Of a DNA stretch of 64,000 nt, positions 1 through 64,000 are shown piece after piece. This DNA is from a virus. The notes below the pieces were generated by a model that worked only from the letters and a program-made list of their open reading frames with translations, ran no database searches and was not told the origin of the DNA. The stretch is taken from positions 1 through 64,000 of IMG/VR virus record IMGVR_UViG_3300009157_000003; one strand, 5' to 3'. Within the stretch, counting starts at the first letter, position 1. Every line of letters begins with the position of its first letter. The position numbers and the translations under genes are program-made.

Positions 1-2
1 AC

Positions 3-77
3 GCGCCGGGGACCAAGGTCGTGGAAGTGGTGAGCTTGTCGGATTTGATCCCCAGCCGTCAGGATCTGAAACGATGA
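3..77 (+). CDS. 3' end of an unrecognised gene, cut by the window edge
   Basis: Frame 3 is open from the first bases to a TGA at 75-77 and encodes 24 residues ending in SRQDLKR. The stop overlaps the ATG of the next gene (ATGA), the coupling used throughout this phage, which is the main reason to call it real. Too little remains to assign a function. Confidence 0.5.
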   Translation, partial: APGTKVVEVVSLSDLIPSRQDLKR

Positions 78-238
78 CCCGCGCGAAGCTCCGCGCGTTC
101 AAGTGTCGCAACGGTGTGCATCGCTACCTCGTCGGCTGGTACCTCGGTGGGACGACGCTCAAGAATGCGTACTGTCGGGATTGTCCGGCGGTACGCGTCC
201 CTACGGGGAAGGAACCGAGGATTTCCCGTCGTGCCTAA
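74..238 (+). CDS. small basic protein with a Cys-rich patch, 54 aa
   Basis: The ATG at 74 overlaps the previous stop and the frame runs to TAA at 236-238. The product is basic (pI high, many Arg and Lys). It has one Cys near residue 11 and a CRDC pair near residue 36, so a single metal site is conceivable but not proven. It is followed by an 84-base gap holding a perfect inverted repeat. No family was recognised. Confidence 0.5.
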   Translation: MTRAKLRAFKCRNGVHRYLVGWYLGGTTLKNAYCRDCPAVRVPTGKEPRISRRA

Positions 239-261
239 GCGAGCTAGGGAGTACCACATTC

Positions 262-299
262 GGTACGTCTGTACCTATCCCATACGGTACAGACGTACC
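262..299. repeat. perfect 14-bp inverted repeat (hairpin or operator)
   Basis: Arms 262-275 (GGTACGTCTGTACC) and 286-299 are perfect reverse complements separated by 10 bases. No T-run follows on either strand, so an operator or mRNA hairpin fits better than a terminator. It lies 24 bases before the ATG of the membrane-protein gene at 323. Another GGTACGTAC lies at 312-320, next to that start. Confidence 0.7.
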
Positions 300-322
300 T
301 TCCTGTTGCGAGGTACGTACTG

Positions 323-673
323 ATGGACGGCACACGGCTTATTGATCACTGGGAAGACTACCGACGGGGCGTGCCTCCGGCCCACCGTCTGCGTAGCGTC
401 CCTCACGGAGGCACGATCGGACAGCGTCTAGCTATGGCGATTCAATTCGGTGTAATCATCTGCGCGATCCTGGCGTCACTCGGCGGGTACTGGATGGGAC
501 GGGAGTCGGCGGAACGGGACGCGGAAGTCGCGCGCCGGGTCGATTACTGCTACATCGGCGGGGTCGAGTCGGACGGCTTGCCGTACAACGACCCTTCACA
601 CTGGCGCTGCGACCCGACCGATGAGTCCAGCCTGCGGGCGGCCGGGTACACGTTCATGGAGATCCCCGAGTAA
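323..673 (+). CDS. small single-pass membrane protein, 116 aa
   Basis: A hydrophobic segment of about 20 residues (roughly 38-58, AIQFGVIICAILASLGGYWM) is flanked by an Arg-rich N-terminus and a charged C-terminal half with two cysteines. This suggests an inner-membrane protein with a soluble C-terminal domain. A GAGG sequence about nine bases upstream of ATG 323 is the likely ribosome-binding site. It may be an early host-takeover or exclusion protein, but that is only a guess. Confidence 0.6.
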   Translation: MDGTRLIDHWEDYRRGVPPAHRLRSVPHGGTIGQRLAMAIQFGVIICAILASLGGYWMGRESAERDAEVARRVDYCYIGGVESDGLPYNDPSHWRCDPTDESSLRAAGYTFMEIPE

Positions 674-677
674 CCTT

Positions 678-902
678 ATGCCCAAGTCACCGGCACAACA
701 CCACGACGATCTGATCGCCGAGATCCTGTACGACGTCGCGCGGCATGGTGCCGTGTCGGTCGTGGGGATCGTAGCGACGTTGCTAGAGGACGCCCCCGAG
801 GAGAGCGGCGGACCCACGATCGCGCGCGACCTGCGGATGGTCGAGCTACGCGCACCGAAGACCGCTGACCGGCCGGTCGAGAGGAAGAAAGCCGGTGCCT
901 AG
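678..902 (+). CDS. small hypothetical protein, 74 aa
   Basis: The open frame could start further upstream, but ATG 678 (MPKSPAQHHDD) lies just after the previous stop and is the better start. The N-terminal 40 residues look alpha-helical and the C-terminus is basic. Its stop lies inside the start region of the next gene (GTG at 895), so the two are probably coupled. Function unknown. Confidence 0.55.
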   Translation: MPKSPAQHHDDLIAEILYDVARHGAVSVVGIVATLLEDAPEESGGPTIARDLRMVELRAPKTADRPVERKKAGA

Positions 903-1329
903 AGCCCCGTTGCCCCGCCCGGACACGGTCATCCCGAAGGCGCGCCGCGTCTTCGCCCGTGTCCGGGCGTTCGAGGTCTGTTGCCCCGCCTGCGGCGCCG
1001 TGTCGATCATCATGCCGCGTCCCCTCCGCACGCGGGTCTGGTCGCAGCCCACCGGTGGGGAGTACCGAGACTTCTCTGGCCTGTGGAAGTGTCGGGATTG
1101 TAAGCAACTCTGGCAAGTCGGATTAGTCCTGTACCCGATCACGAAGGGCCACGGATTGCGGACCCGCCCCGAGGATACGATCCCCACCCTGGAAGAGAGT
1201 ACCGAGCTTCGCCGGTTGAGAGAGGACCCTGGGGGGTACGTTGCCACGCGGGACGGCGCCGGGCGGAGAGGGCGCGCCAATCGGGTGTGTACCTGTGGAT
1301 TACGGTGTCCGATTCACGAGGGGGAGTGA
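895..1329 (+). CDS. zinc-ribbon-like protein, 144 aa
   Basis: Starts at GTG 895, overlapping the preceding stop. A CCPAC motif near residue 29 and a CRDC motif near residue 66 form a plausible four-Cys zinc ribbon, and CTCGLRCPIH at the C-terminus could bind a second metal. Such ribbons in small phage proteins often mediate nucleic-acid or RNA-polymerase contacts; that role is inference. The TGA shares its last base with the next ATG at 1329. Confidence 0.6.
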   Translation: MPRAPLPRPDTVIPKARRVFARVRAFEVCCPACGAVSIIMPRPLRTRVWSQPTGGEYRDFSGLWKCRDCKQLWQVGLVLYPITKGHGLRTRPEDTIPTLEESTELRRLREDPGGYVATRDGAGRRGRANRVCTCGLRCPIHEGE

Positions 1330-1574
1330 TGCCAATCGACCGACGAGGGGACGCGCTCCGGGAACTCCGCGCGACGGTGCAGCAACTCGGACGGCTCGCG
1401 TGGGAAACCAAGCTCAAGGAAGCGCCGGATCTGTACGCCGAGGGGAAGGAAGCCGAAGCGTTCTCGTTGCTCGTGAGCGAGGTCCTCGATCTGGCGATGC
1501 AAGCGGAAGAGTACGCCGAGACGCTCGAAGTCCTGGACCTACAAGACGCCTGTCGGGTCGTGAGGGTGGGGTGA
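1329..1574 (+). CDS. small acidic helical protein, 81 aa
   Basis: ATG 1329 shares an A with the upstream TGA, so this start is preferred over the longer frame from 1287. The product is mostly helical and acidic from residue 30 onward. Its stop again shares a base with the next ATG (1574). No family recognised. Confidence 0.6.
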   Translation: MPIDRRGDALRELRATVQQLGRLAWETKLKEAPDLYAEGKEAEAFSLLVSEVLDLAMQAEEYAETLEVLDLQDACRVVRVG

Positions 1575-1945
1575 TGGATCGCGATAGCTTCCTCGCCTAC
1601 TTCGCTGCTGCCTGCCACGCCCTGGACGTCTCGCTCTTCGGGAGCGTGCCGACCGCCTACCCGATCGGGGACCGGATCCGGGTGAAGTACTGCCGAGCCG
1701 GTCTGCCTGCGAGCCTGGACCCCCTCCAAACCGTCTGGCTCGACCGCTACGGCGTGATCGCCTCTCTCCTCGACTATCACAACGTCGGCGCGTCCCTGGG
1801 GCTCGCTCCAGCCGACGTGGAGGCCCTGGCGCGCGCCGCCGATTGTGGCCTAGACGCCTGCGAGGATCCCGAGGTCCGCGCGTGGCGGGTGGGGCTCCTG
1901 GTCGTGGTCGAGCGCCTACCGATCCGCGGCCCGTTTACCCGCTAA
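1574..1945 (+). CDS. hypothetical protein, 123 aa
   Basis: ATG 1574 overlaps the previous TGA. The sequence looks globular (MDRDSFLAYFAAACHALDV at the start), with well-formed hydrophobic periodicity, but matches no family I know. It is the last gene of the short rightward unit. Transcription from the left meets the leftward genes beyond 2243. Confidence 0.6.
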   Translation: MDRDSFLAYFAAACHALDVSLFGSVPTAYPIGDRIRVKYCRAGLPASLDPLQTVWLDRYGVIASLLDYHNVGASLGLAPADVEALARAADCGLDACEDPEVRAWRVGLLVVVERLPIRGPFTR

Positions 1946-2013
1946 CCTTTCGCCCCTGAGACGCCGTCCTCCGTTTTGTCCTCTGGAGGGTACACGGTAC
2001 ATCATAGCGGAAA

Positions 2014-2176
2014 GTGTGAGACTAAGGGGTTAATCCCTGTAGAGGGTACAAGTTAGACGTCTCATGAGGGTGTGAGACAATAGGTGAGATGATATGGCGA
2101 CGTCTCACAATATGTGAGTCGTCTCATGTCAAGTATCACGGTACCTATAAATAGTAAGGGGGGTCCAAGTCTCACC
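2014..2176. repeat. cluster of TGTGAGAC / GTCTCACA repeats, candidate origin or operator array
   Basis: Exact or near copies of TGTGAGAC occur at 2015-2022, 2071-2078 and 2113-2120 on the + strand. On the - strand they occur at 2102-2109, with the shorter GTCTCA(T/C) form at 2059-2065, 2121-2127 and 2169-2175. GTGAGAT at 2084-2090 is a further partial copy. The gap 1946-2242 otherwise holds no gene. It is locally AT-richer, with TATAAATA at 2146-2153. It lies between converging genes, so it does not look like an ordinary promoter region. An iteron-type origin or partition site beside the RepA-like gene is the favoured inference. Confidence 0.6.
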
Positions 2177-2207
2177 GTCTCCCCCACCAAAACCGAGTGG
2201 CGGAGGA

Positions 2208-2233
2208 AAACGGGGGACTTTCGCCCCCCGTTT
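2208..2233 (-). terminator. intrinsic terminator of the leftward 2243-2768 unit
   Basis: A perfect 9-bp stem (2208-2216 with 2225-2233) encloses an 8-base loop. Read leftward, the GC-rich stem ends in GTTTTCC, a short U-run. It starts 10 bases past the stop of the leftward gene at 2243. It may also act in the other orientation, since the + side ends in GTTT. Confidence 0.65.
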
Positions 2234-2242
2234 CGTGGTGCG

Positions 2243-2506
2243 CTAGGCCCGGCGCCCGAGCCCAAAGTAGACCTGACGCTCCCAGGTCCGGATGAGTACA
2301 TTGCCGTCCTCCGGCTCGACGTAGTACTGGCCGTTCGAGAGGATGATGTAAACGCGACGGTCGGCGAAGTCCTGCCGGGCGCGCTCCCGGGCGATCGCCT
2401 CCGTGGCGAAGCCCTTATGTTGATTCGCCGGGGGCTGGCTCTCAGCGAGCTTTGCCATGTCCTGACTGAATTGCTTTTGATCGGCGGGTGTGCGTTCGAT
2501 GCTCAT
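2243..2506 (-). CDS. hypothetical protein, 87 aa
   Basis: ATG at 2506 has a clear GGAGAGG ribbon of purines about ten bases upstream on the - strand, which decides this start over longer frames. The first 50 residues look helical and charged. The last 35 (RVYIILSNGQYYVEPEDG) look like a small beta-sheet domain. It ends just before the terminator at 2208-2233. Function unknown. Confidence 0.65.
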   Translation of the reverse strand: MSIERTPADQKQFSQDMAKLAESQPPANQHKGFATEAIARERARQDFADRRVYIILSNGQYYVEPEDGNVLIRTWERQVYFGLGRRA

Positions 2507-2768
2507 TGTGTGTGTCCTCTCCTGGGCTGACGTCCATCCGAAGGTGTAGCGCGAACTGGTGGAAGGCGTCCACGAGTCCGCCAGTGAAGAGCACAGCCCC
2601 ACTTCCATCCGGGCGGTAGCTCCAAACCTCGAAGACGCCCGGGGCGGTCTCCGTGGCCTGATACCCGGCGAAGGGTGGCGTTGGTATCCGTGGCGCATAC
2701 GCGATCCCCAATCGAAGATTGAGGGGCGTTATGGGGCACGGATGAAGCTGCACGTGTACTGAGTCCAT
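2442..2768 (-). CDS. hypothetical protein, 108 aa, overlapping the next gene
   Basis: The frame opens at 2768 behind a purine run (AAAGGGGA), about 40 bases after a near-consensus promoter. Residues 25-80 (for example GVFEVWSYRPDGSGAVLF) look like real protein. The last 20 or so residues are Arg/His-rich and overlap the start of the 2506 gene by 65 bases, an unusually long overlap here, so the true 3' end is suspect. A frameshift or misread stop is possible. Confidence 0.45.
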   Translation of the reverse strand: MDSVHVQLHPCPITPLNLRLGIAYAPRIPTPPFAGYQATETAPGVFEVWSYRPDGSGAVLFTGGLVDAFHQFALHLRMDVSPGEDTHNEHRTHTRRSKAIQSGHGKAR

Positions 2769-2802
2769 CCCGTTGGGATCCCCTTTCAGTTGTCAAAGAC
2801 CA

Positions 2803-2882
2803 CGATCACACTATTGTAGTGCAAGGGGCGTGCCGCTGTCAAGCCCCTGGAAAGTCCCGGTAATTCTCGATCACAGAATTGT
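2803..2882. repeat. direct repeats CGATCACANNATTGT flanking a leftward promoter
   Basis: CGATCACA-N2-ATTGT occurs at 2803-2817 and again at 2868-2882, 65 bases (about six helical turns) apart. The left copy covers the -10 box of the leftward promoter and runs into a small palindrome (CACTATTGTAGTG, 2809-2821). This layout suits a repressor acting from two sites. Confidence 0.55.
2813..2842 (-). promoter_or_regulatory. sigma-70-type leftward promoter
   Basis: On the - strand a perfect TTGACA (2837-2842) is followed after 18 bases by TACAAT (2813-2818). Transcription would begin near 2806 and give a leader of about 38 bases before the ATG at 2768. The -10 box overlaps a 13-base palindrome and one of two direct repeats, so repression is likely. 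The rest of the gap 2769-2956 shows no gene. Confidence 0.7.
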
Positions 2883-2956
2883 CTGTCAGCCTGGGGGCAG
2901 ACCAATGTCTACTAGTCAGACTCGCGATCCGCACTAACTCGAATTGGCTCTATGAG

Positions 2957-3928
2957 TTAATTGGCAGCGGGTGGGGCGGGTTTCCGCCAGTGTCCACGGG
3001 CGGGGCTCTCGATCTCCCCCCGCTTTTGTAACAGTCCGAGACGGCGGAAGAGGGTCGGGCGGCTGATCGCCTCTTGCCCCTGGGTGAACCGGAGGATCAA
3101 GGCGGCGGAGCTTGCGTGCGCTGGCGCCGGAGGGATCACGTCGAGGATGCGCTTCGTGGTGTCGTCGTGCTCCAGATTGAGGTCGAGGTCGGGGTCCGCC
3201 GGGACGCCGTCCGCCAGTCCATCGAAGAGCCCATACTTATTCTTCCGGAGGTTGAAGGTTTGCGCGGGGGCGTGATGAGGATTCCAGTGGAACTGGTAGA
3301 AGTTGGTCCCGCTCTCGTCGGGGGACATCAAGTACATCTGCGTGCCGGTGTACCCCAACTGGGCGGTAGACCCGTTGATCCGATCCTGGGGCCGGGCGTA
3401 GCGATCGCCTTTGTCCGCCTTTTGTTTGGAGGCGTGCGCGATCCCAACGAGGCAATAGCGTTGTTCGAGCGCGTAGCGGTGGATCTCGATGCACGCAATG
3501 GCGGAGGTGTCGTAGTCGTTCAGGCTCCCCCCGAGAAACAGGGCAATCGGATCCACGAAGATGAGCGAGCCCGGCGGGAGGGTGAGCTTCCCGATACATT
3601 CCCGGAGGAGCTTGGTGCGGTCGAGCTTCTTGCGAATCTTGGACGTGTGCAGGGTGTGATCATCCACGATGGAGTACTGCGGGATGTCCGCGTACCCGAC
3701 CTGGGAGAACCATTGGAGCGAGTCGGCCCAGGGGCGATCGGCGGTGATGTACCCAATCGCCGGAGGGGGGTTGCAGGCGTACCCGAGGATCTCGTGCCCA
3801 TCACGAAAGCGCGTCGCCATGCCCGCGACGAAGGCCGTCTTGCCGACACCGGATGCACCGGCGATGAGATTGAGGGATCCGAGGGTGAGAATTCTGGGGA
3901 GGGGATCGAGGAGGGTCGCATCAGGCAC
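2957..3928 (-). CDS. RepA-like RecA-fold ATPase, probable replication helicase or initiator
   Basis: The 323-residue product has a Walker A motif (GASGVGKT, residues 24-31) and a Walker B strand (LIFVDP, 122-127). A later HASKQ...RINGSTAQLG segment resembles RepA/AAA_25 hexameric helicases. The C-terminal 60 residues look like a winged helix (TLFRRLGLLQKRGEIES), which could bind DNA. Start is GTG 3928 with GGAG six bases upstream. That GGAG lies in an RNA structure described separately. A promoter at 4037-4065 feeds the gene with a leader of about 100 bases. It is the only leftward gene in this replication region. It could be a loader rather than the helicase itself. Confidence 0.7.
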   Translation of the reverse strand: MPDATLLDPLPRILTLGSLNLIAGASGVGKTAFVAGMATRFRDGHEILGYACNPPPAIGYITADRPWADSLQWFSQVGYADIPQYSIVDDHTLHTSKIRKKLDRTKLLRECIGKLTLPPGSLIFVDPIALFLGGSLNDYDTSAIACIEIHRYALEQRYCLVGIAHASKQKADKGDRYARPQDRINGSTAQLGYTGTQMYLMSPDESGTNFYQFHWNPHHAPAQTFNLRKNKYGLFDGLADGVPADPDLDLNLEHDDTTKRILDVIPPAPAHASSAALILRFTQGQEAISRPTLFRRLGLLQKRGEIESPARGHWRKPAPPAAN

Positions 3929-3986
3929 GGGAGTCTCCGGACCGCCCGCGGGCGCCGGGCTGGAGACTCCCTCGCAGCCCGGCGCC
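3929..3986 (-). promoter_or_regulatory. pseudoknot-forming leader that covers the ribosome-binding site of the RepA-like gene
   Basis: In the leftward mRNA a perfect 12-bp GC-rich stem forms between 3986-3975 and 3962-3951. Its 12-base loop contains GGGAGTCTC, complementary over 9 bases to GAGACTCCC (3937-3929), which covers most of the GGAG ribosome-binding site just before GTG 3928. The same bases can also form a simple 10-bp hairpin (3971-3962 with 3938-3929). The pairing is seen directly. Control of translation is inferred, by analogy with pseudoknot-controlled rep genes of IncB-type plasmids. Confidence 0.6.
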
Positions 3987-4036
3987 GCGCAGATTCACGC
4001 TGTCAGGGCGCGACCCCGATCAACGACGGCCCGGGG

Positions 4037-4065
4037 AGTGTAGGCCCGTACAGGATTGTCGTCAA
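4037..4065 (-). promoter_or_regulatory. sigma-70-type promoter for the RepA-like gene
   Basis: On the - strand TTGACG (4060-4065) is followed after 17 bases by TACACT (4037-4042). Transcription would start near 4030, giving a leader of about 100 bases that includes the structured region 3929-3986. Confidence 0.65.
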
Positions 4066-4099
4066 CCCCTCTATATGGGGGCGAACAAACGGCACGCCA

Positions 4100-4140
4100 C
4101 CATACAAAATTGCCGCTTGACAGGTTGAGAACCTGTATGG
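4100..4140. repeat. nested inverted repeats between divergent promoters
   Basis: CCATACA (4100-4106) pairs with TGTATGG (4134-4140). Inside it, CAGGTT-GAG-AACCTG (4121-4135) is a perfect 6-bp palindrome that overlaps the end of a TTGACA (4117-4122). No good -10 follows that TTGACA, so this is better read as an operator serving the divergent promoters on either side. Confidence 0.5.
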
Positions 4141-4195
4141 AACACTGCGCCCTTCCGCGGAGATGCGGAGGTTGTTCGCTGCGTTGGCTAATAGC

Positions 4196-4225
4196 TTGAC
4201 AGCCTGACAACCCACATGATAGGGT
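4196..4225 (+). promoter_or_regulatory. rightward promoter of the replication operon, near-leaderless
   Basis: TTGACA (4196-4201), an 18-base spacer, and an extended -10 (TGA then TAGGGT, 4217-4225). The ATG at 4234 lies eight bases past the -10, so transcription would begin within a few bases of the start codon. The same geometry recurs at several leftward genes. Confidence 0.55.
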
Positions 4226-4233
4226 TTATCACT

Positions 4234-4611
4234 ATGAACGAATCCACGGATAACATCGAGACCCCGGCCGCTGTTGAGCACCCGCTCCGGCGGCTCACGG
4301 TCGTCCCAGGAGGCCGACCGAACATCAACGAGACCGCCGAGGCGGCGGCGCGCCATGCGCTCGCCAAAGGGCTGCCGATTCGGTTTCGGGTCCAACCCAC
4401 CATCCTCTTCGCCGACGACCGGTACTACGGCTGGAGCGGGGTGATCTGGACCTTCGAAGTGAAGGACCTCGACCAGTTGCTCCAATTCAAGGACGACATG
4501 AGCGAGTTCGCCGTCCGCTGGGCGCATCAGGTCGAGATTACGGCGCCCGACCCCCCGGTGGGAGAGGCGACCGACGTCGTCGTCCACCCGGAACCGGAGA
4601 TTGAGGGATGA
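4234..4611 (+). CDS. hypothetical protein, first gene of the rightward replication operon, 125 aa
   Basis: An in-frame ATG at 4216 lies inside the promoter -10, so ATG 4234 is chosen. The product looks globular, with a beta-rich middle (LPIRFRVQPTILFADDRYYG) and an acidic tail. No family recognised. Its TGA overlaps the next ATG at 4608. Being first in the operon, it may be regulatory or an early factor, but nothing in the sequence proves that. Confidence 0.6.
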   Translation: MNESTDNIETPAAVEHPLRRLTVVPGGRPNINETAEAAARHALAKGLPIRFRVQPTILFADDRYYGWSGVIWTFEVKDLDQLLQFKDDMSEFAVRWAHQVEITAPDPPVGEATDVVVHPEPEIEG

Positions 4612-4847
4612 CCGTCAAGGAACTCTTGGAGAAGCTGAAGCACGTGCCGGAGCACGCGGTGATCATCTTCCATGATGCGGAGTACGGCACCGTGGGGATC
4701 GATCACGTGCAGTACGAGGCGTCAGCGCCGCACACCCTGAAAGGCGGGATCACCCTCCGCCATCCGACCGTGACGCTCGATGGGACCCGTGCGGACATCG
4801 AGGTCAAGGAAACCTTCCGGCGGCTGTCACGGATTCTGGTGCCATGA
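4608..4847 (+). CDS. small phage protein of the MTVKELLEKL type, 79 aa
   Basis: Starts at ATG 4608 by ATGA overlap and ends by overlap with 4844. The opening helix followed by PEHAVIIFHDAEYG and a beta-strand with GIDHV matches a small family common in phage genomes, for which no function is known to me. Confidence 0.6.
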   Translation: MTVKELLEKLKHVPEHAVIIFHDAEYGTVGIDHVQYEASAPHTLKGGITLRHPTVTLDGTRADIEVKETFRRLSRILVP

Positions 4848-6253
4848 CCGTCAGCCCGCTCAATCTCTGGCTCACGTCCCGCACCGTGTATGAGGCGGGG
4901 GTCGAACACTGCCCGCGGGAGCGCTATCTGAGCTTCCACGCGGGGGACCACGGGTACGGCTGGCAGCGCAAGGCCGCGTCGATCCCAATGGTGACGGGGA
5001 TTCTGATCCATGCCCCGCTGGCGACGATCCTCTCGTACCTCCAGGCCCACGACCAGATCCCCCCGGACGACTGGATCCACCGCGAGGCGATCCAGCCCGC
5101 GATCGCCGCCTATCACAAGGTGGTCGAGCGGCGCGGGCTCCGGCTGGTGGTCGATGCGGAGGAATTAACCCTGCGGGTGCGCGAGCAGACCTTCCTCCTC
5201 GAAGGGCTGGTCTGGACCTGGGTCCGGGTGGCGCTCCCCGCGTTCCACGTGGAACATCGCGTCTTATTCGTTGAGCAGGAAGAGGTTAGCGTGCTGGGGT
5301 GCACGTGCGGGCTGGGGGATAACGTCGGCGAGCCCCACGATCACGACGGCCGCGGGTGCCTGGGCATCGGCTGGCAGACCCGTGGGGATTGCGTGGTGAT
5401 GCGCAGGGACTACCCGAACACGAAGCGCTACCTCGACTTCAAGACGACCGGCGTGATCAATAAGAACTGGGAAGAGCAGTGGGGGAAGCGGGTGCAGTTA
5501 GTGGCGGGTGTGCTGGGCTTGGAGCGGAAGCTCGGCGTGACTATTGACGAAGTTTTCCTCGGTGTGCTCCTCAAGGGGCGCAACGACCGCGAATGGGACC
5601 CGGAACAGGGCGCCGCGGTGGGGCCGAAGTACCAGAACTCTCCCTTAGTGTACGGACGGCGCCAGCCCGGGAACCCGCCGCTGACCCAGGAGGAATGGGT
5701 CGCCAGCCGCTACTACTTCGATGAGGCGACGCAGAAGCGCAAGCAGTACCCCCGGAGCTTCATCCGCACCGGGTTGTGGGAGTTACCGGAGGAGTACTGG
5801 TACGGCGCCTGCCTCTCCATCAGTGATTACTGGACCCGGTGGATTGAGCCGAGTGGCGTGCTCGCGGAGCAGTACCGGTTGCTCGGACCGTACTACCGGA
5901 AGGACTGGGCGCTCCGGTCATTCACCGCGCAACTGGTCGGGGAAGAGCGCCGGTGGCAACAGATCCTCTGGGCGCTCTACGAGTTGACCTCCGCGGGGAT
6001 CACCTGGGGTCACCCGGAGTTCATGACCAAGCTCGATGAACTCGTCCCCATGTCGAGAGGGAGCGCGTGCATCAACTTCTATGGGGACGAATGCCCCCAC
6101 GTGCGAATGTGTGATCGAGAACCGGGCTGGGAGGATCCGTCCCTGATGGGGATGATCATGCGACGTCCGCACCATACGCCGGAACTGGAACAGGCGATTC
6201 AGCGAGGGTTGCTCCCGCCGGAGATGGGGGAGGCGGAATATGCAGAAGAGTGA
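4844..6253 (+). CDS. PD-(D/E)XK nuclease, Cas4/RecB-like, with probable Fe-S cluster
   Basis: A 469-residue protein. Cys23 sits in CPRERYLS, and Cys409, Cys417 and Cys423 cluster at the C-terminus, the arrangement of Cas4 and AddB nucleases that bind a 4Fe-4S cluster. His56 (GILIHAPLA), the acidic VEQEE patch (143-147), DFK (198-200) and Q218 match the PD-(D/E)XK active-site series. The likely role is a DNA exonuclease in recombination or end processing, working with the Sak4-like ATPase downstream. Catalytic assignment is by motif only. Confidence 0.75.
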   Translation: MTVSPLNLWLTSRTVYEAGVEHCPRERYLSFHAGDHGYGWQRKAASIPMVTGILIHAPLATILSYLQAHDQIPPDDWIHREAIQPAIAAYHKVVERRGLRLVVDAEELTLRVREQTFLLEGLVWTWVRVALPAFHVEHRVLFVEQEEVSVLGCTCGLGDNVGEPHDHDGRGCLGIGWQTRGDCVVMRRDYPNTKRYLDFKTTGVINKNWEEQWGKRVQLVAGVLGLERKLGVTIDEVFLGVLLKGRNDREWDPEQGAAVGPKYQNSPLVYGRRQPGNPPLTQEEWVASRYYFDEATQKRKQYPRSFIRTGLWELPEEYWYGACLSISDYWTRWIEPSGVLAEQYRLLGPYYRKDWALRSFTAQLVGEERRWQQILWALYELTSAGITWGHPEFMTKLDELVPMSRGSACINFYGDECPHVRMCDREPGWEDPSLMGMIMRRPHHTPELEQAIQRGLLPPEMGEAEYAEE

Positions 6254-6467
6254 TCGCTTCCTCCGGGACATCCTCCGCGTCTGTGCACAATACGATCTGA
6301 CGTTCGAGCATGAGGATCCGCAGGGGGCGTTTATCGTCGTCGAACGCGAGGGCGAGCCCGATGCGGACTGGTTCCTGGGGTGTGCGAAGGATCGGAAGGC
6401 CGTCATCGAGGAAGCCGGGGCGTTGGGTCCATTAGGGGGAGAGGTAGTGCGATATGGCGAGACGTAA
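6240..6467 (+). CDS. small hypothetical protein, 75 aa
   Basis: Overlaps the nuclease gene by 14 bases and the next gene by 14 bases. It begins with a charged helix (SDRFLRDILRVCAQYDL) followed by a short beta-hairpin (GAFIVVEREGE). Its position between a nuclease and an ATPase suggests a replication or recombination accessory, but no family was recognised. Confidence 0.55.
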   Translation: MQKSDRFLRDILRVCAQYDLTFEHEDPQGAFIVVEREGEPDADWFLGCAKDRKAVIEEAGALGPLGGEVVRYGET

Positions 6468-6921
6468 ATCGTTTGACGGCCGGGCGCTCCTGAAGACGCA
6501 GATCGAGACGCTCAAGGAGGAGATCACCACCCTCCGGCAGCTTCGTGAGCACGACATGGAGACGATCGCCGAACTCCGCCGAGAGGTCGTGAACGACGAG
6601 GTAATGTACAAACGGCTCGACAACCAGCATCGGGCCGCGACGCAGCCGCCGATCCAGCACCGGCGCGTCGTTCGCACCCTCATCATCGACGGCGATCCGG
6701 AATGGGTGGCGCTGACACTCAAGCGCTCGCTCGCGCCCGGCACTACCCTCATGGGTGGGCTCGGACACGCCAACCGGGTTACCGTCCACCCGGTGAGCGA
6801 CGAGACCACGGCGTGCTTTGGGCACCGGATGAACGGCCACACCGCCTCGCAGACCATCTCGTCCCTGGCGAACGACGTCGAGCGGCGGAAGCGCGAGCTT
6901 CGGAACGAGGAGCCCAGCTAG
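6454..6921 (+). CDS. coiled-coil protein, 155 aa
   Basis: Residues 10-60 form a strongly charged heptad-like helix (LKTQIETLKEEITTLRQL). A globular C-terminal part contains several His and Thr residues, and the end is helical. The next gene begins on the base after its stop. Likely oligomeric; function unknown. Confidence 0.6.
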   Translation: MARRKSFDGRALLKTQIETLKEEITTLRQLREHDMETIAELRREVVNDEVMYKRLDNQHRAATQPPIQHRRVVRTLIIDGDPEWVALTLKRSLAPGTTLMGGLGHANRVTVHPVSDETTACFGHRMNGHTASQTISSLANDVERRKRELRNEEPS

Positions 6922-7338
6922 ATGGGGCTCGTCGGCGGCCCCCGGCACCACGGCACCGGCCCGAAGCCGCTCCCGTGGAAGTGTCCCGCCTGTCAGGCGG
7001 AGAACGTCGGGGTCATGGAAGAGGGGTGTAACGCCTGCGGGGCGAACACCGCCGCCACGAATGCCCGCGCGCAGAAGGGGAACCGGCCAGTGGAGCCGAA
7101 GATCCCCGTCGAGCGCATCGCGGCCCAGGTCGTCGCGGATAAGGATATCGACCCGGGGTGGTTCCTGAAGCTCGCGTTCCTGACCCCGCAGGCGAAGACC
7201 ACGATCGCCGTCGCGCTCCTGCGGTACGCCGAGTCGATCACCGCGACGACGTCAGAAGAACTCCCGCGAGGGATTGTGCTCGCGTGGGGCGAGTTGCTCC
7301 AACGTGAGCTTGGATTAGTCGAAGGAGATGAACCGTGA
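6922..7338 (+). CDS. protein with N-terminal zinc ribbon, 138 aa
   Basis: CPACQAEN near residue 21 and CNACG near residue 36 form a RanBP2 or rubredoxin-like zinc knuckle. A helical domain follows. It starts immediately after the previous stop and its TGA overlaps the ATPase start at 7335, so it is probably co-translated with the ATPase and may be its partner. That link is inferred from gene order only. Confidence 0.6.
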   Translation: MGLVGGPRHHGTGPKPLPWKCPACQAENVGVMEEGCNACGANTAATNARAQKGNRPVEPKIPVERIAAQVVADKDIDPGWFLKLAFLTPQAKTTIAVALLRYAESITATTSEELPRGIVLAWGELLQRELGLVEGDEP

Positions 7339-9008
7339 CCCAGACTGAGACCCCGCCTGCGGCGCCCGCCGCGGCCCCCGATGCCGTCGTGAACTCCGCC
7401 ACGCTCCTGATGGGCGCCACGACGTCCGGCAAGACCTCCCTGATCGTGACAATGGCGGAGTACGTATACGAGACATTCGGGATGATCACCCGCCTCTACA
7501 GTATCGACGGGGGCGGGTTCCCGACCCAAATGCAGGCGGCGATCAACGCGGGGATCGTCCAGGTGTGGCGCGTCCGCACCCGGAGCGGCCAGGGGCTCGC
7601 GTTCGAGACCTGCCAGCGGGTGAGCCAGGGGTACTGGCCGCGGCGAATCAACCCGAAGACGGGCGAGACCGATCCCAACGTCCAGTTGGTCCCCCCGGTG
7701 ACGCAGCGCTTCAAGATGTTCTGTCCCAACGGGCACCTACTCCGGGACGTCCCGACGGCGATGCTCCTCGCCCCGATCGTGTGCGCGCAGTGTACCAACC
7801 TGCTAGTCAACCCGACGAACATGGTCGTGCAGCAGGAGAGCTACCGCACGAAGGGCTTTGAGAACATCGGCGCCATCGCAATCGACTCGGCGACGTCGAT
7901 GGGCGGCTGGATGATGATCGACCTCTCGCACCGCACCGACCTCGGCGGCGAGAAGGGCAACATGGCGAACGTGAACTCCGGGGACATGGTCTGGTCCGCG
8001 AACAACCGCGCGCAGTTCGGCTTTGTCCAGAACCGGATTGAGGAGTTGGTCCATAACTCCCTGTCGATCCCCGGGCTGGTCGTCCCGCCCCTCTGGACGG
8101 CGCTCACGAACGACGCGACCGACGAGGGGGGGTTGAGCATTCGCGGCCCGGCGATCGCCCCCGGACAGGCGAAGAACGGGGTCGCCCCGCAGTGGTTTGG
8201 GAACTGTCTGGAGATCACGAGCGAGGTCCGGGACAACGTCAAGTACCGCCAGATGCGCCTGCATGAGTACATCGACAAGCAGGGGGTGCGACACCTGTGC
8301 AAGGTCCGCGCCTACCCGGGCACGATGCCGGCCATCATGGAGGATATCGACGCGCCCGACCAGCCTGCTTTCGTCAACTTCAACCTCGGGGCGTTCTACA
8401 AGCTCCTGAAGCAGTCCCAGGCCGCGACGGAGAAGGGGTACGCGGCACGGTTCGAGAGCGTCCCGGGCACGCCGGATGGGATCGTGGAGTTCGGCGAGCC
8501 GAATGACGTCCGGGCCGTGCCTGCGGCGGCACCTGCCAGCCCGCGGGCGGTGGGACCTCGTCCGACCCCCAAGGCGCCCGTGCAGGCGGCGAAGCCTGCG
8601 GCGGCGGCTCCGGCGCCCTCAGTACCACCACCGGCCACCGCGGCCCCGGCGGTAGCCTCTACTGCCCCGGTACCTGCGACTACCGGAGTGGCCGCTGGGG
8701 CGCCGGTGACGCCGCCCAAGCCCGTTCAGGCCGCGGCCAAGCCCTCGACGACCCCAGTGACCGCCAAGGCCCCGAGTGCGCCCGCTCCGGCGGCCGCACG
8801 ACCGGCGGCGGCGGCGCCTCCAGCACCGGCGTCCGCCCCCAAGGCGCCCGTCGCGACGCCCGCCGCGGCACGGCCGACGGCGTCACCCTCTCCGGCCGCG
8901 ACGGGACCGCGTCCCGCGGCGCCACCCGCATCCCCTGGCCCGGCCCGTGGTCCGGCCGCGCCTCCGGGACGTCGTCCGGCTCCGCCTGCGGCGCCGGTGA
9001 AGCCGTAG
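7335..9008 (+). CDS. Sak4-like RecA-fold ATPase with long Ala/Pro-rich tail
   Basis: Walker A is GATTSGKT (27-34) and Walker B is the IGAIAIDS strand (178-185). This is the size and layout of AAA_24-type phage ATPases, some of which (Sak4) help single-strand annealing. Cys130, His134, Cys150 and Cys153 make a zinc-binding insert between the two motifs. From about residue 395 to 557 the protein is almost only Ala, Pro, Lys and Thr, a disordered linker not usual for the family. It lies directly upstream of a possible SSB, which supports a recombination or replication role. Confidence 0.7.
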   Translation: MTQTETPPAAPAAAPDAVVNSATLLMGATTSGKTSLIVTMAEYVYETFGMITRLYSIDGGGFPTQMQAAINAGIVQVWRVRTRSGQGLAFETCQRVSQGYWPRRINPKTGETDPNVQLVPPVTQRFKMFCPNGHLLRDVPTAMLLAPIVCAQCTNLLVNPTNMVVQQESYRTKGFENIGAIAIDSATSMGGWMMIDLSHRTDLGGEKGNMANVNSGDMVWSANNRAQFGFVQNRIEELVHNSLSIPGLVVPPLWTALTNDATDEGGLSIRGPAIAPGQAKNGVAPQWFGNCLEITSEVRDNVKYRQMRLHEYIDKQGVRHLCKVRAYPGTMPAIMEDIDAPDQPAFVNFNLGAFYKLLKQSQAATEKGYAARFESVPGTPDGIVEFGEPNDVRAVPAAAPASPRAVGPRPTPKAPVQAAKPAAAAPAPSVPPPATAAPAVASTAPVPATTGVAAGAPVTPPKPVQAAAKPSTTPVTAKAPSAPAPAAARPAAAAPPAPASAPKAPVATPAAARPTASPSPAATGPRPAAPPASPGPARGPAAPPGRRPAPPAAPVKP

Positions 9009-9042
9009 GATCACCATTTCTCATTCACAGGAGAGGACCGTC

Positions 9043-9690
9043 ATGAGCATCGATCTGAATCACCTGAGCGCGAAGGCCGAGAAGGAGGATGTCGATTTCG
9101 ACAATCTCCCCGAACAGATGGGCGGGTTCCAGGACCCCCCGCAGCCGGGATCGTACCGGTTTGAGACCCCGAAGAGTTTCACGGGGGCCAACTTCGAGGA
9201 GTACGAGGACGAGGGGCGGAAGTACCTGCGGGTCAAGTTCGACCAGAACGCCCCGCTGCGGATCGTCCAGTCCGTCAATCCGGACTACACCGACACCCCG
9301 TTCACGACCCGGCTGTCGAACGAGCCCCGTCGCCGCGGGAAGGGCGAGGACGCGCCCAAGGCCAGCGACCTCGACTACTACATCAAGGCCGTGAAGCACG
9401 AGGGCGCGCGTCCCGCCTCGAACAAGGCGTGGGCGCAGGCCATCATCGCGTCCGGCGGCAAGCAGTGGGGCGCCGACATCGAGTTCTCCTGGGTCTGCAA
9501 TCCGAACAAGAACATCTACTCGGTCAACGACGCGGGCACGGCTGTCGAGGTCGAGGGGCAGAAGGGCTGCGGCGCGAAGTACTACCAGCGGGACATCGCG
9601 AAGGTCGAGGGCAAGTTCCCCGTCCGGATCGAGTGCTCCTGCGGCGCCCAGGTGCGGGCGTTCGCGAACCTCACGCGCTTCCGGGAATAG
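9043..9690 (+). CDS. probable single-stranded DNA-binding-type protein with LNHLS N-terminal peptide, 215 aa
   Basis: Start ATG 9043 has a clear AGGAGAGG ribosome-binding site. The protein opens with MSIDLNHLS, a peptide shared with the helicase at 13321 and the small protein at 21152. The body is beta-rich and charged, with cysteines near 153, 177, 199 and 201 that could bind zinc. Position after the Sak4-like ATPase suggests an SSB, as in many phages. I did not see a canonical OB-fold signature, so the SSB call is tentative. A strong terminator follows. Confidence 0.5.
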   Translation: MSIDLNHLSAKAEKEDVDFDNLPEQMGGFQDPPQPGSYRFETPKSFTGANFEEYEDEGRKYLRVKFDQNAPLRIVQSVNPDYTDTPFTTRLSNEPRRRGKGEDAPKASDLDYYIKAVKHEGARPASNKAWAQAIIASGGKQWGADIEFSWVCNPNKNIYSVNDAGTAVEVEGQKGCGAKYYQRDIAKVEGKFPVRIECSCGAQVRAFANLTRFRE

Positions 9691-9749
9691 TGATCGTCCC
9701 CGGCAGACACGGTTGGCTGACTCCGGCCGTGCCTACCCACACTCGTCGG

Positions 9750-9778
9750 TCCCGAACGAGGGGGATTCGGGATTTTTT
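9750..9778 (+). terminator. intrinsic terminator after the recombination genes
   Basis: TCCCGAA (9750-9756) and TTCGGGA (9766-9772) form a perfect 7-bp stem around a 9-base loop, followed at once by six T residues. It is the clearest rho-independent terminator in the window and splits the rightward operon in two. Confidence 0.85.
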
Positions 9779-9796
9779 CATCGGCGGGAACATCGT

Positions 9797-9826
9797 TTGC
9801 AAGTAGCATAGGCATTCGCGTAAACA
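9797..9826 (+). promoter_or_regulatory. possible rightward promoter after the terminator
   Basis: TTGCAA (9797-9802), an 18-base spacer and TAAACA (9821-9826) precede the gene at 9891, which has its own AAGGAGAG ribosome-binding site. Both boxes are imperfect. The position between a terminator and the first gene of the next block is what makes it worth listing. Confidence 0.35.
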
Positions 9827-9890
9827 GGGGGGTTTCACAACCGAAGCTCCCCGATTAGTAGACCAAAGGTACACCGCAAGGAGAGAAACG

Positions 9891-10175
9891 ATGCCCCGCG
9901 CCCAGAAGAGTCAGTTGGAAGTCCTCGTCGAAACCGTGATGAAGATGAGCAAGGCGGACGCCGCCCAGGCGCTCACCATCCTCAATGTGGTCAATCGTGG
10001 ACGGGCGGAGACCCGCGGGACCGGCCCGGCGTCCCCGATGGCGCCTGCGGTCCCGACCGCGCACACGAAGCCCGGCCGTCGGAAGCGTGCGGCCCGGCCG
10101 GGGATCGATACGCCGCAGGAGCTTCCGCAGGATGACAGCGTCGCGGAACCTGCGGACGACGTCGCCAACGGGTAG
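9891..10175 (+). CDS. small basic protein, 94 aa
   Basis: A helix of about 30 residues at the N-terminus (LEVLVETVMKMSKADAAQAL) is followed by a flexible Pro/Ala and Arg/Lys-rich stretch and an acidic tail. It could be a DNA-associated protein. It starts a new block after the terminator at 9750-9778 and has a good AAGGAGAG site upstream of ATG. No family recognised. Confidence 0.6.
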   Translation: MPRAQKSQLEVLVETVMKMSKADAAQALTILNVVNRGRAETRGTGPASPMAPAVPTAHTKPGRRKRAARPGIDTPQELPQDDSVAEPADDVANG

Positions 10176-10189
10176 CTAGGACGACCAAC

Positions 10190-11398
10190 ATGGCGATCCC
10201 CATCATCATCTTCGGTGACGGCCCGACCACCCACACGGGGTTGGGTCGGATTGCCACGGACCTCGCGCGCCTGTTGCACGCGCATCGTGAGCAACTGGGG
10301 ATCGACGTGTATCAGGTCGGCTGGAGCCCGACACCGCCCCCCGACGGGCTCCCGGTCATCGCCGGGACCCAAGGCTGGTCCCACGGCGGGTGTGACTGGC
10401 CGGTGTGGCTGTTCTACGACCTCCGGACCTGGGGGCGGGAAGCGCTCACCACGTTCTACGCCTTTCATATTGGGCTCGACACCCGCGCGGTCGTCCTGAC
10501 GGTCTGGGACCCGGCGCGGTGTTACGACCTCTTCGCGCCCGTCGCCGATGGGGTGTACCCTGTGCTCCCGGCGGAGTACTGGGGGTACTTCCCGATCGAC
10601 GGGCACAATCATCAGGGGGCGTTCGGCGGCCCGGCGGCGGAGGCCGTACGGGCGTACACCCGCGTGCTGGCCTACACCCGGTACGGCGCAGGCGTCCTCA
10701 AGCGAATTGTGAAGACGGTGGATCACCTGCCGCACGGGATCCACACCGGCATCTTCCACCCGAGCGCGACGAGCCCGCTGGCGACGAAGGTCCGCGAGAA
10801 GATCGGCGGCGCGCCGCTCGTCGGCGTCGTCGCCACGAACACCACCCGCAAGGACTGGGGCATGGTCTTCCAGGCGCTCTGGCGGATGCGCCAGTACACC
10901 CCCGACGTCCATCTGTGGGCGCACGTCGATGAACTCGTCACCGAGGCGTGGTCGATTCCCCAGTTGGCGGAGGATTACAGTTTCACCGCGGCGAATCTGA
11001 GCCTGACGACCGGCGCGCACACCGATGAGGAACTGGCGTCGCTGTACGCCCAGTGCGCGGTCACGATCGCACCCGGCCGCGGCGAAGGGTTCGGTTTCCC
11101 GATCGTCGAGTCGCAGGCGTGCGGGACGCCGGTGATCCATTGTGACTACGCGGGCGGGGCGGAATTCACCCCGAAGCAACTCCGGATCGATCCCCTCTGC
11201 TATCACGCGGTGGGGCCGTACGCGATCGAGCGCCCGATCCTCGACCCGATGACGGTCGCGGTCGTCGCCGAGCAGTACTTGACGAAGGACGACCCGGCGC
11301 CGTGGGCCACCGGCGTCGCGCATCTCGATTGGACCGTACTCTGGCCGCAGTGGCAGCAGTGGATCGCGGACGGCCTACAGACCTGGAGGCTGCGATGA
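10190..11398 (+). CDS. GT4-family (GT-B fold) glycosyltransferase, 402 aa
   Basis: The C-terminal half carries the hallmark EGFGFPIVE segment, with Glu299 and Glu307 in the E-x7-E spacing of retaining GT4 enzymes, followed by SQACGTPVI. The N-terminus (IPIIIFGDGPTTHTGLGRIA) has the glycine-rich loop of a GT-B acceptor domain. It would transfer a sugar from a nucleotide donor; the acceptor is unknown. It lies with two more glycosyltransferases about 8 kb downstream. Targets could be modified phage DNA, phage proteins or host surface glycans. Confidence 0.8.
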   Translation: MAIPIIIFGDGPTTHTGLGRIATDLARLLHAHREQLGIDVYQVGWSPTPPPDGLPVIAGTQGWSHGGCDWPVWLFYDLRTWGREALTTFYAFHIGLDTRAVVLTVWDPARCYDLFAPVADGVYPVLPAEYWGYFPIDGHNHQGAFGGPAAEAVRAYTRVLAYTRYGAGVLKRIVKTVDHLPHGIHTGIFHPSATSPLATKVREKIGGAPLVGVVATNTTRKDWGMVFQALWRMRQYTPDVHLWAHVDELVTEAWSIPQLAEDYSFTAANLSLTTGAHTDEELASLYAQCAVTIAPGRGEGFGFPIVESQACGTPVIHCDYAGGAEFTPKQLRIDPLCYHAVGPYAIERPILDPMTVAVVAEQYLTKDDPAPWATGVAHLDWTVLWPQWQQWIADGLQTWRLR

Positions 11399-11613
11399 GC
11401 CGGAAACGTCGTCATCGTCATCTCAAACCCTACGGGGACACCGCCGCCGAGCTTCCCTGGGACGATCGGCGCGACGCGATCCCAACGAAGGGGATGCGGA
11501 GCCGCCCGACCGCCCAGGAACTCGCCGAGTGGTCGAACGCCGTCGCCGACGCAGGCGAACACACCGGGCTCGGGAAACGCAACTGGGAACTCCAGATTGG
11601 ACGGTTCGCATGA
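11395..11613 (+). CDS. small basic protein, 72 aa
   Basis: Starts by ATGA overlap with the glycosyltransferase stop. Begins with a run of Arg, Lys and His (MSRKRRHRHLKPYG) and has a Trp-containing helical C-terminus. It may bind nucleic acid. No family recognised. It overlaps the next ATG at 11610. Confidence 0.55.
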   Translation: MSRKRRHRHLKPYGDTAAELPWDDRRDAIPTKGMRSRPTAQELAEWSNAVADAGEHTGLGKRNWELQIGRFA

Positions 11614-11972
11614 AGCGCCTCGATTTCGGTGGCCGGATGAATCACGTCGAAGGTCCGCAGCCCCAGGTCGCGCGCGATGCGTTCGGCCGCGAGCTACAGG
11701 TCGGGGATGAGATCGTGCTCAATCGGGTCGTCCCCACCCGGATGGTGATCCTGGAGATCCGTCCGGACCTCTCCCCGAAGGCCGCGCCGAACACGATGAT
11801 CCTGACCGGGCAGTTCACGATGATCACCAAGCTCGGGGCGAACATGCCCACGCCGGAGTTGATCCTCTACCGGACGGCGGAGGAAGCCGGGCGCGTGTCT
11901 CCGACGGAGCCGCCCGCGGCGCCTGCGGCTGAGGGCGAGAAGCCCACGACGATCACCACCAGCGATCACTAG
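11610..11972 (+). CDS. hypothetical protein with a beta-barrel-like core, 120 aa
   Basis: ATG 11610 overlaps the upstream TGA. Residues 20-75 (for example GRELQVGDEIVLNRVVPTRM) have the pattern of an SH3- or KOW-like small barrel, with an Ala/Pro/Thr-rich tail. Function unknown. A 48-base gap with the palindrome GTACGTACGTAC follows before the next gene. Confidence 0.55.
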   Translation: MKRLDFGGRMNHVEGPQPQVARDAFGRELQVGDEIVLNRVVPTRMVILEIRPDLSPKAAPNTMILTGQFTMITKLGANMPTPELILYRTAEEAGRVSPTEPPAAPAAEGEKPTTITTSDH

Positions 11973-12020
11973 TTCTTCATCGACGTCTGGTACTTGTACG
12001 TACGTACTCAGAGGACACTA

Positions 12021-12539
12021 ATGGCCGACGTCAAAGTCACGACGGAAGAATTCGACGGGCGGAAGATCGACATCTTCGTGAATGGCGACGGGGAGTTCTA
12101 TGCGGTCCCCGATCCGCACGACATCGACGAAGTCTTGCGCGAGGCGACCCTGGCGCTCCTCCGGAAGAAGATCACCGGGTACGTGCGGCGGAAGAAGGCA
12201 CGGATCGCGATCCCGGTGGTGCACCTGAAGCGGACGTCGCGGCATCGCGGCCCGGATCAGTACCTCGCCTACACCGGGATGATCACCGGCATCCATCAAC
12301 GCAATCGAAATGTGCTGTTCACGACGAAGGCCGAGAAGGGCGTGCAGCAGAGTGATTACGACGATGATTTCTACCGGGCCGACACCGACGTCACCACGTT
12401 GAACCGGCTGATCAAGGCGACGGTCGATGCGAATCAGGCGCTGGAGACGTTCAAGGAAGCCCACCGGGTCAATCCGCGGCAGGCCGTGCGGGAGGCGTTG
12501 AAGGCGGCGGGCGTGGGTGAGGCGGATCTGGAGGACTAA
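12021..12539 (+). CDS. hypothetical protein, 172 aa
   Basis: An upstream in-frame ATG exists at 11994, but ATG 12021 has AGAGGA seven bases before it and is preferred. The N-terminal part looks beta-rich, with a basic middle (KKITGYVRRKKARIAI) and a helical C-terminus. Probably nucleic-acid related by charge, but no family was recognised. Confidence 0.55.
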   Translation: MADVKVTTEEFDGRKIDIFVNGDGEFYAVPDPHDIDEVLREATLALLRKKITGYVRRKKARIAIPVVHLKRTSRHRGPDQYLAYTGMITGIHQRNRNVLFTTKAEKGVQQSDYDDDFYRADTDVTTLNRLIKATVDANQALETFKEAHRVNPRQAVREALKAAGVGEADLED

Positions 12540-12540
12540 G

Positions 12541-12984
12541 GTGACATCCATCGAGCGCTTGATTCGGACGTCCTGTAAGTTCCGTGGGGAAGAGTTGCGC
12601 CTCGCGCTGCGGGAGAAACTGATCGCGATCGAGAAGCAGGGGCGGGTCCCGCTCGCGCAGACCCCAACGGCCGCCCGGCGCGCCCTCGTCGTCATCCGGC
12701 ACGCAGAGGCGCGGATCGCCGAGGCCCGAAAGGTCATCGAGCGCCACGGGTTCATCGCGCACTCGCTCTACACCACGACGGAGGATCCGCCGGTCTTCCT
12801 CAAGAAGGACTACCGGCAGAAGCGCGAGCAGGCGGACCGGGCGGCCCGGAAGGATCTCGATCGCCGCCTCGCCGAGATTGAGAAGTACAAGCACACCTGG
12901 GTGGTCCGGAGCTTGGGCGCCCGGACCGACGCGATGAAGCGCGCACTCCTCGCGCACGTCCAGCGCGTGTTGAAGCTGGTGTAG
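12541..12984 (+). CDS. basic helical protein, 147 aa
   Basis: GTG 12541 lies one base after the previous stop and is preferred over the longer frame. The product is nearly all alpha-helix with alternating Arg/Lys and Glu, and one tyrosine-rich stretch, suggesting a coiled-coil or DNA-associated protein. No family recognised. Confidence 0.55.
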   Translation: MTSIERLIRTSCKFRGEELRLALREKLIAIEKQGRVPLAQTPTAARRALVVIRHAEARIAEARKVIERHGFIAHSLYTTTEDPPVFLKKDYRQKREQADRAARKDLDRRLAEIEKYKHTWVVRSLGARTDAMKRALLAHVQRVLKLV

Positions 12985-12987
12985 ATC

Positions 12988-13317
12988 ATGGAGTACCGCT
13001 GCTACCACTGCGACTTTCAGACCGACTCGCCACGCACGGCGGAGGATCACGTGCGGATGACAGGGCACCGCGATCCGATCGACCGCGCGCCCCTCTCCCT
13101 CGGGGGACTCGGGGTACCGGGCGTCCGCGCGCCGCAACCCTCCGCCCCGCTCGCGACCCTCGGGCTCGCGCAGGTAAATCTCGAACAGCGGCTCCGACAG
13201 ACGTGGTTCCCGGCGCCGATCGCGGGTCCCGTCGAGATCGTCACCTGCCCGGTGTGCGTGGCGCTCGTCATCGACTGGCCGCGCCATCGGGATTGGCATC
13301 TGGCCGCCGGACACTGA
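12988..13317 (+). CDS. two-zinc-finger protein, 109 aa
   Basis: Cys5, Cys8, His21 and His27 form a C2H2 finger at the N-terminus. Cys87 and Cys90 with His100, His104 or His109 form a second one at the very C-terminus, separated by a Pro/Leu-rich linker. It ends three bases before the helicase gene. Phage proteins of this type often bind DNA or modulate a neighbour; here the neighbour is the helicase. Confidence 0.65.
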   Translation: MEYRCYHCDFQTDSPRTAEDHVRMTGHRDPIDRAPLSLGGLGVPGVRAPQPSAPLATLGLAQVNLEQRLRQTWFPAPIAGPVEIVTCPVCVALVIDWPRHRDWHLAAGH

Positions 13318-13320
13318 TCG

Positions 13321-15024
13321 ATGACGATCAACCTCAATCACCTGTCGGATGACACCGGGCTCGTGACCGTCGAGGCCCCGGGCGGGGTGTCGCCGTCGTT
13401 CAAGAAGATCGGCGGGATGAGCTTTGCGCCGCGGATGGGGCGGCGGCGCGATGATCCCTCCCTGGTGCAGGAACAGCGCGATGCGGCGGTCGAGGCGATG
13501 GCGGACGCGATCCTGCCGCTCTTACAAGAAGACGACCCGCCTGTCGCCGACGTCGTCACGGACATCATCACGGCCGGACGGGCGTTGGCGCCGGACGCGC
13601 CGGACCTGACGGTCGAGGAGGTCTCCGATGCTCTCTCCCCTGGAATGGCCGTTGACGATGCTCCTGAGCCTGTGGTCTCGGTGGTGGACCCGACGCTCAT
13701 CGACGTCGAGATCCCCGACGATCTCCTCCACGAACAATCCTTCCTCTGCGGCCCCGCCGGGACGGGGAAGACGGTGATGGCGCGATCGTGGGTCCGGCAG
13801 TACCCCGGTACGATCCTCGCGGCCACGACGGGGATCGCGGCGGTGAACCTGGGCGAGGGATCGACGATCAACAGCCTGTTGGGGTACTTCGACACGGATA
13901 GCTTGCGCGAGATGTACACGAGCGGGCATCTCCAGGCGCGGCTGGGGAAACTCTGGCGCGCGGGCATCCGCCGGATCCTCCTCGACGAAGTCTCGATGAT
14001 GGATGGGGAGCAGTTGACGATCCTCACCCGGGCGCTCGGGGAGTTAGCAGGACGCGGCATGCTCGTCGATGCGGATCTCGCAGAAGAGATGCAGGCGTGG
14101 AAGAAGCAGGAGGGCAAGGATCCGATCGCCCTCACCCTCATTGGAGATTTTGCCCAGCTACCGCCGGTGCGAGCGAGCTTCGCATTCGAGAGCCCCCTCT
14201 GGGACCTGTACGCCCGCCACACGCACAAGCTCACCGAGATCCGTCGTCAGGCTGATCGCGCGTTCATTGAAGCGCTCCAGGCCGCCCGGCGGGGGGATGG
14301 CGACGCGGTCGTCCAGTTCTTCGGCCCGCGGCTCAATCGCACGACCGACGATAACTTCGACGGCACCACGATCTTCGCGAAGAACGATGCGGTCGCGCGG
14401 TACAACCAACTCCGGATGGATCGCCTGAAGACCCCGCTCCAGAGCTATTCGGCGGCGCGGTGGGGGGAGCAGCGCACCGACTGGAAGCACATTCCCGACG
14501 TGCTACACCTGAAGGAAGGCGCGCTGGTGATGGTCCTGGCGAACGCGCGCGAGATCGCCGGAGCGAATGGCCTGCCCGGACGGATCATCTACGCGAATGG
14601 GGACCTGGGGACGATCGTCAGCGCCGATGATGGCCCGCGGGTCGTGGTGGAGTTGAAGCGCAACGGGCGACGGCAGATCATCGACTGGATTGTGCGGGAG
14701 AACACGATCCCGCTCGCACCCGGCCGCCGGAAGGAACTGACGAACGAGGGGAACGAGCACCTGATCAAGGATCGGTTTGAGGTCATCGGCACGGTGACGT
14801 ACCTCCCGCTCCGGCTGGCGTACGCGACGACGGTGCATAAGAGCCAGGGCCTCACCCTCGACAATGTCCAGGTGAACACCGGCGAAGGCATGTTCCAGAC
14901 GCCGGGCTTGCTCTACGTCGCGCTGTCACGCGCTCGCACCGCCGACGGGCTCCGATTGATTGGGAGTCCGGTTGGGCTGAAACAACGGTGTACGGTGCAC
15001 GGGAAAGTGAAGCCGTACCTCTAA
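13321..15024 (+). CDS. SF1B DNA helicase, Pif1/RecD2/Dda-like
   Basis: Walker A GPAGTGKT is at 144-151, motif II LLDEVS at 220-225, motif III GDFAQLPP at 275-282, and the conserved HKSQG of motif V at 506-510, in the order of Pif1/RecD helicases that move 5' to 3' on single strands. The first 130 residues precede the helicase core and begin with MTINLNHLSDD, a peptide shared with two other proteins here. It probably acts at replication forks or in recombination with the Sak4-like ATPase. Confidence 0.85.
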   Translation: MTINLNHLSDDTGLVTVEAPGGVSPSFKKIGGMSFAPRMGRRRDDPSLVQEQRDAAVEAMADAILPLLQEDDPPVADVVTDIITAGRALAPDAPDLTVEEVSDALSPGMAVDDAPEPVVSVVDPTLIDVEIPDDLLHEQSFLCGPAGTGKTVMARSWVRQYPGTILAATTGIAAVNLGEGSTINSLLGYFDTDSLREMYTSGHLQARLGKLWRAGIRRILLDEVSMMDGEQLTILTRALGELAGRGMLVDADLAEEMQAWKKQEGKDPIALTLIGDFAQLPPVRASFAFESPLWDLYARHTHKLTEIRRQADRAFIEALQAARRGDGDAVVQFFGPRLNRTTDDNFDGTTIFAKNDAVARYNQLRMDRLKTPLQSYSAARWGEQRTDWKHIPDVLHLKEGALVMVLANAREIAGANGLPGRIIYANGDLGTIVSADDGPRVVVELKRNGRRQIIDWIVRENTIPLAPGRRKELTNEGNEHLIKDRFEVIGTVTYLPLRLAYATTVHKSQGLTLDNVQVNTGEGMFQTPGLLYVALSRARTADGLRLIGSPVGLKQRCTVHGKVKPYL

Positions 15025-15278
15025 TGGGGAAGAAATTCCCGGCGACGGTGAAGTATCACTCGGACTGGCACCTGTACGCCTCGGATGACGCGGGGCACAC
15101 ATGGACCGACGGCGCGATTCAGATCATTCTCTTGCAGGAAATCCGCGACGAACTCAAGCGGCTGAACACGCTGCTCCATTGTCAGAACTTTCAGCAGATT
15201 CCCAAGTCCCTGCGGGAGTTGAATCGACGGTTGGCGCGCACACACCCGCTCAAGGGCCAACCCTCCATCAAAAGCTGA
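15024..15278 (+). CDS. small hypothetical protein, 84 aa
   Basis: ATG 15024 shares its A with the helicase stop. The N-terminal half (KKFPATVKYHSDWHLYASDD) looks beta-rich and the C-terminal half is a basic helix with one Cys. Tight coupling suggests a helicase accessory, but this is inferred from position only. Confidence 0.55.
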   Translation: MGKKFPATVKYHSDWHLYASDDAGHTWTDGAIQIILLQEIRDELKRLNTLLHCQNFQQIPKSLRELNRRLARTHPLKGQPSIKS

Positions 15279-15318
15279 CCATTCACACGCGCTCACACAC
15301 CAGTACAAGGAGAACACC

Positions 15319-15639
15319 ATGATCCCCTCTACCGTCCCCGTCGTCGCGATCCTCACGTTCGTCCTGCTCATCGTGTTCCTGGGCTGGCTCCGCCATCACC
15401 AGAAGCGCCGCACCCTCGTCACCCCCACGGTCTGTCACGAGAACATCCTCGTGCTCATCATGATCCTGGGCGCCATCATCGGCGTACTCGTGACGCACGC
15501 GCCCGATCGGAACGCCGCGCGTCAGCAACTGCAAGCCCAGTGGGCGGCGCTCTTCCCGTGGGAGCCGATCGATGATCAGGCGATTGAAGACGCGCTCGAC
15601 GGCTGCGCGTGCTACGACGAGACGGAAGGCGGCGGGTAG
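15319..15639 (+). CDS. small membrane protein with two transmembrane segments, 106 aa
   Basis: Two hydrophobic segments, about residues 5-24 and 43-60, flank a basic loop, with a mostly acidic C-terminus containing a CAC motif. AAGGAG lies upstream of ATG. Topology would put both ends on the same side. It lies outside the lysis block, so a holin role is less likely; superinfection exclusion is a possibility only. Confidence 0.6.
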   Translation: MIPSTVPVVAILTFVLLIVFLGWLRHHQKRRTLVTPTVCHENILVLIMILGAIIGVLVTHAPDRNAARQQLQAQWAALFPWEPIDDQAIEDALDGCACYDETEGGG

Positions 15640-15669
15640 GCACAAGGCCCGGCGCGCGCCGAGGATCCC

Positions 15670-16233
15670 ATGCGACCGAACACCGTCCCGGATCTCGAAT
15701 GGATCCACACCGGCGGTCAAACCGGGGCGGACCTCGGCGCGCTCCGGGCGGGCTACGCGCTCGGCGTCCCGACCGGCGGGTGGATGCCCCGCTACTTCAA
15801 GAATGAACTCGGCGAGCGCACGTGGATGGAGCGGCAGTTCGGGATGCGGATGCACGCCTCCCCGCAGTACATCCCGCGCACCGTCGCCAACCTGAATGAC
15901 GCCGACGCGGTCGTGCTCTTCGGGAACCTCTTCTCGTCGGGCTCGGCGCGGACGATTGGATCGGGACTCGCGCGCGGCATGCGGGTCGAACAGAACCTCT
16001 CCTCCGTCGATCTGCACGACTGGGTCGCCGAGATTTACCATGCGCTCGGGCGCCCGGTCCGGCTGATGGTCGCCGGGAATCGCGAGTCGCACAACCGCGG
16101 GATCGAAGCGGTGACGTTCCACCGGATCGTGCGTGCGTGGAACCTCACCATCGCGGCGCCGCTCCCGGACTGGGACGTCGCCGTCCGCAATCACTCGGGG
16201 CTCGACGCGATCAACAAGGAGCGCCAACGATGA
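15670..16233 (+). CDS. SLOG-superfamily protein, YspA/molybdenum-carrier-like, 187 aa
   Basis: The N-terminus has HTGGQTGADLGALRAGYALG, the nucleotide-binding signature of the cytosolic YspA-type SLOG family (Rossmann-like). A conserved GGWMPR segment follows, and VAGNRESHNRGI occurs at the end. SLOG proteins bind nucleotide- or NAD-derived ligands. It stands before a possible glycoside hydrolase and a deoxyribosyltransferase-like gene, suggesting shared nucleotide-sugar chemistry. Confidence 0.7.
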   Translation: MRPNTVPDLEWIHTGGQTGADLGALRAGYALGVPTGGWMPRYFKNELGERTWMERQFGMRMHASPQYIPRTVANLNDADAVVLFGNLFSSGSARTIGSGLARGMRVEQNLSSVDLHDWVAEIYHALGRPVRLMVAGNRESHNRGIEAVTFHRIVRAWNLTIAAPLPDWDVAVRNHSGLDAINKERQR

Positions 16234-17909
16234 AGACTGTAGACCTCACCCTCACCCTTGGGAACGAACGGGTGACGGGCACCGTCAGCGTGCACGCGGC
16301 GACCAGCGAGCGCGACGCCCACGTCGCCGGGATCTACGAGCGCGCCAAGGCCGACGTCCAGGCGTACCTTTCGATCCCGCCCGATCAGAAGGAGCACGTC
16401 CCCACCCACTTCGAGGTCAGCGGCGCCGATGGGCTCCGGATCGCGGACGTCACGGTGCAGTTCGTCGGGAATTTCAACGACACGCAGATCACCAACGCGG
16501 ACGGGTGGATCGGTACCGTCATCCCGAAGCCCGGGTCGATGCCGTTCAGCGTGTTCTTCTCGAAGGACGGGTACGAGGATCTCCAGTTGCACGAATTCCC
16601 GTGGGATGGACGCCCGCATCAATCGGGTGGGGACCCGGGCGCGTACCGGATCCTCCTGCGGAAGATCGGCCAACCCCCCACGGGTGACCTCCGCAAGGGG
16701 CCGGTCCGCGCCGACGGCCGCGCGACGGTCGATGACGCCGGAGCGTTCCTCACGATCGGCGCGAGCGCGTTCGCGATCCCGTACCTCCTGGAGTTCGAAC
16801 CCGAGCGCGCCAACGCCAACCTGGAATTCCTCCGCGACGAACACGTGCACGCGCCGCGGGTGTTGTGTGTCGTCGGGCCGGAGGAGCCCTGGGCCGATCG
16901 CGCGATCAACCCGAAGACGTTGGGCTGGCCGCGGTGGACCTCGATGATCCGGCAGACGCTCGTAACGATGCGCGGGTGGCACCAGCGGGCGATCCTCACC
17001 ATCTTCGGATCGACCGATGGGCTGGGTCGCGTCGAGCGCCAGCGCGTCGTGAGTGAGATCCGGCAGATCATCCGCGACCACCGGCATCAGGTCCTCGGGG
17101 TCGAGGTCTCGAACGAAGCGAAGGTCAGCTACGAAGAGGCGCTCGAACACGTGCGGATGCTGCTCGTCGGGAATGACGGATTGCTCGTCGCGACGACGGC
17201 GATGGGGTACGGGCACAGCGGGTGGGACGCGGTTGAGAACATGAACCCTTGGCATCACGCGCGCAAAACCACCGGCGACGGCGGCATCTGGGAGTACACC
17301 GAACAGCCGTACAAGGGGAAGGATAGCCCGCGGGTGATCAGCGACCAGGAGCACATTGGGCCGAAGTCGAGCGTGGCGGAGGATTCGGATCCCGAGCGAC
17401 TCACCAGTAGCGCGGCGACGTCCTTTGTGACCGGGCACGCGATCGTCGTCCTGCACACCGGCGCCGGGGTGTTCATGGGCGGATCGGGCGGTGACAGCCG
17501 CGGGCGGGAGGCGAACCTGTTCGACGTCCCGGGGATCACGACGATGCTCCGGGCGCGGGTGGCGCTCGCGTCGCGGATGCCTGCGGACCTCCCGAACTGG
17601 CGGAACACCAGTCACTCCGATCCGTCGCGCGAGGGAGATTTCCCCTGGAAGACGAGTCATCTCCAGCCGTTCAATCCCGGCGGGTGGTTCCTCAAAATCT
17701 ACGCCGCGCGCCATGCCGACGGGCGCTTCGCCGCCAACTTCATGAAGGTCGAGCAGGACATTGTCCTGGAGCCGGGCCGCGGGCGATCGCAGGAGTTCAC
17801 CATCTATCCGTGTGTCGGCGACGATCACGAGGACGTCAGGCTCAAGGTCGGCGAACGGACGACGGTGCAGCGTCGCGGCGGGTTCTACATTGTCGGGCGG
17901 GAAGTATGA
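16230..17909 (+). CDS. large protein, possible glycoside-hydrolase-like barrel with N-terminal beta domain
   Basis: ATG 16230 is chosen by ATGA overlap, giving 559 residues. Residues 1-150 look like a beta-sandwich of the carboxypeptidase-regulatory type. Residues 170-480 alternate strands and helices as in a TIM barrel, with GVEVSNEA and GNDGLLVATTAMGYGHSG as candidate strand ends carrying acidic residues. The last 60 residues are again beta-rich. There is no signal peptide. Function uncertain. Confidence 0.45.
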   Translation: MKTVDLTLTLGNERVTGTVSVHAATSERDAHVAGIYERAKADVQAYLSIPPDQKEHVPTHFEVSGADGLRIADVTVQFVGNFNDTQITNADGWIGTVIPKPGSMPFSVFFSKDGYEDLQLHEFPWDGRPHQSGGDPGAYRILLRKIGQPPTGDLRKGPVRADGRATVDDAGAFLTIGASAFAIPYLLEFEPERANANLEFLRDEHVHAPRVLCVVGPEEPWADRAINPKTLGWPRWTSMIRQTLVTMRGWHQRAILTIFGSTDGLGRVERQRVVSEIRQIIRDHRHQVLGVEVSNEAKVSYEEALEHVRMLLVGNDGLLVATTAMGYGHSGWDAVENMNPWHHARKTTGDGGIWEYTEQPYKGKDSPRVISDQEHIGPKSSVAEDSDPERLTSSAATSFVTGHAIVVLHTGAGVFMGGSGGDSRGREANLFDVPGITTMLRARVALASRMPADLPNWRNTSHSDPSREGDFPWKTSHLQPFNPGGWFLKIYAARHADGRFAANFMKVEQDIVLEPGRGRSQEFTIYPCVGDDHEDVRLKVGERTTVQRRGGFYIVGREV

Positions 17910-18292
17910 AGGTCGTCTACATCGCGGGGCCGTTCCGCGCGCCGAACGCCTGGGAGATCGAGCAGAACATCCGGCACGCGGAGGAGTTAGCGCTCCAAGT
18001 CTGGCGCGCAGGCTTCGCGGTGATCTGCCCACACACGAACACGCGCTTCTTCCAGGGCGCGGCGCCAGATGCGATCTGGCTAGACGGCGACATCGAGATC
18101 CTGAAACGCTGCGACGCCGTCGTGATCGCGCAACCGTGGCGTTGGCGGACGTCGAAGGGCACGGTGGCGGAGGTCCGCGAGGCCCTCACGCGATCGATCC
18201 CGGTGTTCCGCACCTTAACGGACCTCCTGATCTGGCATCGGAGCGGCAATCTCGACTACGCCATCCTGGCCGTCGCCCCGGAGGTCCTATGA
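17906..18292 (+). CDS. nucleoside 2-deoxyribosyltransferase-like protein (DUF4406-type), 128 aa
   Basis: The opening VVYIAGPFRAPNAWEIEQNI and the following helix and PHTNTRFF match the DUF4406/nucleoside deoxyribosyltransferase group, which binds nucleotide or deoxyribosyl ligands. ATG 17906 overlaps the preceding stop. With the SLOG protein and NADAR it adds to a set of enzymes acting on N-glycosidic bonds or nucleotide-derived ligands. Confidence 0.7.
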   Translation: MKVVYIAGPFRAPNAWEIEQNIRHAEELALQVWRAGFAVICPHTNTRFFQGAAPDAIWLDGDIEILKRCDAVVIAQPWRWRTSKGTVAEVREALTRSIPVFRTLTDLLIWHRSGNLDYAILAVAPEVL

Positions 18293-18987
18293 GCACGCCG
18301 ACCGTGAGCGTCGTGATCCCCCACTTCTACGAGGAGCGGACCGCCAATCTGATCCCGATCATCAATGCGCTCCGTGGGGGGACGATTCAGCCCAAGGAGA
18401 TCCTGATCTGGAACAACACACAGACGATCATCGGCGACCTGTTGAGTGATCGCCCGTACGTAGAAGTGATCGACTGCCCCTTCAACATGGGCGCCCAAGC
18501 GCGCTTCCTCGCCGCGCTGATGGCCTCCGGGGATCTCATCCTCTTCCAGGACAACGATCTGCACGTCGAGTCTCTGACGATCGCGTGGATGATCGAACAC
18601 CATCTCCCCGGGCAGATCATCACCCTCGAAGGGGTGCAGCAGGTCTTCGGACGGGCGTACCGCCGGTGGAACAAGGTGTACGGCCGTGGACTCCTAGAGC
18701 CGATGCAGGTCGGGATCTCCCTCGGCCGCGTCGAGATGGTCGCGCGCGCGGGCCTCCCCGAGATCCTCGCGACGTTCCCGTTCGATCGCGCGAGCACCGT
18801 CATGGACGACCTGGAGTTCAGTGCGGCCGCGCGCACGGCCGGGTACGTCATCCAGGTGATCCCCACCGTGCGCGGGGTGAGCGATCTCGTCGAGTTCGAC
18901 ACGCGCGGAGTCGGCATGGCGACCGGCCCCGACGCGGCGAGCTACTACACCGCCCGCGATCTCGTCGCCCAGAGGCTCTTCGGATGA
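18289..18987 (+). CDS. GT2-family (GT-A) glycosyltransferase, 232 aa
   Basis: Opens with VSVVIPHFYEERTANL, the GT-A nucleotide-sugar fold, and has a DND motif at 88-90 (DxD) for metal and donor binding. An acidic patch near residue 170 (STVMDDLEFS) could supply the catalytic base. The enzyme is short for a GT2. It follows the deoxyribosyltransferase-like gene with an ATGA overlap. Acceptor unknown. Confidence 0.7.
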   Translation: MSTPTVSVVIPHFYEERTANLIPIINALRGGTIQPKEILIWNNTQTIIGDLLSDRPYVEVIDCPFNMGAQARFLAALMASGDLILFQDNDLHVESLTIAWMIEHHLPGQIITLEGVQQVFGRAYRRWNKVYGRGLLEPMQVGISLGRVEMVARAGLPEILATFPFDRASTVMDDLEFSAAARTAGYVIQVIPTVRGVSDLVEFDTRGVGMATGPDAASYYTARDLVAQRLFG

Positions 18988-19517
18988 TTGACTTAGAGGT
19001 CTCGGATCTCGGCCCGGCCGATCGCAAAGCCCTCTTCACCGGCGTCCCGAATCTGTGGGGCGCGCAGGGGCTCAAGCAGAAGCTCGCCGTCGTCACGCCC
19101 GACCGGCGTTTCGTCCGCTATGCCGATCTCCCCTCCCGGCCGCCGGTGTGTCACGTGGGTCTGACGACGACCACCGGGACGGTAAATGACGAGGTCTGGA
19201 CGATCGCGGGCCTCGGGGGGATTGTGACGGTCCCGAGCTATCAGGGGCAGCACCACGCCTCGTCGCTCATCCGCGTAGTCCTCGATCGGTTGAAGCGCCA
19301 GAAGTTCCACGACGTCGCGATGGTGTTCTGCCTCGCACACCGCAAGAGCTTCTACGAGAAGTACGACTGGATCTCGGTGCCGGGCGCGGTGTGGGTCGAT
19401 CAGCCGGACGGCCGGGTCGAAGTCGTCCCGCCGTACTACGTGCTGTGGAAGTTCCTGCGGCGCGTCCTGCCGCTCACGCTCAAGGGACCGATTCGAATCG
19501 AAGGGAGGCCGTGGTGA
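18984..19517 (+). CDS. GNAT-type N-acetyltransferase, 177 aa
   Basis: The central part (VWTIAGLGGIVTVPSYQGQHHASSLIRVVLDRL) has the beta-4 strand followed by the acetyl-CoA loop and helix of GNAT folds, with Q/RxxGxxxxL-like spacing. A FYEKYDW segment completes the fold. ATGA overlap with the upstream gene. It could modify a sugar or amine made by the neighbouring transferases. Confidence 0.65.
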   Translation: MIDLEVSDLGPADRKALFTGVPNLWGAQGLKQKLAVVTPDRRFVRYADLPSRPPVCHVGLTTTTGTVNDEVWTIAGLGGIVTVPSYQGQHHASSLIRVVLDRLKRQKFHDVAMVFCLAHRKSFYEKYDWISVPGAVWVDQPDGRVEVVPPYYVLWKFLRRVLPLTLKGPIRIEGRPW

Positions 19518-20179
19518 CATTCGAGGAGCAACTGCTTCGGTGGGAGGCGCGGGTGGCCGCGCTCGGGTGGCGACGGGCCGTGATGAACGTCGCGGATGAT
19601 CCGGCGAAGCATCAGGCCCGCACCGACGCGCACCTGAAGTTTCTTGAGCCGCACCTGCGCGCCGCGCTCCAGCCGGGCGATCGCCTGCTGCTTGATTATG
19701 GGTGTGGCTGGGGACGGCTCACCCCGTACCTCGCGGAGATCATGTTCGACCACGACCCGACCGGCGGCGCGATGGGCGTCGAGCCGACGGCGTCGCTCCT
19801 GGAGAAAGCGCGCGAGGTCAGCCGCACGCCGAATGTGTACTACGAGCGCCTGGGGAAAGACGGGACGATCCCGATCCCCGTTAACGGGGTGGACGTCGTC
19901 TTCGCCTACATGGTGTTCAGCGCGATCATCGACCCGGTGATGCTCGCGATCGCACTGATGGAGCTTCGGCGTGTGCTCAAACCGGGGGGGCTCGTCTGCA
20001 TCATTGATAACACGTCGCGATCAGACGGGCGACCGGTACGTTCCCCTTACTCAATCAGCCGGACCGTCGAGGAGTACCAAGACCTCTTTTCGGAGGCGTT
20101 CGGCGCGCCCATTCCCGCAGTCGATGAGTACGTGGAGTTGAGGGAAGTCAATCATCTCTTCCTAGGACGGGCGCTATGA
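19514..20179 (+). CDS. class I SAM-dependent methyltransferase, 221 aa
   Basis: Starts at GTG 19514 by GTGA overlap. Motif I is LLLDYGCGWGR (58-68), the SAM-binding loop. The later GVEPTASLL matches the acidic end of beta-2, and LRRVLKPGGLVCIID is the usual post-motif. No DNA-methylase catalytic motif (NPPY or PC) is seen, so a small-molecule or sugar acceptor is more likely. Confidence 0.75.
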   Translation: MTFEEQLLRWEARVAALGWRRAVMNVADDPAKHQARTDAHLKFLEPHLRAALQPGDRLLLDYGCGWGRLTPYLAEIMFDHDPTGGAMGVEPTASLLEKAREVSRTPNVYYERLGKDGTIPIPVNGVDVVFAYMVFSAIIDPVMLAIALMELRRVLKPGGLVCIIDNTSRSDGRPVRSPYSISRTVEEYQDLFSEAFGAPIPAVDEYVELREVNHLFLGRAL

Positions 20180-20904
20180 CGTACGCCTATGTGATGCGGA
20201 CGGTCGATCGGACGGCGCGCCCGAAGCCTGCCCGGAACTACCTCGGCGACACCCTTCAGTCGCTCGATCAGGGTGGCTTCTTCGCTGCGGCCAAACTCCA
20301 TCTCGTCGATTCCTCCCCGTCGCCGTGGCTGCGCGACTCCTTCAACGGACACGCGAACGTCGGCGGCGCGCTCTACGAATGCCACTTCGCGGACCGGGTG
20401 TACACCAATAACGAGAATGCGCTCCGCGCGCTCATGATCGGGCTCGGGACCGGCGCCGACTGGATCGTCCACCTGGAAGATGACATCGCCGTCTGCCGGG
20501 ATCTCCCCGGATCGATCGACCGTTGGCTCACCGAGTACGCCAGCGAGCACTATGTCCTATACACCTTCCACACGCCGTACCGACAGGTCCAGGATCGCCA
20601 CGCGCAGGGCCTAGCAACGTGGCCGTACCCGGTGCAGGCGTTCTACGGGAACCAGTGCTGGGCGATCCGTCGGGCGGATGCCGAGGACCTCGCCACGTAT
20701 CTCACGACGCGCATCCCGACCTGGACGACCGGCCAGGGGTTCGACTTGATCATCAAGGAATGGGCGAACCACGCGGGCGAGAGCTTCTTCCTCGCGAGTT
20801 GTCCGAGCTTCGTGCAGCATATCGGCCGGGAGAGCGCGCTCCACCTGGGGCGGTTTCACGAGAATGGCAGCTTCCCCGGTACGGACTGGAGCTATCAGCC
20901 GTGA
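20176..20904 (+). CDS. glycosyltransferase-like protein, GT-A fold, 242 aa
   Basis: WIVHLEDDIAVC (97-108) holds an EDD at 101-103, the donor and metal site of GT-A and GT25-like enzymes. The rest (NNENALRALMIGLGTGADW and the HTPYR region) fits a nucleotide-diphospho-sugar transferase fold. It is the third glycosyltransferase in the block and is coupled to the methyltransferase by overlap. Confidence 0.6.
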   Translation: MTYAYVMRTVDRTARPKPARNYLGDTLQSLDQGGFFAAAKLHLVDSSPSPWLRDSFNGHANVGGALYECHFADRVYTNNENALRALMIGLGTGADWIVHLEDDIAVCRDLPGSIDRWLTEYASEHYVLYTFHTPYRQVQDRHAQGLATWPYPVQAFYGNQCWAIRRADAEDLATYLTTRIPTWTTGQGFDLIIKEWANHAGESFFLASCPSFVQHIGRESALHLGRFHENGSFPGTDWSYQP

Positions 20905-21155
20905 CGATCAAACCCGCGAGCGAGATGACCGATCACGATCTCGGGGAGGTCTGCGGGCAGGTCGCCGACTTCCTCGACCAGAGCGTCCGCGAGGCCGTGG
21001 CGCGCCCGCTCGACCCGGCCAACCCGCAGCAGCGGGCGCAGGCGGAGATCGTGAATCAACTCCTCGGGGTGGTCTGGGATCAGAAGGTGCAGGCGCTCCG
21101 CCGGGCGAAGGAGAAGCTCCAGGCCGCACCCGTCAAGCAGGAGACGATCCAATGA
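20901..21155 (+). CDS. small helical protein, 84 aa
   Basis: GTG 20901 overlaps the previous TGA. The product is almost entirely helical and charged. It overlaps the next ATG at 21152. No family recognised. Confidence 0.55.
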   Translation: MTIKPASEMTDHDLGEVCGQVADFLDQSVREAVARPLDPANPQQRAQAEIVNQLLGVVWDQKVQALRRAKEKLQAAPVKQETIQ

Positions 21156-21460
21156 ACCTCGATCATCTCTCCGACGACCCGCATCTCGACGCGGCGAAGA
21201 TCGCGCTCGAACAGCGGGAGGTTGATGACTACGTGAACTATCTCACCGGACTGCTGGAGGATGACTACTGTACGTTCGCCGCGGACACGCTGACGGGGAT
21301 CCGCGAGGCGATCAAGGAGCGCCGGGTGATTACCTTCCCCCAGCGCGTCGCCGTGCAGAACATCAAGGACGCGGCGGATCGCAAGCGGCAGGACGAGGGC
21401 CGGAAGGTCGATCACGCCCGGCCCTACCGACGTCGGTACGAAGGGTGGGAACGTCGATGA
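21152..21460 (+). CDS. helical protein with LDHLSDD N-terminal peptide, 102 aa
   Basis: Opens with MNLDHLSDDPHLDAAK, matching the start of the helicase (LNHLSDD) and of the 9043 protein (LNHLS). The remainder is helical with a very basic C-terminus (RPYRRRYEGWERR), suggesting nucleic-acid contact. The shared peptide suggests a replication-complex partner. ATG 21152 is decided by the ATGA overlap. Confidence 0.6.
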   Translation: MNLDHLSDDPHLDAAKIALEQREVDDYVNYLTGLLEDDYCTFAADTLTGIREAIKERRVITFPQRVAVQNIKDAADRKRQDEGRKVDHARPYRRRYEGWERR

Positions 21461-22389
21461 CGGGGTTCATCGCGTGGGAAGGGGCGTCGCTCCTCACCCG
21501 TGACGTCCCGCTCGTCGTCATCGTGACCGGCGAGAGCACGAACACGAAGACCGGGCCGATGTGGCAAAGCTGGATCCTGCGGAGTGACCTGCACCCGGTG
21601 ACCGCGGTGAACACCCGGCAGGACGGGGCGATCTGCGGCCAGTGCGTCCATCGGGGCTATCAGGAGCGTGCACGAAGCTGCTACGTGAATGTCGCCTGGG
21701 CACCGGCGGCGGTCTATCGGAGCTATAAGGAAGGGAAGTACGCCCGTGGCTGGCAGGTCGCGGACTGGCCGCCGCCGAATGGGCGCGCGCTCCGCATGGG
21801 CGCGTACGGCGACCCGGCGGCCGTGCCCTACGACGTCTGGAAGCTCCTCGCCTACTGGGCGGGCGCCTGGACCGGCTACACCCACCAGTGGCGCGTCTGC
21901 GATCAGCGCCTCGCACGCTTCTGCATGGCCTCGGTAGACTCCCGCGAGGAGTACTTCGAAGCCCTCAAACTCGGCTGGCGGACCTTCCGCGTCCGCACCC
22001 CTGATCAACCGGCGGAACCCCATGAAATCATCTGTCCGGCCTCGGAAGAAGCGGGCCACGCCACAACCTGCGCGCAGTGCCTCCTCTGCTCCGGCACGAC
22101 CCGACCGCGCGCCACGAACATCGTCATCCAGACGCACGGATCCCGCGGGGCCGCCTTCTTCGAAACGCGGCAGCCCTCCTTGCTTGACGATCGCGGACCG
22201 GTTCTGGGCGAAGGTGAAGTTCCCCGACGACCCGAACGGGTGTTGGGAGTGGATCGGCGGGTACAACACCCCGGCGAAACGCCCGTGGAAGGGGACGCGC
22301 AGGCCGATCTTATTTTTGAGGATGACCGGGGGGCGGCGGGGACGCCGGGAAGTGGTGTACGCGACCCGGATCGCGCTGGCGATCTATGA
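21457..22389 (+). CDS. conserved phage protein of unknown function with Cys clusters; 3' part overlaps an HNH gene
   Basis: The first ~235 residues look like a known widespread phage family (VVIVTGESTNTKTGPMWQSW near the start, CGQCVHRG, and CPASEEAGHATTCAQCLLCSG near residues 190-210). Cys pairs suggest metal binding. From about 22170 to the stop at 22389 this frame reads through the HNH gene and is Arg/Gly/Asp-rich, so that tail is probably not native. ATG 21457 is chosen by overlap with the upstream stop. Confidence 0.6.
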   Translation: MTGFIAWEGASLLTRDVPLVVIVTGESTNTKTGPMWQSWILRSDLHPVTAVNTRQDGAICGQCVHRGYQERARSCYVNVAWAPAAVYRSYKEGKYARGWQVADWPPPNGRALRMGAYGDPAAVPYDVWKLLAYWAGAWTGYTHQWRVCDQRLARFCMASVDSREEYFEALKLGWRTFRVRTPDQPAEPHEIICPASEEAGHATTCAQCLLCSGTTRPRATNIVIQTHGSRGAAFFETRQPSLLDDRGPVLGEGEVPRRPERVLGVDRRVQHPGETPVEGDAQADLIFEDDRGAAGTPGSGVRDPDRAGDL

Positions 22390-22651
22390 CGGCGTCCCGC
22401 TCACCGCGCGCGTGGGCCTGGAAGCCTGCCACATTAAAGAATGCTCCAACACGCGGTGCGTCCGGTGGGATCACCTGTACTGGGGCAGTCCCGCGAGCAA
22501 TCGGTACGACCGGTACGGGTACACCCAGGCACGATTGAGTTTAGAGGACCTCCGTGGCGAAGCAACCAAAGCAGAAACCGGGGACGTCGGAGCAGGTGGT
22601 AGTGACCCCGGACCTGTTCCTGACGGCCGTCCGGACACGATTGGGGATTGA
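22022..22651 (+). CDS. HNH endonuclease, probable homing endonuclease
   Basis: The core, roughly 22190-22550, has RFWAKVKFPDDPNGCWEW and then ACHIKECSNTRCVRWDHLYWG, the zinc and HNH motif of free-standing phage homing endonucleases. The ORF opens at ATG 22022, but the first 54 residues are Arg/Ser/Pro-rich and overlie the real end of the 21457 gene. A TTG at 22184 is an alternative start without a ribosome-binding site. The last ~33 residues overlie the methyltransferase. The enzyme nicks or cuts DNA to copy its own gene into intronless or HNH-less alleles. Confidence 0.75.
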   Translation: MKSSVRPRKKRATPQPARSASSAPARPDRAPRTSSSRRTDPAGPPSSKRGSPPCLTIADRFWAKVKFPDDPNGCWEWIGGYNTPAKRPWKGTRRPILFLRMTGGRRGRREVVYATRIALAIYDGVPLTARVGLEACHIKECSNTRCVRWDHLYWGSPASNRYDRYGYTQARLSLEDLRGEATKAETGDVGAGGSDPGPVPDGRPDTIGD

Positions 22652-23048
22652 GGAGTTTGTGCTCGACTGCGCGGCGGATGAGCACAATACCAAGGCGCCC
22701 CTCTACTGGGGCGTCGAACACAATGCGCTGGTGCAGCCGTGGGATCTCGGAGAGGGGTGGAACTGGTGCAACCCGCCGTACGCGAAGATCAAGCCGTGGG
22801 TCAAGAAGGCGCACGAGGAGATGCGCCTCGGCGTGAAGACGGCGATGCTCCTGCCCGCAGGGGTCGGCGCGAATTGGTACCGTCAGTACGTACACATGGA
22901 AGCGCCCGTCCTCGCGCTCAACGGGCGCCTCACCTTCGTCGGGCATCCGACGCCGTACCCGAAGGACATGATCCTCATCTTGTGGGATGACACCTGGGCG
23001 TCCGCGCGACAGAGTCACTTCGACGTCTGGACCTGGAATGCCCCCTAA
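22554..23048 (+). CDS. phage N-6-adenine DNA methyltransferase (Dam-type), 164 aa
   Basis: GTG 22554 has GAGGA seven bases upstream. The catalytic NPPY is at 73-76 within NWCNPPYAKIKPWVKK, and FVLDCAAD (35-42) is the SAM-loop region, as in the Dam_phage family of about 170 residues. It probably methylates adenine in phage DNA to evade restriction. It overlaps the DNA polymerase start by 11 bases. Confidence 0.85.
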   Translation: MAKQPKQKPGTSEQVVVTPDLFLTAVRTRLGIEEFVLDCAADEHNTKAPLYWGVEHNALVQPWDLGEGWNWCNPPYAKIKPWVKKAHEEMRLGVKTAMLLPAGVGANWYRQYVHMEAPVLALNGRLTFVGHPTPYPKDMILILWDDTWASARQSHFDVWTWNAP

Positions 23049-25116
23049 ACCCCTCGGCCCGGGCGCCAAGAAGCCCCGCGTCTACACGCCCCGGCATCTC
23101 AAGCCGACGTGTGACAGCCCCTGCCAGGGGTGTGCCCTCGAATACCGCGGGGGGAAGGGTATTGTCCCGAGCTATCGTGGCTCGCCGGATGCGAACGTGC
23201 TGTTGTGGGGAGAAGCCCCCTGGCACGACGAGGCGATCAACGGGGAACCCTTCGCGGGCGCCGCCGGGTCGATGCTCACCCGTGTGCTAAGACTGATCGG
23301 CAAACAGCGTGAGCACTTCCGCATCGACAACCTGATCCGGTGTGTCGTCCCGGACATGGAGATTGAGAAGTTCCCCGGCGCGGTCACCACCTGTCAGTAC
23401 CGGACGCAGGAGTTAGATCAGGACCCGCCCAAAGTGCTCCTGACGATGGGCACCGTCCCCCTCCGCCACGTGATGAACCTCCCGCGGAAGAAGAATCACA
23501 CGATCGAGACCTTCCACGGGACGGTGTCACGCGACCCGACCGATCGCTTCTGGATCACGCACACCTTTCACCCGAGCTTTCTCCAGCGCGGGGCGACCAA
23601 CATGATGGGGGTGATGGCGTTTGACATCGCCCGGGCGCTCGACGTCGCGGAGCACGGGTGGGCACCAGACCCCGGCGTCATCGTAGTCGATCCACCACCG
23701 GACTGGCTCCGCGTCTGGGCGGCGGCGTACGTGGCGGCGGTACGGCGCGACGGGCCGTACGCGTACCCCCTGGCGGCGGACATCGAGACGCCGGATAAAG
23801 GCGCCGACGAGGGGATCATCCTGGCGAGTGGCGCGGATCACAGCTATCAGATTAACCGGGTCAATCTGAGTTGTCACCCGGACGAAGGGGTGACGTTCCC
23901 GTTCGAGTACCCGTACACCGAGATCCTCGCGGAGATCCTCGCCGCGATGGGCGTGCAGTACTTCTGGTTCAAGGGGTACGACTTCCCCCGGTTGGCGGCC
24001 GCCGGGATGCCGATGAATCCGCGGCTGGCCTGGGACTGCATGTGGATGTGGAAGGCGCTCCAGAGTGACCTCCCGATGGGCCTGGGATTCGCCGCGCCGT
24101 TCTATTCGAAGTTCGGGGCGTGGAAGCACCTGTCGGAGAGTCAGCCCGGGTTCTACGGTGGGGTCGATGGGTTGCAGACCCGCCGGGTGGGCGACGGCTG
24201 CGTGGGCGATCTGGTGAGCCAGGGCCAGTGGCACGTCTTCGAGCGCCACATGCACGACTTCCACCGGACCGCGCTCCAGCCCGCGACCGACGTCGGGATC
24301 TTCATCGATCGCGATCGGCTCAATACCTTCGGCGGCGAGATGGCGGCGAAGGCCACGGATCTGCTGAATCAGATTCAGGAGACGATCCCCGACGCACTCC
24401 TCCCGCTAACCGGCGGCGCGAAGAACGAGGGGCTGACGCGCCCGCCGACCGCGACGGAGCACACGAAGGCGCGATCCACGAAGCAGGACGGCACCGAGAA
24501 GAAGCACGCGCCCGACCCGATCAAAGCGGAGTTGTTCAAGCGGGCGGTCGTGGTGGAGAAGCTCGTGCTCCGGCAGGTCCTCGCCTGTCGAAACTGCGGC
24601 CTCACTGAGGTGACGACGAAGCACCGGTGCAAGATCCCCGGCGACCCGCGCGTGGAGTTGACCGCCGCGACCGTCCGCCGCTGGTTCTGGAAGGAACCCT
24701 TCAATCCCGATAGTCACGATCAACTGATGAGCTTCGTCACCCACAAGGGGTATCAGCCCGGGAAGTCCAAGCAGACGGGCAATCCCTCGGTGGATCGCGA
24801 CACGCTCTCTCGGCTGTTGCGCGAGACGAAGGATCCCTTCTTCCAACATCTCCTCGACTACAAAGCCGTGATCAAGGTGAAGGTGCAGTACGTCGATGGG
24901 ACGCTGCGGAGGTTGGATGCGGAGGATCGCGTCCACCCGCAGACCACCTTCAAGCCCAACACGATGCGGACCAGTCAGGTGAATCCGAATTGGCAGAACG
25001 TAAGAGCGGACAAGGACGGGAAGAAGTCGATCGCCGCCGGGTTCCGGCATTGTGTGGTCGCCAGAGGCGCGTGGGTCGAGGAAGGGAGTGGGTGGGAAGA
25101 TGGCACCGCCGACTAG
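23038..25116 (+). CDS. DNA polymerase A, N-terminal part: UDG-like domain + 3'-5' exonuclease + thumb
   Basis: Residues 1-200 match a family 4 uracil-DNA glycosylase: CxxC at 29/32 and Cys102-x16-Cys119 for a 4Fe-4S cluster, GEAPWHDE (58-65), GEPFAGAAG (69-77) and HPS near 179. ADIET at 247-251 (Asp248, Glu250) is exonuclease motif I. NPNWQN (649-654) is the conserved family A segment before motif A. The reading frame then ends after VVARGAWVEE in a short unmatched tail that overlies the NADAR start. Motifs A, B and C are absent; they are in the gene at 25914. Start ATG 23038 overlaps the methyltransferase stop. Confidence 0.8.
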   Translation: MPPKPLGPGAKKPRVYTPRHLKPTCDSPCQGCALEYRGGKGIVPSYRGSPDANVLLWGEAPWHDEAINGEPFAGAAGSMLTRVLRLIGKQREHFRIDNLIRCVVPDMEIEKFPGAVTTCQYRTQELDQDPPKVLLTMGTVPLRHVMNLPRKKNHTIETFHGTVSRDPTDRFWITHTFHPSFLQRGATNMMGVMAFDIARALDVAEHGWAPDPGVIVVDPPPDWLRVWAAAYVAAVRRDGPYAYPLAADIETPDKGADEGIILASGADHSYQINRVNLSCHPDEGVTFPFEYPYTEILAEILAAMGVQYFWFKGYDFPRLAAAGMPMNPRLAWDCMWMWKALQSDLPMGLGFAAPFYSKFGAWKHLSESQPGFYGGVDGLQTRRVGDGCVGDLVSQGQWHVFERHMHDFHRTALQPATDVGIFIDRDRLNTFGGEMAAKATDLLNQIQETIPDALLPLTGGAKNEGLTRPPTATEHTKARSTKQDGTEKKHAPDPIKAELFKRAVVVEKLVLRQVLACRNCGLTEVTTKHRCKIPGDPRVELTAATVRRWFWKEPFNPDSHDQLMSFVTHKGYQPGKSKQTGNPSVDRDTLSRLLRETKDPFFQHLLDYKAVIKVKVQYVDGTLRRLDAEDRVHPQTTFKPNTMRTSQVNPNWQNVRADKDGKKSIAAGFRHCVVARGAWVEEGSGWEDGTAD

Positions 25117-25558
25117 TCCGATTCGGAGCTTCACCGGCGAATACCGGTTCCTGTCGAATTTCTACCCGTACCGGGTGATCTACGACGGCATGGAGTACCC
25201 CACCGTCGAGCATGCGTACCAAGCGGCGAAGTCCTTTGACATCCGGCATCGGCTTCACATTCAGGCCGCCCGGCGGGGGGCGATCGCCAAGGCGATGGGG
25301 CGGAAGGTGCTCCTCCGCGAAGACTGGGAGACCGTGAAGATTCCGATCATGCGCGAGCTATTAGTGTACAAGTTCGCGGACAAGAACCTGCGCGGGCCGC
25401 TCGTCCGCACCGCCCCGCGGGAACTCATTGAGGGCAACTGGTGGGGGGATCGGTTCTGGGGGGTCTCGAACGGGGAGGGAGAGAATCATCTGGGCAAGCT
25501 CCTGATGGAGATCCGGGGTGAGATCCTCGCCTCGGGGATTGTGAAGGCGATCTCATGA
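25100..25558 (+). CDS. NADAR-domain (YbiA-like) protein between the two polymerase genes
   Basis: A complete 152-residue NADAR fold: EYRFLSNFYPYRVIYDGMEYPTVEHAYQ at the start, then KSFD, and GNWWGDRFWGVSNGEGENHLGKLLM at the end, with the conserved Glu, Trp and Gly positions. NADAR enzymes cleave N-glycosidic bonds of riboflavin precursors or ADP-ribose on guanine, and phage NADARs such as AdfN counter DarTG. ATG 25100 lies within the last codons of the upstream polymerase gene; its stop overlaps 25555. Confidence 0.8.
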   Translation: MAPPTSPIRSFTGEYRFLSNFYPYRVIYDGMEYPTVEHAYQAAKSFDIRHRLHIQAARRGAIAKAMGRKVLLREDWETVKIPIMRELLVYKFADKNLRGPLVRTAPRELIEGNWWGDRFWGVSNGEGENHLGKLLMEIRGEILASGIVKAIS

Positions 25559-25914
25559 CCGTCCGTGAGTACTTCCGCCAACTCCGCCGTGAGCAGTGGG
25601 AGCTTGATAAGGGGTTCTCCAGTCGGGTACACGACATCTTCCCGCCATCGAAGATGATGATCTCCTTCTGTGGGGATCGCGATCCGTTTGAACCGGGGCT
25701 GTCGGCGGAGCCCTTTCTCGGGTTGGGGGCGGCGGTCCGCGTGCAGTTCCGGTGTCTCGCGTTCTACGCGCTCCACCGGGACGTCCTCATTGGCCTCGTC
25801 CGAATCGCCGAGATCGTCGAGGTCGAACAGGAGCTTTCCCCCGACGCGGCGGTCGAAGCACTCCAGGCAGCATTCGCGGAACGGAGTCGGCGACTGAAGG
25901 GGGTCGTGGACTAG
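25555..25914 (+). CDS. hypothetical protein, 119 aa, between NADAR and the polymerase C part
   Basis: ATG 25555 overlaps the NADAR stop, and its TAG shares a base with the GTG of the polymerase C gene, so it couples the two. It begins with a basic helix (TVREYFRQLRREQWELDK) and ends with charged helices. The middle looks like a small alpha/beta fold. Unknown function. Confidence 0.55.
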   Translation: MTVREYFRQLRREQWELDKGFSSRVHDIFPPSKMMISFCGDRDPFEPGLSAEPFLGLGAAVRVQFRCLAFYALHRDVLIGLVRIAEIVEVEQELSPDAAVEALQAAFAERSRRLKGVVD

Positions 25915-27008
25915 TGGCCGCGGTCTGGGCGAGCGCGAAGATCCTCGAATTCGACTACGCGGGGATCGAACAAGTCCTGATGGGCTGGTTCTTCCAGTCC
26001 GCCCGGTACATCCGCATCGCCAAGCTCGGCACGCACGCGATCGTCGCCTCGACGGTGTTGCACCGGCAGACGCCGCGGATCTGGTCCCCGGCCGACCTCT
26101 CGCTCCCCGATAAAGAGATCGCCGCGTACCTGAAGACGATCAAGAAGACGGAGGATGAAGCGGTCGGCCTCGTGTACGATCAGTGCAAGCGCACGGTGCA
26201 CGGGACGGCGTACGGTCTGACGACACACGGCATGGTCCGGAATTTCCCGACGATCTTCCCCACGCTCAAAGTGGCGGAGGAGACGCAGCGGATCTACTTC
26301 GACGTCGCCCCGGAGGTCCCGGAGTTTCACACGTCGGTGCGCCATACCGCGCATCAGCAGAAGTACCTCGGCGGCGCGGCGACGTACCAGTACCTCCCCG
26401 CCGAGCGGAAGGTGATCGGTCATCCCTATGGGTACAAACTCTGGCTCTGGTCCGTTGTCGCGTACGAACGGCTCAACCCCGGCCAACTCCTCTGGCGACA
26501 GAAGCGCAAGCTCCCCACGATCGAGATCAATGGGATCTGGTACGGGATCACCCTCGGGGAGGACGCCAAACGTGCTGCGGCGTTCTACCCCCAAGGGACC
26601 GCACGAGGCGTACTCACAGATGCCTGTTTCCCCCTCTTTGACCCGGAGGATCCTCTCGCCGAATCCTGTTATATCGGCGACTGCTATTTCGGCCGCACTC
26701 CGCTACGCGCGCCGATTCATGATTCCCTCTTAATCGAAGCGCCGACCCGGATGGTCGATCGGATCATCGAGCGCGTCTGCCGGGCGATGATGCGGCCGAT
26801 CGACGCGATGCCGTGCCCGCCGGAGTGGGGGATGGGCGAGTACCTCACCGTCGGGGTGGACGGGAAGATCGGCGCCGACTGGGGCTCGATGGTCGGGCTC
26901 GACCTGCCCCGGTACGAGGACTTAGAGATTGCGAGCGACAGCCCGTACACCCCCGCGGAGGACGAAGACGAGGATGACGTCCTGGATCTGGAAACGAGGA
27001 TTGCATGA
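25914..27008 (+). CDS. DNA polymerase A, C-terminal part: palm and fingers
   Basis: Starts at GTG 25914 (TAGTG). Motif A is LEFDYAGIEQ with Asp14 and Glu19. Motif B is KRTVHGTAYG (92-101). Motif C is IHDS with His269 and Asp270; HDE is usual, so Ser271 is a change. The sequence begins where the upstream gene stops, so the two polypeptides together make a whole family A polymerase. The C-terminus is acidic. The frame continues to 27008 and overlaps the next ATG. Confidence 0.8.
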   Translation: MAAVWASAKILEFDYAGIEQVLMGWFFQSARYIRIAKLGTHAIVASTVLHRQTPRIWSPADLSLPDKEIAAYLKTIKKTEDEAVGLVYDQCKRTVHGTAYGLTTHGMVRNFPTIFPTLKVAEETQRIYFDVAPEVPEFHTSVRHTAHQQKYLGGAATYQYLPAERKVIGHPYGYKLWLWSVVAYERLNPGQLLWRQKRKLPTIEINGIWYGITLGEDAKRAAAFYPQGTARGVLTDACFPLFDPEDPLAESCYIGDCYFGRTPLRAPIHDSLLIEAPTRMVDRIIERVCRAMMRPIDAMPCPPEWGMGEYLTVGVDGKIGADWGSMVGLDLPRYEDLEIASDSPYTPAEDEDEDDVLDLETRIA

Positions 27009-27247
27009 TCCCTGAGCCCGGCTTCCGCTTCGTCGTCTGGGTACGGGATCTCCGGCAATGGTTCCCGCCGTCCGATCACACCGCCACGCGCGTGACGTAC
27101 TACGAGGTCACGCGCGTCACCCCGAAACGGGTGTACTTCCGGTCGTCGATCGACGGTCCCGGCTGGCGGCGCTACATGCCGCGGGATCGGTGGGACGACC
27201 TCGTCGCCCGTCGGCATCTGCTCGACATCGGGACGAGCATCCCGTGA
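27005..27247 (+). CDS. small hypothetical protein, 80 aa
   Basis: Starts by ATGA overlap with the polymerase and overlaps the next start at 27244. Rich in Trp, Tyr, Arg and Val, with the look of a compact beta fold (FRFVVWVRDLRQWFPP). No family recognised. Confidence 0.6.
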   Translation: MIPEPGFRFVVWVRDLRQWFPPSDHTATRVTYYEVTRVTPKRVYFRSSIDGPGWRRYMPRDRWDDLVARRHLLDIGTSIP

Positions 27248-27759
27248 GCGGCCGCCGCGCTGGAGAACGCTTCACCTTCTTCAACACCGCGTTCACCGAT
27301 GAAGAAGTGGACGTGATCCTGGGGATCATGCAGCAGTGCGGGTTCACCACACCCGGGCAGTTGATCCGCCACGGGTTGTACTTCTTCGCGACCCGGCACC
27401 TGGATCTGGATGTCCCGCTGGACCTGTTCGATCAGCGGCGACGGATCAAGAAGCTGGCTACCGACCGGGTGGTCGGGGCGGAGGTCCCCCTGCCCGACTC
27501 GGCGCCGGAGGTCCCGGGGGTCCCTGAAGGACCGCCGACGTCGTCCCACTCGGGAGCACCCCTAGCGCCTCCAGCGTCGCCGGAGCCCCCGGCCCACCAG
27601 AACGGATCGGCCCCTGGGGGGGCGGCCCCGGCGGCGGCGGCCCGATCGTCGGCGGCGGACCCCCCTGGCCGGTGTTCGGCCCCGGTCCCATCCCGCGGCC
27701 GCTCGACCCGGGGGTCGTCCCGGGCGCCTGCCGCACGCCCCCCTCGGGCGCCTGACTGA
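27244..27759 (+). CDS. last rightward gene; helical domain with Ala/Pro-rich tail, 171 aa
   Basis: GTG 27244 overlaps the previous stop. Residues 10-75 (AFTDEEVDVILGIMQQCGF, then TPGQLIRHGLYFFATRHLD) look like a small helical phage domain. Residues from about 80 on are Pro, Ala, Ser and Gly and lie antisense to the end of the leftward gene at 27458. The tail may be real disorder or non-functional read-through. The domain is more certain than the tail. Confidence 0.5.
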   Translation: MSGRRAGERFTFFNTAFTDEEVDVILGIMQQCGFTTPGQLIRHGLYFFATRHLDLDVPLDLFDQRRRIKKLATDRVVGAEVPLPDSAPEVPGVPEGPPTSSHSGAPLAPPASPEPPAHQNGSAPGGAAPAAAARSSAADPPGRCSAPVPSRGRSTRGSSRAPAARPPRAPD

Positions 27760-30268
27760 GGAAGCCTTCCCGGACGAAGAACGCCAGGAGGTTCGACGCG
27801 GCGCGGGCGGCCGTCGGCGAGCCTGCCGGAGCCTTAAACCCGGTGGTGAGGTACTGCCGTCCGAGCGGCGTGAGCATCGCGCGGACGACCATCGGCGGGG
27901 TGATCAGGATCGCCGCCGCGGCAGGCTTCACCCCGCCGGTGAGCGCGCCGAAGATGATCCCACCCTGGGTCAACTGGATCGCGGTCCGCCCGGCGCCGCC
28001 GAAGCGCTGCCGACTCTCGACCTGCTTGAGCACGCGCGCGAGTTGCCAGAAGGCATCGTCGGTGCCGCGGGGGAACACTTCCGCGACCGTCTCCGGCGTC
28101 AGGCGCTGGAGGCGCGTCATCAGTTCCTTGCCGCTCACGAGATCCGTCGGGGATTTCCCCTTCAGGAGCTTCTGGCCGAACGCGCTTTGTACTTCCTTCC
28201 AATCCTCGACGCCGACGAGCTTCCGGAGCTTCGCGACCTCCTCGATCTTCCCGGCCTCGATCGCATCGGCGACCATCCGGTGCGCGGGCGCGAGCCGGGC
28301 GCGGAGGTCTCCCGCTTCCTTCGAGAGTTCACTGGCGCGGCCGCTGAACGCCGCCTGCTCGTCGAGATTGGCGACGAGATCCATCAGGTGCCCGCTCCCC
28401 GATCGCTCGTACACCGCATCGAGGGTCTCGGGCGTGAGCGTCTGGATCCGCTTCGCCAGTTCCTTGCCGGTGACCCAGTTGCCGGTGTTGTCGCGGAGGA
28501 TCGAGTCGAGGTGCGCGGCCTGGACGAGCCGCCACGCCTCCTTGCCGACGGCCTTCTTCGCCAGTTGAATGTCGGCGACACGGCCGGGACGGACGAGCGC
28601 ATCGACGACCAGCCGCGGTTCCTTGTCGGCGACCTCCGCGAGGAGCCCATCCTCGTAGGTCCGCACCATGGTCTTCCACGCGGCGTTCGCTTGATCGTAC
28701 GCTTTGCGGAGCGGGGTCCCCTGCCCCCCGGCGGCCGCGGTCATCTCCTCGTCGATGGCGGCGAAGTACTGTCCGGCGTAGTACTTCAACTGACCATCCC
28801 CGCGGCGCTCCGCCTCGCGCTGGAGCTTGCCGAACTCGGAGCGGATCCGGTGCGCCTGGGAGAACGTCACCTGTCGCGCTTGGATCTGCTCGGGGGTGAT
28901 CCCGGCGCGCTGGAACGCGAGCATCAGCGCCCCCTCGGGGGTGTTCTGCGTCATCGCGTCCGCGCCGATGAGCGCTTGCACGCCGGTCATGTCCCCGGAC
29001 TCGACCTGCCGCCGGATCGCCCCTTCGAACACCGGATCCGATCCCTCGACGACCTCGGTGCCGGTGCGCTCGACCAGTCCCGGCAGTTGCCCGGTCTTCC
29101 CCTGCATCGCCCGCGCCATCTCCGGGACCCGGCGCTTCTGCGTCGCCGCGACCGAGAGGAGCGGTTCGAGCCCCAGGGTGATCCCCCCGGCGGCGCGATC
29201 AATCTCATCGTAGAGCGCGCTCGCGCTGGACCGGGCCGCATCGTGCGCCGCCTCCTGGAGAGACTGCCACGCGGCGCCCGCTTGCTCCGTCGGGATGGTC
29301 GGCCCCACCTGTGATTGGAGCCCCTGACGGTTGACAACCGCCGCATCGGCCGCCGCACGCGCGCTCCCCTGGTGCCGGGCCGCCTGCGCCTCGGCCAGGG
29401 TCGCCGGACCCGACAGCGCATTCCGGAGCGTGCCCCCCGCCTGCTCGTTGGTGACCCGCGGCCCGAACTGGTCGAGGATCTCATCCGCCCGCTCGCGCAG
29501 GAGATCGTTCTGCTGCTTGAGGAACTGGGAGTACCGGCCCCCGCCGAAGAAGGACCCTTCGAGGATGTTCTCGGCGACGGCGAGCCCGCGGCTTTCGGTG
29601 ACCTGCGCCGGAGTGATATGGCCGCCTAGGAACTCGACCGCTTCGCGCCCGGCGTCGGTGACCTTGCGGGCAAACGGCGCGAGGAGCCGACGGCCGCCGC
29701 GGATGATCCCCTGGCCGATCCCTTCGCCGACGGCCCCGGCGGTGAGCCCGCTCGCGATGCGCGTCTGGACCTCGTCCAACTCCGGCGGGGCGCCGACGAG
29801 CGATTCGAGCGCCATCGAGACGACTTCGCCCGCGCCCGAGCCGACGACCGAGCCCGCGACGCCGCCGCGGATCCCGCCGACGGTCGAGGCGGCCGCCGGG
29901 ACGACGGTGCGGAGGAAGCGCTTGGCCCCCTCGGGCGACACCGTCGGGTTCATCGCCCCGACGATCTTCGAGAGGTCGAACCCGGGCGGCGCATCGAGGG
30001 TGTCGATCGTCGCGCCCACCTTCGCGGAGGGATCCGCGGGCGGGTTCATGAGATCCCGCGAGCGCGCGATCGCGACGTCCTCGACGTTGGGCTCGCGCAG
30101 GCGGAGCGTCCCCAGGCCGGGCGGGGTACTGATCCGCGGCGGCGGTGGGCCGGGCGGCGGCGACTGCGGCGGGACGGCGGTCTGGTTCTGGAGCGCGGCG
30201 ATCTCCGCGGGCGTCGGATTCCGCACGTTCATCTGGACGCCGGACGACTGTTGCGGATCGAGGGCCAT
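27458..30268 (-). CDS. very large internal virion or ejection-type protein, 936 aa
   Basis: Last gene of the leftward structural unit. The N-terminus is Pro-rich. Residues 110-200 are Gly/Ala/Val-rich and hydrophobic, then a long helical, charged body follows with paired segments (KELAKRIQTLTPETLDAVYE and KELMTRLQRLTPETVAEVFP) that look like an internal duplication. A hydrophobic stretch near residues 770-830 could cross a membrane. This is typical of podovirus core or ejection proteins. The C-terminal 100 residues are Pro/Gly-rich and overlap the + strand gene. Confidence 0.6.
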   Translation of the reverse strand: MALDPQQSSGVQMNVRNPTPAEIAALQNQTAVPPQSPPPGPPPPRISTPPGLGTLRLREPNVEDVAIARSRDLMNPPADPSAKVGATIDTLDAPPGFDLSKIVGAMNPTVSPEGAKRFLRTVVPAAASTVGGIRGGVAGSVVGSGAGEVVSMALESLVGAPPELDEVQTRIASGLTAGAVGEGIGQGIIRGGRRLLAPFARKVTDAGREAVEFLGGHITPAQVTESRGLAVAENILEGSFFGGGRYSQFLKQQNDLLRERADEILDQFGPRVTNEQAGGTLRNALSGPATLAEAQAARHQGSARAAADAAVVNRQGLQSQVGPTIPTEQAGAAWQSLQEAAHDAARSSASALYDEIDRAAGGITLGLEPLLSVAATQKRRVPEMARAMQGKTGQLPGLVERTGTEVVEGSDPVFEGAIRRQVESGDMTGVQALIGADAMTQNTPEGALMLAFQRAGITPEQIQARQVTFSQAHRIRSEFGKLQREAERRGDGQLKYYAGQYFAAIDEEMTAAAGGQGTPLRKAYDQANAAWKTMVRTYEDGLLAEVADKEPRLVVDALVRPGRVADIQLAKKAVGKEAWRLVQAAHLDSILRDNTGNWVTGKELAKRIQTLTPETLDAVYERSGSGHLMDLVANLDEQAAFSGRASELSKEAGDLRARLAPAHRMVADAIEAGKIEEVAKLRKLVGVEDWKEVQSAFGQKLLKGKSPTDLVSGKELMTRLQRLTPETVAEVFPRGTDDAFWQLARVLKQVESRQRFGGAGRTAIQLTQGGIIFGALTGGVKPAAAAILITPPMVVRAMLTPLGRQYLTTGFKAPAGSPTAARAASNLLAFFVREGFLSQAPEGGVRQAPGTTPGSSGRGMGPGPNTGQGGPPPTIGPPPPGPPPQGPIRSGGPGAPATLEALGVLPSGTTSAVLQGPPGPPAPSRAGGPPPRPPGR

Positions 30269-32212
30269 TTACTTGATCTGCGTGATGCGGCCGCTGGCGT
30301 CCTTCGCCCACACCTGCGTGGTGCCGTCGGGCAGGGTGATCTCGGCGATGACGTACTGCTGGCCCGGCGAGACGCGCGCCGAGCCGAGCGCATCCATCAC
30401 CTGTTGGTTGAGGAGCGTGGGCGGCGGGGCGAGGGCGGCGCCTTGCGCGGCGGCGCCGGTGCCACCCCCGGCCGATCCCTGGAGTCCGGGCGGGCCGCCA
30501 CCGAGCGGGACGCCGCGCTCCAACATCTGCTGGCGGGGCGTCTTGATGTCGCTCAGGACTTTATTGAGACCGTCGGTGATCTGCTGCACCTTCGCGAGCG
30601 CCGTCTCCTGCGTCTCGCCTTCCAGGAGCTTCGCGTCGAGATTGGTGAGGGCGACCTGCGCGCGTTCGATGTCCTGCTGGGTCAGGCGGCCCGACTCCGC
30701 CGCCAGGACCTTGGCGACGTTGCCGATCGCCAACTGAATCTTCGATCGCAGTGTCGCAAAATCGACGTCGGCGGTGGCCGCTTTGTACGCGAGCGCGCCC
30801 TTCGTCGTGAAGGGATCCCACCCGGCGGGGAACACGCGGCGGACGAGCGCGTCGATCTGCGCCATATCCCCCGCGAGTGATCGCGCGGCGGTGAGGCGCG
30901 TGCGCTGGTCGTCGGTGATCGGAATGATCCCATTCAACTCGGCCAGGGTCGTCGTCGGCGAGAGCCCCTGCTCGGCGCCCGCGGCGATCCCGATCGGCTT
31001 CCGCATCTCGGTGTTGATTGAGGCGTCGCCCGATCCCGTCCCGCGCCGGAACGCTTCCGCTTCGTTGAACTGCAACTCGCGCGCGAGGATGTCCCGCTGC
31101 TGGGATTGATCGAGGAGCGCGTACCGCTTGCCGTAGATCGCGAGCGCGATCGCCTCACGATCGGTCCCCATCGAGGAGGACCCGGTGATGGTCCGCGGCT
31201 GGAACCCGATGAGCGGCTCGCCGGTGGTCGAGTCGAGGTACTTGCCGAGCGTCGGCGAACCGGGGCGGCGATCGAACACGCCGAACGCCTGACGGCCGTC
31301 GGGTAGCTGTCCGGCGACACTCTGGACGGAGCCCGCGGCGGACGTCCCACGCGCGTTCCGTTCGTACTTCTCCTTGATGAGCGCGCGGGCGTCGATCGGC
31401 GTAAACCCGGCGGCGACCAAGCCCGCGACTTCGCCCTCGACCTCCGCGCTCGCCTTCGCCAGCGTGGTGCGGCGCGCCTTCTCATCCGGCGGCAGGAAGA
31501 TCCGCCGCGCCATCGTCACCGGCGGCGTGCGATAGGTGTCCCTGCCGAGCTTGATCCCGCGGAACATGAGCGGCGGCGGCATCATCGGCGTGACGGCGGC
31601 GACGCGGAGATCGGTCTCGGCGCCGTTCGCGGCCCCGTTCGACGCGGGATTCTGCGTGGGGTTCTGCGCCATCGGGCGTTGGGTCATGCCGTTCATCGCC
31701 GACGGCCCCGCCGCGCGCGGAGGCGGCCCGGTCGGCGCGCCCGCGAGACTCGCATCGACGGGTGGGGGCGCGGCCCCACGCGCGCCATGCCCCATCGATC
31801 CCGGCTGACCCGGCGGCGGCGCCATCGCGGCAGACGCGCCGGTCGGGGCCTGCTGCGACGCCGGGGGCGCCGGACCGCTCTCGACGCCCCCGAAGGAAGC
31901 CGCGGGCATCCCCGCGGTGACCTCGACCGGCTCCCGCACCATCTTCATGATGTTCGTGAGGGACGGGTTCTCGGCGGGCGGCGCGCCCATCAGATTCGAG
32001 AGGAAGTCCTTCTTCCGGCGCCCGTCGCCGGTCGCGAGGTGCATCAGGCCGGAGAACGCCGCTTGGCTGATCTCCGGGTCGTCGCTCGACGCCAGGGTAT
32101 TGAGGATCTTCTCCTCGCGCGCGTCCTGTTCGACCTGACGGCGCGCGGCTTCCTCGCGGGAGGCGACCGCGCCCCGCTGGATCCCGCGCAGGAGCCCGGC
32201 GTAGAAGCTCAT
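30269..32212 (-). CDS. large internal virion protein, 647 aa
   Basis: ATG 32212 shares its A with the stop of the upstream gene (TAATG), so that start is used rather than the longer frame. N-terminal helix, a long disordered Pro/Gly/Ala/Met stretch (about 100-215), then a helical and mixed domain and a Pro/Gln-rich tail. With its neighbours at 27458 and 32212 it makes a trio typical of podovirus internal core or DNA-ejection proteins. Confidence 0.55.
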   Translation of the reverse strand: MSFYAGLLRGIQRGAVASREEAARRQVEQDAREEKILNTLASSDDPEISQAAFSGLMHLATGDGRRKKDFLSNLMGAPPAENPSLTNIMKMVREPVEVTAGMPAASFGGVESGPAPPASQQAPTGASAAMAPPPGQPGSMGHGARGAAPPPVDASLAGAPTGPPPRAAGPSAMNGMTQRPMAQNPTQNPASNGAANGAETDLRVAAVTPMMPPPLMFRGIKLGRDTYRTPPVTMARRIFLPPDEKARRTTLAKASAEVEGEVAGLVAAGFTPIDARALIKEKYERNARGTSAAGSVQSVAGQLPDGRQAFGVFDRRPGSPTLGKYLDSTTGEPLIGFQPRTITGSSSMGTDREAIALAIYGKRYALLDQSQQRDILARELQFNEAEAFRRGTGSGDASINTEMRKPIGIAAGAEQGLSPTTTLAELNGIIPITDDQRTRLTAARSLAGDMAQIDALVRRVFPAGWDPFTTKGALAYKAATADVDFATLRSKIQLAIGNVAKVLAAESGRLTQQDIERAQVALTNLDAKLLEGETQETALAKVQQITDGLNKVLSDIKTPRQQMLERGVPLGGGPPGLQGSAGGGTGAAAQGAALAPPPTLLNQQVMDALGSARVSPGQQYVIAEITLPDGTTQVWAKDASGRITQIK

Positions 32213-32955
32213 TAGAAGCGAATCCCGCCGAACGCGCTGCCCTGTCCGGACGCGAGCGCGGGCGTGGTGTACGACCCGCCGCCGTACACGCCCGGGGTAC
32301 TGGACGCGCCCCGATTCTGGTACGCCTTGATGAAGTCGGTGAGCATCATGCCTGCGTCTTCGCCGAACTGCGCGGACCGGTTGGCGTTGGCCTCGCCCTG
32401 CTGGAATTGAAGCTGCTGCTGATTGAGCGATCGCCCCATCAGGGCATCGAGCGAGCCCATCGACGCGGCGAGGCCCTGCTGACCCGCGCCGCTCGCCGAG
32501 AGCCCCAACTGCGCGGCGGATCCGGCGGCGCCCGCGCGCATCATCGGCGCGAGATTGCCGAGCCGTCCGGCTTTGTCCCGGGCGAGGTTCGCGCTGGCGA
32601 CGTCCCGCGAGGCGCCGCGCACGCCGGAGCGATCGAGATTGCTCTCGGCGCCGCGATAGATGTCGGTGATCTCGGAGCGCTCCGGCGCCGTCGTCGATCG
32701 CAGCGCCGCGCGATCGCCCGTGAGGAGCCGCGAGTAGAAGTCCCCCGACTGCTGGACGAGCGGCATCCCGGTTTGGAAGAGTTGCGCGCCTTGTTGCTGC
32801 TGTTGCTGCGCGCCCGCCGTTTGCGCGGTCCGGAGCGGTGCGTCGGCGGCCATCGCCTTCTTCTGGGCGTTGGACTTTTTCTTCGCGGAGATCGCCCCGC
32901 CGACGGCGCTGATGCCACTGGCGATGAGCGGGATGAACGGAATGACCGCAGGCAT
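32212..32955 (-). CDS. internal virion or ejection-type protein with hydrophobic N-terminus, 247 aa
   Basis: The first 22 residues (PAVIPFIPLIASGISAVGGA) are hydrophobic and glycine-rich and are followed by KKKSNAQKK. A Gln-rich stretch and alpha-helical, Ala/Gly/Arg-rich body follow. Similar small proteins lie with larger internal proteins in podoviruses. No catalytic motif seen. Confidence 0.55.
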   Translation of the reverse strand: MPAVIPFIPLIASGISAVGGAISAKKKSNAQKKAMAADAPLRTAQTAGAQQQQQQGAQLFQTGMPLVQQSGDFYSRLLTGDRAALRSTTAPERSEITDIYRGAESNLDRSGVRGASRDVASANLARDKAGRLGNLAPMMRAGAAGSAAQLGLSASGAGQQGLAASMGSLDALMGRSLNQQQLQFQQGEANANRSAQFGEDAGMMLTDFIKAYQNRGASSTPGVYGGGSYTTPALASGQGSAFGGIRF

Positions 32956-33429
32956 CTAGGTCTCCGCGAGGGGCGTCGCGGGCACGGGCACCCGCAGTTG
33001 AAACAGCGTGCCGGGGATCGCCTGAAACCCGGCCGTCTCCAGGAGCGTCGCGATCCCCGCCGACGGGGCGATCGTGAGCGCGGCGGGAATGTCCGCGCGC
33101 TGGAGCGTTTCGATCATGCCACTGAGGAGCTTGGCGGCGACGATGCCGGTACGGCCGCGATGCGCCGGGCTGACCCACACGCCTTCCAGGTGCACGGTGT
33201 TCAGCGCCATCCACGACGCGATGATCACGCCGTCCTGCTCGACGACGACGAGCATCGTGAACTGGGGATTGAGGACTTCCCCGGCGGCGCTACGGTACGC
33301 CCCGTCTAGCCCGACGTAGTGCGCGAGTTCGCCCTTCGCGATCTTGGCGTCCCACTCTTCCGGCGCGATCACCCGGACGGTGTACGTCCCGGGCGCCGTT
33401 GGGGGCGGGGCCAGCGCGTCAGTTGACAT
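32956..33429 (-). CDS. GNAT-type N-acetyltransferase, 157 aa
   Basis: ATG 33429 lies 11 bases after a TACACT element and lacks a ribosome-binding site; a GTG at 33450 in the same frame is an alternative. VHLEGVWVSPAHRGRTGIVAAKLL carries the acetyl-CoA-binding R-G-x-G loop and helix. The C-terminus (IATLLETAGFQ) is also typical. It sits among virion genes, so it may modify a capsid or host protein. Confidence 0.7.
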   Translation of the reverse strand: MSTDALAPPPTAPGTYTVRVIAPEEWDAKIAKGELAHYVGLDGAYRSAAGEVLNPQFTMLVVVEQDGVIIASWMALNTVHLEGVWVSPAHRGRTGIVAAKLLSGMIETLQRADIPAALTIAPSAGIATLLETAGFQAIPGTLFQLRVPVPATPLAET

Positions 33430-33440
33430 CTCGGGCCGAA

Positions 33441-33449
33441 AGTGTAACA
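33441..33449 (-). promoter_or_regulatory. extended -10 element (TGTTACACT) before a leaderless-type start
   Basis: On the - strand TGT-TACACT ends 11 bases before ATG 33429, with no ribosome-binding site between. Transcription would start within a few bases of the ATG. One of seven matching leftward sites. Confidence 0.55.
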
Positions 33450-33466
33450 CCCGCCGACCGCAGCAG

Positions 33467-34168
33467 CTAGTCGGGGATGCCGCCGTCCACCTGATAGTTG
33501 GCGGGGAACACCTGGAGCATCTGCGTCCCCATCGTCTGAAGGAACGCGCCTTTGGACGTGAACACGTCGTACGCGCGGAAGAGCGTCTCGCCCGGGACTT
33601 GGAAGGTGAGCTTGTCGTTCGAGATCGCGCCCGAGGGGTTCTTCTGGCGCCCGGCGGTGAACCCGGCCTGTTGGAGATGCCAGATCATCCGGCGCAGGAG
33701 TTCGGCGGCGTTGGCGTCGCGCGTGGGGAGATCCACCGTCGGGGCGCGGAGCGCGGAGAACTCCTGCCCGGTACCGCAGACGATCATCCCCGCGGTGACG
33801 GGGGTGAGCGACGATCCGGCCGGGACGTGCCCGTTCGCCCCGGCGTTCGCACAGCCGTTCGCGCCCTGCCCGTCGTCGGTGCCGCCGCCCCCCTCGCCGT
33901 CCGGGCCGCCGCCGCCGACCGGCGTGCCGCTATCCCCCTCGGCCGTGTCCTTGCCCCCGGCGGCGAGCGCCTGCTGGATGTTCTCGTTGGCGTTCGTGAG
34001 GTCCGACGAGAGTTGGGTGATCGTCGTCGCCTGATCGCGGATGATCGTGTTGGCCGCGTCGAGCCCCTCTTCCAGGTTGACGACGCGATCCCAGAGTTTG
34101 ATGAGGGACTGCTGCGCGGCGCGGTCGGTGACTTGGTTGACGTCGGGGTGGGTGCGGCGCGAGGCCAT
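33467..34168 (-). CDS. virion-region protein with coiled coil and conserved C-terminal domain, 233 aa
   Basis: An N-terminal helical coiled coil (about 15-70), a Gly/Asp-rich linker, and a globular C-terminal domain (residues 110-233) with KGAFLQTMGTQMLQVFP. Likely a structural or tail-associated protein. A 34-base AT-rich gap (34169-34202) separates it from the nozzle-like gene upstream. No family recognised. Confidence 0.5.
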   Translation of the reverse strand: MASRRTHPDVNQVTDRAAQQSLIKLWDRVVNLEEGLDAANTIIRDQATTITQLSSDLTNANENIQQALAAGGKDTAEGDSGTPVGGGGPDGEGGGGTDDGQGANGCANAGANGHVPAGSSLTPVTAGMIVCGTGQEFSALRAPTVDLPTRDANAAELLRRMIWHLQQAGFTAGRQKNPSGAISNDKLTFQVPGETLFRAYDVFTSKGAFLQTMGTQMLQVFPANYQVDGGIPD

Positions 34169-34202
34169 CGATATAGCTCAATATATATTCAGCTACATTG
34201 GC

Positions 34203-37200
34203 CTAGGCCGACCCACCCGATCGCGCCGCCGCGATCGTCGCATTCGTCATCCCGCGCGTCGGGTCGAGATCATCGTTTCCAAACGGCTGCCGCAGCACCG
34301 GCTCGCCGCCGAGGAAATTCTGCACGGTGATCTGGGTCTCCTCGCGGTACAGCCAGAAGGGTTCCGCCGACGTGAGGATGTACTTGTACAGGATCCCATT
34401 CCGGGGCTGCATCGGGACGAAGCGCTTGATCTTCTGCCCGCCGGTCGAGGGGATCACGTAGGTGTTGGTGACGACGGCGCCGGTCGCTTGGTTCAGGGTG
34501 ATCTCGATGTCGAGCGTAACGTCGGCCGTGGACTTCAGCGTGATCATGCCTTCGACGAGATAGTGGAAGCCGGACATGCCGTGATCGACCTGCTGGGTCT
34601 CCCAGCGGGTCAGCGCGAACGGCTCCTCGTCGAAGATCGGGCGGATCGTGTACAGCCGCGACGGGTGAAAGTCGGACGGGAAGAACCGGAACACGCGCCC
34701 GAGGATCTGCGGGAAGCTCACCTGGACGACGGAGCGCCCGTTCGCCTGCACCTGGATCGTCGTCGAGGTCACGCCATCGACCTCGATCGCGACGTCCTTT
34801 ACTTCGTTGAAGGTGTCGATCTCGAACACGACCCCCTTCAGGTACTTGTCCGCTTGCGTGCCGAGGATCGTGAACGGTTGATTCCAGTTCGCCTGCTCGG
34901 AGGGCTCCTCGATCAGGTGCCAGCGGTGATCGTAGAGCAGGCCCGGGTTGAGATCGGTCGCGGTGAAATGGAAGACGTGCCCGCGGCCCCAGGGGAGCGT
35001 GAGGTGCACGACGCGGCGGCCGTTGGCGGTGACGTTCCACCACGCCGCGCCGGTCTCCGGGTTGGTCAGGATGACGCCATCGACCTCGACGACGATCGTC
35101 TTCGTCTGCCCGTTCGTGTCGCAGTAGAGATCGAGCCCGGTGTAGTACTGATCCCACTTGTTCTCGAAGTGAATGTCCCACCCGGCGATGCGCGGCGGCT
35201 CGGCGACGAAGATCCAATCGGCCCGGTACAGGAGCCACGCGAGGCACTGATCGTCGGGGCGGATCCGGACCATGTTCGTCGGGACCGCCGCCCACGTGTA
35301 CTTCTTCTTGTGACGGCCGTCGTGGTTGACGTCGAGCGTCGCGATGGTGGAGATGACGCCGTTGAAATCGCGCTCGATGATAATCGATCGGGTGATCCCG
35401 CCGGTGTCGCAGTCGAGGGTGATCCCGCTGACGTAGCACTCGTCGGGATGGCCGAGGTCGTCCCAGGTGGTGACGCGGTTGATGGTGAGATCGGGCTGCG
35501 GGCTGACCGACGTCCCGACTTGGTACAACTCGGGCGGCGTGGTCGAGGCGGACCACTGAATGCGCGTGGCGACGGATCGCGCACGCTGCGGCCCGTTCAG
35601 ATCGCCGTAGAAGGAGTCGAGGATCGCGCGCTTGCGTCCGGCGGCCGCGGTGAGCGTCTGCGGGTTGTTCGTGACCGCGAGCCCGTTCAGCGAGTTGGTG
35701 ATCGTCAACTCGATGTCGTGCGAGTCGAGGTCGAGGATCTGATCGCCGAGCAGCTTCTCCTCGCGCGGGCGGCCGTAGTCTTCCGATCGCGTTTGGAGAT
35801 CGACCTCGATGGGATCGCCGTCGTCGCTGTCGCCTTCGTTCGTGTAGAAATCCCCGCCGTTGTTCTCCCCGAGGATCAGGTGCATGTCGTCGGGGTCGGT
35901 CGTCTCGGCGTACAGCGCGGCGTTCGGACGGCTAAAGGTGGCGTGCCGCCACTGCTTCGCCTCGACACAGAGGATGAGGACCTGCCGCTCGCCGCCGGTG
36001 TCCTGGTAGCCGAACCACAACTCGCGGCGGTACACCGTGAGGCGGATCGCGGTCGGCACCGTGAGATTGATCGGCAGGAGCCCGTGCACGCTCTCCCCAC
36101 GGAAGAGCGGCTCGATCTCGTCGGAGAGGCAGGATTCGGGGCCGCCGCCGGTCGCGTAGATGCCGTCGGTCGCGACGATGAACATCGCGCCCATGCCGAC
36201 GGCGAGACCCCAGCGGGAGGCGAGCCCGCGCTGGCACGCGCTCGGCGCGGACGTGATCCCGCGGCCGCCCGAGAGATTCGGGTAGATGGTGTACCCGCGG
36301 TCGCGACTGAAGACGTACGGCTGGCCGCCGTACACACACCCGCTCATCAGTTCTTCGGACGGCGAGCAGACCTCATCGACGAGATCCGGCGGCCAGTGAT
36401 CGGGCTCATCAGGAATGCAGGCGTACAAGTGGCCGGGGCGATGCGGATCGCCGAGCGCGAACAGCATCCCGTTTACCGGCCCGAAGAGGATCGGCACCGG
36501 TTGCGCGAGGACCGTGGTCCCGGCGTCATCGACGGTCGCCACGGGTTGGAAGTGATCGATCTCCAGGGTCGCGGACGCTTCGATCGTTGTATCCGTTTCG
36601 TTGTCGGTGAACGTCCCGCCGTCGCTCGTGTTCACCCCGGCGAAGCCCCAGTCGGTGACGAACGTGCCGCCGCGGCGATAGAAGCGCTGGCGGATCGCGC
36701 TGTCGCCGAAGGCCGCGGGATCGACGATGATGCCGCGCCGCAGGCTGTCCTGCCAGAGGCTCTCGGCCATGATCGGCGACGGGTTGCCCTCGGCGCCGGT
36801 GCGCGGATCGTAGTTGGTGTAGCGGTAGTCGTACGACTGACTCGCCGGATCCATCGTGTCCGGGCCGCGGCCGCCGGTCAGATAAATATCCGCGAGGGTG
36901 ACGGCGACGGCTTCGTCCGCCCCGTTCGCCGCCTGGATGTACAGGATCAAGCCGGTGACCGTGCTCCAGTTGCGCGACGCGGAGCCGCCGAAGCGCTGGA
37001 AGTCCCCGCGGCGGAGCGGGATCCCCACCTTGCCGAACTCGACGAACTCGGCCGCGGCGCCGCCCGCTTGCGCGGATTTGGATCGCGCCGGATCGCGCTG
37101 CGCCATGAACGCCGAATTGGCGCGCTTGACCGCTTTGCCGGTGACCTCGGCGAACCCGCGCAGGCGCGACTGCTGATTGAGCGCTTCCTGCCGGATCCCC

Positions 37201-38192
37201 TTGATGCGTGCGGTCTCGGCGGTGGTGATCTGCGACTGCCGCTTGCCGATGACGTCGGTGAAGTCTTCGGGCCGGAAGGACTTCACGTAGAACTCGTCGT
37301 TGACGTCGGTCTCGGTACCCGGCAGGACCGACGTCGAGAACACCGACGAGACGACGAAGTACAGCCGGAACTCCGCGATCATCCACGGCGGCACGTACCG
37401 GCAGATCAGGTGAATGATGTCGTCGTCGGTCGCCGGGAGCGCGCCCACCAGATCGAGGTTGCGTGTGAGATCGATCCCGAAGAACGACCAGTACCCATTC
37501 TTCGCGTCGAGCGCGGCGCCGGGGTTGAGCGTGAACTCGCCCGCGGTCGGGCCGCCCGTCGGGACGTCGGTATCGACCGGCGGGTCGGAGTAGTTCGTCC
37601 CGGCGTTGGGCGTCCACGCGGCGGAGTTGGTGCCGTCGCTCGCGGTGATCGTCGCGATCATCGTCTTGTTCTCGGCGGCCAGCGTGGTGGTGGCGGCGAC
37701 GGTCGGCGCCGGGAGGCCAATCTCCAGGTCGAGCCCATCGGCGCGCACTTTTCGCATGCGATCCGAATCCGCGACGAACGTCCAGGGATCCCCACTGAGC
37801 GGCGGCCGGTGCGGGAGGAGCGTCAGGGGATCGCCGGAGTACCCGGCGTCGATCTGCGTGAGCGCGCCGCTCGCGCCGATGTAGAGCGCGCTGTCCACGC
37901 CCCACACGCGCGTGAAGTTTCCGGCTTCCGGATCGTTCATCCGGATCACCGAGTGCGCGACGAGGCCGCCCGTGGTGGCGATGTTCGTGAGCCCCGAGCG
38001 CCCGGTGAGCTTGCCGGATCCCGGGTCGTAGTAGACGTTGGTGAGGATCGAGTACTGCCCGGGCTGGAGCTTCTCGGTGTCCGCGACGAGATTCAGCCCG
38101 CCGACCCCGAAGACGAAGACGGGGGTCTCAAACGGCGTGTCGATGCCGGTCGAGACGATCGGGCGTCCCGGCGCAGACTGTTGCTCGGGCAT
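34203..38192 (-). CDS. large tail nozzle-like protein, 1329 aa
   Basis: The N-terminus (GQYSILTNVYYDPGSGKLTGRSGL) and the middle (GLASRWGLAVGMGAMFIVATDGIYATGGG) match the beta-propeller architecture of podovirus tail-nozzle or DNA-stabilisation proteins such as T7 gp12 or P22 gp10. The C-terminal third is built of repeated beta-sandwich modules (NxDxxDxFxL-like, e.g. GVVFEIDTFNEVKDVAIEVDG and LDLYCDTNGQTKTIVVEVDG). Start ATG 38192. Function by analogy: closes the tail and anchors fibres. Confidence 0.65.
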   Translation of the reverse strand: MPEQQSAPGRPIVSTGIDTPFETPVFVFGVGGLNLVADTEKLQPGQYSILTNVYYDPGSGKLTGRSGLTNIATTGGLVAHSVIRMNDPEAGNFTRVWGVDSALYIGASGALTQIDAGYSGDPLTLLPHRPPLSGDPWTFVADSDRMRKVRADGLDLEIGLPAPTVAATTTLAAENKTMIATITASDGTNSAAWTPNAGTNYSDPPVDTDVPTGGPTAGEFTLNPGAALDAKNGYWSFFGIDLTRNLDLVGALPATDDDIIHLICRYVPPWMIAEFRLYFVVSSVFSTSVLPGTETDVNDEFYVKSFRPEDFTDVIGKRQSQITTAETARIKGIRQEALNQQSRLRGFAEVTGKAVKRANSAFMAQRDPARSKSAQAGGAAAEFVEFGKVGIPLRRGDFQRFGGSASRNWSTVTGLILYIQAANGADEAVAVTLADIYLTGGRGPDTMDPASQSYDYRYTNYDPRTGAEGNPSPIMAESLWQDSLRRGIIVDPAAFGDSAIRQRFYRRGGTFVTDWGFAGVNTSDGGTFTDNETDTTIEASATLEIDHFQPVATVDDAGTTVLAQPVPILFGPVNGMLFALGDPHRPGHLYACIPDEPDHWPPDLVDEVCSPSEELMSGCVYGGQPYVFSRDRGYTIYPNLSGGRGITSAPSACQRGLASRWGLAVGMGAMFIVATDGIYATGGGPESCLSDEIEPLFRGESVHGLLPINLTVPTAIRLTVYRRELWFGYQDTGGERQVLILCVEAKQWRHATFSRPNAALYAETTDPDDMHLILGENNGGDFYTNEGDSDDGDPIEVDLQTRSEDYGRPREEKLLGDQILDLDSHDIELTITNSLNGLAVTNNPQTLTAAAGRKRAILDSFYGDLNGPQRARSVATRIQWSASTTPPELYQVGTSVSPQPDLTINRVTTWDDLGHPDECYVSGITLDCDTGGITRSIIIERDFNGVISTIATLDVNHDGRHKKKYTWAAVPTNMVRIRPDDQCLAWLLYRADWIFVAEPPRIAGWDIHFENKWDQYYTGLDLYCDTNGQTKTIVVEVDGVILTNPETGAAWWNVTANGRRVVHLTLPWGRGHVFHFTATDLNPGLLYDHRWHLIEEPSEQANWNQPFTILGTQADKYLKGVVFEIDTFNEVKDVAIEVDGVTSTTIQVQANGRSVVQVSFPQILGRVFRFFPSDFHPSRLYTIRPIFDEEPFALTRWETQQVDHGMSGFHYLVEGMITLKSTADVTLDIEITLNQATGAVVTNTYVIPSTGGQKIKRFVPMQPRNGILYKYILTSAEPFWLYREETQITVQNFLGGEPVLRQPFGNDDLDPTRGMTNATIAAARSGGSA

Positions 38193-38207
38193 AGGGCCGC
38201 CCGTAGT

Positions 38208-38876
38208 CTACGACGACCAGCCGGTCAAGAGAATCTCGGCGATCTCCTGGCCGAGGACGTAGCGCTGTTCGCAGTACTGGGCGCGCTCGGGGGATTTGCC
38301 CCGGCCGTCCTTCCCGAAGAGGTCCGCGAGGGTGCCGTACTTGCTCGCCGCGGCGGTGAATTCGGCGACGCAGTTGATCTCGATCCCCGAGCCGTCGAGG
38401 TCCTCGCCCTGCGCGACGTACAGGAGTTCGAGCGTGCCGGGGACGTCGGGCGGCGGCGCGATCTTCACCTGAAGGACGGGCGAGTCGTAGTCCAGGTAGT
38501 ACCCCGGCGTGCCGTAGGTGTTCGGCCACAGGGGCTCGCCGTGATCGAGTTCGAAGCTGTCGGCGCGGACGAGCGAGCGAATGGTCCCGTCGTCGCCGCG
38601 CCACACGAGATCGGCGGTGAGGAGCCAGTCCTGCGGGAGCGTGACGACGGAGGTACCCACCGGGACCTTCGGCACGGGCGATCCGCCTTGCGGCAGGAGC
38701 GGCAACTGCGCGACGGAGATCAGCAGCTTGGTCTGCTTGAGGAAGCGATTGGTGCGCTCGTTCAGCCGGTGGAGGACTTCGGCGGCGGTCCACAGACCGG
38801 ACGGGAACGTGGCGCCCTGATCGCGCGGTTCGAGCAGGACCGATTGGATCTCGTCGAGGATCTGCGCGTCGGTCAT
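38208..38876 (-). CDS. tail tubular protein A/connector-like protein, 222 aa
   Basis: Helix, then strands, with WTAAEVLHRLNERTNRFL and a beta-rich middle (TLPQDWLLTADLVWRG). It resembles the gene at 38873 and the one at 48308 in fold order (helical start, WR-containing strand, then long helix at the end), typical of T7 gp11-like tail adaptors that join the head connector to the nozzle. Overlaps the next gene by ATGA. Confidence 0.55.
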   Translation of the reverse strand: MTDAQILDEIQSVLLEPRDQGATFPSGLWTAAEVLHRLNERTNRFLKQTKLLISVAQLPLLPQGGSPVPKVPVGTSVVTLPQDWLLTADLVWRGDDGTIRSLVRADSFELDHGEPLWPNTYGTPGYYLDYDSPVLQVKIAPPPDVPGTLELLYVAQGEDLDGSGIEINCVAEFTAAASKYGTLADLFGKDGRGKSPERAQYCEQRYVLGQEIAEILLTGWSS

Positions 38877-39583
38877 GATCGCGTGCCTGGGAGCGTCACC
38901 GGCTCGGTCGGCACGGTGAGGCGTTTCAACTGCCGGTTATCGAGCCCCATGAACGTACGGTACATCTGACTCGCTTTGATCAGGCCATTCTCCTCGGCGG
39001 CCGCGGCGAGGAACGCGCGGAAGTACGGCGCGGACGCCTGGAACCAGACGCCGCCCTTCGAGAGCGACAGGACGTGCAGGCAGTAGCCGAGCAGGGTCGA
39101 GATATCCGCCTCGGCGAGATCCACGAAGGATCCGTCGAGGAGGAGCACCGGCGTGTCGGCGACGCCTTCGACCGTGAGCGCGTTGTGCCCGAGCGCGTCC
39201 GCGGGCCAGATGTAGACGGAGCGGAGCGAGAGCGGGCACCACAGCATCGGCCGCGTCGGGACGGATCCGCCGGTGGCGGTCGTCTCCTGGCGCCAGCGCG
39301 GGCGGCCGTTATTGAGATCCTCCCGCGTCGTCGAGGACATCGGCTTCGTGTTGAAGCTGATCCGCATGCGGTAGAGGATCGCGTTCGGGAGCGAGTACTC
39401 GTACGCCGCGGGGTTGGTTGGGAGGACGACCGTCTGCCGCCAGCGGCCGGTGAGCGCGTTCCACTCGCGGAGGGCTTCGTTGATCGCGTCGTTGGCTTCG
39501 GTGACGGACCACCAGGGCACACCCTCGTACATCTCCTGGAGACGGGCGCGGAGTTGGGCGCGGGTGATCTGGGTGTACGGCAC
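38873..39583 (-). CDS. second tail adaptor/connector-like protein, 236 aa
   Basis: Opens with a helix (LRARLQEMYEGVPWWSVTEANDAINEALREWN) typical of tail-adaptor subunits, followed by beta strands and a long C-terminal helix (DISTLLGYCLHVLSLSKGG). Probably a paralogue of the 38208 product. It starts at GTG 39583. Its gene order, next to the 34203 nozzle-like gene, supports the role. Confidence 0.55.
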   Translation of the reverse strand: MPYTQITRAQLRARLQEMYEGVPWWSVTEANDAINEALREWNALTGRWRQTVVLPTNPAAYEYSLPNAILYRMRISFNTKPMSSTTREDLNNGRPRWRQETTATGGSVPTRPMLWCPLSLRSVYIWPADALGHNALTVEGVADTPVLLLDGSFVDLAEADISTLLGYCLHVLSLSKGGVWFQASAPYFRAFLAAAAEENGLIKASQMYRTFMGLDNRQLKRLTVPTEPVTLPGTRS

Positions 39584-39586
39584 CGG

Positions 39587-40753
39587 TTACGACCCCGGCA
39601 GCGACCCGAAGGTCAGCAGGCCGCGGCTGTACTTCCACTGCCGAATCGCGGCGGCCTGGGTGTAGATGTAGTGCGACATGCCGATCGCCTGCGTCGTCGT
39701 CGGCAGCGTCGTCGAGACCTGGACCTCGGCGCCGCCGTTGATCGAGCAGAAGACGGCGGTCCCGGCGGACGCGACGCGAATCTTGAAGCGGTACGCAGTC
39801 GAGGCGGCGATCGCCGCGATGTCCGCGCTCACCGTCTGTCCGGATCCATCGCCGGTGACGCACTTGAAGCCGGTGTCGCTCGCGGTGGTGGAGTACCGGA
39901 TGGCGACGAACTGCTTGGTCGGGGATTGCGTGTCGGTGTCGGTCCAGTTGACCGACGTCAGTCCTTGCCACCAGCGGATCGACGTGAGGGTGTCGGGCGA
40001 GCGCGCGATCCATTCGTAGGTCGGATCCCACCGCGTCTGCGCCTGATTGGTCGTCGCGGGCATCGCGAGGTTCCCGGCGGTCCCGGCGGAGGCTTGCGAC
40101 GCGAGATCCACGTACGGATTGTCCGCTTGGTTCGAGAGCGTCGCGCTGAAGCCCTGGACGAGGCTCGTGATCGCGACGAGGTACCCGGACGCGACGACCT
40201 GCGCGGTCCCCGAGGAGTCGGTCAGGTAGAACGAGATCGATCGGCGACCCACGCCGAACGCCAGCGCGCTGGGGTCGCCGGTCGGTGCCTTCCACGTGCC
40301 GTCGCCGAACCACGCGGTCGCGGACGTCGCGCCGCTGCCGCTGTTCAAATTAGTGACGGGGAGATTCCCGGTAACCTGCGTCGCGAGACTCACCTGTCCG
40401 GCCGAGAGCACGCCGGAGGTCAGGAGCGCGACACCGGATCCGGTCGCGCGTTTGAGGATCGCGCCGGTGATCCCGTTGTAGAGCGCGACTTCGCCATCGA
40501 CGGAGACGCCCGGGCCGGTGACGCCGCCCGCCGCCGGGACCTGTGTCCAGGTGTTCGTGGTGATGCACTGATAGAGGCCCGCGGACGCGCCGGTCTTGAA
40601 GAAGATCGACCGGATCGTGCACGTCGCCGGGAGCGTGCCGGAGCCGGGGACGACCATCGCGGGGTTCTGCGCGAGGAGGATCCCCGCGAAGAGCGCGAAG
40701 AGGGTCGCGACGAACGTGATCGCCACCGCGTGCCGCATGATCAAGCGTCCCAT
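39587..40753 (-). CDS. tail-fibre-like protein with signal peptide-like N-terminus, 388 aa
   Basis: The first 30 residues hold MRHAVAITFVATLFALFAGILLAQ, a classical hydrophobic export signal with A-x-A-like end (start may be the second Met, at 40738). Thereafter it is Thr/Ser/Gly-rich with VTGNLPVTNLNSG, a phage fibre motif, and beta-sandwich segments. The C-terminal half looks like a carbohydrate-binding domain. Its stop overlaps the next gene by TAATG. A signal on a fibre is unusual. Confidence 0.6.
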   Translation of the reverse strand: MGRLIMRHAVAITFVATLFALFAGILLAQNPAMVVPGSGTLPATCTIRSIFFKTGASAGLYQCITTNTWTQVPAAGGVTGPGVSVDGEVALYNGITGAILKRATGSGVALLTSGVLSAGQVSLATQVTGNLPVTNLNSGSGATSATAWFGDGTWKAPTGDPSALAFGVGRRSISFYLTDSSGTAQVVASGYLVAITSLVQGFSATLSNQADNPYVDLASQASAGTAGNLAMPATTNQAQTRWDPTYEWIARSPDTLTSIRWWQGLTSVNWTDTDTQSPTKQFVAIRYSTTASDTGFKCVTGDGSGQTVSADIAAIAASTAYRFKIRVASAGTAVFCSINGGAEVQVSTTLPTTTQAIGMSHYIYTQAAAIRQWKYSRGLLTFGSLPGS

Positions 40754-41094
40754 TAGTAGATCACCTGCGCGAGCACGACTTGCGTGCCGTTGTCGTCGAT
40801 GAAGAGGGTGACGGTGCGATTCGGCGAAACCCCGACGATGCTCACCTGGAGATCGTCGGCGTCGAGGACGTCGCCGGGGATCAGCACCCCGCCCACCACG
40901 ACGTCGAACGGGCCATTGTCGTCGTCGGCCCAGAAGGTGTACGCGCCGGTGAATTGATCGGCGGTGAACGGATTGGCGAGCGGGGTTTGATCGGCGTCGG
41001 CGAAGATCGTCGCAAAATTCTGGGTCCCGGCGAGGAAGACCGACAGCGTCGTGCCGGGCGACGGGGCGATCCCGGAGTACTGCTGCAAGGCCAT
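40753..41094 (-). CDS. small beta-rich fibre-associated protein, 113 aa
   Basis: Ala/Thr/Asp-rich beta sheet (LSVFLAGTQNFATIFADADQ, then DQFTGAYTFWADDDNGPFDVVVGG), as in the trimming or head-tail fibre accessory family found before many phage fibres. No cleavage signal. Its stop and the next ATG overlap. Confidence 0.55.
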   Translation of the reverse strand: MALQQYSGIAPSPGTTLSVFLAGTQNFATIFADADQTPLANPFTADQFTGAYTFWADDDNGPFDVVVGGVLIPGDVLDADDLQVSIVGVSPNRTVTLFIDDNGTQVVLAQVIY

Positions 41095-41107
41095 CGGATC
41101 CTCCGGA

Positions 41108-41404
41108 CTACTTCCCCTTCTCGACCGTCGCGGCGGGGAGCGACGGCGGCGGCGGCCCCGGGGGCGGCGCGACCTGAATCCGTCCCGTGTTGATCAGGTT
41201 GACGATCTCCTGCTGCACCGCGTGATCCGCGTGATGCGTCAGGTGATCTTCGAACAGGTGCCAGACGCCCCCGGCGATCGCGAACCCGATCGCGCCGAGG
41301 ATCATGATGCCGAGCCGCCCGCGCCAGTCTACATAGCGGCGCGGATGGAGCGGCCCGGTCCGCGCCTGGATGACGTCGTCGCCGGGGGGCGTGGGCTCGG
41401 GCAT
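41108..41404 (-). CDS. small single-pass membrane protein, 98 aa
   Basis: One hydrophobic segment (GIMILGAIGFAIAGGVWHLF, about 32-51) followed by a helical stretch and a Pro/Lys tail. The next upstream gene, the fibre at 41408, ends just before it. Could be a holin-like or fibre-anchoring protein; neither is established. Confidence 0.5.
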   Translation of the reverse strand: MPEPTPPGDDVIQARTGPLHPRRYVDWRGRLGIMILGAIGFAIAGGVWHLFEDHLTHHADHAVQQEIVNLINTGRIQVAPPPGPPPPSLPAATVEKGK

Positions 41405-41407
41405 AAA

Positions 41408-43144
41408 TTAGGTGACGATGATACACCGGCCGATGTAGCTGGTCCCGTCGTAGAGGAACGAGCAGACGTCCTTCGAGCCCGCGGGCGTGGAGAGGGTTGG
41501 CGCCGCGCCGCCTTCCCAGATCACCGTCACCGGCCACGTCACGGTGCGCGAGCCGGTCGCATCCTGCACGAGTTGGAGCGTGAACCACGTGCCCGCGGCC
41601 GTCGGCGCCGCGAAGGTGATCGTCGCCGTGTCGGTCAGGGTGGTCTTCTGGACCATCCCGTTCGTCCAGGTGATCGTGACGGCGGTCGAGGAGTTCCCCG
41701 CGTCGAAGAACCCGACGTTGAAGATCCCGGTCGTGGTGATGACCGCGGTGCCGCCCGCGCCGGTGCCGAGGCCGATGCGCGCCCACTGCGGGGTGGACGC
41801 GGTCGCGATCGCCTGCGGGAGCGCGAGGGTGATCGACCCGGCGCCGTTCGTGACGAGGACTTGGTTGGCGGTGCCGGTGAGCGTCGCCAGGGTGTACCCG
41901 GCGCCGTTGCCGATCAGGAGCGTCCCGTTCGCCGCCGCCGAGCCATCGACGCCCGTGCCGCCACGCGCCGCGATCAAGGTGTTGATCGTCGCATCGGTGT
42001 CGGTGAGATCGACGGCGCCCCAGGCGTACGTGGCGGCGCCGGTGACGCGGAGGACCTGCCCGACGGTCGAGGAGTTGGTGATGACGGTGACCGCGCCCAC
42101 CCCGTTCCCCTGAAGCAGGCCGGTGAGCGTCGCGGCGCCGGTGCCCCCGTTCGCCACGGGGAGAACGCCGCTGACATCGGTCGTGAGCACCACCGCACCG
42201 AAGGTGGGCGCGCCCGCCGCATTGCCGTGCAGGACCTGCACCGTCGTCCCGAGCGAGCCGACGATCGTCGGGCAGACGCCCGCGCCGCCGCCGAGGACGA
42301 TCCGGCTGGCGGTCAGCGCGGACGAGGACGTGATCGTCGTCGCCGCGGTGAAGCAGGGGACGCCGCCGCTCGTACCGCTGGCGATCCCGAGCCCACCATT
42401 GGGGACCGGTAGGGTACCGGAAACATCAGCGGTGAGGCTGACAGCGCCGAACGTCGGCAGGCCCGCGGCGTTGCCGTGCAGGACCGTCGTAGTCGTGCCG
42501 AGAGACGCAACCACGTTTGGAGCGACGCCTGCTCCTCCGCCCACCACAAGGCGATTAGCCGTAAGCGCAACCGACGAGACAATCGTGCCCGAAGCAGTGA
42601 AGGCAAGGATCCCTCCTGACGTGCCGCTGCTCACCCCGGTGCCGCCGTTCGCGACGGGGAGAATCCCGCTGACGCCGGTGAGCGGGATGAGCGGGAGATC
42701 GGCGGCGACCAGCGTACGGAACGTCGGCGTCGCCGGAGCCCCACCGGTCGGCCCGACGAACACGGTGTTCGCGGACTGTGTCGCGAGGGTGAGCGTGAGC
42801 GTCCCGGCGCTGATCACCGGCGAGCCCGAGACGGTGAAGATCGCGGGCGCCGCCAAGCCGACCGAGGTGACGGTGCCGACCCCGCTGACCAAGCCGACGG
42901 CGACGCCATTCCAGAAGAGCGCGCCGCCGACGTTGTACAGGCGATTGGCGGTGGTGCCCGGCGGGACCGCGCCGTTCTCCAGGGCGAGCCCGACGGCGCG
43001 GTCGAAGGTCTGCACCCCCGTCCACTCGTTGTCGCGTGTGAGGAGCCGGAGGACCTGCTGCGAGAGATCCTGGCGGGCGCCCAGCGTGAACGTCCCCGCG
43101 ATCATCCCGACCACGACGGCGAGTACGATCGTCCGGATCTTCAT
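41408..43144 (-). CDS. tail fibre with signal peptide and 83-residue tandem repeats, 578 aa
   Basis: ATG 43144 overlaps the upstream stop. The N-terminus MKIRTIVLAVVVGMIAGTFTLGA is a signal-like peptide. The body is Thr/Gly/Val-rich beta structure; LPVANGGTG-type motifs, common in phage fibres, recur every 83 residues. The C-terminal 130 residues look like a separate beta-sandwich receptor-binding domain (TFAAPTAAGTWFTLQL). Likely a trimeric host-recognition fibre. Confidence 0.7.
   Translation of the reverse strand: MKIRTIVLAVVVGMIAGTFTLGARQDLSQQVLRLLTRDNEWTGVQTFDRAVGLALENGAVPPGTTANRLYNVGGALFWNGVAVGLVSGVGTVTSVGLAAPAIFTVSGSPVISAGTLTLTLATQSANTVFVGPTGGAPATPTFRTLVAADLPLIPLTGVSGILPVANGGTGVSSGTSGGILAFTASGTIVSSVALTANRLVVGGGAGVAPNVVASLGTTTTVLHGNAAGLPTFGAVSLTADVSGTLPVPNGGLGIASGTSGGVPCFTAATTITSSSALTASRIVLGGGAGVCPTIVGSLGTTVQVLHGNAAGAPTFGAVVLTTDVSGVLPVANGGTGAATLTGLLQGNGVGAVTVITNSSTVGQVLRVTGAATYAWGAVDLTDTDATINTLIAARGGTGVDGSAAANGTLLIGNGAGYTLATLTGTANQVLVTNGAGSITLALPQAIATASTPQWARIGLGTGAGGTAVITTTGIFNVGFFDAGNSSTAVTITWTNGMVQKTTLTDTATITFAAPTAAGTWFTLQLVQDATGSRTVTWPVTVIWEGGAAPTLSTPAGSKDVCSFLYDGTSYIGRCIIVT
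42143..42700. repeat. 249-bp tandem repeats in the fibre gene
   Basis: The NGG anchor of the PVANGGTG-type motif recurs at 42143, 42392 and 42641, exactly 249 bp (83 codons) apart. Two copies are complete and the third (leftmost) is partial. The protein repeats are similar, but codons vary, so this is an old duplication maintained by selection. Confidence 0.7.
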
Positions 43145-44373
43145 CAGGGACCTCCGATGACGCCCGCGGGACCTTGGAGCCCGATCCCGGTGTGTCGCAC
43201 CGTCCAGGTGCCCGCGGCGTCGCGCGCCACGATGATACTCGTGGTCGCCGCCCCGGGGATCACCGAGACGAAGAGTTGGTTGTTCCAGACGACGGGCGTG
43301 CCCAGGCCGCCGCCGGTCGGCACGCCGAACGTCACCTTGAGGTTGACGTCGGTGACCCAGCCCGCGCCGGTGAACCGCAGGACCTTGTTCGTCTGCGGGT
43401 CGGAGTACTGGACGAAGAGTTGCCCGTTGAATTCGATGAACCGGCCGAAGAAGCCGTTGGTCGGGTCGCTGCCGCCGCCGTCGGTGAAGAGGTTGGCGTT
43501 GGCGGAGATTTGGAGCGCGCCGAACGGCTGCGGGATCTGGAACGGGAACGTCAGGATGAGCGAGACCGCGACCGACGGCGGGATGTTGGCGACGGCGTAG
43601 AAGAGCGCATCGGCCGACGGGCTGTAGAACAGTTCGCCGAGGTTGCCGAGGTCGCCGCGCTCGTAGAACTTCTGCCACTGCGGCGGCGGCGCGGGCGCCG
43701 TGTCGATGAGCCAGCGGTAGACCCACGCGGCCGTGAGCACCGTCGTCCCATGCAGCGCCATGTAGAGGAGATCGCCGAACCACGCGAGCGAGGATCCGCG
43801 GACGTCCACCGGCGCTTCGGATCGCGGATCGCCGTACGGGGTGAGCACGCTCCCGGCGGGCGTGAAGCTGTACACCTGATTGTCGGTGTTCGCGATGCGG
43901 ATGATCAGGTACAACTCGCCGGTGCGGACGACGGTGCCGCCTGCGAGTGTGGCCGCCAGCGCGCCGGGAAAGGCCGCGACCCGCACTACTTCCCCATCGG
44001 CATCGTTGTAGCTGACGAGTTGCGGCGCCGCCGAATCGGTGTCGCCCTTCGTGAGGAAGTAGAACGTCCCGCTGATCTGCGCGGTCGAGAAGCGCGAGAT
44101 CCCTGCGCCGCCGGTGCCGATCAACCCCGCGCGCGTGATCGACGGGAACGGGACGAAGGTGAAGCCGTCGGCGGAAGTGAGCCACTTCGCGCCGCCGACC
44201 GGGAACGCGGGCTGGAGCGCGAAGACGAGCACGCCCAGGCCGCTGGGGGGACCGCCCGGCGGGACCCCGGGGATCGACGGCGGCGTGTCGCCCCCAGTCT
44301 CACAGTTGCCGCCCGGCGCGCCCGGCGAGAACGGCGGCGCGCAGGCGGCGAGGGGATCAGTGACCGGTGACAC
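43144..44373 (-). CDS. beta-propeller-like tail protein, 409 aa
   Basis: After a Pro/Gly-rich lead (residues 1-55), the sequence alternates short strands with turns (e.g. TADGFTFVPFPSITRAGL, then GELYLIIRIANTDNQVYSF) in a way that fits a six- or seven-bladed propeller. It ends in a fibre-type GLQGPAGVIGGP. It probably binds a receptor or forms the tail tip. No catalytic residues seen. Confidence 0.5.
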   Translation of the reverse strand: MSPVTDPLAACAPPFSPGAPGGNCETGGDTPPSIPGVPPGGPPSGLGVLVFALQPAFPVGGAKWLTSADGFTFVPFPSITRAGLIGTGGAGISRFSTAQISGTFYFLTKGDTDSAAPQLVSYNDADGEVVRVAAFPGALAATLAGGTVVRTGELYLIIRIANTDNQVYSFTPAGSVLTPYGDPRSEAPVDVRGSSLAWFGDLLYMALHGTTVLTAAWVYRWLIDTAPAPPPQWQKFYERGDLGNLGELFYSPSADALFYAVANIPPSVAVSLILTFPFQIPQPFGALQISANANLFTDGGGSDPTNGFFGRFIEFNGQLFVQYSDPQTNKVLRFTGAGWVTDVNLKVTFGVPTGGGLGTPVVWNNQLFVSVIPGAATTSIIVARDAAGTWTVRHTGIGLQGPAGVIGGP

Positions 44374-44686
44374 GAGTCACCAGCGCGCGAAGCCAGCGGC
44401 CGAGGCGGCGGTACCACACGCGATCGTACCGGGTCTGGAGGTCGGCGCGGAGATCGCGGACGACCTCGGTCAGATCGACCACCGCCATGACGAGCGCGTC
44501 GAGGGGCACGAGGAGCGGGTCGGGCTCGTCGTCGGCGTACGGATCCTCCGGCGGAGCGGTGATCACCGGCGGAGGGAACGAGACCACGCGCGCGGCCATC
44601 TCCGTCGGTTGCTGCACGTTCATGATCGCGTCGCCCAGGCGCGCCGCGACGCCACTCAGGTGCAGGCGTCCGCCGTCGAGGCTCAT
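44357..44686 (-). CDS. hypothetical structural protein, 109 aa
   Basis: Overlaps the propeller gene by 17 bases and the next gene by 4. It has a Pro-rich middle and a C-terminal amphipathic helix with many Arg (VVRDLRADLQTRYDRVWYRR). Probably a small accessory tail protein. No family recognised. Confidence 0.5.
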   Translation of the reverse strand: MSLDGGRLHLSGVAARLGDAIMNVQQPTEMAARVVSFPPPVITAPPEDPYADDEPDPLLVPLDALVMAVVDLTEVVRDLRADLQTRYDRVWYRRLGRWLRALVTRVTGH

Positions 44687-45030
44687 GTGATCAGCACCGT
44701 CACTAGACAGCCCTCGCCCGCGTCATCGGCATCGACGTAGAAGTCTTCGAGCCGGAGCGCGTTCGGCGACCACGTGAGCGCGGCGCTGAAGGTCGGGAGG
44801 AGATTGTCGGTCGGGATCGGCAGGACCGCGTACACCCCGACGAGCGTCGTCTTGTCCATCGCGGCGTTGCCGATGTAGACGCGGCCGACGTTCGTTTGGA
44901 GCGCCTGGAAGAGAATGCCGTGCAGGGGAAAGGTCCGGCCGGTTTTCCATTCATCGGACGGGAGCGCCGCGAACACCGAGACCGGCGTCCCGGCCGCCGC
45001 AACGATGATCGGGCCGATCGCCTGAATCAT
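44683..45030 (-). CDS. small virion-region protein, 115 aa
   Basis: ATG 45030 (MIQAIGPIIVAAAG) lies 10 bases after TAAACT and has no ribosome-binding site; the longer frame (to 45228) is poor in composition. Beta-rich with GKTFP-type turns. It resembles the small proteins found between fibre and capsid genes in tailed phages. Function unknown. Confidence 0.55.
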   Translation of the reverse strand: MIQAIGPIIVAAAGTPVSVFAALPSDEWKTGRTFPLHGILFQALQTNVGRVYIGNAAMDKTTLVGVYAVLPIPTDNLLPTFSAALTWSPNALRLEDFYVDADDAGEGCLVTVLIT

Positions 45031-45040
45031 GGCGCGGGCG

Positions 45041-45049
45041 AGTTTACCA
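45041..45049 (-). promoter_or_regulatory. extended -10 element (TGGTAAACT) before a leaderless-type start
   Basis: TGG-TAAACT on the - strand ends ten bases before ATG 45030, with no ribosome-binding site between. Same layout as six other leftward starts. Confidence 0.55.
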
Positions 45050-45289
45050 CGCGAATTGCCCGCCGAGCGTGGGCTCGCCGGTGACCGAGAGCGACTCCTT
45101 CGTCCCGAGGGTGAACTTCTCGCGGTGCGCGCCGGTGCCGGGCGGCGGCGGGATCGGCGCGGCGGGGCTGTAGCTCCACGCAATCGCCGATCGGCCGAGG
45201 GTCGTCCCGGTCGATCCCGGCGTGACACCGTTGCCGGGCCGCTTGATGTGCGCGACGGCGCGGCGCTTCGTGAGCGAGTCTACCGGCAT
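45044..45289 (-). CDS. small basic protein, 81 aa
   Basis: Starts at ATG 45289, directly after the stop of the 45293 gene (TAG-CCG-ATG spacing, seen at two other junctions). Sequence is Gly/Pro/Thr/Arg-rich with little secondary structure. Its 3' end covers the -10 element of the next gene. No family recognised. Confidence 0.5.
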   Translation of the reverse strand: MPVDSLTKRRAVAHIKRPGNGVTPGSTGTTLGRSAIAWSYSPAAPIPPPPGTGAHREKFTLGTKESLSVTGEPTLGGQFAW

Positions 45290-45292
45290 CGG

Positions 45293-46606
45293 CTAGGGCG
45301 AGTTGGCTTCCGACTCGGTGTAGACCCCGGCGGCGTCGGCAAAGTCCTTCTCCCACTCGGCCGCGCCGCCGTCGTCGAGGAACTGGATCTTGCCGGTGTT
45401 CGAATCGACGAGGATCCCGTTGCGGATCACCATGTAGAGACGGCCGATCTTCTCGGCGAGCGAGACGGTGGCGCCGGGGACGCCCGTCGGCTCGCCGAAG
45501 ATATCGACCGTGAGGACGTCGAGCACTTCCGTGTTGACCTGCGCGGGCGTCGCGCGCGAGGACACCGTCGCGTCGAGGTTGGTCGAGACGAGGATCCCGA
45601 TCGCGGTAACGCCGCTCTGGATCGATCCCAACTGCGTGTCGAGATTCGCGGCCGCGAGCCCGACGGCGGCGCGGATGTCGGCGGCGTTTCCGGCGAGCGA
45701 CGTGAGCGTGCGCGCGGCGGCGCCCCAGACGGCGGTCGCGACGTCGGCGACCAGGGTCCCGAAGGACGTGAGGGTGCGCGTCGCAGACGCCCACACCGCG
45801 ACGCCGGTGTCGGTGAAGTAGTCGGCCGCGAACTTCGCCGAGGCGAACGCGCCCGCGGCGATCGACGCGGCGGTGATCACCCCGGCTTGCAGCGCGCCGA
45901 CGGAGACCTGTACCAACTGCGAAGCAAGCGCGAGCGGCGCAGTCCCGAGCCAGAGGACGAGATCCGTCTTGGGGACGCCGTCCGTGTTCGGATCGGCGAC
46001 CGCCTGCCCGACCCACTGCGCGACGTTCACCGTTTCGCCAGGGAGGAGAATCTCGAAGGTACTCGCGCTGGAGGGGTTGGTGCCCCACGCGGATTCAACG
46101 GTCGCGACTTTGGTCGATCCCACGTAGCCGGTGATCAGGCGCGCCTGCCCGCGCGCGTTCGCCGGGCTGTCGTTCGTGATGTTGACGTAGCAGCCGTTGT
46201 AGAAGCCGTCCTTCGCCGAGGCACCGGCGTCGAGCGTGATCGTCGAGCCCGCGCCCGCCTGCGCCGTGCCCGTGCGGAGCACCGGCAGGCGCTTCGGGTA
46301 CAGCACGATCGGGGTCGTCTTCGCGTCGGTGGTCGTGGTCTGGACCCGAATGGTCGAGGACTTGGTATCGAGTTCGGTCGCGACCAGATCGAGGTAGTAC
46401 ATCCCGCTCGGATCGGTGTCGGCGTCGATGAGTTCCGTCGCCTCGTTGACGCAGTTGGCCGCGATCCCGGAGTTGCGATTGACCTCGGAGTCGAGCCCGG
46501 CCGCGCTGGGGACGAGCGCCCCGGTGTTGTCGAGGATCGGGAAGATGACCCGAAAGCGGGCGTTGTAAATCGGGAACGGATGGGCGTCGCCCGGACCGGC
46601 CGCCAT
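45293..46606 (-). CDS. large Ala/Thr/Val-rich structural protein, 437 aa
   Basis: Beta-rich N-terminal half, then a helical, Ala-rich centre with VWASATRTLTS and VWGAAARTLTS repeated about 22 residues apart, and a C-terminal domain (GRLYMVIRNGILVDSNTGKIQFL). Such repeats occur in phage fibre or baseplate-associated proteins. No catalytic motif. Confidence 0.55.
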   Translation of the reverse strand: MAAGPGDAHPFPIYNARFRVIFPILDNTGALVPSAAGLDSEVNRNSGIAANCVNEATELIDADTDPSGMYYLDLVATELDTKSSTIRVQTTTTDAKTTPIVLYPKRLPVLRTGTAQAGAGSTITLDAGASAKDGFYNGCYVNITNDSPANARGQARLITGYVGSTKVATVESAWGTNPSSASTFEILLPGETVNVAQWVGQAVADPNTDGVPKTDLVLWLGTAPLALASQLVQVSVGALQAGVITAASIAAGAFASAKFAADYFTDTGVAVWASATRTLTSFGTLVADVATAVWGAAARTLTSLAGNAADIRAAVGLAAANLDTQLGSIQSGVTAIGILVSTNLDATVSSRATPAQVNTEVLDVLTVDIFGEPTGVPGATVSLAEKIGRLYMVIRNGILVDSNTGKIQFLDDGGAAEWEKDFADAAGVYTESEANSP

Positions 46607-46609
46607 CGG

Positions 46610-46912
46610 CTACCCCACACGCGCGGTGAGTTCGAGCGCCTGGGTGTTCTGCATCGTCCCGTTCAACACGCCCTGCGTGCCGTTGAGCATGTCGAAGACG
46701 GCTTGCCCGGTACCCAGCGGCAGCCCGTGATTGACCTCGAACATCGTGAAGTCGTCGGGATCGGGACCCGTGTCGAACTGGCGGTACCCGCGGCGGATGA
46801 GGACCTCCAGCCCCGCGAGGAGTTCCTTCGTGAGCGTGATGACGCGCAGGAGATCCCCGGCGAAGACCGCCGCGCTGTCGGTTCGGACGATCTTGATGAA
46901 ATCCGCAGCCAT
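46610..46912 (-). CDS. small structural protein, 100 aa
   Basis: ATG 46912 has a textbook AAGGAGG seven to nine bases upstream, preferred over the longer frame to 46969. A helical N-terminal half (FAGDLLRVITLTKELLAGLE) is followed by a mixed C-terminal half. Similar small proteins flank fibre genes in podoviruses. Function unknown. Confidence 0.6.
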   Translation of the reverse strand: MAADFIKIVRTDSAAVFAGDLLRVITLTKELLAGLEVLIRRGYRQFDTGPDPDDFTMFEVNHGLPLGTGQAVFDMLNGTQGVLNGTMQNTQALELTARVG

Positions 46913-47703
46913 CAGGCGACCTCCTTGAAGCGACGCGGCACGATGATACCTGATCGGCGGCGTCCCCACATGCGGCCGTCGCCTTTAGTGCCGATCCCGG
47001 GACCGCCCACGTGCGGGACGCCGCCCCAGCGACGGAGGATCGGCTGACTGGTCGAGGTCGGCGCCGCATCCAGGACCAGCACGTGCGAGATCAGCGCGAG
47101 CACCCCGTTGGCGTCGTTGTTCCACCGCGGGGTGTTGGAGGAGAAGTCGGGCGCCGGTTGCGTTTCGACCGCGACGCACCCGGCGTTGTTGGCTTGATCG
47201 ACTTCGATGACTTCGGTCCACGGGGACACAGGCGAGATCGTCGCGCCACTCCCAGCGTACCCATGCGCGGCGATCGAGATCCCGGAGAGGGGACCGGTGC
47301 CGATGCCCGCCCCGGTGACGATGCTGCCGCTGATGGTGACGGCCGCGCTGACGACCGCCCCGACGTCGCCCGCGTCCGCCACTTCGATCGCGGCGATGCC
47401 GACGTAGCAATCGTTGTCGATCGCGACGGTGATCGTCGGGGTACTGCCGACGGCGTTGAGCGCTTTCCAGGTTTCGTAGAACCAGGGCTGCCCGGTCGCC
47501 GGTCGCGTATCGACGTGCGCCCACGTGTTGGTGTCCGTGTCGGTGATGCCGGTGATCGTCGGGTCGGACGGGTTGCCGAAGAGATTGGCGAAGAGGATCA
47601 GTGTGGACCCGGCGCTGACCGGATTGTCGAAGGTGACGGCGATCGAGAGCGCGGTCCCGCCCGCGTCGAAGTTGCCTTTGCTCTGGGCGATCGAGGCAGG
47701 CAT
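46912..47703 (-). CDS. beta-sandwich structural protein, 263 aa
   Basis: Almost all beta structure with Thr, Ala, Val, Gly and Asp (GGTALSIAVTFDNPVSAGSTLILF, then VGIAAIEVADAGDVGAVVSAAVTI), as in minor capsid, fibre or decoration proteins. A basic C-terminal 25 residues (GRRRSGIIVPRRFKEVA) could contact DNA or another protein. Confidence 0.55.
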   Translation of the reverse strand: MPASIAQSKGNFDAGGTALSIAVTFDNPVSAGSTLILFANLFGNPSDPTITGITDTDTNTWAHVDTRPATGQPWFYETWKALNAVGSTPTITVAIDNDCYVGIAAIEVADAGDVGAVVSAAVTISGSIVTGAGIGTGPLSGISIAAHGYAGSGATISPVSPWTEVIEVDQANNAGCVAVETQPAPDFSSNTPRWNNDANGVLALISHVLVLDAAPTSTSQPILRRWGGVPHVGGPGIGTKGDGRMWGRRRSGIIVPRRFKEVA

Positions 47704-47712
47704 CGCCCCGCC

Positions 47713-48030
47713 CTAGCGCGGCGAGGGATTCGCCTCGACGACCGCCGCGACGGTCCCGCCGCCGCCGATCGGGGTCGTCTCGCGGAGCCGCACGAAGGCG
47801 TACGATCCGACGGGGAGATGCAGCGCGAGGGTCGCGCCGCCGTTCAGATTGGCGATGGTGATCGACATGCCGGTGATCGGCGCCCACGTGCCCGGGGTAT
47901 CGACCTCGGGCGCCTCTTCGGCGATCACCACGCCCGCATTCAGGACGCCGTCGCCCGTGAGGTAGAACGTCGCGTACGGCGTGAGCGAGAGATCGACGGC
48001 CGGACCGCCGATCTCCACAGGCCCGTGCAT
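47713..48030 (-). CDS. small beta-rich structural protein, 105 aa
   Basis: ATG 48030 (MHGPVEIGGPAVDLSLTPYA) is chosen; AGGA precedes it closely. The chain is beta-rich with Val, Thr and Gly (YATFYLTGDGVLNAGVVIAEE). Typical of capsid decoration or fibre-associated proteins; no family identified. Confidence 0.5.
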   Translation of the reverse strand: MHGPVEIGGPAVDLSLTPYATFYLTGDGVLNAGVVIAEEAPEVDTPGTWAPITGMSITIANLNGGATLALHLPVGSYAFVRLRETTPIGGGGTVAAVVEANPSPR

Positions 48031-48034
48031 GATC

Positions 48035-48298
48035 CTAGACGCCTTCGGTCTTGATCGTGCCGGGGGACGCAACCGGCGGCATCGGGATCTGTCCGCTCGG
48101 TCCCGGATCGTCGCCCTGGAGGCTGACGGTGGTCTGCTGCGCGGGCAGCCCGCTCATCGAGTTCGGTGTTTCCTTGGGGGTCGCGCCGCCGGGCAGATCG
48201 AAGCCGCCGGACGTGCCGCCCCCGCCGGAGGCATCGCCGCCGGGCGTCGGGACGACCGCGCCGCTGTAGGGCGTCTGAATCTCACCGCGTGAAGGCAT
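48035..48298 (-). CDS. Pro/Gly-rich disordered protein, 87 aa
   Basis: Ser, Gly, Pro and Thr dominate, with no cysteines and little predicted structure. It is between two structural genes and has a short upstream gap. Possibly a flexible virion linker. The call rests on ORF and gene order only. Confidence 0.4.
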   Translation of the reverse strand: MPSRGEIQTPYSGAVVPTPGGDASGGGGTSGGFDLPGGATPKETPNSMSGLPAQQTTVSLQGDDPGPSGQIPMPPVASPGTIKTEGV

Positions 48299-48307
48299 CG
48301 GGGGCTC

Positions 48308-49276
48308 CTAGAAGTTGGTATAGCCGAAGTAGCTGCCGAGTGTAGCATCGGTCTCCCGCAGGAGTCGAGTGTCGTACGCCCAGGTCCAGGCGGACCACCG
48401 CTGCCAGGGGATGTTCGAGATCGACTGCTGATAGACGTCATCGTCGCGAATGTCCAACTGGAGGATCCCGGCTTCGAAGTCGGCTTTCAACTCGCGCGCG
48501 AGGGCGATGTTGAAGTAGGGGTTGGGATCGGCCTTCGACGGGCCGGGCCACTTCGCGGCGGACGCGAGCGCGCCGGATTCAATGACGTCGGTGCGATCGC
48601 CCAGGACGCCGCGGAAGACGAATTCATCGGCGAGGCGCGTCGGGCGGCCGATCGCGTAGTACTGGAGCGAGCCCGCCGCGGTCGGGGTGGGCCAGTACTC
48701 GTACTGCACCTGCCCCAGGGTCCCGGGGAACGGCGAGAGCTTCCGGGCGCCCAGCAGGCGCGGCACGCTATCGAGCGCCGTACGGGTGGGGTCGAGGAGG
48801 TTCAGTTCTTCCTGGGTGCACCACCACGGGACGCAGCGCTGATTGACCTGATCGGTGACCATCGAGAAGCGGCCGAAGTCCGGCGGCAGCGTCGCGTAGG
48901 CGTCGAGGATCTGTGCGGTGACGGCGCCGGTCTCCGTACCGACGTACGGCTGATCGAGGGTGATCTGATCCCCGGCGAGCGTGACGGACTGGATGGTGTA
49001 CTTGGGCCACGTGCCGACGGAGAACTGGCGCCCGGCGTCGGCGGGGAGGAAGGTCGCGGCGGCGGCCGTGATCGTCAGCGAGTTGAACGTCGCGTTCACG
49101 GTGACGGTGCGGAGGTCGTCCCACACCAGTTGATTTTCGAGGATCGAGAAGGCCCAGCCGCGGTAATCGAACACCTGCGCGTAGGCATCCTGGACCCAGG
49201 CGCGGACGAGCAGGACCGGCGCATTCGGCACGTAGAGCCGGACGCGGCGCCAGACGTCTTCGAAGGTTTCGGCCAC
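48308..49276 (-). CDS. head-to-tail connector-like protein, 322 aa
   Basis: GTG 49276 is preceded by TACACT at 49290-49295 with 13 bases between and no ribosome-binding site. N-terminal ETFEDVWRRVRLYVPNAPVLLVRAWVQ is the helical start of connector or tail-tube A-like proteins, with a beta middle and a C-terminal helix. The size is intermediate between gp11-type adaptors and gp8-like connectors. Fold assignment is tentative. Confidence 0.5.
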   Translation of the reverse strand: MAETFEDVWRRVRLYVPNAPVLLVRAWVQDAYAQVFDYRGWAFSILENQLVWDDLRTVTVNATFNSLTITAAAATFLPADAGRQFSVGTWPKYTIQSVTLAGDQITLDQPYVGTETGAVTAQILDAYATLPPDFGRFSMVTDQVNQRCVPWWCTQEELNLLDPTRTALDSVPRLLGARKLSPFPGTLGQVQYEYWPTPTAAGSLQYYAIGRPTRLADEFVFRGVLGDRTDVIESGALASAAKWPGPSKADPNPYFNIALARELKADFEAGILQLDIRDDDVYQQSISNIPWQRWSAWTWAYDTRLLRETDATLGSYFGYTNF

Positions 49277-49289
49277 AGGCGGCGGGGAG

Positions 49290-49298
49290 AGTGTAACG
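49290..49298 (-). promoter_or_regulatory. -10 element (CGTTACACT) before a leaderless-type start
   Basis: CGT-TACACT on the - strand ends 13 bases before GTG 49276. The TG of the extended motif is CG here. No ribosome-binding site intervenes. Confidence 0.5.
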
Positions 49299-49302
49299 GG
49301 CG

Positions 49303-49333
49303 ACGGGCGGGAGTGTCTAGGACTCCCGCCCGT
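49303..49333. repeat. perfect 12-bp hairpin between head and connector genes
   Basis: Arms 49303-49314 and 49322-49333 are perfect reverse complements (ACGGGCGGGAGT), with a 7-base loop. There is no T-run on either strand. It sits just upstream of the TACACT -10 box of the 48308 gene, so it may end or stall transcription from the capsid genes, or act as an RNA-processing site. Confidence 0.6.
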
Positions 49334-49344
49334 TCCCTACGCAT

Positions 49345-49662
49345 TTACTGGCCGACGAACTCCACCCGGCCACTGTACGCCGTCAGGTCGGTCGCGTTGG
49401 CGACCTCGGCGCCGGTGTTCGGGACGAAGTACAGCAGCTTGCCGGTCGCGACGTCGTACCAGGGCAGCAGCATCGCGGTCCCGTTGGAGAGGACGCCTCC
49501 GAGGATCGCGAAAATCTTGCCCATCCGCACTTCGGTGGGATCGACGGTGATCCCCCCGGTGAGGTACCCGCCCTGGGCCACGGTCGGCCCCGAGAGCGTC
49601 GCGACTTGACGGCGACAGGTCGATTCGACCTGCCCCGGGGCCACGGTGAGATCGAGGTTCAT
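49345..49662 (-). CDS. small structural protein, possible capsid decoration or head-completion, 105 aa
   Basis: Start ATG 49662 has AAGGAGG upstream. The chain is beta-rich with AILGGVLSNGTAMLLPWYDVATGKL, and resembles the small beta-sandwich decoration proteins that follow the major capsid gene. Gene order (next to 49672 and the capsid) supports this. Confidence 0.5.
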   Translation of the reverse strand: MNLDLTVAPGQVESTCRRQVATLSGPTVAQGGYLTGGITVDPTEVRMGKIFAILGGVLSNGTAMLLPWYDVATGKLLYFVPNTGAEVANATDLTAYSGRVEFVGQ

Positions 49663-49671
49663 GATCCCTCC

Positions 49672-50259
49672 TTAGCCTTCGGCCATGCCGTCTTCGACCG
49701 CGAGCGCCGCCGTGAAGCGCGACGGCGAGCCCGAGGCCACCGACACCGACTGCCCGAGCTTCGGGTACGTCGCCGCGGATCCGGCCGCCAACACGTCCGC
49801 CACGGCGTCGGTCGCCGAGGGGATGACGTTGAGCCCGGCCGCCGTCGGCGCCGCCGTGGGGCCGCCCTGGATGAGCACCGTGGCATCGCCACGCCGCTGC
49901 ACGCAGATGATGTCACCGACCGCCGACACGCACCGCGCGACGCCCGCGACGTTGCCGCGTCCGGCCACCGAGACGTCGGTGGTGACGAGGTAGGTCGCGC
50001 GATCGCGCCAGTACATCACGGCGCCTTCCGACGGCAGGACGTCCATCACCGAGTCGTTCTTCACGAGCCGGTACTGCTTGGACTTCTTGCTGTCCCCCGG
50101 GTCCGCGACGGTGAGGAGGTTGCCCAACTGGCCGCCAATGTACGGGTCGGGCTGATTGAGCAAGCCTCCCCCGTAATTGCCGACCGATGGGCGCGCCTCG
50201 GTCTCCGGATCGCCGGACTGGAGATAGACCGCATTTTGCTGGTTTCGATTCATCGCCAT
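49672..50259 (-). CDS. structural protein next to the major capsid gene, 195 aa
   Basis: ATG 50259 has GGAGG upstream. Mixed alpha/beta with a beta-rich C-terminal half (AAYPKLGQSVSVASGSPSRF). Sits just after the capsid gene, where head decoration or completion proteins are usual. The N-terminus is Asn/Gln-rich (MAMNRNQQNAVYLQ). No specific family recognised. Confidence 0.55.
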   Translation of the reverse strand: MAMNRNQQNAVYLQSGDPETEARPSVGNYGGGLLNQPDPYIGGQLGNLLTVADPGDSKKSKQYRLVKNDSVMDVLPSEGAVMYWRDRATYLVTTDVSVAGRGNVAGVARCVSAVGDIICVQRRGDATVLIQGGPTAAPTAAGLNVIPSATDAVADVLAAGSAATYPKLGQSVSVASGSPSRFTAALAVEDGMAEG

Positions 50260-50280
50260 TGTGTGAAGTCTACCTCCTTC

Positions 50281-51408
50281 CTACTTCGTGAAGCCGTACA
50301 TCCCACGCGAGAGGCGCGGGCTGCGGCAGGTGAAGTTTCCGCCGAAGAGGATCTGGCCGGAAACCTGATTGTCGTCGCGGGCTCCCTTGAACCCGGTGAA
50401 GCCGAAGGCGAACTTCGCCGACTGCGCGATGAAGAGCCGGAGGTACGCATCGTCTCCGGACGGTCCGGGGTTGAGCCACCAGAACGTCTCGCTGTCGGCG
50501 TTGTAGTCGCCCAGGTCGGGGTCATCGACGCCGTCCTGCCCGGGGCAGTACTGCGAGACGACGATCGTCGCCTGATTGAACTTCATACCGGGCCAGTTGA
50601 TCTCCGGGTCGAGCACGTCGATCTTCTGTTGCGGGCTGAAGGTCTCCGCGATGAAGCCCATCTCCCGGTTGGTGGTCAGCCCGAGCTTCGGACGCTCGGC
50701 GCCGATCACGCAGGACATGAAGCTGTGCTCCAGGACGCGGAACGACGTGGTCGTGTTCGACACCGGCACGAGGCCCACGGGCGAGTTCAGCGCAGGCGCG
50801 ACGGACGCGCGAAGCTGACCGCCGTAGGTCGGGAAGGTGGCACCGGTCCACGTGGTGTTGGTCCCGTCGGTCAACGCCTCTTCGAGCCCGTTGATCTCCG
50901 CCGTGCGGTCGTTGCCGCCGACGTTCTGCCCGTGATGGAACAGGGCGATCTCCAGGATCGAGGAGAGGGTCAGCGCCGCGTTCCCCAGATCGACCTTGAG
51001 GGTCGAGAACATGGCGGTCGGTCCGGCCATCTCGACTTCGAGGTCTTCCAGGAATTCGGTGACGTTGACTTCGTAGTACCGCGGGGTGAAGAGCAGACCC
51101 GAGTACGTCTGCCGCTTCGTGACGTTGAACGTGGCGCCCTTCTTGTAGGCGCCGCCGCGCATCGGCTTGTAGAGGTAGTTCTCTTGGATGAGCGGACCGG
51201 TCCACTTCCGATTGAACCGTGCCTTCAGGTAGGCCATCAGCGGCCCCGCCTTGAAGAAGTTGTCCACCACCCCTGGCATGATCCGCTTGGTCGCGACGGT
51301 GTTGACTTCGTCGAGTTGGATCGCCATACCGGCGGCGAACGCCAACAACGAGAGAAGGCTCAACAGGCCGCCGATCGCAGAGAGATCGGGCAGGTCGATT
51401 GGCAACAC
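50281..51408 (-). CDS. major capsid protein
   Basis: From residue 28 (MAIQLDEVNTVATKRIMPGVV) it shows the usual start and the PxNFFKxGPxxAYLKARF and GNFTC motifs of HK97-fold capsid proteins from podovirus-like phages, with a compact alpha/beta body and a helix-turn near the C-terminus. The frame starts at GTG 51408 with GGAG upstream; ATG 51327 (residue 28) is an alternative. The 27 extra residues are hydrophobic (LSAIGGLLSLLSLLAFAAG). The scaffold gene lies just upstream. Confidence 0.75.
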   Translation of the reverse strand: MLPIDLPDLSAIGGLLSLLSLLAFAAGMAIQLDEVNTVATKRIMPGVVDNFFKAGPLMAYLKARFNRKWTGPLIQENYLYKPMRGGAYKKGATFNVTKRQTYSGLLFTPRYYEVNVTEFLEDLEVEMAGPTAMFSTLKVDLGNAALTLSSILEIALFHHGQNVGGNDRTAEINGLEEALTDGTNTTWTGATFPTYGGQLRASVAPALNSPVGLVPVSNTTTSFRVLEHSFMSCVIGAERPKLGLTTNREMGFIAETFSPQQKIDVLDPEINWPGMKFNQATIVVSQYCPGQDGVDDPDLGDYNADSETFWWLNPGPSGDDAYLRLFIAQSAKFAFGFTGFKGARDDNQVSGQILFGGNFTCRSPRLSRGMYGFTK

Positions 51409-51454
51409 GGAGGACTCCGAACGTACACCGGAGCCCGGGCGATCCGATCAGTAG

Positions 51455-52231
51455 CTACGCGGTTTTGCCCGCGACGAGTTGCGAGTACTCGTCAGCGGCC
51501 GCTTCGGCACTGAAGTCGCCGGGGTTCGGCTTCTGCGTGGTGTCGAGGGCATCCAGAGGGGAGCCCGGATCGCGTGCGACGCCCGGGAACCGAGGGTTGT
51601 GCCCCTGCGCCTGTCGTTCGACCATGCGCCGGGAGACTTCCTTCTCGATCCGTTCGTCGTCCGCTTTCTTGGCTTTCTCGGCGTACTTGTCCTTGAACCG
51701 CTCCTGGTAGACCCCCATCAGGCCGATGTCTTTGACCTGGGGATCTTTCATCAGGGCCACGGTGTCGAGGACCTCACCGAAATTCTGGAAGTGACTGAGT
51801 ACGAGGGTGTTCAACTGCCCGGCAAACGCCGCGTAGTTGCCCTCGCGCTCCGTCAGAATCTTATCAACGTCCTCGCGGCTGACCCCAGCCGGAGGGGTGT
51901 TCGTCGGATCGCCGACGGGCAGCGGATCGCCGGGCTTCCATCCGGCCTTTTTGGCAGCTTCCCCGATCGCCACGGTGTCCTTCACGTTCTTGTGCCAATC
52001 GGTGAGGGTGCCGTGCCACGCTTCGACTTCGGCCTTGCGGGTCTTGACCTCGTCCATCCCCCGCGAGTAATCCTGCTGTCGGAGCGCCGCGTCCCCGAGG
52101 GTGTCGAGCGCGTCACTGACCGCGTCGCCCGCCAGCACCTCGCGCGCCTTCGTTTGAAGGTCGGCGGGGAGCTTCCCCATGAACACGTCCAAAATGGCCT
52201 GACCCGCTTCGCGCTTGTTCGTCGCTGCCAT
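51455..52231 (-). CDS. scaffolding protein, 258 aa
   Basis: Acidic and almost all helical, with long Glu/Lys/Ala-rich stretches (KARAEVEAWHGTLTDWH, then KAKKADDERIEKEVSRRMVE). It sits immediately before the major capsid gene in transcription order, where phage scaffolds are placed. Typical of head-assembly scaffolds, which act inside the procapsid and then leave. Confidence 0.65.
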   Translation of the reverse strand: MAATNKREAGQAILDVFMGKLPADLQTKAREVLAGDAVSDALDTLGDAALRQQDYSRGMDEVKTRKAEVEAWHGTLTDWHKNVKDTVAIGEAAKKAGWKPGDPLPVGDPTNTPPAGVSREDVDKILTEREGNYAAFAGQLNTLVLSHFQNFGEVLDTVALMKDPQVKDIGLMGVYQERFKDKYAEKAKKADDERIEKEVSRRMVERQAQGHNPRFPGVARDPGSPLDALDTTQKPNPGDFSAEAAADEYSQLVAGKTA

Positions 52232-52234
52232 ACA

Positions 52235-52630
52235 CTAGATCCCCCCAGACGCCAGTGGCGACCCGGCTCGCGAGAAGCCCCCTCCCGGAAAGTTGGGGCC
52301 AGGGGACATCGGCGAGACGGGACCTGCACCTGCCTGCTGAACCTTTGCCAACGCGCTTTGCAGCGCGGCCTTCACGATGGCCCAATCCTGCGCCAGATTG
52401 GGCATCATCTGGGCGAAGCTATCGACCGCTTCGCTCATGGACTGCCCCGCGGAGAGGACGCCCGCGAGGACTTCCGGCGGGAACTGATCCGCCGTGACGG
52501 AGGCCGCCGACCCGCGACCGCCCATCAGGTCCCCGAGGGGGAGACCCGGATTCACGCCCTGTTCGAGCGCGGGCGAGGGCGGCGGGCCGTCGAGCGCCGT
52601 GCCGCCGGGGATGTCTGCGGGAGAGGCCAT
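52235..52630 (-). CDS. small Ala/Pro/Gly-rich protein, 131 aa
   Basis: Between scaffold and a set of tiny genes. It has a Pro-rich first third, a short helical middle (VTADQFPPEVLAGVLSAGQSMSEAVDSF) and a Pro/Ser/Gly tail. Probably a minor head protein; function not known. Start ATG 52630. Confidence 0.5.
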   Translation of the reverse strand: MASPADIPGGTALDGPPPSPALEQGVNPGLPLGDLMGGRGSAASVTADQFPPEVLAGVLSAGQSMSEAVDSFAQMMPNLAQDWAIVKAALQSALAKVQQAGAGPVSPMSPGPNFPGGGFSRAGSPLASGGI

Positions 52631-52640
52631 GAAATCCTGG

Positions 52641-52862
52641 TTACCGACGGCCCGACGGCCGCCGCGTGGTCATCAGCGAGGACTTCTTCGACGCCGCCCC
52701 GCCCCCGAGCGATCCGCCGAGGGATCCGCCCCCGCCGCCGCCGCCACCCATCATCGTCTTGCCCAGGCGCATCGGCGCGCCCAGTGCTTTCTTGACGCCG
52801 CCGTGCGCGCCGCCGATGGCTTTCGAGATGCCTTTGTGGAGCGCGCCGAGACCAAAGGGCAT
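52641..52862 (-). CDS. tiny basic Gly-rich protein, 73 aa
   Basis: Begins MPFGLGALHKGISKAIGGAH, then an eight-Gly run and a basic tail (TTRRPSGRR). An amphipathic helix at the start could bind DNA or membrane. GAGGA lies upstream of ATG. First of four such genes before the portal gene. Confidence 0.5.
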   Translation of the reverse strand: MPFGLGALHKGISKAIGGAHGGVKKALGAPMRLGKTMMGGGGGGGGSLGGSLGGGAASKKSSLMTTRRPSGRR

Positions 52863-52880
52863 AGGATCCTCGTCGTGGAC

Positions 52881-52897
52881 GCCGTCGGAGACTAGCG
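52881..52897. repeat. 17-bp element shared with 63160-63176
   Basis: The sequence is GCCGTCGGAGACTAGCG, identical in both places. Read on the - strand it starts inside the last codons and spans the TAG stop of the gene at 52892, then continues beyond the stop. It also spans the stop of the 63171 gene. Confidence 0.6.
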
Positions 52898-53083
52898 CTT
52901 GCCGCCGAACTTCTTCATCGGCATCTTCGACGCGGGGGAGTTCGTGATCCCCTTGGAGCCGCCGATGTTGCCGGTCTTCGAGCCTGGGGTACGGATGCCC
53001 TTGCGGTTGGACGAGAGGATCCCGGTGGGACCCGTCGGCTTGCTCATCTCCCCAACCTTACCGTAGCCAATTCCTGCTGGCAT
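52892..53083 (-). CDS. tiny Lys/Gly-rich protein, 63 aa
   Basis: ATG 53083 follows an AGAGGA. The chain is Gly, Lys, Ser, Pro and Thr with no predicted fold (KVGEMSKPTGPTGILSSNRKG). A TACGCT-like box lies upstream at 53103-53108. Its stop lies in the 17-bp element. Confidence 0.5.
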   Translation of the reverse strand: MPAGIGYGKVGEMSKPTGPTGILSSNRKGIRTPGSKTGNIGGSKGITNSPASKMPMKKFGGKR

Positions 53084-53116
53084 GATGATCCTCTTCGGCG
53101 CGCTAGCGTAGCACGG

Positions 53117-53326
53117 TTAGCGCTTCGACGTCGTGCGGCCGCCCGGACGGAGTCCCTTGGTGACGCCTTTGGTGGCGATCGCCTGCCGGTGCATCGCGGC
53201 CTTCTTCAGGCCCTCCTGCACGTGCGCGGCGCCGCGGTTCTGAATGTGCGCGTCCGGTCCGGTCGTGTAGTCGGTCGAGCGGACGTCGCCACGGAGTGAT
53301 CCAGCGGGAATGCGATCCTGACCCAT
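53117..53326 (-). CDS. tiny basic protein, 69 aa
   Basis: Helical in the middle (GAAHVQEGLKKAAMHRQAIATK) with an Arg/Lys-rich tail. Begins nine bases after the stop of the next upstream gene (TAG-CCG-ATG). Possible DNA-binding head protein. No family recognised. Confidence 0.5.
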   Translation of the reverse strand: MGQDRIPAGSLRGDVRSTDYTTGPDAHIQNRGAAHVQEGLKKAAMHRQAIATKGVTKGLRPGGRTTSKR

Positions 53327-53329
53327 CGG

Positions 53330-53620
53330 CTACCTCGATACGCGGCGATTGGCCGCGGAGACCATCGAGCGGCGGCGCGGGCCGCGGCGCGACGGGAGAT
53401 TGATGTCCTGACCGTGAGTCTTCGCGAGCGGGCGGCGATCGAACGCGGCCTGATCGGCTTGCGCGGGGGTGGATCGCGCGGGCGCGGTGGAGATGCCGGG
53501 GTTCTCGACACGCGCGCCTTTGCCGAAGAGGCGCTGATGGGACGCGCGTTCGCCCGCTTCCATGTGCGGGCCGCCCTTCAGCGGCGAGGTCGTGTTCGCG
53601 TCACGCTTCTCTTGCGGCAC
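53330..53620 (-). CDS. small Arg-rich protein, 96 aa
   Basis: GTG 53620 is six bases from a TACACT box, with no ribosome-binding site. The product is Arg/Ser/Pro-rich at the ends (RRGPRRRSMVSAANRRVSR) and polar throughout. First of four tiny basic genes after the portal. Probably a head-associated DNA-binding or internal protein. Confidence 0.55.
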   Translation of the reverse strand: MPQEKRDANTTSPLKGGPHMEAGERASHQRLFGKGARVENPGISTAPARSTPAQADQAAFDRRPLAKTHGQDINLPSRRGPRRRSMVSAANRRVSR

Positions 53621-53626
53621 GGCGGG

Positions 53627-53635
53627 AGTGTAGCA
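53627..53635 (-). promoter_or_regulatory. extended -10 element (TGCTACACT) before a leaderless-type start
   Basis: TGC-TACACT on the - strand ends six bases before GTG 53620, so the mRNA would be leaderless. No ribosome-binding site in the gap. Best match to the consensus. Confidence 0.6.
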
Positions 53636-53638
53636 CGA

Positions 53639-55813
53639 TTATTCGGACCCGGCGCCCGCGTCGTGGCGACTTTCGGTGACGGTGGTGCGGCCGTCGGACT
53701 TCTCTTCCATCTGCGGGGGCGCGCTGCCGGAGGCTTTGCGGCCCGCGGGGTTCTCGGTCATCCCGATCCCCAACTGGGACTGCGCCATCAGGCGTTCGGT
53801 GATCGTCGCCGGGATGCGGAATTCGAGGATCTGCCCGGTCGTCGGGTCCATGATGTACTTGCCGGTCAGCGCCGACATCGCCTGTTCGGCGCCCAGCATG
53901 TCGCCCCCGGCCTGCGCGGTCGCGGCGGCGGCCATCGCCGATTGGACTTCCTGCTGCGCGCGTTTCATATCGAGCGGCGGGAGCGGCATCGCGGGCGGCT
54001 GCCCGACGTTCGGGATCTCCAACGATTCGAGCAGCGACCAGAAGTCGTACATCCCGCCGCGCGCCAGTTGCAGACGGATGAGCTTCTGCTCGGTCGCGTT
54101 CATCGCCAGCACCGAGTTGGGCGCGATGGTGAAGACGATCGTCTTCGCGAACGCTTTGGCGCGTTGATCGCGGGGGAGATCGGCGTCGAACTCGGCTTGG
54201 TACGCCGGGTTGGGCTGGCCGGTCGCTTCGTCGTACGCCTTCATCCCAGGGATCAACTGATCCGGGTCGTAGTCGAAGTCATCGAGGAGCATCCCGGCGT
54301 CGCCGAGGATCGTGACCCGCTTGGCGTTGGTCTCGTACTGGAACCGGATGATCTTCATCTGCTCGGCGACGTCGCGGAGGAAGACTTCGATCTGACGGCC
54401 TTCCTGGCGGAGTTCGGGGGTCAGGGCTTCCCAGTACCGTTGGATCGTCTCGGCGCCGGGGAGTTGGCGGAGGGCCATCAGTTGCATCAGGTTCGGCGTC
54501 CCCGAGAGGTCGTCGAACTTGTTGAGCATGAAGTCCATGAACCCTTGCGCGAGCGAGAGGACCTGCGCGGGCGGCCCCTCGTGCAGCTTGAACCCTTCCT
54601 TCATGCCCGTTTGGTTGAGCTTGACTTTAGCGCCCGGGCGCCGCGCGTCGAACAGGCGCATGAAGGATTCACTGACGGAGCCGCGATCGAACGAGACGGC
54701 GGGGTTCAGCCACTTCTTGATGCCGAGGAGGATGTCGCGCGCGGAGTCGTTGATCGCATCCTGAATCGGCGCGAGGTCGTTGAGGATCGACAGGCCGAGG
54801 AATTGCCAGGGGACTTCCCACAGCTTCAGGCGCGAGACCGGAAACTGCCCGTGCCAATAGGTATTGGGGCCGTCGTAGAGGACGAACTCGGGGGTGGCGA
54901 GGATCATCCGCTTGTACGGGTAGAGATGCTCGCCGGGCTTGACGACGTACGACCAGTTGGCGCCGGGCGAGCCCATCGCGATCGGCTTGGTGGTCAGGTT
55001 CTTGGTGCGATCGTTCAGGAACGTGCGGTAGAGGATGATCTCGCCCGAGCGGATGCGCGACGCCGCGGCGGGTTGGTTCAGGCCCGCCAGGGTGTCGTTC
55101 GCCGGGCTGATCAACCGGGCAACGGTCTGCCGAAAGCGCCCCATCAGCGTGGAGATGAGCGAGTCGGTCGTCGGGCGGAAGACGTCGGCGAAGGTCGGGT
55201 ACAACCCGCGCAGGGCGTTGACGGTGTGGCCCTCGCGCAGGATCAACCCATCCCAGTCTTGAATCGACGTAGACATCGGCGCCGGGCGGATCGGCAGCGT
55301 GTCGCGGCAATCGCGCGGACTCAACCGAATATCCCCGCCGAGACCGAAGAACGGATCCCACTCGGTGACGCAGTCGCCGGTGCCGCCCGCGAGCGCGTAC
55401 TTCACGACGTTCCCCAGCGAGACGTCCATCATCGTGGTGATCCACGAGGCGACCGTGAGCTTGTTGAGGAGATCGGCGTGCGGGGTGAACGCGGGGTTCG
55501 TGGCCTTGTACGAGAACAGCGGCTTGAGATCGGTGAGCGCGGAGACGTGCGCCTGGACGACCTTCTTCGATTGGTTGATGATGAGGCCGGGGTTGAGGTA
55601 CGGGAGCGACGCTTCGGACGCGCGCTGTTCGCCGATGACGTACTTCTGCCCGACCTCGATGCGATCGTAGGACGGGTCGGCGCGGTTGATCCGATCGCCT
55701 TCCTGCACGGCTTCGCGGAGCCAGCCGAGGACGCGCGGATCCCCGCCGGACTTCAGCGCGTCGAGCGTCATCGGCGGGAGCGCTTCGATCCCGCTCGGAC
55801 TGAAGTCGGCCAC
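53639..55813 (-). CDS. portal protein, 724 aa
   Basis: Start GTG 55813 with AGGAGAG upstream; the frame extends further but that part is not translated. Long alpha/beta N-terminal domain, then helix-rich middle with LTPELRQEGRQIEVFLRDVAEQ as the probable tunnel and clip region, and a helical C-terminus. The size and place between terminase and scaffold fit podovirus portals. Forms the dodecameric ring at the head vertex. Confidence 0.75.
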   Translation of the reverse strand: MADFSPSGIEALPPMTLDALKSGGDPRVLGWLREAVQEGDRINRADPSYDRIEVGQKYVIGEQRASEASLPYLNPGLIINQSKKVVQAHVSALTDLKPLFSYKATNPAFTPHADLLNKLTVASWITTMMDVSLGNVVKYALAGGTGDCVTEWDPFFGLGGDIRLSPRDCRDTLPIRPAPMSTSIQDWDGLILREGHTVNALRGLYPTFADVFRPTTDSLISTLMGRFRQTVARLISPANDTLAGLNQPAAASRIRSGEIILYRTFLNDRTKNLTTKPIAMGSPGANWSYVVKPGEHLYPYKRMILATPEFVLYDGPNTYWHGQFPVSRLKLWEVPWQFLGLSILNDLAPIQDAINDSARDILLGIKKWLNPAVSFDRGSVSESFMRLFDARRPGAKVKLNQTGMKEGFKLHEGPPAQVLSLAQGFMDFMLNKFDDLSGTPNLMQLMALRQLPGAETIQRYWEALTPELRQEGRQIEVFLRDVAEQMKIIRFQYETNAKRVTILGDAGMLLDDFDYDPDQLIPGMKAYDEATGQPNPAYQAEFDADLPRDQRAKAFAKTIVFTIAPNSVLAMNATEQKLIRLQLARGGMYDFWSLLESLEIPNVGQPPAMPLPPLDMKRAQQEVQSAMAAAATAQAGGDMLGAEQAMSALTGKYIMDPTTGQILEFRIPATITERLMAQSQLGIGMTENPAGRKASGSAPPQMEEKSDGRTTVTESRHDAGAGSE

Positions 55814-55814
55814 G

Positions 55815-56327
55815 CTACTCTCCTGACAGCAGGGGGCTCGCGGTGTCCTCGGTGACGCCCGGGCCGAGCGCGCCGTCGCTGTGATCGACGGCCTTGAAGG
55901 CGCCGCGGCGGCCGAACTTCCGCTTCGTCTCGGCGGAGAGCGCGACCGGAGTGTCGCCGACGGCCGCGCGCGGATCGCCGAAGACATTGACGTCGCCGTT
56001 CGAGTGATCCTGCGACCACATGCGGAAGGACAGCGCTTCGCCCTCGCCGTTCTTCGCGGCTTGCGCGGTCTCGCGTTCAATCTGCCGCATCTGCTGGATC
56101 GACGTGACCTCGACCTCGCGATAGGAGCCGTCGGGCTGTTTGATGTGCACCGGGAAGGGGCGGACCTGGAGATCGATCGCGCCGACGGCCGGGCACCAGT
56201 CCATCTTCGTCGGCACGTGCCCGTTTAGGCAGAGCGGCGGATTCTCAGAGGCCCGCTGCGCCACCGGGCGGTAGATGTCCCGCAGGACGACGGCGCAGAC
56301 GGGGCAGACGTAGTCGTGGAGCGGCAC
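55815..56327 (-). CDS. zinc-ribbon protein next to the portal gene, 170 aa
   Basis: Cys8, Cys11, Cys33 and Cys45 (VCPVC ... CLNGH ... DWC) make an FmdB-like zinc ribbon. A helical middle and a charged C-terminal half follow. Starts at GTG 56327. Such proteins are found beside portal and terminase in many phages, perhaps as small head or packaging factors. The role is not proven. Confidence 0.55.
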   Translation of the reverse strand: MPLHDYVCPVCAVVLRDIYRPVAQRASENPPLCLNGHVPTKMDWCPAVGAIDLQVRPFPVHIKQPDGSYREVEVTSIQQMRQIERETAQAAKNGEGEALSFRMWSQDHSNGDVNVFGDPRAAVGDTPVALSAETKRKFGRRGAFKAVDHSDGALGPGVTEDTASPLLSGE

Positions 56328-56333
56328 CGGATC

Positions 56334-56957
56334 CTACGACTTCGCCGGAGGCTTCGGAGGCTGCGCCGGACGCGGACCGGCCGGAGGCTGCGGCGCCGAC
56401 GGGCGGGGCGCCGTGTGCGATCCGGTCGGCGTCGGCAAGACCGACTGCACGTGCGTGATCGGATCGTCGGCCGGGTTCGGCGTGCGATCCGGACGCGCGA
56501 GCGGCGACGGCGGCGGGATCGGCGGCGCGGGCGGCTTGACCGGCGGCGCGGGCGGCTCCACGGCCGGACCCCCACCGGAGGTGTAGAAAAAGTCGCGCGT
56601 GATCACCGCGACGATCTCCTCGACGAGCGCGGCGACGGGCTTGCCCTGGCGCGCGGCGCGGTTCACCAACTCCGCCATCTGGCCCTCGGAGAGCCGGATC
56701 CGCACGCCTTCGAAGGTGATCCCGGCGAGCCCTTCGAGGCGCTTCGCGAGATCCACGCCATCGACGATCGGCGGGCCGCCCACGCGCTGCTCGATGGCGT
56801 CGAGCGCGGACGGTGGGATCACGATCGCTTTCTTGCCGGGTTCGAGCGATCGGAACCGGCGCAACTGATCGGTGATCACGCTGTTGATATCCCGCCCCTG
56901 CGCGTGCGCGTAGGTCAGGTACACATCGCAGACGGCGTCGTCGAGGGTGAGGCGCAT
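56334..56957 (-). CDS. protein with N-terminal domain and Pro-rich tail, 207 aa
   Basis: ATG 56957 is eight bases after TATCCT, with no ribosome-binding site; a GTG at 56975 is an alternative. The N-terminus (MRLTLDDAVCDVYLTYAHAQG) resembles a short DNA-binding or capsid-associated fold. The last 70 residues are mostly Pro, Ala, Arg and Lys. Function unknown. Confidence 0.55.
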   Translation of the reverse strand: MRLTLDDAVCDVYLTYAHAQGRDINSVITDQLRRFRSLEPGKKAIVIPPSALDAIEQRVGGPPIVDGVDLAKRLEGLAGITFEGVRIRLSEGQMAELVNRAARQGKPVAALVEEIVAVITRDFFYTSGGGPAVEPPAPPVKPPAPPIPPPSPLARPDRTPNPADDPITHVQSVLPTPTGSHTAPRPSAPQPPAGPRPAQPPKPPAKS

Positions 56958-56965
56958 GGCGACAG

Positions 56966-56974
56966 AGGATAGCA
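56966..56974 (-). promoter_or_regulatory. extended -10 element (TGCTATCCT) before a leaderless-type start
   Basis: TGC-TATCCT ends eight bases before ATG 56957. Deviates at one position (C for A) from TANACT. Confidence 0.5.
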
Positions 56975-56980
56975 CGCCCC

Positions 56981-59959
56981 TCACTTCCCGATCGACGAGA
57001 CGACGAGCCCGGTCGGCCCGCAGACCCCGATCGTCTCGGGGCTCGTGACCGCCGCGATGCTCGTCGCCGTCGTCCACAGCACCCGGAACCGATGCGGCCC
57101 CGCCGACAAGGTCGGGATCGGCCGGGAGTACGGCGCCGTCGCGTCCACCGTGCTGATGCTCACCCACGCGGCCTTGACCAGATCGAAGCGCTGGAAGAGC
57201 GCCCGCGGCCCCGTCATCCCCGTCGGTGGGTCGGCGTTGATCGTGTCGCCTTGGCAGGTGCGGACGAGGAGGACCACCGTCGGGGGCGGGACCAGCCGTG
57301 GCCGCTTCTCCTCTTCGATCTCTTCGAGCGGCGGACATTCTTTGCCGCCGTTCTCCGGCTTCGTCGTGATCGTGCGCTGGTGCCCGCGCGTGCGGGTCTC
57401 TTCGTTCGGGCCGGTGATCACCCAGTCGGACCACGGTCCCCACGGATCCCACGGCGACACCACGCAATCGATCGGATCGGTCGGCGGCGGGGGCGGGGGC
57501 GGTGGGGGCGGCGGCGGCGGCGGCAGCGTGCCGAGCCCGCGATTCATCCGGACGAAGCGCCGCACCGAGGCGAGCGCCACGGGATCATTGGTGATCGCGG
57601 CGGGCCACTGGAAGTACGCATCGATCTCGCCGTCGGTACTGAGCGGGCCGATCGCCCACGCATCGGGGAGGCCGACGTAATTGTGCGCGTTCCAGCCGAA
57701 CCAGAGGTTCAGCGGGTTCGACGGCACGATCGTCGGGCGGACCGGGAAGGCGTAGTGGAACGGGCCGCGTGCGCCGAATCCCCAGATGCGCTCGTCGTCG
57801 AGGGTCTGGTTCGAATTCACACCGGCGGCGATGTCCGGGTCGGTCGGCTTGCGGAGGCGCAGGCGGGTGAGGCCGTGCCCGCCGATGCCCGAGAAGATCA
57901 CCGCGCCGCGGGGATCCACGATCGACATCCACGGGTAGTGCGGCGGGCGGGTGTACTGGACCGGGCCGGTACCGACGGGCTTGCTGGAATTCGCGCGGCC
58001 GAACACCCAGGACTTGAACGTGCCGTCGAGCGAGGTATAGCGGAAGTTTTCGTTGAAGCGATCTTCGCCATCCAGGCACGTCGGCGGCTGCGGCCCTTCG
58101 ACCGGCAGCACGCAGCCGGGCGCGGGCGCGAGCGAGGTCGCGTTCCCCCAGTAGATCCCATCCTTCAACCCGGCGTTGCCCCAGCGATCGACGTCGCCCG
58201 TGACCCAGCCCCGCGCCCACCGGCCGTCGAAGCTGCCGTCCGTCATCTGATCGATGAGCGCGGCGGTGTGCGTGACGGGGTTGAGCCGACGGAGGGTGTT
58301 GAGGCCGCGATCGAAGACCACCAACTCGCCGGTGGAGGCGATGCGGACGAAGTAGGGGAAGTAGATCGTCGGGTTGGCGCCGGTGACGGTGACCTGCGCG
58401 CGGACCGCGGTCTGGCCCCAGCACGCGAGGCGGATATCGACCTCGCAGGTGATGTTGGGCTTGCCGACCAGGGTCTCGCTGACGCCCGGGCCGCCAAACG
58501 CGGTGGTGACGGCGCCGGTGGCGATCTCGATGCGGCGGATCGCGTCGTTGTCGTGATCGCTGACGTACAGGTACTTCCCGTCGAGGCTCGCGACGAGCGA
58601 GAACGGATGGCGGAACCGCGCGGCCGCGCCGACCCCATTGACGTAGCCTTCGCTGTGATTGGGATCCCCCGCGAGCAGGTAGACGTCCCCCGTCCAGTCC
58701 TGGCGATTGACCAGGACCGAATAGATGGCGTTGTCGTAGAACCCGGCGACGAAGACGCGATTCGGGTTCGTCGGGTCGAGCGCGACGTCCATCGCCTGAT
58801 GCCAGCCGGGGTCGAGCGGATCGTTCCACCCCCCGGTGACGAAGCGGCCGCGGAATTCCATGTTCTGCCGAATCACGGTCAGCGGCTTCTTCACCCACAC
58901 GGGGTGTTTATCCGGGCGGACGCGCCAGCCGACGACGGTCACGAGTTCGCCGTCGGGGTGCATCACGCGGAGTTGGCCCGACTTATTGGCGAGCCAGCAG
59001 CGGCCGTCGGGATCGCAGACGCCCTGCACGTAGCCGTTCGTCCAGCCGACCCCGCGGGGGCCGTCCTTCACGGGGAACGCGCGATGCCCGTGATCGCCGT
59101 GCGCCGTCGGGTCCGTGTTGCCGTTGTTATTCCACAGCCCGATGTACCCCTCGCTCGCCTTCGGCCAGAGCGCGCGGACGAAGCGCTTCCCCGCGTCGAT
59201 CGTGCCGGGGGGTTCTTCCCAGAGCATCTGCGCGCCGAGGAATTGTTGATTGTGCGGTTGCAGCATCTCCTGATAGAGATCCTGCTGGTACGCGGGCGCG
59301 GCGTGCCACGGGGTGACGGTGGTGTCGGCCGGATAGCCGCGGGGCAGGAGCGTCGTGACGTCACGGTACGCGCCGTCCATCTGCGCGGCTTCGAAGACGT
59401 AGTCTTGTTCGTTCTGGCTCAGGAACGGGACGAGCGGGGAGAACGACGGGCGGCCGCCCAGGTGCAGGAACATCGGGTACGGCGCGAAGTCTTGCATCGT
59501 CGGCGCGGTGACGCAGGTCACCGGCTCGAAGAATTGGCAGCCCTTGTTGGCGGACGGGGTCGCCTGAATGTTCACGCTCACGTCGTGGAAACCGCCCGGC
59601 AGGGTGGCGAGCGCGGGCGCGTCGTGCGCGATCGTGAAGAGGTACGGCGCGTCGAGGAACGGCGAGATCGGGACGCCGTGGACGGTGTACTGGATCTTCA
59701 GTTGCGCCGCGGCATAGTTGGTGAAGACCTCGATGCCGAGGCGATCAATGTGGACTTTGAACGAGATCGACGCGGCCTCGGGCTCGCCGTGATGGAGGTG
59801 CCCCCACCGATCGTCGGTCATCTCCAGCCCGGCGGTCTTGATCACTTTGATGCGCCAGTACGCCCAGGTGTCGGGCCACCCCAGGGCTTGCATCGCCCAG
59901 GCGCCCGCCGAGCCGACGACCAACAGCAGCAATAGCAGCAGGAGTCCGCGACGGTGCAT
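56981..59959 (-). CDS. exported multidomain protein: signal peptide, NHL-type beta-propeller, polyproline, TSP1-like repeat, 992 aa
   Basis: ATG 59959 has GGAGGAG upstream. The N-terminus MHRRGLLLLLLLLVVGSAGA is a signal peptide. Residues ~400-800 hold NHL-like propeller blades (FVAGFYDNAIYSVLVNR, then YLYVSDHDNDAIRRIEIATG). About 14 consecutive Pro residues follow (812-825). Next a thrombospondin type 1-like repeat begins at Cys832 with WDPWGPWSDW, then RTRG, PENGGKECPP with Cys875, and ends near 885. The rest is an Ig-like domain. Adhesion or host surface role is inferred. Confidence 0.65.
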   Translation of the reverse strand: MHRRGLLLLLLLLVVGSAGAWAMQALGWPDTWAYWRIKVIKTAGLEMTDDRWGHLHHGEPEAASISFKVHIDRLGIEVFTNYAAAQLKIQYTVHGVPISPFLDAPYLFTIAHDAPALATLPGGFHDVSVNIQATPSANKGCQFFEPVTCVTAPTMQDFAPYPMFLHLGGRPSFSPLVPFLSQNEQDYVFEAAQMDGAYRDVTTLLPRGYPADTTVTPWHAAPAYQQDLYQEMLQPHNQQFLGAQMLWEEPPGTIDAGKRFVRALWPKASEGYIGLWNNNGNTDPTAHGDHGHRAFPVKDGPRGVGWTNGYVQGVCDPDGRCWLANKSGQLRVMHPDGELVTVVGWRVRPDKHPVWVKKPLTVIRQNMEFRGRFVTGGWNDPLDPGWHQAMDVALDPTNPNRVFVAGFYDNAIYSVLVNRQDWTGDVYLLAGDPNHSEGYVNGVGAAARFRHPFSLVASLDGKYLYVSDHDNDAIRRIEIATGAVTTAFGGPGVSETLVGKPNITCEVDIRLACWGQTAVRAQVTVTGANPTIYFPYFVRIASTGELVVFDRGLNTLRRLNPVTHTAALIDQMTDGSFDGRWARGWVTGDVDRWGNAGLKDGIYWGNATSLAPAPGCVLPVEGPQPPTCLDGEDRFNENFRYTSLDGTFKSWVFGRANSSKPVGTGPVQYTRPPHYPWMSIVDPRGAVIFSGIGGHGLTRLRLRKPTDPDIAAGVNSNQTLDDERIWGFGARGPFHYAFPVRPTIVPSNPLNLWFGWNAHNYVGLPDAWAIGPLSTDGEIDAYFQWPAAITNDPVALASVRRFVRMNRGLGTLPPPPPPPPPPPPPPTDPIDCVVSPWDPWGPWSDWVITGPNEETRTRGHQRTITTKPENGGKECPPLEEIEEEKRPRLVPPPTVVLLVRTCQGDTINADPPTGMTGPRALFQRFDLVKAAWVSISTVDATAPYSRPIPTLSAGPHRFRVLWTTATSIAAVTSPETIGVCGPTGLVVSSIGK

Positions 59960-59991
59960 GGGGTCCCTCCTCCGGGATCAGGTGCGCGCCG

Positions 59992-60000
59992 AGTGTACTA
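59992..60000 (-). promoter_or_regulatory. -10 element (TAGTACACT) overlapping the terminase nuclease stop
   Basis: On the - strand TAG-TACACT spans the stop of the 59998 gene and ends 33 bases before ATG 59959, which does have a ribosome-binding site. Included as a likely promoter of the 56981 gene, and because its TACACT matches the leaderless set. Confidence 0.45.
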
Positions 60001-60918
60001 CCACGCGACATCGTCGGTCCGACGGGGGTCGTAGAGGATCTCGTCGATCTCCGGATCGAGCCCGACGTTGACCCCGAGCCGATCGGCTTCGTCGGCGGTC
60101 GCGGGGGTGTTGCGCCAGTCGGGCGTCGCGAGCTTCTGGCCTTCGGCCGCGGCCTCGTTGTGCGCGCGTTGTTGATGGCGGCGCCGCCTGCGCTCCTCCA
60201 GCGGCTCGGTCTCTCCGGCCTGCATGCGGAACGCCACGTAGTTGGCGATCGCGGCGGCCATGATGCAGTCGTCCTTGGCCCCGCGCGCGGCCGCGGCTTC
60301 CCAGAGCGCGCCGTCGGTCGTGAAATCTTTAAGCTGATCGAGGAGGATCGCCGAGTGGATGATGTAGTCGCTTTGCTCGGTGATCGGATCCCAGGTGCAG
60401 AGCGCGTCGTAGAACTTCGAGAGGAGGATCGGACGGGTGCGGACGTTGGTCTGCCAGCCGATGCGGCGGCTGTACCGCGAGTCGGTGTCGCGCGCGTCGA
60501 GGTACTCCCAGATGTAGAAGTGGGTGTACCCGAGATGCAACTGCAAGGTGTCCTGGGTCGAGAGCCCGTGGTTATTACATTCGATCGCGACCATCGCCTC
60601 GTAGCCGTCCTCGTCGAGGTACCACTGGCCGAGCGTTTGGATCGTGTACGCGAGTTGGACCGGGAGGATCTCGTTCGAGACGAATTCGGCGACCTGCTCG
60701 GCGGGCTCTTCGATCGTCCCGCAGCGGGTGACGTTGATGACCGAGTCGTCGAGCCCGATGCCGTCGGCGACGTCCGCACTGATGACGTAGCGCCGGGCGC
60801 CGCGCCGCCGCGGGGTCTCGTAGACGGTGAGGAGGTTGGTGATGTCGCCGCGCTCGGTGAGTTCGCCGGGGCGCGGGCGCCGGAAGCCGTAGCCGCCGGG
60901 GAGGATCAGGGGCTCCAC
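59998..60918 (-). CDS. terminase large subunit, nuclease part
   Basis: RNase H-like nuclease domain: Asp49 in ISADVAD, Glu113 in VAIECNNHG, and Asp216 and/or Asp217 in GAKDDCIM are the metal-binding residues of phage terminase nucleases. The ATPase part is not here. It begins at GTG 60918, four bases after the stop of the small gene between. The C-terminal ~80 residues are charged and may contact the portal. It cuts concatemeric DNA during packaging. Confidence 0.75.
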   Translation of the reverse strand: MEPLILPGGYGFRRPRPGELTERGDITNLLTVYETPRRRGARRYVISADVADGIGLDDSVINVTRCGTIEEPAEQVAEFVSNEILPVQLAYTIQTLGQWYLDEDGYEAMVAIECNNHGLSTQDTLQLHLGYTHFYIWEYLDARDTDSRYSRRIGWQTNVRTRPILLSKFYDALCTWDPITEQSDYIIHSAILLDQLKDFTTDGALWEAAAARGAKDDCIMAAAIANYVAFRMQAGETEPLEERRRRRHQQRAHNEAAAEGQKLATPDWRNTPATADEADRLGVNVGLDPEIDEILYDPRRTDDVAW

Positions 60919-60922
60919 ACGC

Positions 60923-61093
60923 TCACGTCTTCGGATTCACCCAGTGCGGGAAGAGCGTTTTCAGATCGCGCTCCATCGCCGTCTCGGATCGAAACCCGCG
61001 GATACCGCGCGCGATACACACCGACCCGCGCCACACCCGCCAGTACCATTTGCCGTTCCCTGGGCCACGTCGATACCGATTCACACGGATCAT
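60923..61093 (-). CDS. 56-residue gene inside the terminase gap, DUF1508-like
   Basis: ATG 61093 has a strong AGGAGG upstream and the frame runs to TGA 60923-60925. The product is basic and aromatic: KWYWRVWRG, then IARGIRGFRSETAMERDLK. This matches the short beta-beta-alpha unit of YegP/DUF1508 proteins. Absent from standard length cut-offs but supported by its ribosome-binding site and spacing. Function unknown; its position between terminase parts is notable. Confidence 0.65.
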   Translation of the reverse strand: MIRVNRYRRGPGNGKWYWRVWRGSVCIARGIRGFRSETAMERDLKTLFPHWVNPKT

Positions 61094-61103
61094 TCTAAGC
61101 CTC

Positions 61104-62417
61104 CTAGATCACCTTATGCGTCAGCCCGCCGCCCGCGGCCTGATCGCGCTCCCACGCCTTCAAGGTGGCGATGTCCTTCGCGGGCTCGACGAAGAGGACG
61201 TCGATCGGTTGCTTCGCCTGTTGGGCGAGTTTCTCGCGCGTTTTGACGGAGAAGATCGATCGCCCGGCGTGCTGGAACGCATCCTCCGCCGTGGCGGGGT
61301 ACTCCTCGTAGAACACGTGCAGGCGATCCTTCTCGTCGTAGAGCGCGTGGTTGCGCTCGTACCAGTACGCCTGCTCGCGACTAAGGCGATGCGTGCGGCC
61401 CAGGAGATATTTGGCCGAGGAGCGCTCGACCTTGTCCATGTGCTCCTTGGTCGTCGGGTTGGGTGCCCAGCCGTCGGGGGCGACTTCCCAGTACTTATCC
61501 GGCTCGATGTACCACGGGATGAAGACGTTGAAGAAGCGCGTCAGCCCGCGGTCGGTGTTCAACCATTGATGGTGCCACCAGTCGTACCGGCCCTTCGCGG
61601 TCGATTCGAGGACGCCGAAGGTGCGTGGGCGGCGCGGCACACCGGGCAGCAGGCCGTCGTCGATCTGCTCGGGGCGCTCCCAGGTGGACAACTCGGAGAG
61701 ATGGAGGATGCCCCAGGTTTTGCCGCGGCCGATGTTGCCCTTGGTCCCGCCGCGATCCTGAAGACCACCGCGCTGGGATTTGCCCGCGGCGACGCGCAGG
61801 CTCGATCCCGTCTCGAAGCTGAAGATCGATCCCTTATTGGTGGGCGGCGTCGCCGACGGCTTGAGCCACCACGGGAGCGCATCGATCACCGTCTCGGCCA
61901 TCCCGAGGAGATAGGAGGATTGCTCGGGGACGTCGGCGGCGACGAGCCCCCGCACGGTGGTCTGCGTGGTGACGCGGTGCGCGAGGATCACCTCCGTCTC
62001 CGTGCTGATCCCCAACTGGCGCGCTTTGAGGACGTTCAGGAGGATCCCATCCGGGTGACCCGTGTCGCGGTACTGCTGCTCGTAGTGCGCGATCGTCGCG
62101 AGGAAGAGGTTCTGGGATTCCCAGCGCGGGACGAGCGGTTCGGCGTCCTGGGTTTCCTTGGCGACCATCGCCCAGCGCTCCGACCAGTACCGATAATCCA
62201 GGGTCGCGAGGAGGCGCTCGTGCGTGATGAAGGTTTGCTCGGCGGCGGTCAGGTCGCGCTTCGGGTGCCCTTTGACATCGACGGCGTCGGCGAGTTGATC
62301 GCGGAGCGCCCAGCACTCGTCATGCGGCGTCCGGCGGAGCCTGCCGCCCGGGATGGCGTCGCCGAGCGCCCGCTCGACGCGGTCCTGGCTCTCGGCGATG
62401 ACGTCGGGGTGGAACAT
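61104..62417 (-). CDS. terminase large subunit, ATPase part
   Basis: Walker A-like LKARQLGIST (130-139) and Walker B/coupling WGILHLSEL (235-243, Ser241-Glu242) are typical of phage TerL ATPases, and FGVLESTAKGR follows. It drives DNA into the head. ATG 62417 is 11 bases after TATACT and has no ribosome-binding site. The C-terminal end stops after AGRSIFS and about 45 residues; the nuclease lies in a separate gene after a 56-residue ORF. Confidence 0.75.
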   Translation of the reverse strand: MFHPDVIAESQDRVERALGDAIPGGRLRRTPHDECWALRDQLADAVDVKGHPKRDLTAAEQTFITHERLLATLDYRYWSERWAMVAKETQDAEPLVPRWESQNLFLATIAHYEQQYRDTGHPDGILLNVLKARQLGISTETEVILAHRVTTQTTVRGLVAADVPEQSSYLLGMAETVIDALPWWLKPSATPPTNKGSIFSFETGSSLRVAAGKSQRGGLQDRGGTKGNIGRGKTWGILHLSELSTWERPEQIDDGLLPGVPRRPRTFGVLESTAKGRYDWWHHQWLNTDRGLTRFFNVFIPWYIEPDKYWEVAPDGWAPNPTTKEHMDKVERSSAKYLLGRTHRLSREQAYWYERNHALYDEKDRLHVFYEEYPATAEDAFQHAGRSIFSVKTREKLAQQAKQPIDVLFVEPAKDIATLKAWERDQAAGGGLTHKVI

Positions 62418-62428
62418 GCCTGCGGCGC

Positions 62429-62437
62429 AGTATAGCG
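62429..62437 (-). promoter_or_regulatory. extended -10-like element (CGCTATACT) before a leaderless-type start
   Basis: CGC-TATACT ends 11 bases before ATG 62417 of the terminase ATPase. No ribosome-binding site intervenes. Confidence 0.55.
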
Positions 62438-62444
62438 CCGGAGG

Positions 62445-62675
62445 CTAGCCGTCGGTCTTCCCACCCACCTGCGGCGCCGCCAGCGGGGGCGTGTCGATCG
62501 GGACCGCAAGGCCCTTCGACGCGAGCCACGCTTCGCCCACGCGGATCACCCGATCGGCGATCTGCTGGACGGCGGCGATGACCTCGGCGTCGGTCATGCC
62601 CGGCTTGCGCCGCAGCAGCGCGGCGATCTCCGGAATGACGACGTTGATCAGGATCGTGTGGATGAGGGGGTTCAC
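62445..62675 (-). CDS. small amphipathic protein between lysis and terminase genes, 76 aa
   Basis: GTG 62675 overlaps the upstream stop (GTGA). N-terminal hydrophobic stretch (PLIHTILINVVIPEIAALL) then Gln/Arg-rich helix. It could be a holin-like or small terminase-associated protein. Not recognised as a small terminase subunit. Confidence 0.45.
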   Translation of the reverse strand: MNPLIHTILINVVIPEIAALLRRKPGMTDAEVIAAVQQIADRVIRVGEAWLASKGLAVPIDTPPLAAPQVGGKTDG

Positions 62676-63109
62676 CGGAGACCTCCGAGGGGACGCGGGG
62701 CCGCGATCGGGCGCGGAGCCGTCCCGCCCCGGACGGTCGCGAGAATGGTGTCGATCGCGAGGATGTACGCTTCGTAGGTGGTAGCGATCGGCGGCGGGAT
62801 CGCGGCCTTCGCTTCATTCCACGCGACGGTGACGCTCGCGAGCCAGCCCTGGGGACTGGTGCGGATCACCTTGGCCGCGCCGACGGTGAACCGCACGATC
62901 GGGATCGCGACGGCGTCGGGGAGGGCCGACTTGGCGTTGGCGTCGATCGCCGCGGTTTGCAGGCGCTCGATGCGGATCAGGACTTCGTTCTGGTAGTAGG
63001 CTTGGCGCCCCTCGGGCGTCTGGAGGTTCGCCATCTGGCTGGCGCACCCGATCGTGAGGGCGACGAGCACGACGACGACGAGCGGCACCGGACGGTAGGG
63101 GGATCGCAT
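62672..63109 (-). CDS. probable lipoprotein (o-spanin or other lysis-region lipoprotein), 145 aa
   Basis: N-terminus MRSPYRPVPLVVVVLVALTIGCAS: a basic start, a hydrophobic core and a lipobox-like LTIGC with Cys22. Mature part is helical and Ala/Ile-rich, with a C-terminal Pro-rich tail. Set next to the holin and lysozyme genes it is a candidate outer-membrane or unimolecular spanin. TAGACT ends seven bases before ATG 63109, without a ribosome-binding site. Confidence 0.5.
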   Translation of the reverse strand: MRSPYRPVPLVVVVLVALTIGCASQMANLQTPEGRQAYYQNEVLIRIERLQTAAIDANAKSALPDAVAIPIVRFTVGAAKVIRTSPQGWLASVTVAWNEAKAAIPPPIATTYEAYILAIDTILATVRGGTAPRPIAAPRPLGGLR

Positions 63110-63116
63110 GCGCGCG

Positions 63117-63125
63117 AGTCTAGCA
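63117..63125 (-). promoter_or_regulatory. extended -10 element (TGCTAGACT) before a leaderless-type start
   Basis: TGC-TAGACT ends seven bases before ATG 63109. No ribosome-binding site between. Confidence 0.55.
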
Positions 63126-63133
63126 CGTCCGGC

Positions 63134-63172
63134 GCCGTCGGAGACTGCCGTCGGAGACTGCCGTCGGAGACT
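63134..63172. repeat. three perfect 13-bp tandem repeats
   Basis: GCCGTCGGAGACT occurs at 63134-63146, 63147-63159 and 63160-63172, head to tail. The last copy runs into the TAG stop of the holin gene and extends to the 17-bp element shared with 52881-52897. Location is downstream of the holin stop and upstream of the lipoprotein promoter. Confidence 0.75.
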
Positions 63173-63359
63173 AGCGGCGCGGCGGGATCGGCGGCCCCCA
63201 GAAGATGTACCAGAGCGCCACGACGACGATCACCGCCCGGATGATGATCCAGAGCGGGCCGGTGATCGTGAACTGAAGCAGCGACCCGACCGCCGGGATC
63301 ACCGCGTACGCCAACACGACGACGACGACGGCGATGAGCGCGCGCACGAAGTACGCCAT
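63171..63359 (-). CDS. putative holin, two transmembrane segments, 62 aa
   Basis: Two hydrophobic segments (about 4-22 and 33-52) joined by a short turn, with a Pro/Arg-rich C-terminus. ATG 63359 has GGAGGA upstream. Adjacent to the endolysin, so a lysis holin is the likely role. The 13-bp repeats follow the stop. Confidence 0.65.
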   Translation of the reverse strand: MAYFVRALIAVVVVVLAYAVIPAVGSLLQFTITGPLWIIIRAVIVVVALWYIFWGPPIPPRR

Positions 63360-63368
63360 ACCATCCTC

Positions 63369-63785
63369 CTAGGGAGATCCGGTCCGCATCTCCCGGGCCA
63401 GTCGATGCGCCCGGGTGCCGACGTCGGCCGCCCACTTCGAATCGAGCATCTCGGCGGCGGCCTGATCATAGTCGCCCCGGTCGAGGGCGGCAATCAGCTT
63501 GACAAACGGGCGGAAGCGCGACGCCCCGAGATTGAACAGCATGTTCACGACGACCGCTTGGCGGACCGGGTGGAGGGTGTCGAACCACGGGAAGCGCCGC
63601 GCGTCGGTGATCGCGCCGATGAGATCGTGCTGGAAGAGGAACTCGGCTTCGACGACGGAGATCCCCCGGTCGGTCAGGTTGCGCCCGCGCCCGATGGTGA
63701 TCTTCCCGACGGAGTCCACGTAGGGCTTCAGACGGAGTCCTTCATCCCGATCGAGATCCGCCGACAGCCGCGAGAGATCCATCAT
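63369..63785 (-). CDS. endolysin, T4-type lysozyme (GH24), 138 aa
   Basis: ATG 63785 overlaps the upstream stop. The catalytic triad of T4 lysozyme (E11, D20, T26) has an exact match in spacing: Glu15 in RDEGLR, Asp24 in YVDSVG and Thr30 in KITIG. The rest (PVRQAVVVNMLFNLGASRF) is the second lobe. Cleaves peptidoglycan at lysis. No signal peptide, so it needs a holin. Confidence 0.85.
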   Translation of the reverse strand: MMDLSRLSADLDRDEGLRLKPYVDSVGKITIGRGRNLTDRGISVVEAEFLFQHDLIGAITDARRFPWFDTLHPVRQAVVVNMLFNLGASRFRPFVKLIAALDRGDYDQAAAEMLDSKWAADVGTRAHRLAREMRTGSP

Positions 63786-63997
63786 GCGCGCGGCGTCGGG
63801 TCCGTCGGCGACGGCGCCTGCGCGAGGACATCCGTGCGGCGATTGGCTTCCTCGACCCCGGCGAGACGGCCTTCGGCGTGCGCGGCGCCGGACGCGGTCT
63901 GGATCCACTGTTCGAGCCGGGAGTTGACCGAGAGATGCGTCTCCTGCGACTTCCGGAGCGCGAGGACCGAGGCGATCGACGTCGTCACGCCGGTCAT
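63782..63997 (-). CDS. small helical protein at the window edge, 71 aa (may be truncated)
   Basis: ATG at 63997 lies three bases from the edge of the window and the frame stays open beyond, so a longer protein is possible. It is helical (VLALRKSQETHLSVNSRLEQWI) with a Pro-rich end. The stop overlaps the endolysin ATG. It may be a coiled-coil accessory in the lysis block. Confidence 0.45.
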   Translation of the reverse strand: MTGVTTSIASVLALRKSQETHLSVNSRLEQWIQTASGAAHAEGRLAGVEEANRRTDVLAQAPSPTDPTPRA

Positions 63998-64000
63998 GAT

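Follow-up and report, generated by a model that had tools for sequence, protein, structure and literature searches.

Does a phage family A DNA polymerase that is encoded in two pieces, with unrelated genes between them, work as a two-subunit enzyme, or is it an intron-bearing or broken gene? A 64,000-nucleotide stretch of viral DNA (the window), from one contig of a single metagenomic assembly, raises this question. A single polymerase, combining a UDG-like domain, an exonuclease and a family A domain, is divided between two genes that we call PolN and PolC. A NADAR gene and an orphan gene of 119 amino acids separate them. The features of the locus are as follows.

22022–22651, plus strand: HNH endonuclease gene, upstream of PolN
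23038–25116, plus strand: PolN, 692 amino acids, with a UDG match at residues 48–187 and the N part of DNA_pol_A at 552–676
25100–25558, plus strand: NADAR-domain gene (ADP-ribosyl-guanine hydrolase family), starting within the end of PolN
25111–25117: direct repeat GACTAGT, left copy, including the PolN stop codon
25555–25914, plus strand: orf119, 119 codons, an orphan open frame and the second gene of the inserted cassette
25909–25915: direct repeat GACTAGT, right copy, overlapping both the stop of orf119 and the start of PolC
25914–27008, plus strand: PolC, with the remaining palm, the fingers, motifs A, B and C, and the C part of DNA_pol_A

An earlier note had placed the four genes from PolN to PolC at these positions, and domain matches and open reading frame coordinates agree. 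Its HNH gene at 22022 matches PHROG HNH families. PolN comprises the UDG-like domain, a DnaQ-like 3'-5' exonuclease, the thumb and the initial part of the palm (to ...FRHCVVA), followed by a tail specific to split polymerases, RGAWVEEGSGWEDGTAD. Its Pfam matches are to UDG (E=7e-15) and DNA_pol_A (E=1e-12), and family-4 UDGs in the PDB match its N terminus. PolN might instead start at an in-frame ATG at 22987. The note had PolN ending at VVARGAW, but 13 more residues follow (VEEGSGWEDGTAD). This tail is not junk, because it is common to another split genome, L008. PolC starts with a GTG that overlaps the orf119 stop (TAGTG), and its Shine-Dalgarno signal is weak. An AF2 model of PolC by itself has a pLDDT of 88.5 and a pTM of 0.83. 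Coupling by overlap had been proposed, and we measured overlaps of 17 nt between PolN and NADAR, 4 nt between NADAR and orf119, and 1 nt between orf119 and PolC. The locus is thus one run of overlapping reading frames, and translation of the two halves is therefore probably coupled.

We asked whether the halves still amount to a complete polymerase. The pair matches DNA_pol_A in Pfam and has motifs A, B and C with the catalytic Asp/Glu/Asp; both halves match phrog_17 (PolC its C part). The predicted structure of an intact relative matches Klenow, Bst and Taq polymerases (E about 1e-20). Early in PolC come Asp14 and Glu19 of motif A, as the note had read them, then Lys92, Tyr100 and Gly101 in the motif B region and His269-Asp270 of motif C; all are invariant in a 16-sequence alignment. 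The exonuclease residues D248, E250, D315 and D377 and the polymerase residue R644 of PolN are likewise invariant among relatives. Every exonuclease and polymerase motif is kept, shared out between the two proteins. The note had suggested looking for residue loss at the junction. Aligned to intact relatives, the two frames together cover the whole protein with no residue missing.

Gene breaks usually inactivate, so the polymerase might be broken and decaying, with both halves as remnants or PolN alone kept for its UDG and exonuclease. The PolC score against DNA_pol_A, 24.8 bits, is below the curated cut-off of 34.3 and could be taken as a sign of this. However, PolC matches its intact relatives in conservation: its end branch is 0.27, against 0.45 for the stem of the intact L002 and L003, so it has evolved no faster. 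The pN/pS ratio is below 1 in both PolN and PolC. The 70.8-kb record yielded no other polymerase of family A, and none of family B or C. Therefore, the sole DNA polymerase detected in this bacterial virus comes from two genes. Both halves also remain open in two other split genomes, L008 and L067, after long divergence. Decay is very unlikely on this evidence.

We conclude, with a probability of roughly 0.8, that the phage polymerase consists of two subunits made from separately translated, translationally coupled halves, as judged from the sequence. The single metagenomic contig, the GTG start and weak Shine-Dalgarno signal of PolC, and an untidy placement of the split in trees (see below) count against it. 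The note had preferred this to a broken gene, and its preference is supported by the absence of an insert in L008, the different genes in the gap of L067, and a break at the same position in MEP401 and QDWS535, which are unrelated phage isolates (see below). We infer that the two proteins assemble and are active. PolN would bring the UDG-like and proofreading exonuclease domains, together with the thumb and the initial strands of the palm. PolC would complete the palm and add the fingers, and between them these parts carry motifs A, B and C. An AF2 model of the intact L002 protein puts the break in a loop (residues 662–664) between strands 659–660 and 665–672, in agreement with the earlier placement just ahead of motif A. 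PolN and PolC are thus predicted to abut at the palm beta-hairpin loop directly before motif A. The halves should re-associate by pairing of the hairpin strands, which would bring Arg R644 of PolN and Asp14 and Asp270 of PolC together in one active site.

About 27 relatives in IMG/VR encode the same polymerase as one gene. The frame is uninterrupted in L002, L003, L005–L007, L010–L031, L063–L066 and L068–L070 (some with inteins). The split is kept in more than one genome, because L008 and L067 are divided at the same point as the window. L008 lacks an insert, and its two halves overlap in different frames: PolN ends in ...VVARGMWVEAGSGWEDEDVVAE and a stop codon, and PolC begins MSSPNSAPAVWASAKLLEFDF in the other frame. 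The window tails match their L008 counterparts (RGAWVEEGSGWED and AAVWASAKILEFDY), and intact L027 has a 21-amino-acid linker that resembles tail and head joined. L067, which is distantly related, has an HNH gene, a NADAR gene and small genes in a gap of 2.3 kb. The split is, judged from the sequences of these relatives, an old, tolerated break. The window groups with L008 in the PolN tree (95/80) and with intact L002/L003 in the PolC tree (97/88), and L067 falls in a different clade, next to a relative whose gene is intact. These placements disagree, so the trees are compatible with one or several split events. A signature DNA pattern and the clade alignment recovered L008 as the only additional member of the split clade, and none was found in cellular genomes. 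Among GenBank phages, we found none close to PolC and at most weak partial matches to PolN.

These relatives also bear on three other explanations. One is a sequencing or assembly error, which the note had named as a possible refutation and which a single metagenome contig might invite. An 800-bp insert with two genes is not a base-call mistake, and L008 and L067, which are independent contigs, share the break position and have homologous tails, leaving a negligible chance of error. The second is that programmed ribosomal frameshifting or split-intein trans-splicing joins PolN and PolC. A +1 shift is conceivable where the L008 halves overlap out of frame, and L018, L020, L023 and L028 have intein-like inserts in their polymerases. 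However, with at least two genes between the halves in the window and in L067, joining by frameshifting is impossible there. By eye, the PolN tail and PolC head have no intein-like splice motifs, with neither a Cys/Ser-led block after VVA nor HN(C/S/T) before motif A, unlike the inserts of those four relatives. Such joining is highly improbable.

The third is that the gap is a self-splicing group I or II intron carrying NADAR and orf119, with a spliced mRNA yielding one polymerase. There is precedent in the family A polymerase genes of the phages SPO1, Bastille and phiL7 (cited in PMC10580990), and an HNH gene is nearby. However, the 797-base gap between PolN and PolC is fully taken up by two overlapping reading frames. 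The covariance-model check suggested in the note gave no Rfam family at the curated threshold anywhere in the window, and no intron family even at E<=10 in its gap or the L067 gap. L008 is split with no gap and has no room for an intron. The gaps of 2.3 kb in L067, which holds ordinary genes, and 3.6 kb in MW202796 (see below) are operon-sized. An intron, the alternative raised in the note, is therefore very unlikely, with a small chance left for a new ribozyme type outside Rfam.

The two-subunit reading leaves the origin of the intervening cassette to be considered. By its domain, the first inserted gene is a predicted NADAR/YbiA-like ADP-ribosyl-guanine hydrolase (Pfam E=2e-23, 84 bits against a cut-off of 35.1; phrog_1017 E=4e-43). 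The second, orf119, is an open frame with codon-position GC of 0.71/0.41/0.78 and had no relatives in protein families, viral contigs, phages, the genomes of the polymerase relatives or GTDB genomes. GACTAGT occurs in the 64-kb window only at 25111 and 25909, and the chance of a 7-bp match so near both junctions is about 0.03. Because this repeat flanks the cassette at the PolN stop and PolC start, the cassette probably entered a gene that was already split. The split would have come first, in an ancestor with a lengthened hairpin loop, and NADAR and orf119 would then have entered the PolN/PolC boundary with neither half harmed. Flanking repeats at L067 were nothing above chance. We also considered a shared origin for the NADAR genes of the window and L067, but for each of them other sequences match equally well or better. 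The HNH gene lies about 0.4 kb upstream of PolN. In L008 and L067 alike, relatives of it adjoin or sit within the polymerase locus (in the gap only in L067), but they occur in only 1 of 27 intact genomes at E<1e-5. It is possible that this gene was an agent of past mobility.

How does the locus compare with known systems? SPO1-type polymerases, which belong to phrog_17 and have an N-terminal UDG-like domain, resemble both window halves. The SPO1 gene contains a group I intron and has a single protein product, whereas the window encodes two proteins. No split family A case of the window's type appears in papers on N4-like CB1 phages, MQM1, ZC phages or DpoZ. In MQM1, an HNH gene is reported to interrupt the polymerase, and an intron is suspected.

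The closest parallel is in MEP401-type phages (OM43 phages MEP401 and MEP402, Zobellviridae), whose family A polymerase is described as split, possibly by an intron according to its authors (PMC10580990). We also compared their relatives MW202697, MW202796 and Alcaligenes phage QDWS535. There are two genes, and the break falls past the ...NLQN...F(L/V)SR(Y/F) strand, just ahead of motif A as in the window. The gap varies from a 1-nt overlap in QDWS535 to one small open reading frame in MEP401 and 3.6 kb of genes in MW202796. In contrast to the window, their PolN has no UDG domain and the MEP401 gap has no NADAR gene; tblastn detected no sequence kinship with the window polymerase. Therefore, a split of the same enzyme at the same spot is not unprecedented, and the window is a new, independent case of the known split phage polymerases.

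What may be newer is a site of repeated fission ahead of motif A. The odds seem evenly balanced that the palm hairpin loop is such a site in phage family A polymerases, with at least two groups mutually dissimilar in tblastn (the UDG-fused clade, possibly twice, and MEP401/QDWS535) having independently become two-subunit there. The boundary would then take up further genes, such as NADAR, that are linked to replication or counter-defence. Should the halves assemble and both prove necessary, this would be a natural two-subunit form of the Klenow/Taq fold, which has been studied as single chains. The break point would be one used repeatedly inside the palm, beside a catalytic aspartate, and a ready-made site for split-polymerase design. 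It would also show how division of a phage gene can be tolerated and the break later filled with cargo. Across L008, L067, MEP401, QDWS535 and MW202796 the gaps range from zero to 3.6 kb, a series suited to studying the order of fission and insertion. Either half may pass for a fragment, which is a warning for gene callers and polA-based virus surveys.

Two other phage enzymes in pieces are comparable. NrdA of phage Aeh1, split by mobE insertion, is likewise an essential enzyme encoded in pieces, and it retains function (PMC2988022). It differs in being a ribonucleotide reductase and in having a homing endonuclease gene inside its gap, as L067 has an endonuclease gene, whereas the window gap holds NADAR and orf119 only. 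In the Aeromonas T4-like phages 25 and 44RR, gp43 is a family B polymerase, unlike that of the window. However, it too is a replicative phage polymerase made as two polypeptides (43A/43B) with inserted sequence between their genes, including a homing endonuclease gene in one instance, and its halves co-purify and polymerise (PMC2988022).

An earlier note on this DNA described a polymerase encoded by two genes with two unrelated genes between them, and our annotation of the window (bases 1-64000 of a viral contig of 70,775 bases) confirmed this layout at 23038-27008:

23038-25116, plus strand: PolN, 692 amino acids, with a uracil-DNA glycosylase match (residues 48-187) and the first part of DNA_pol_A (552-676)
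25100-25558, plus strand: NADAR gene
25555-25914, plus strand: orf119
25914-27008, plus strand: PolC, 364 amino acids, matching later parts of DNA_pol_A and phrog_17

Successive overlaps among these genes are 17, 4, and 1 bases. The start of PolN lies inside the terminal part of a gene for a Dam-type methyltransferase (22554-23048); at 27005, the PolC stop overlaps with the gene that follows. Given this overlapping run, the stretch from the methyltransferase gene to the gene at 27005 looks like a single transcription unit of coupled genes. Neither a tRNA gene nor a match to an Rfam family was found in the window. The record yielded no further DNA polymerase from families A, B, or C, and a Dda-like helicase gene lies upstream at 13321-15024.

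Searches of 2.9 million viral contigs returned some 30 distinct relatives, most of them sharing 40-61% identity with PolC. The polymerase is a single open frame in all except two, L008 and L067. In intact relatives, VVA and the motif A strand are usually seven residues apart (KRSSWMM-EFDY in L002). In the window, PolN ends in VVA-RGAW... and the PolC head runs ...WASAKIL-EFDY. Therefore, compared with the intact spacing, no residue was lost at the junction, and each half is extended. PolN keeps exonuclease residues D248, E250, D315, and D377 and polymerase residue R644, and PolC keeps D14/E19 of motif A, K92/Y100/G101, and H269/D270, all invariant among the aligned relatives; the motif names are those established for Klenow-type polymerases. 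pN is about half of pS in both halves, at saturating distances, and the window's PolC has no long branch in its tree. Both halves are under constraint. A conserved acidic C-terminal tail, EDEDDVLDLE (26950-27005), is also shared by PolC and the intact relatives; it may be a partner-binding peptide.

Intact L002 was modelled with AlphaFold2 (pLDDT 84, pTM 0.82), and the best PDB matches of the model were Klenow, Bst, and Taq. Our residue mapping onto this model puts the break in a three-residue loop (662-664) of a predicted palm beta-hairpin. PolC modelled by itself gave a confident fold (pLDDT 88.5), which is evidence of foldability only.

L008 (contig 3300043313_002478) is split at the window's break point with no insert. 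Its PolN ends in CVVARGMWVEAGSGWEDEDVVAE and a stop; its PolC, headed MSSPNSAPAVWASAKLLEFDF, overlaps PolN out of frame from an ATG behind GGGAGG. Both extensions recognisably match the window's. In L067 (3300049846_002234), from a different clade, a PolN ending in ATDEIPEWAKGMTPEELGEYV and a stop is separated from a PolC headed MSSAPAVWTRSHLIEIDF by 2.3 kb that includes an HNH gene, a NADAR gene, and several small ORFs. The intact polymerase of L027 carries a long linker, DQEIPAWAGQAPGLVGGSRLL; the linker's first half is similar to the tail in L067, and its second half to the PolC heads. We read this as an easily split state.

The earlier note's alternative was an intron, with the gap between PolN and PolC spliced out. 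However, there was no intron match in the window gap even at E up to 10, nor in the L067 gap; both gaps are full of genes, and L008 has none. Frameshifting, in which ribosomes join the halves, could apply to L008 at most; it cannot bridge the window's two intervening genes. As for an intein, in-frame intein-like inserts of about 250-350 residues occupy three sites of the polymerase in relatives (the UDG domain in L018 and L020, the exonuclease in L023, and motif B in L028), but the split ends, judged by eye, lack intein blocks. PolN and PolC are very likely made as two separate polypeptides. The gapless split in L008, the lack of an intron match, and the invariant motif residues favour the two-subunit reading proposed earlier, and we put the probability that PolN and PolC form a working two-subunit polymerase at roughly 80%.

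The window groups with L008 in the PolN tree (95/80) and with intact L002/L003 in the PolC tree (97/88), and the partner of L067 is intact L065 (99-100). These placements would call for at least two fissions at one place, lateral transfer of the split region, or re-fusion in L002/L003. The shared PolC head SAPAVW hints at lateral transfer.

The 64 kb contain two copies of GACTAGT, one at 25111 (PolN stop) and one at 25909 (orf119 stop/PolC start). If one copy is removed together with the intervening 791 bases, PolN ends in GAC TAG, its last base common to the PolC GTG; that is, the two genes would be directly coupled. By resampling, the chance that a 7-base match would fall this close to both junctions is about 0.03 (0.03-0.32, by width allowed), and as a trace of cassette entry the repeat is suggestive only. 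By eye, the region around the start of PolC in L008 can be aligned with the start of NADAR in the window (GGGAGGATGAAGATG against GGGAAGATGGCA); it looks as though NADAR had taken over a pre-existing initiation site. We infer that fission probably came first and the NADAR-orf119 cassette later.

The three split genomes each carry an HNH gene at the polymerase (that of the window is at 22022, and the others are related to it), and so does 1 of 27 intact records (L065; E<1e-5). This fits endonuclease-driven exchange, with few independent cases. The L065 gene (about 3686-4150) has an in-frame TGA and lies just before the intact polymerase, whose closest relative is the split polymerase of L067. 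Immediately upstream of the window's HNH gene, and overlapping it, is a gene (21445-22389) with a strong match to phrog_2554, of unknown function, and a weak match to DUF7227.

NADAR enzymes, including phage ones in vitro, take ADP-ribose off guanine, and it has been proposed that they protect phage DNA (PMC11125620). NADAR occurs in 4 of about 31 records examined in the polymerase group (the window, L067, L010, and L024), always inside the polymerase gene or within about 2.5 kb. Two lie directly upstream of intact polymerases:

L010, 3531-3968: NADAR gene
L024, 1537-2040: NADAR gene

One may reasonably guess at a tie to the replication of ADP-ribosylated template. orf119 (25555-25914) had no relatives in any collection searched.

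A split family A polymerase with a small ORF between the halves is reported for the OM43 phages MEP401/402 and for most members of their group, and its authors considered an intron (PMC10580990). The MEP401 polymerase is broken at the window's structural point (NLQNFDGEIKTLFLSRYGE and a stop, then MILNADAKALEW), as are those of MW202697, MW202796, and Alcaligenes phage QDWS535. The arrangements in two of these are as follows:

MW202796 (L076, MEP401-type), 7333-8493 and 3024-3734, minus strand: polymerase halves 3.6 kb apart, with several genes between, including a cytosine methyltransferase gene
Alcaligenes phage QDWS535 (L074, OK172329), 1311-2501 and 2501-3226: two adjacent genes annotated as family A polymerase, with a one-base overlap, broken just before motif A

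QDWS535 is a sequenced phage isolate, and the split arrangement is viable because cultured phages are among its carriers. In family B, gp43 of Aeromonas phage 25 is split into halves that co-purify and polymerise; Aeh1, for its part, has a split NrdA that is active (PMC2988022). Therefore, the window is a new and separate case of a known type, within a clade of UDG-fused polymerases. What most deserves specialist attention is that polymerase groups with no detectable similarity to one another are repeatedly broken before motif A.
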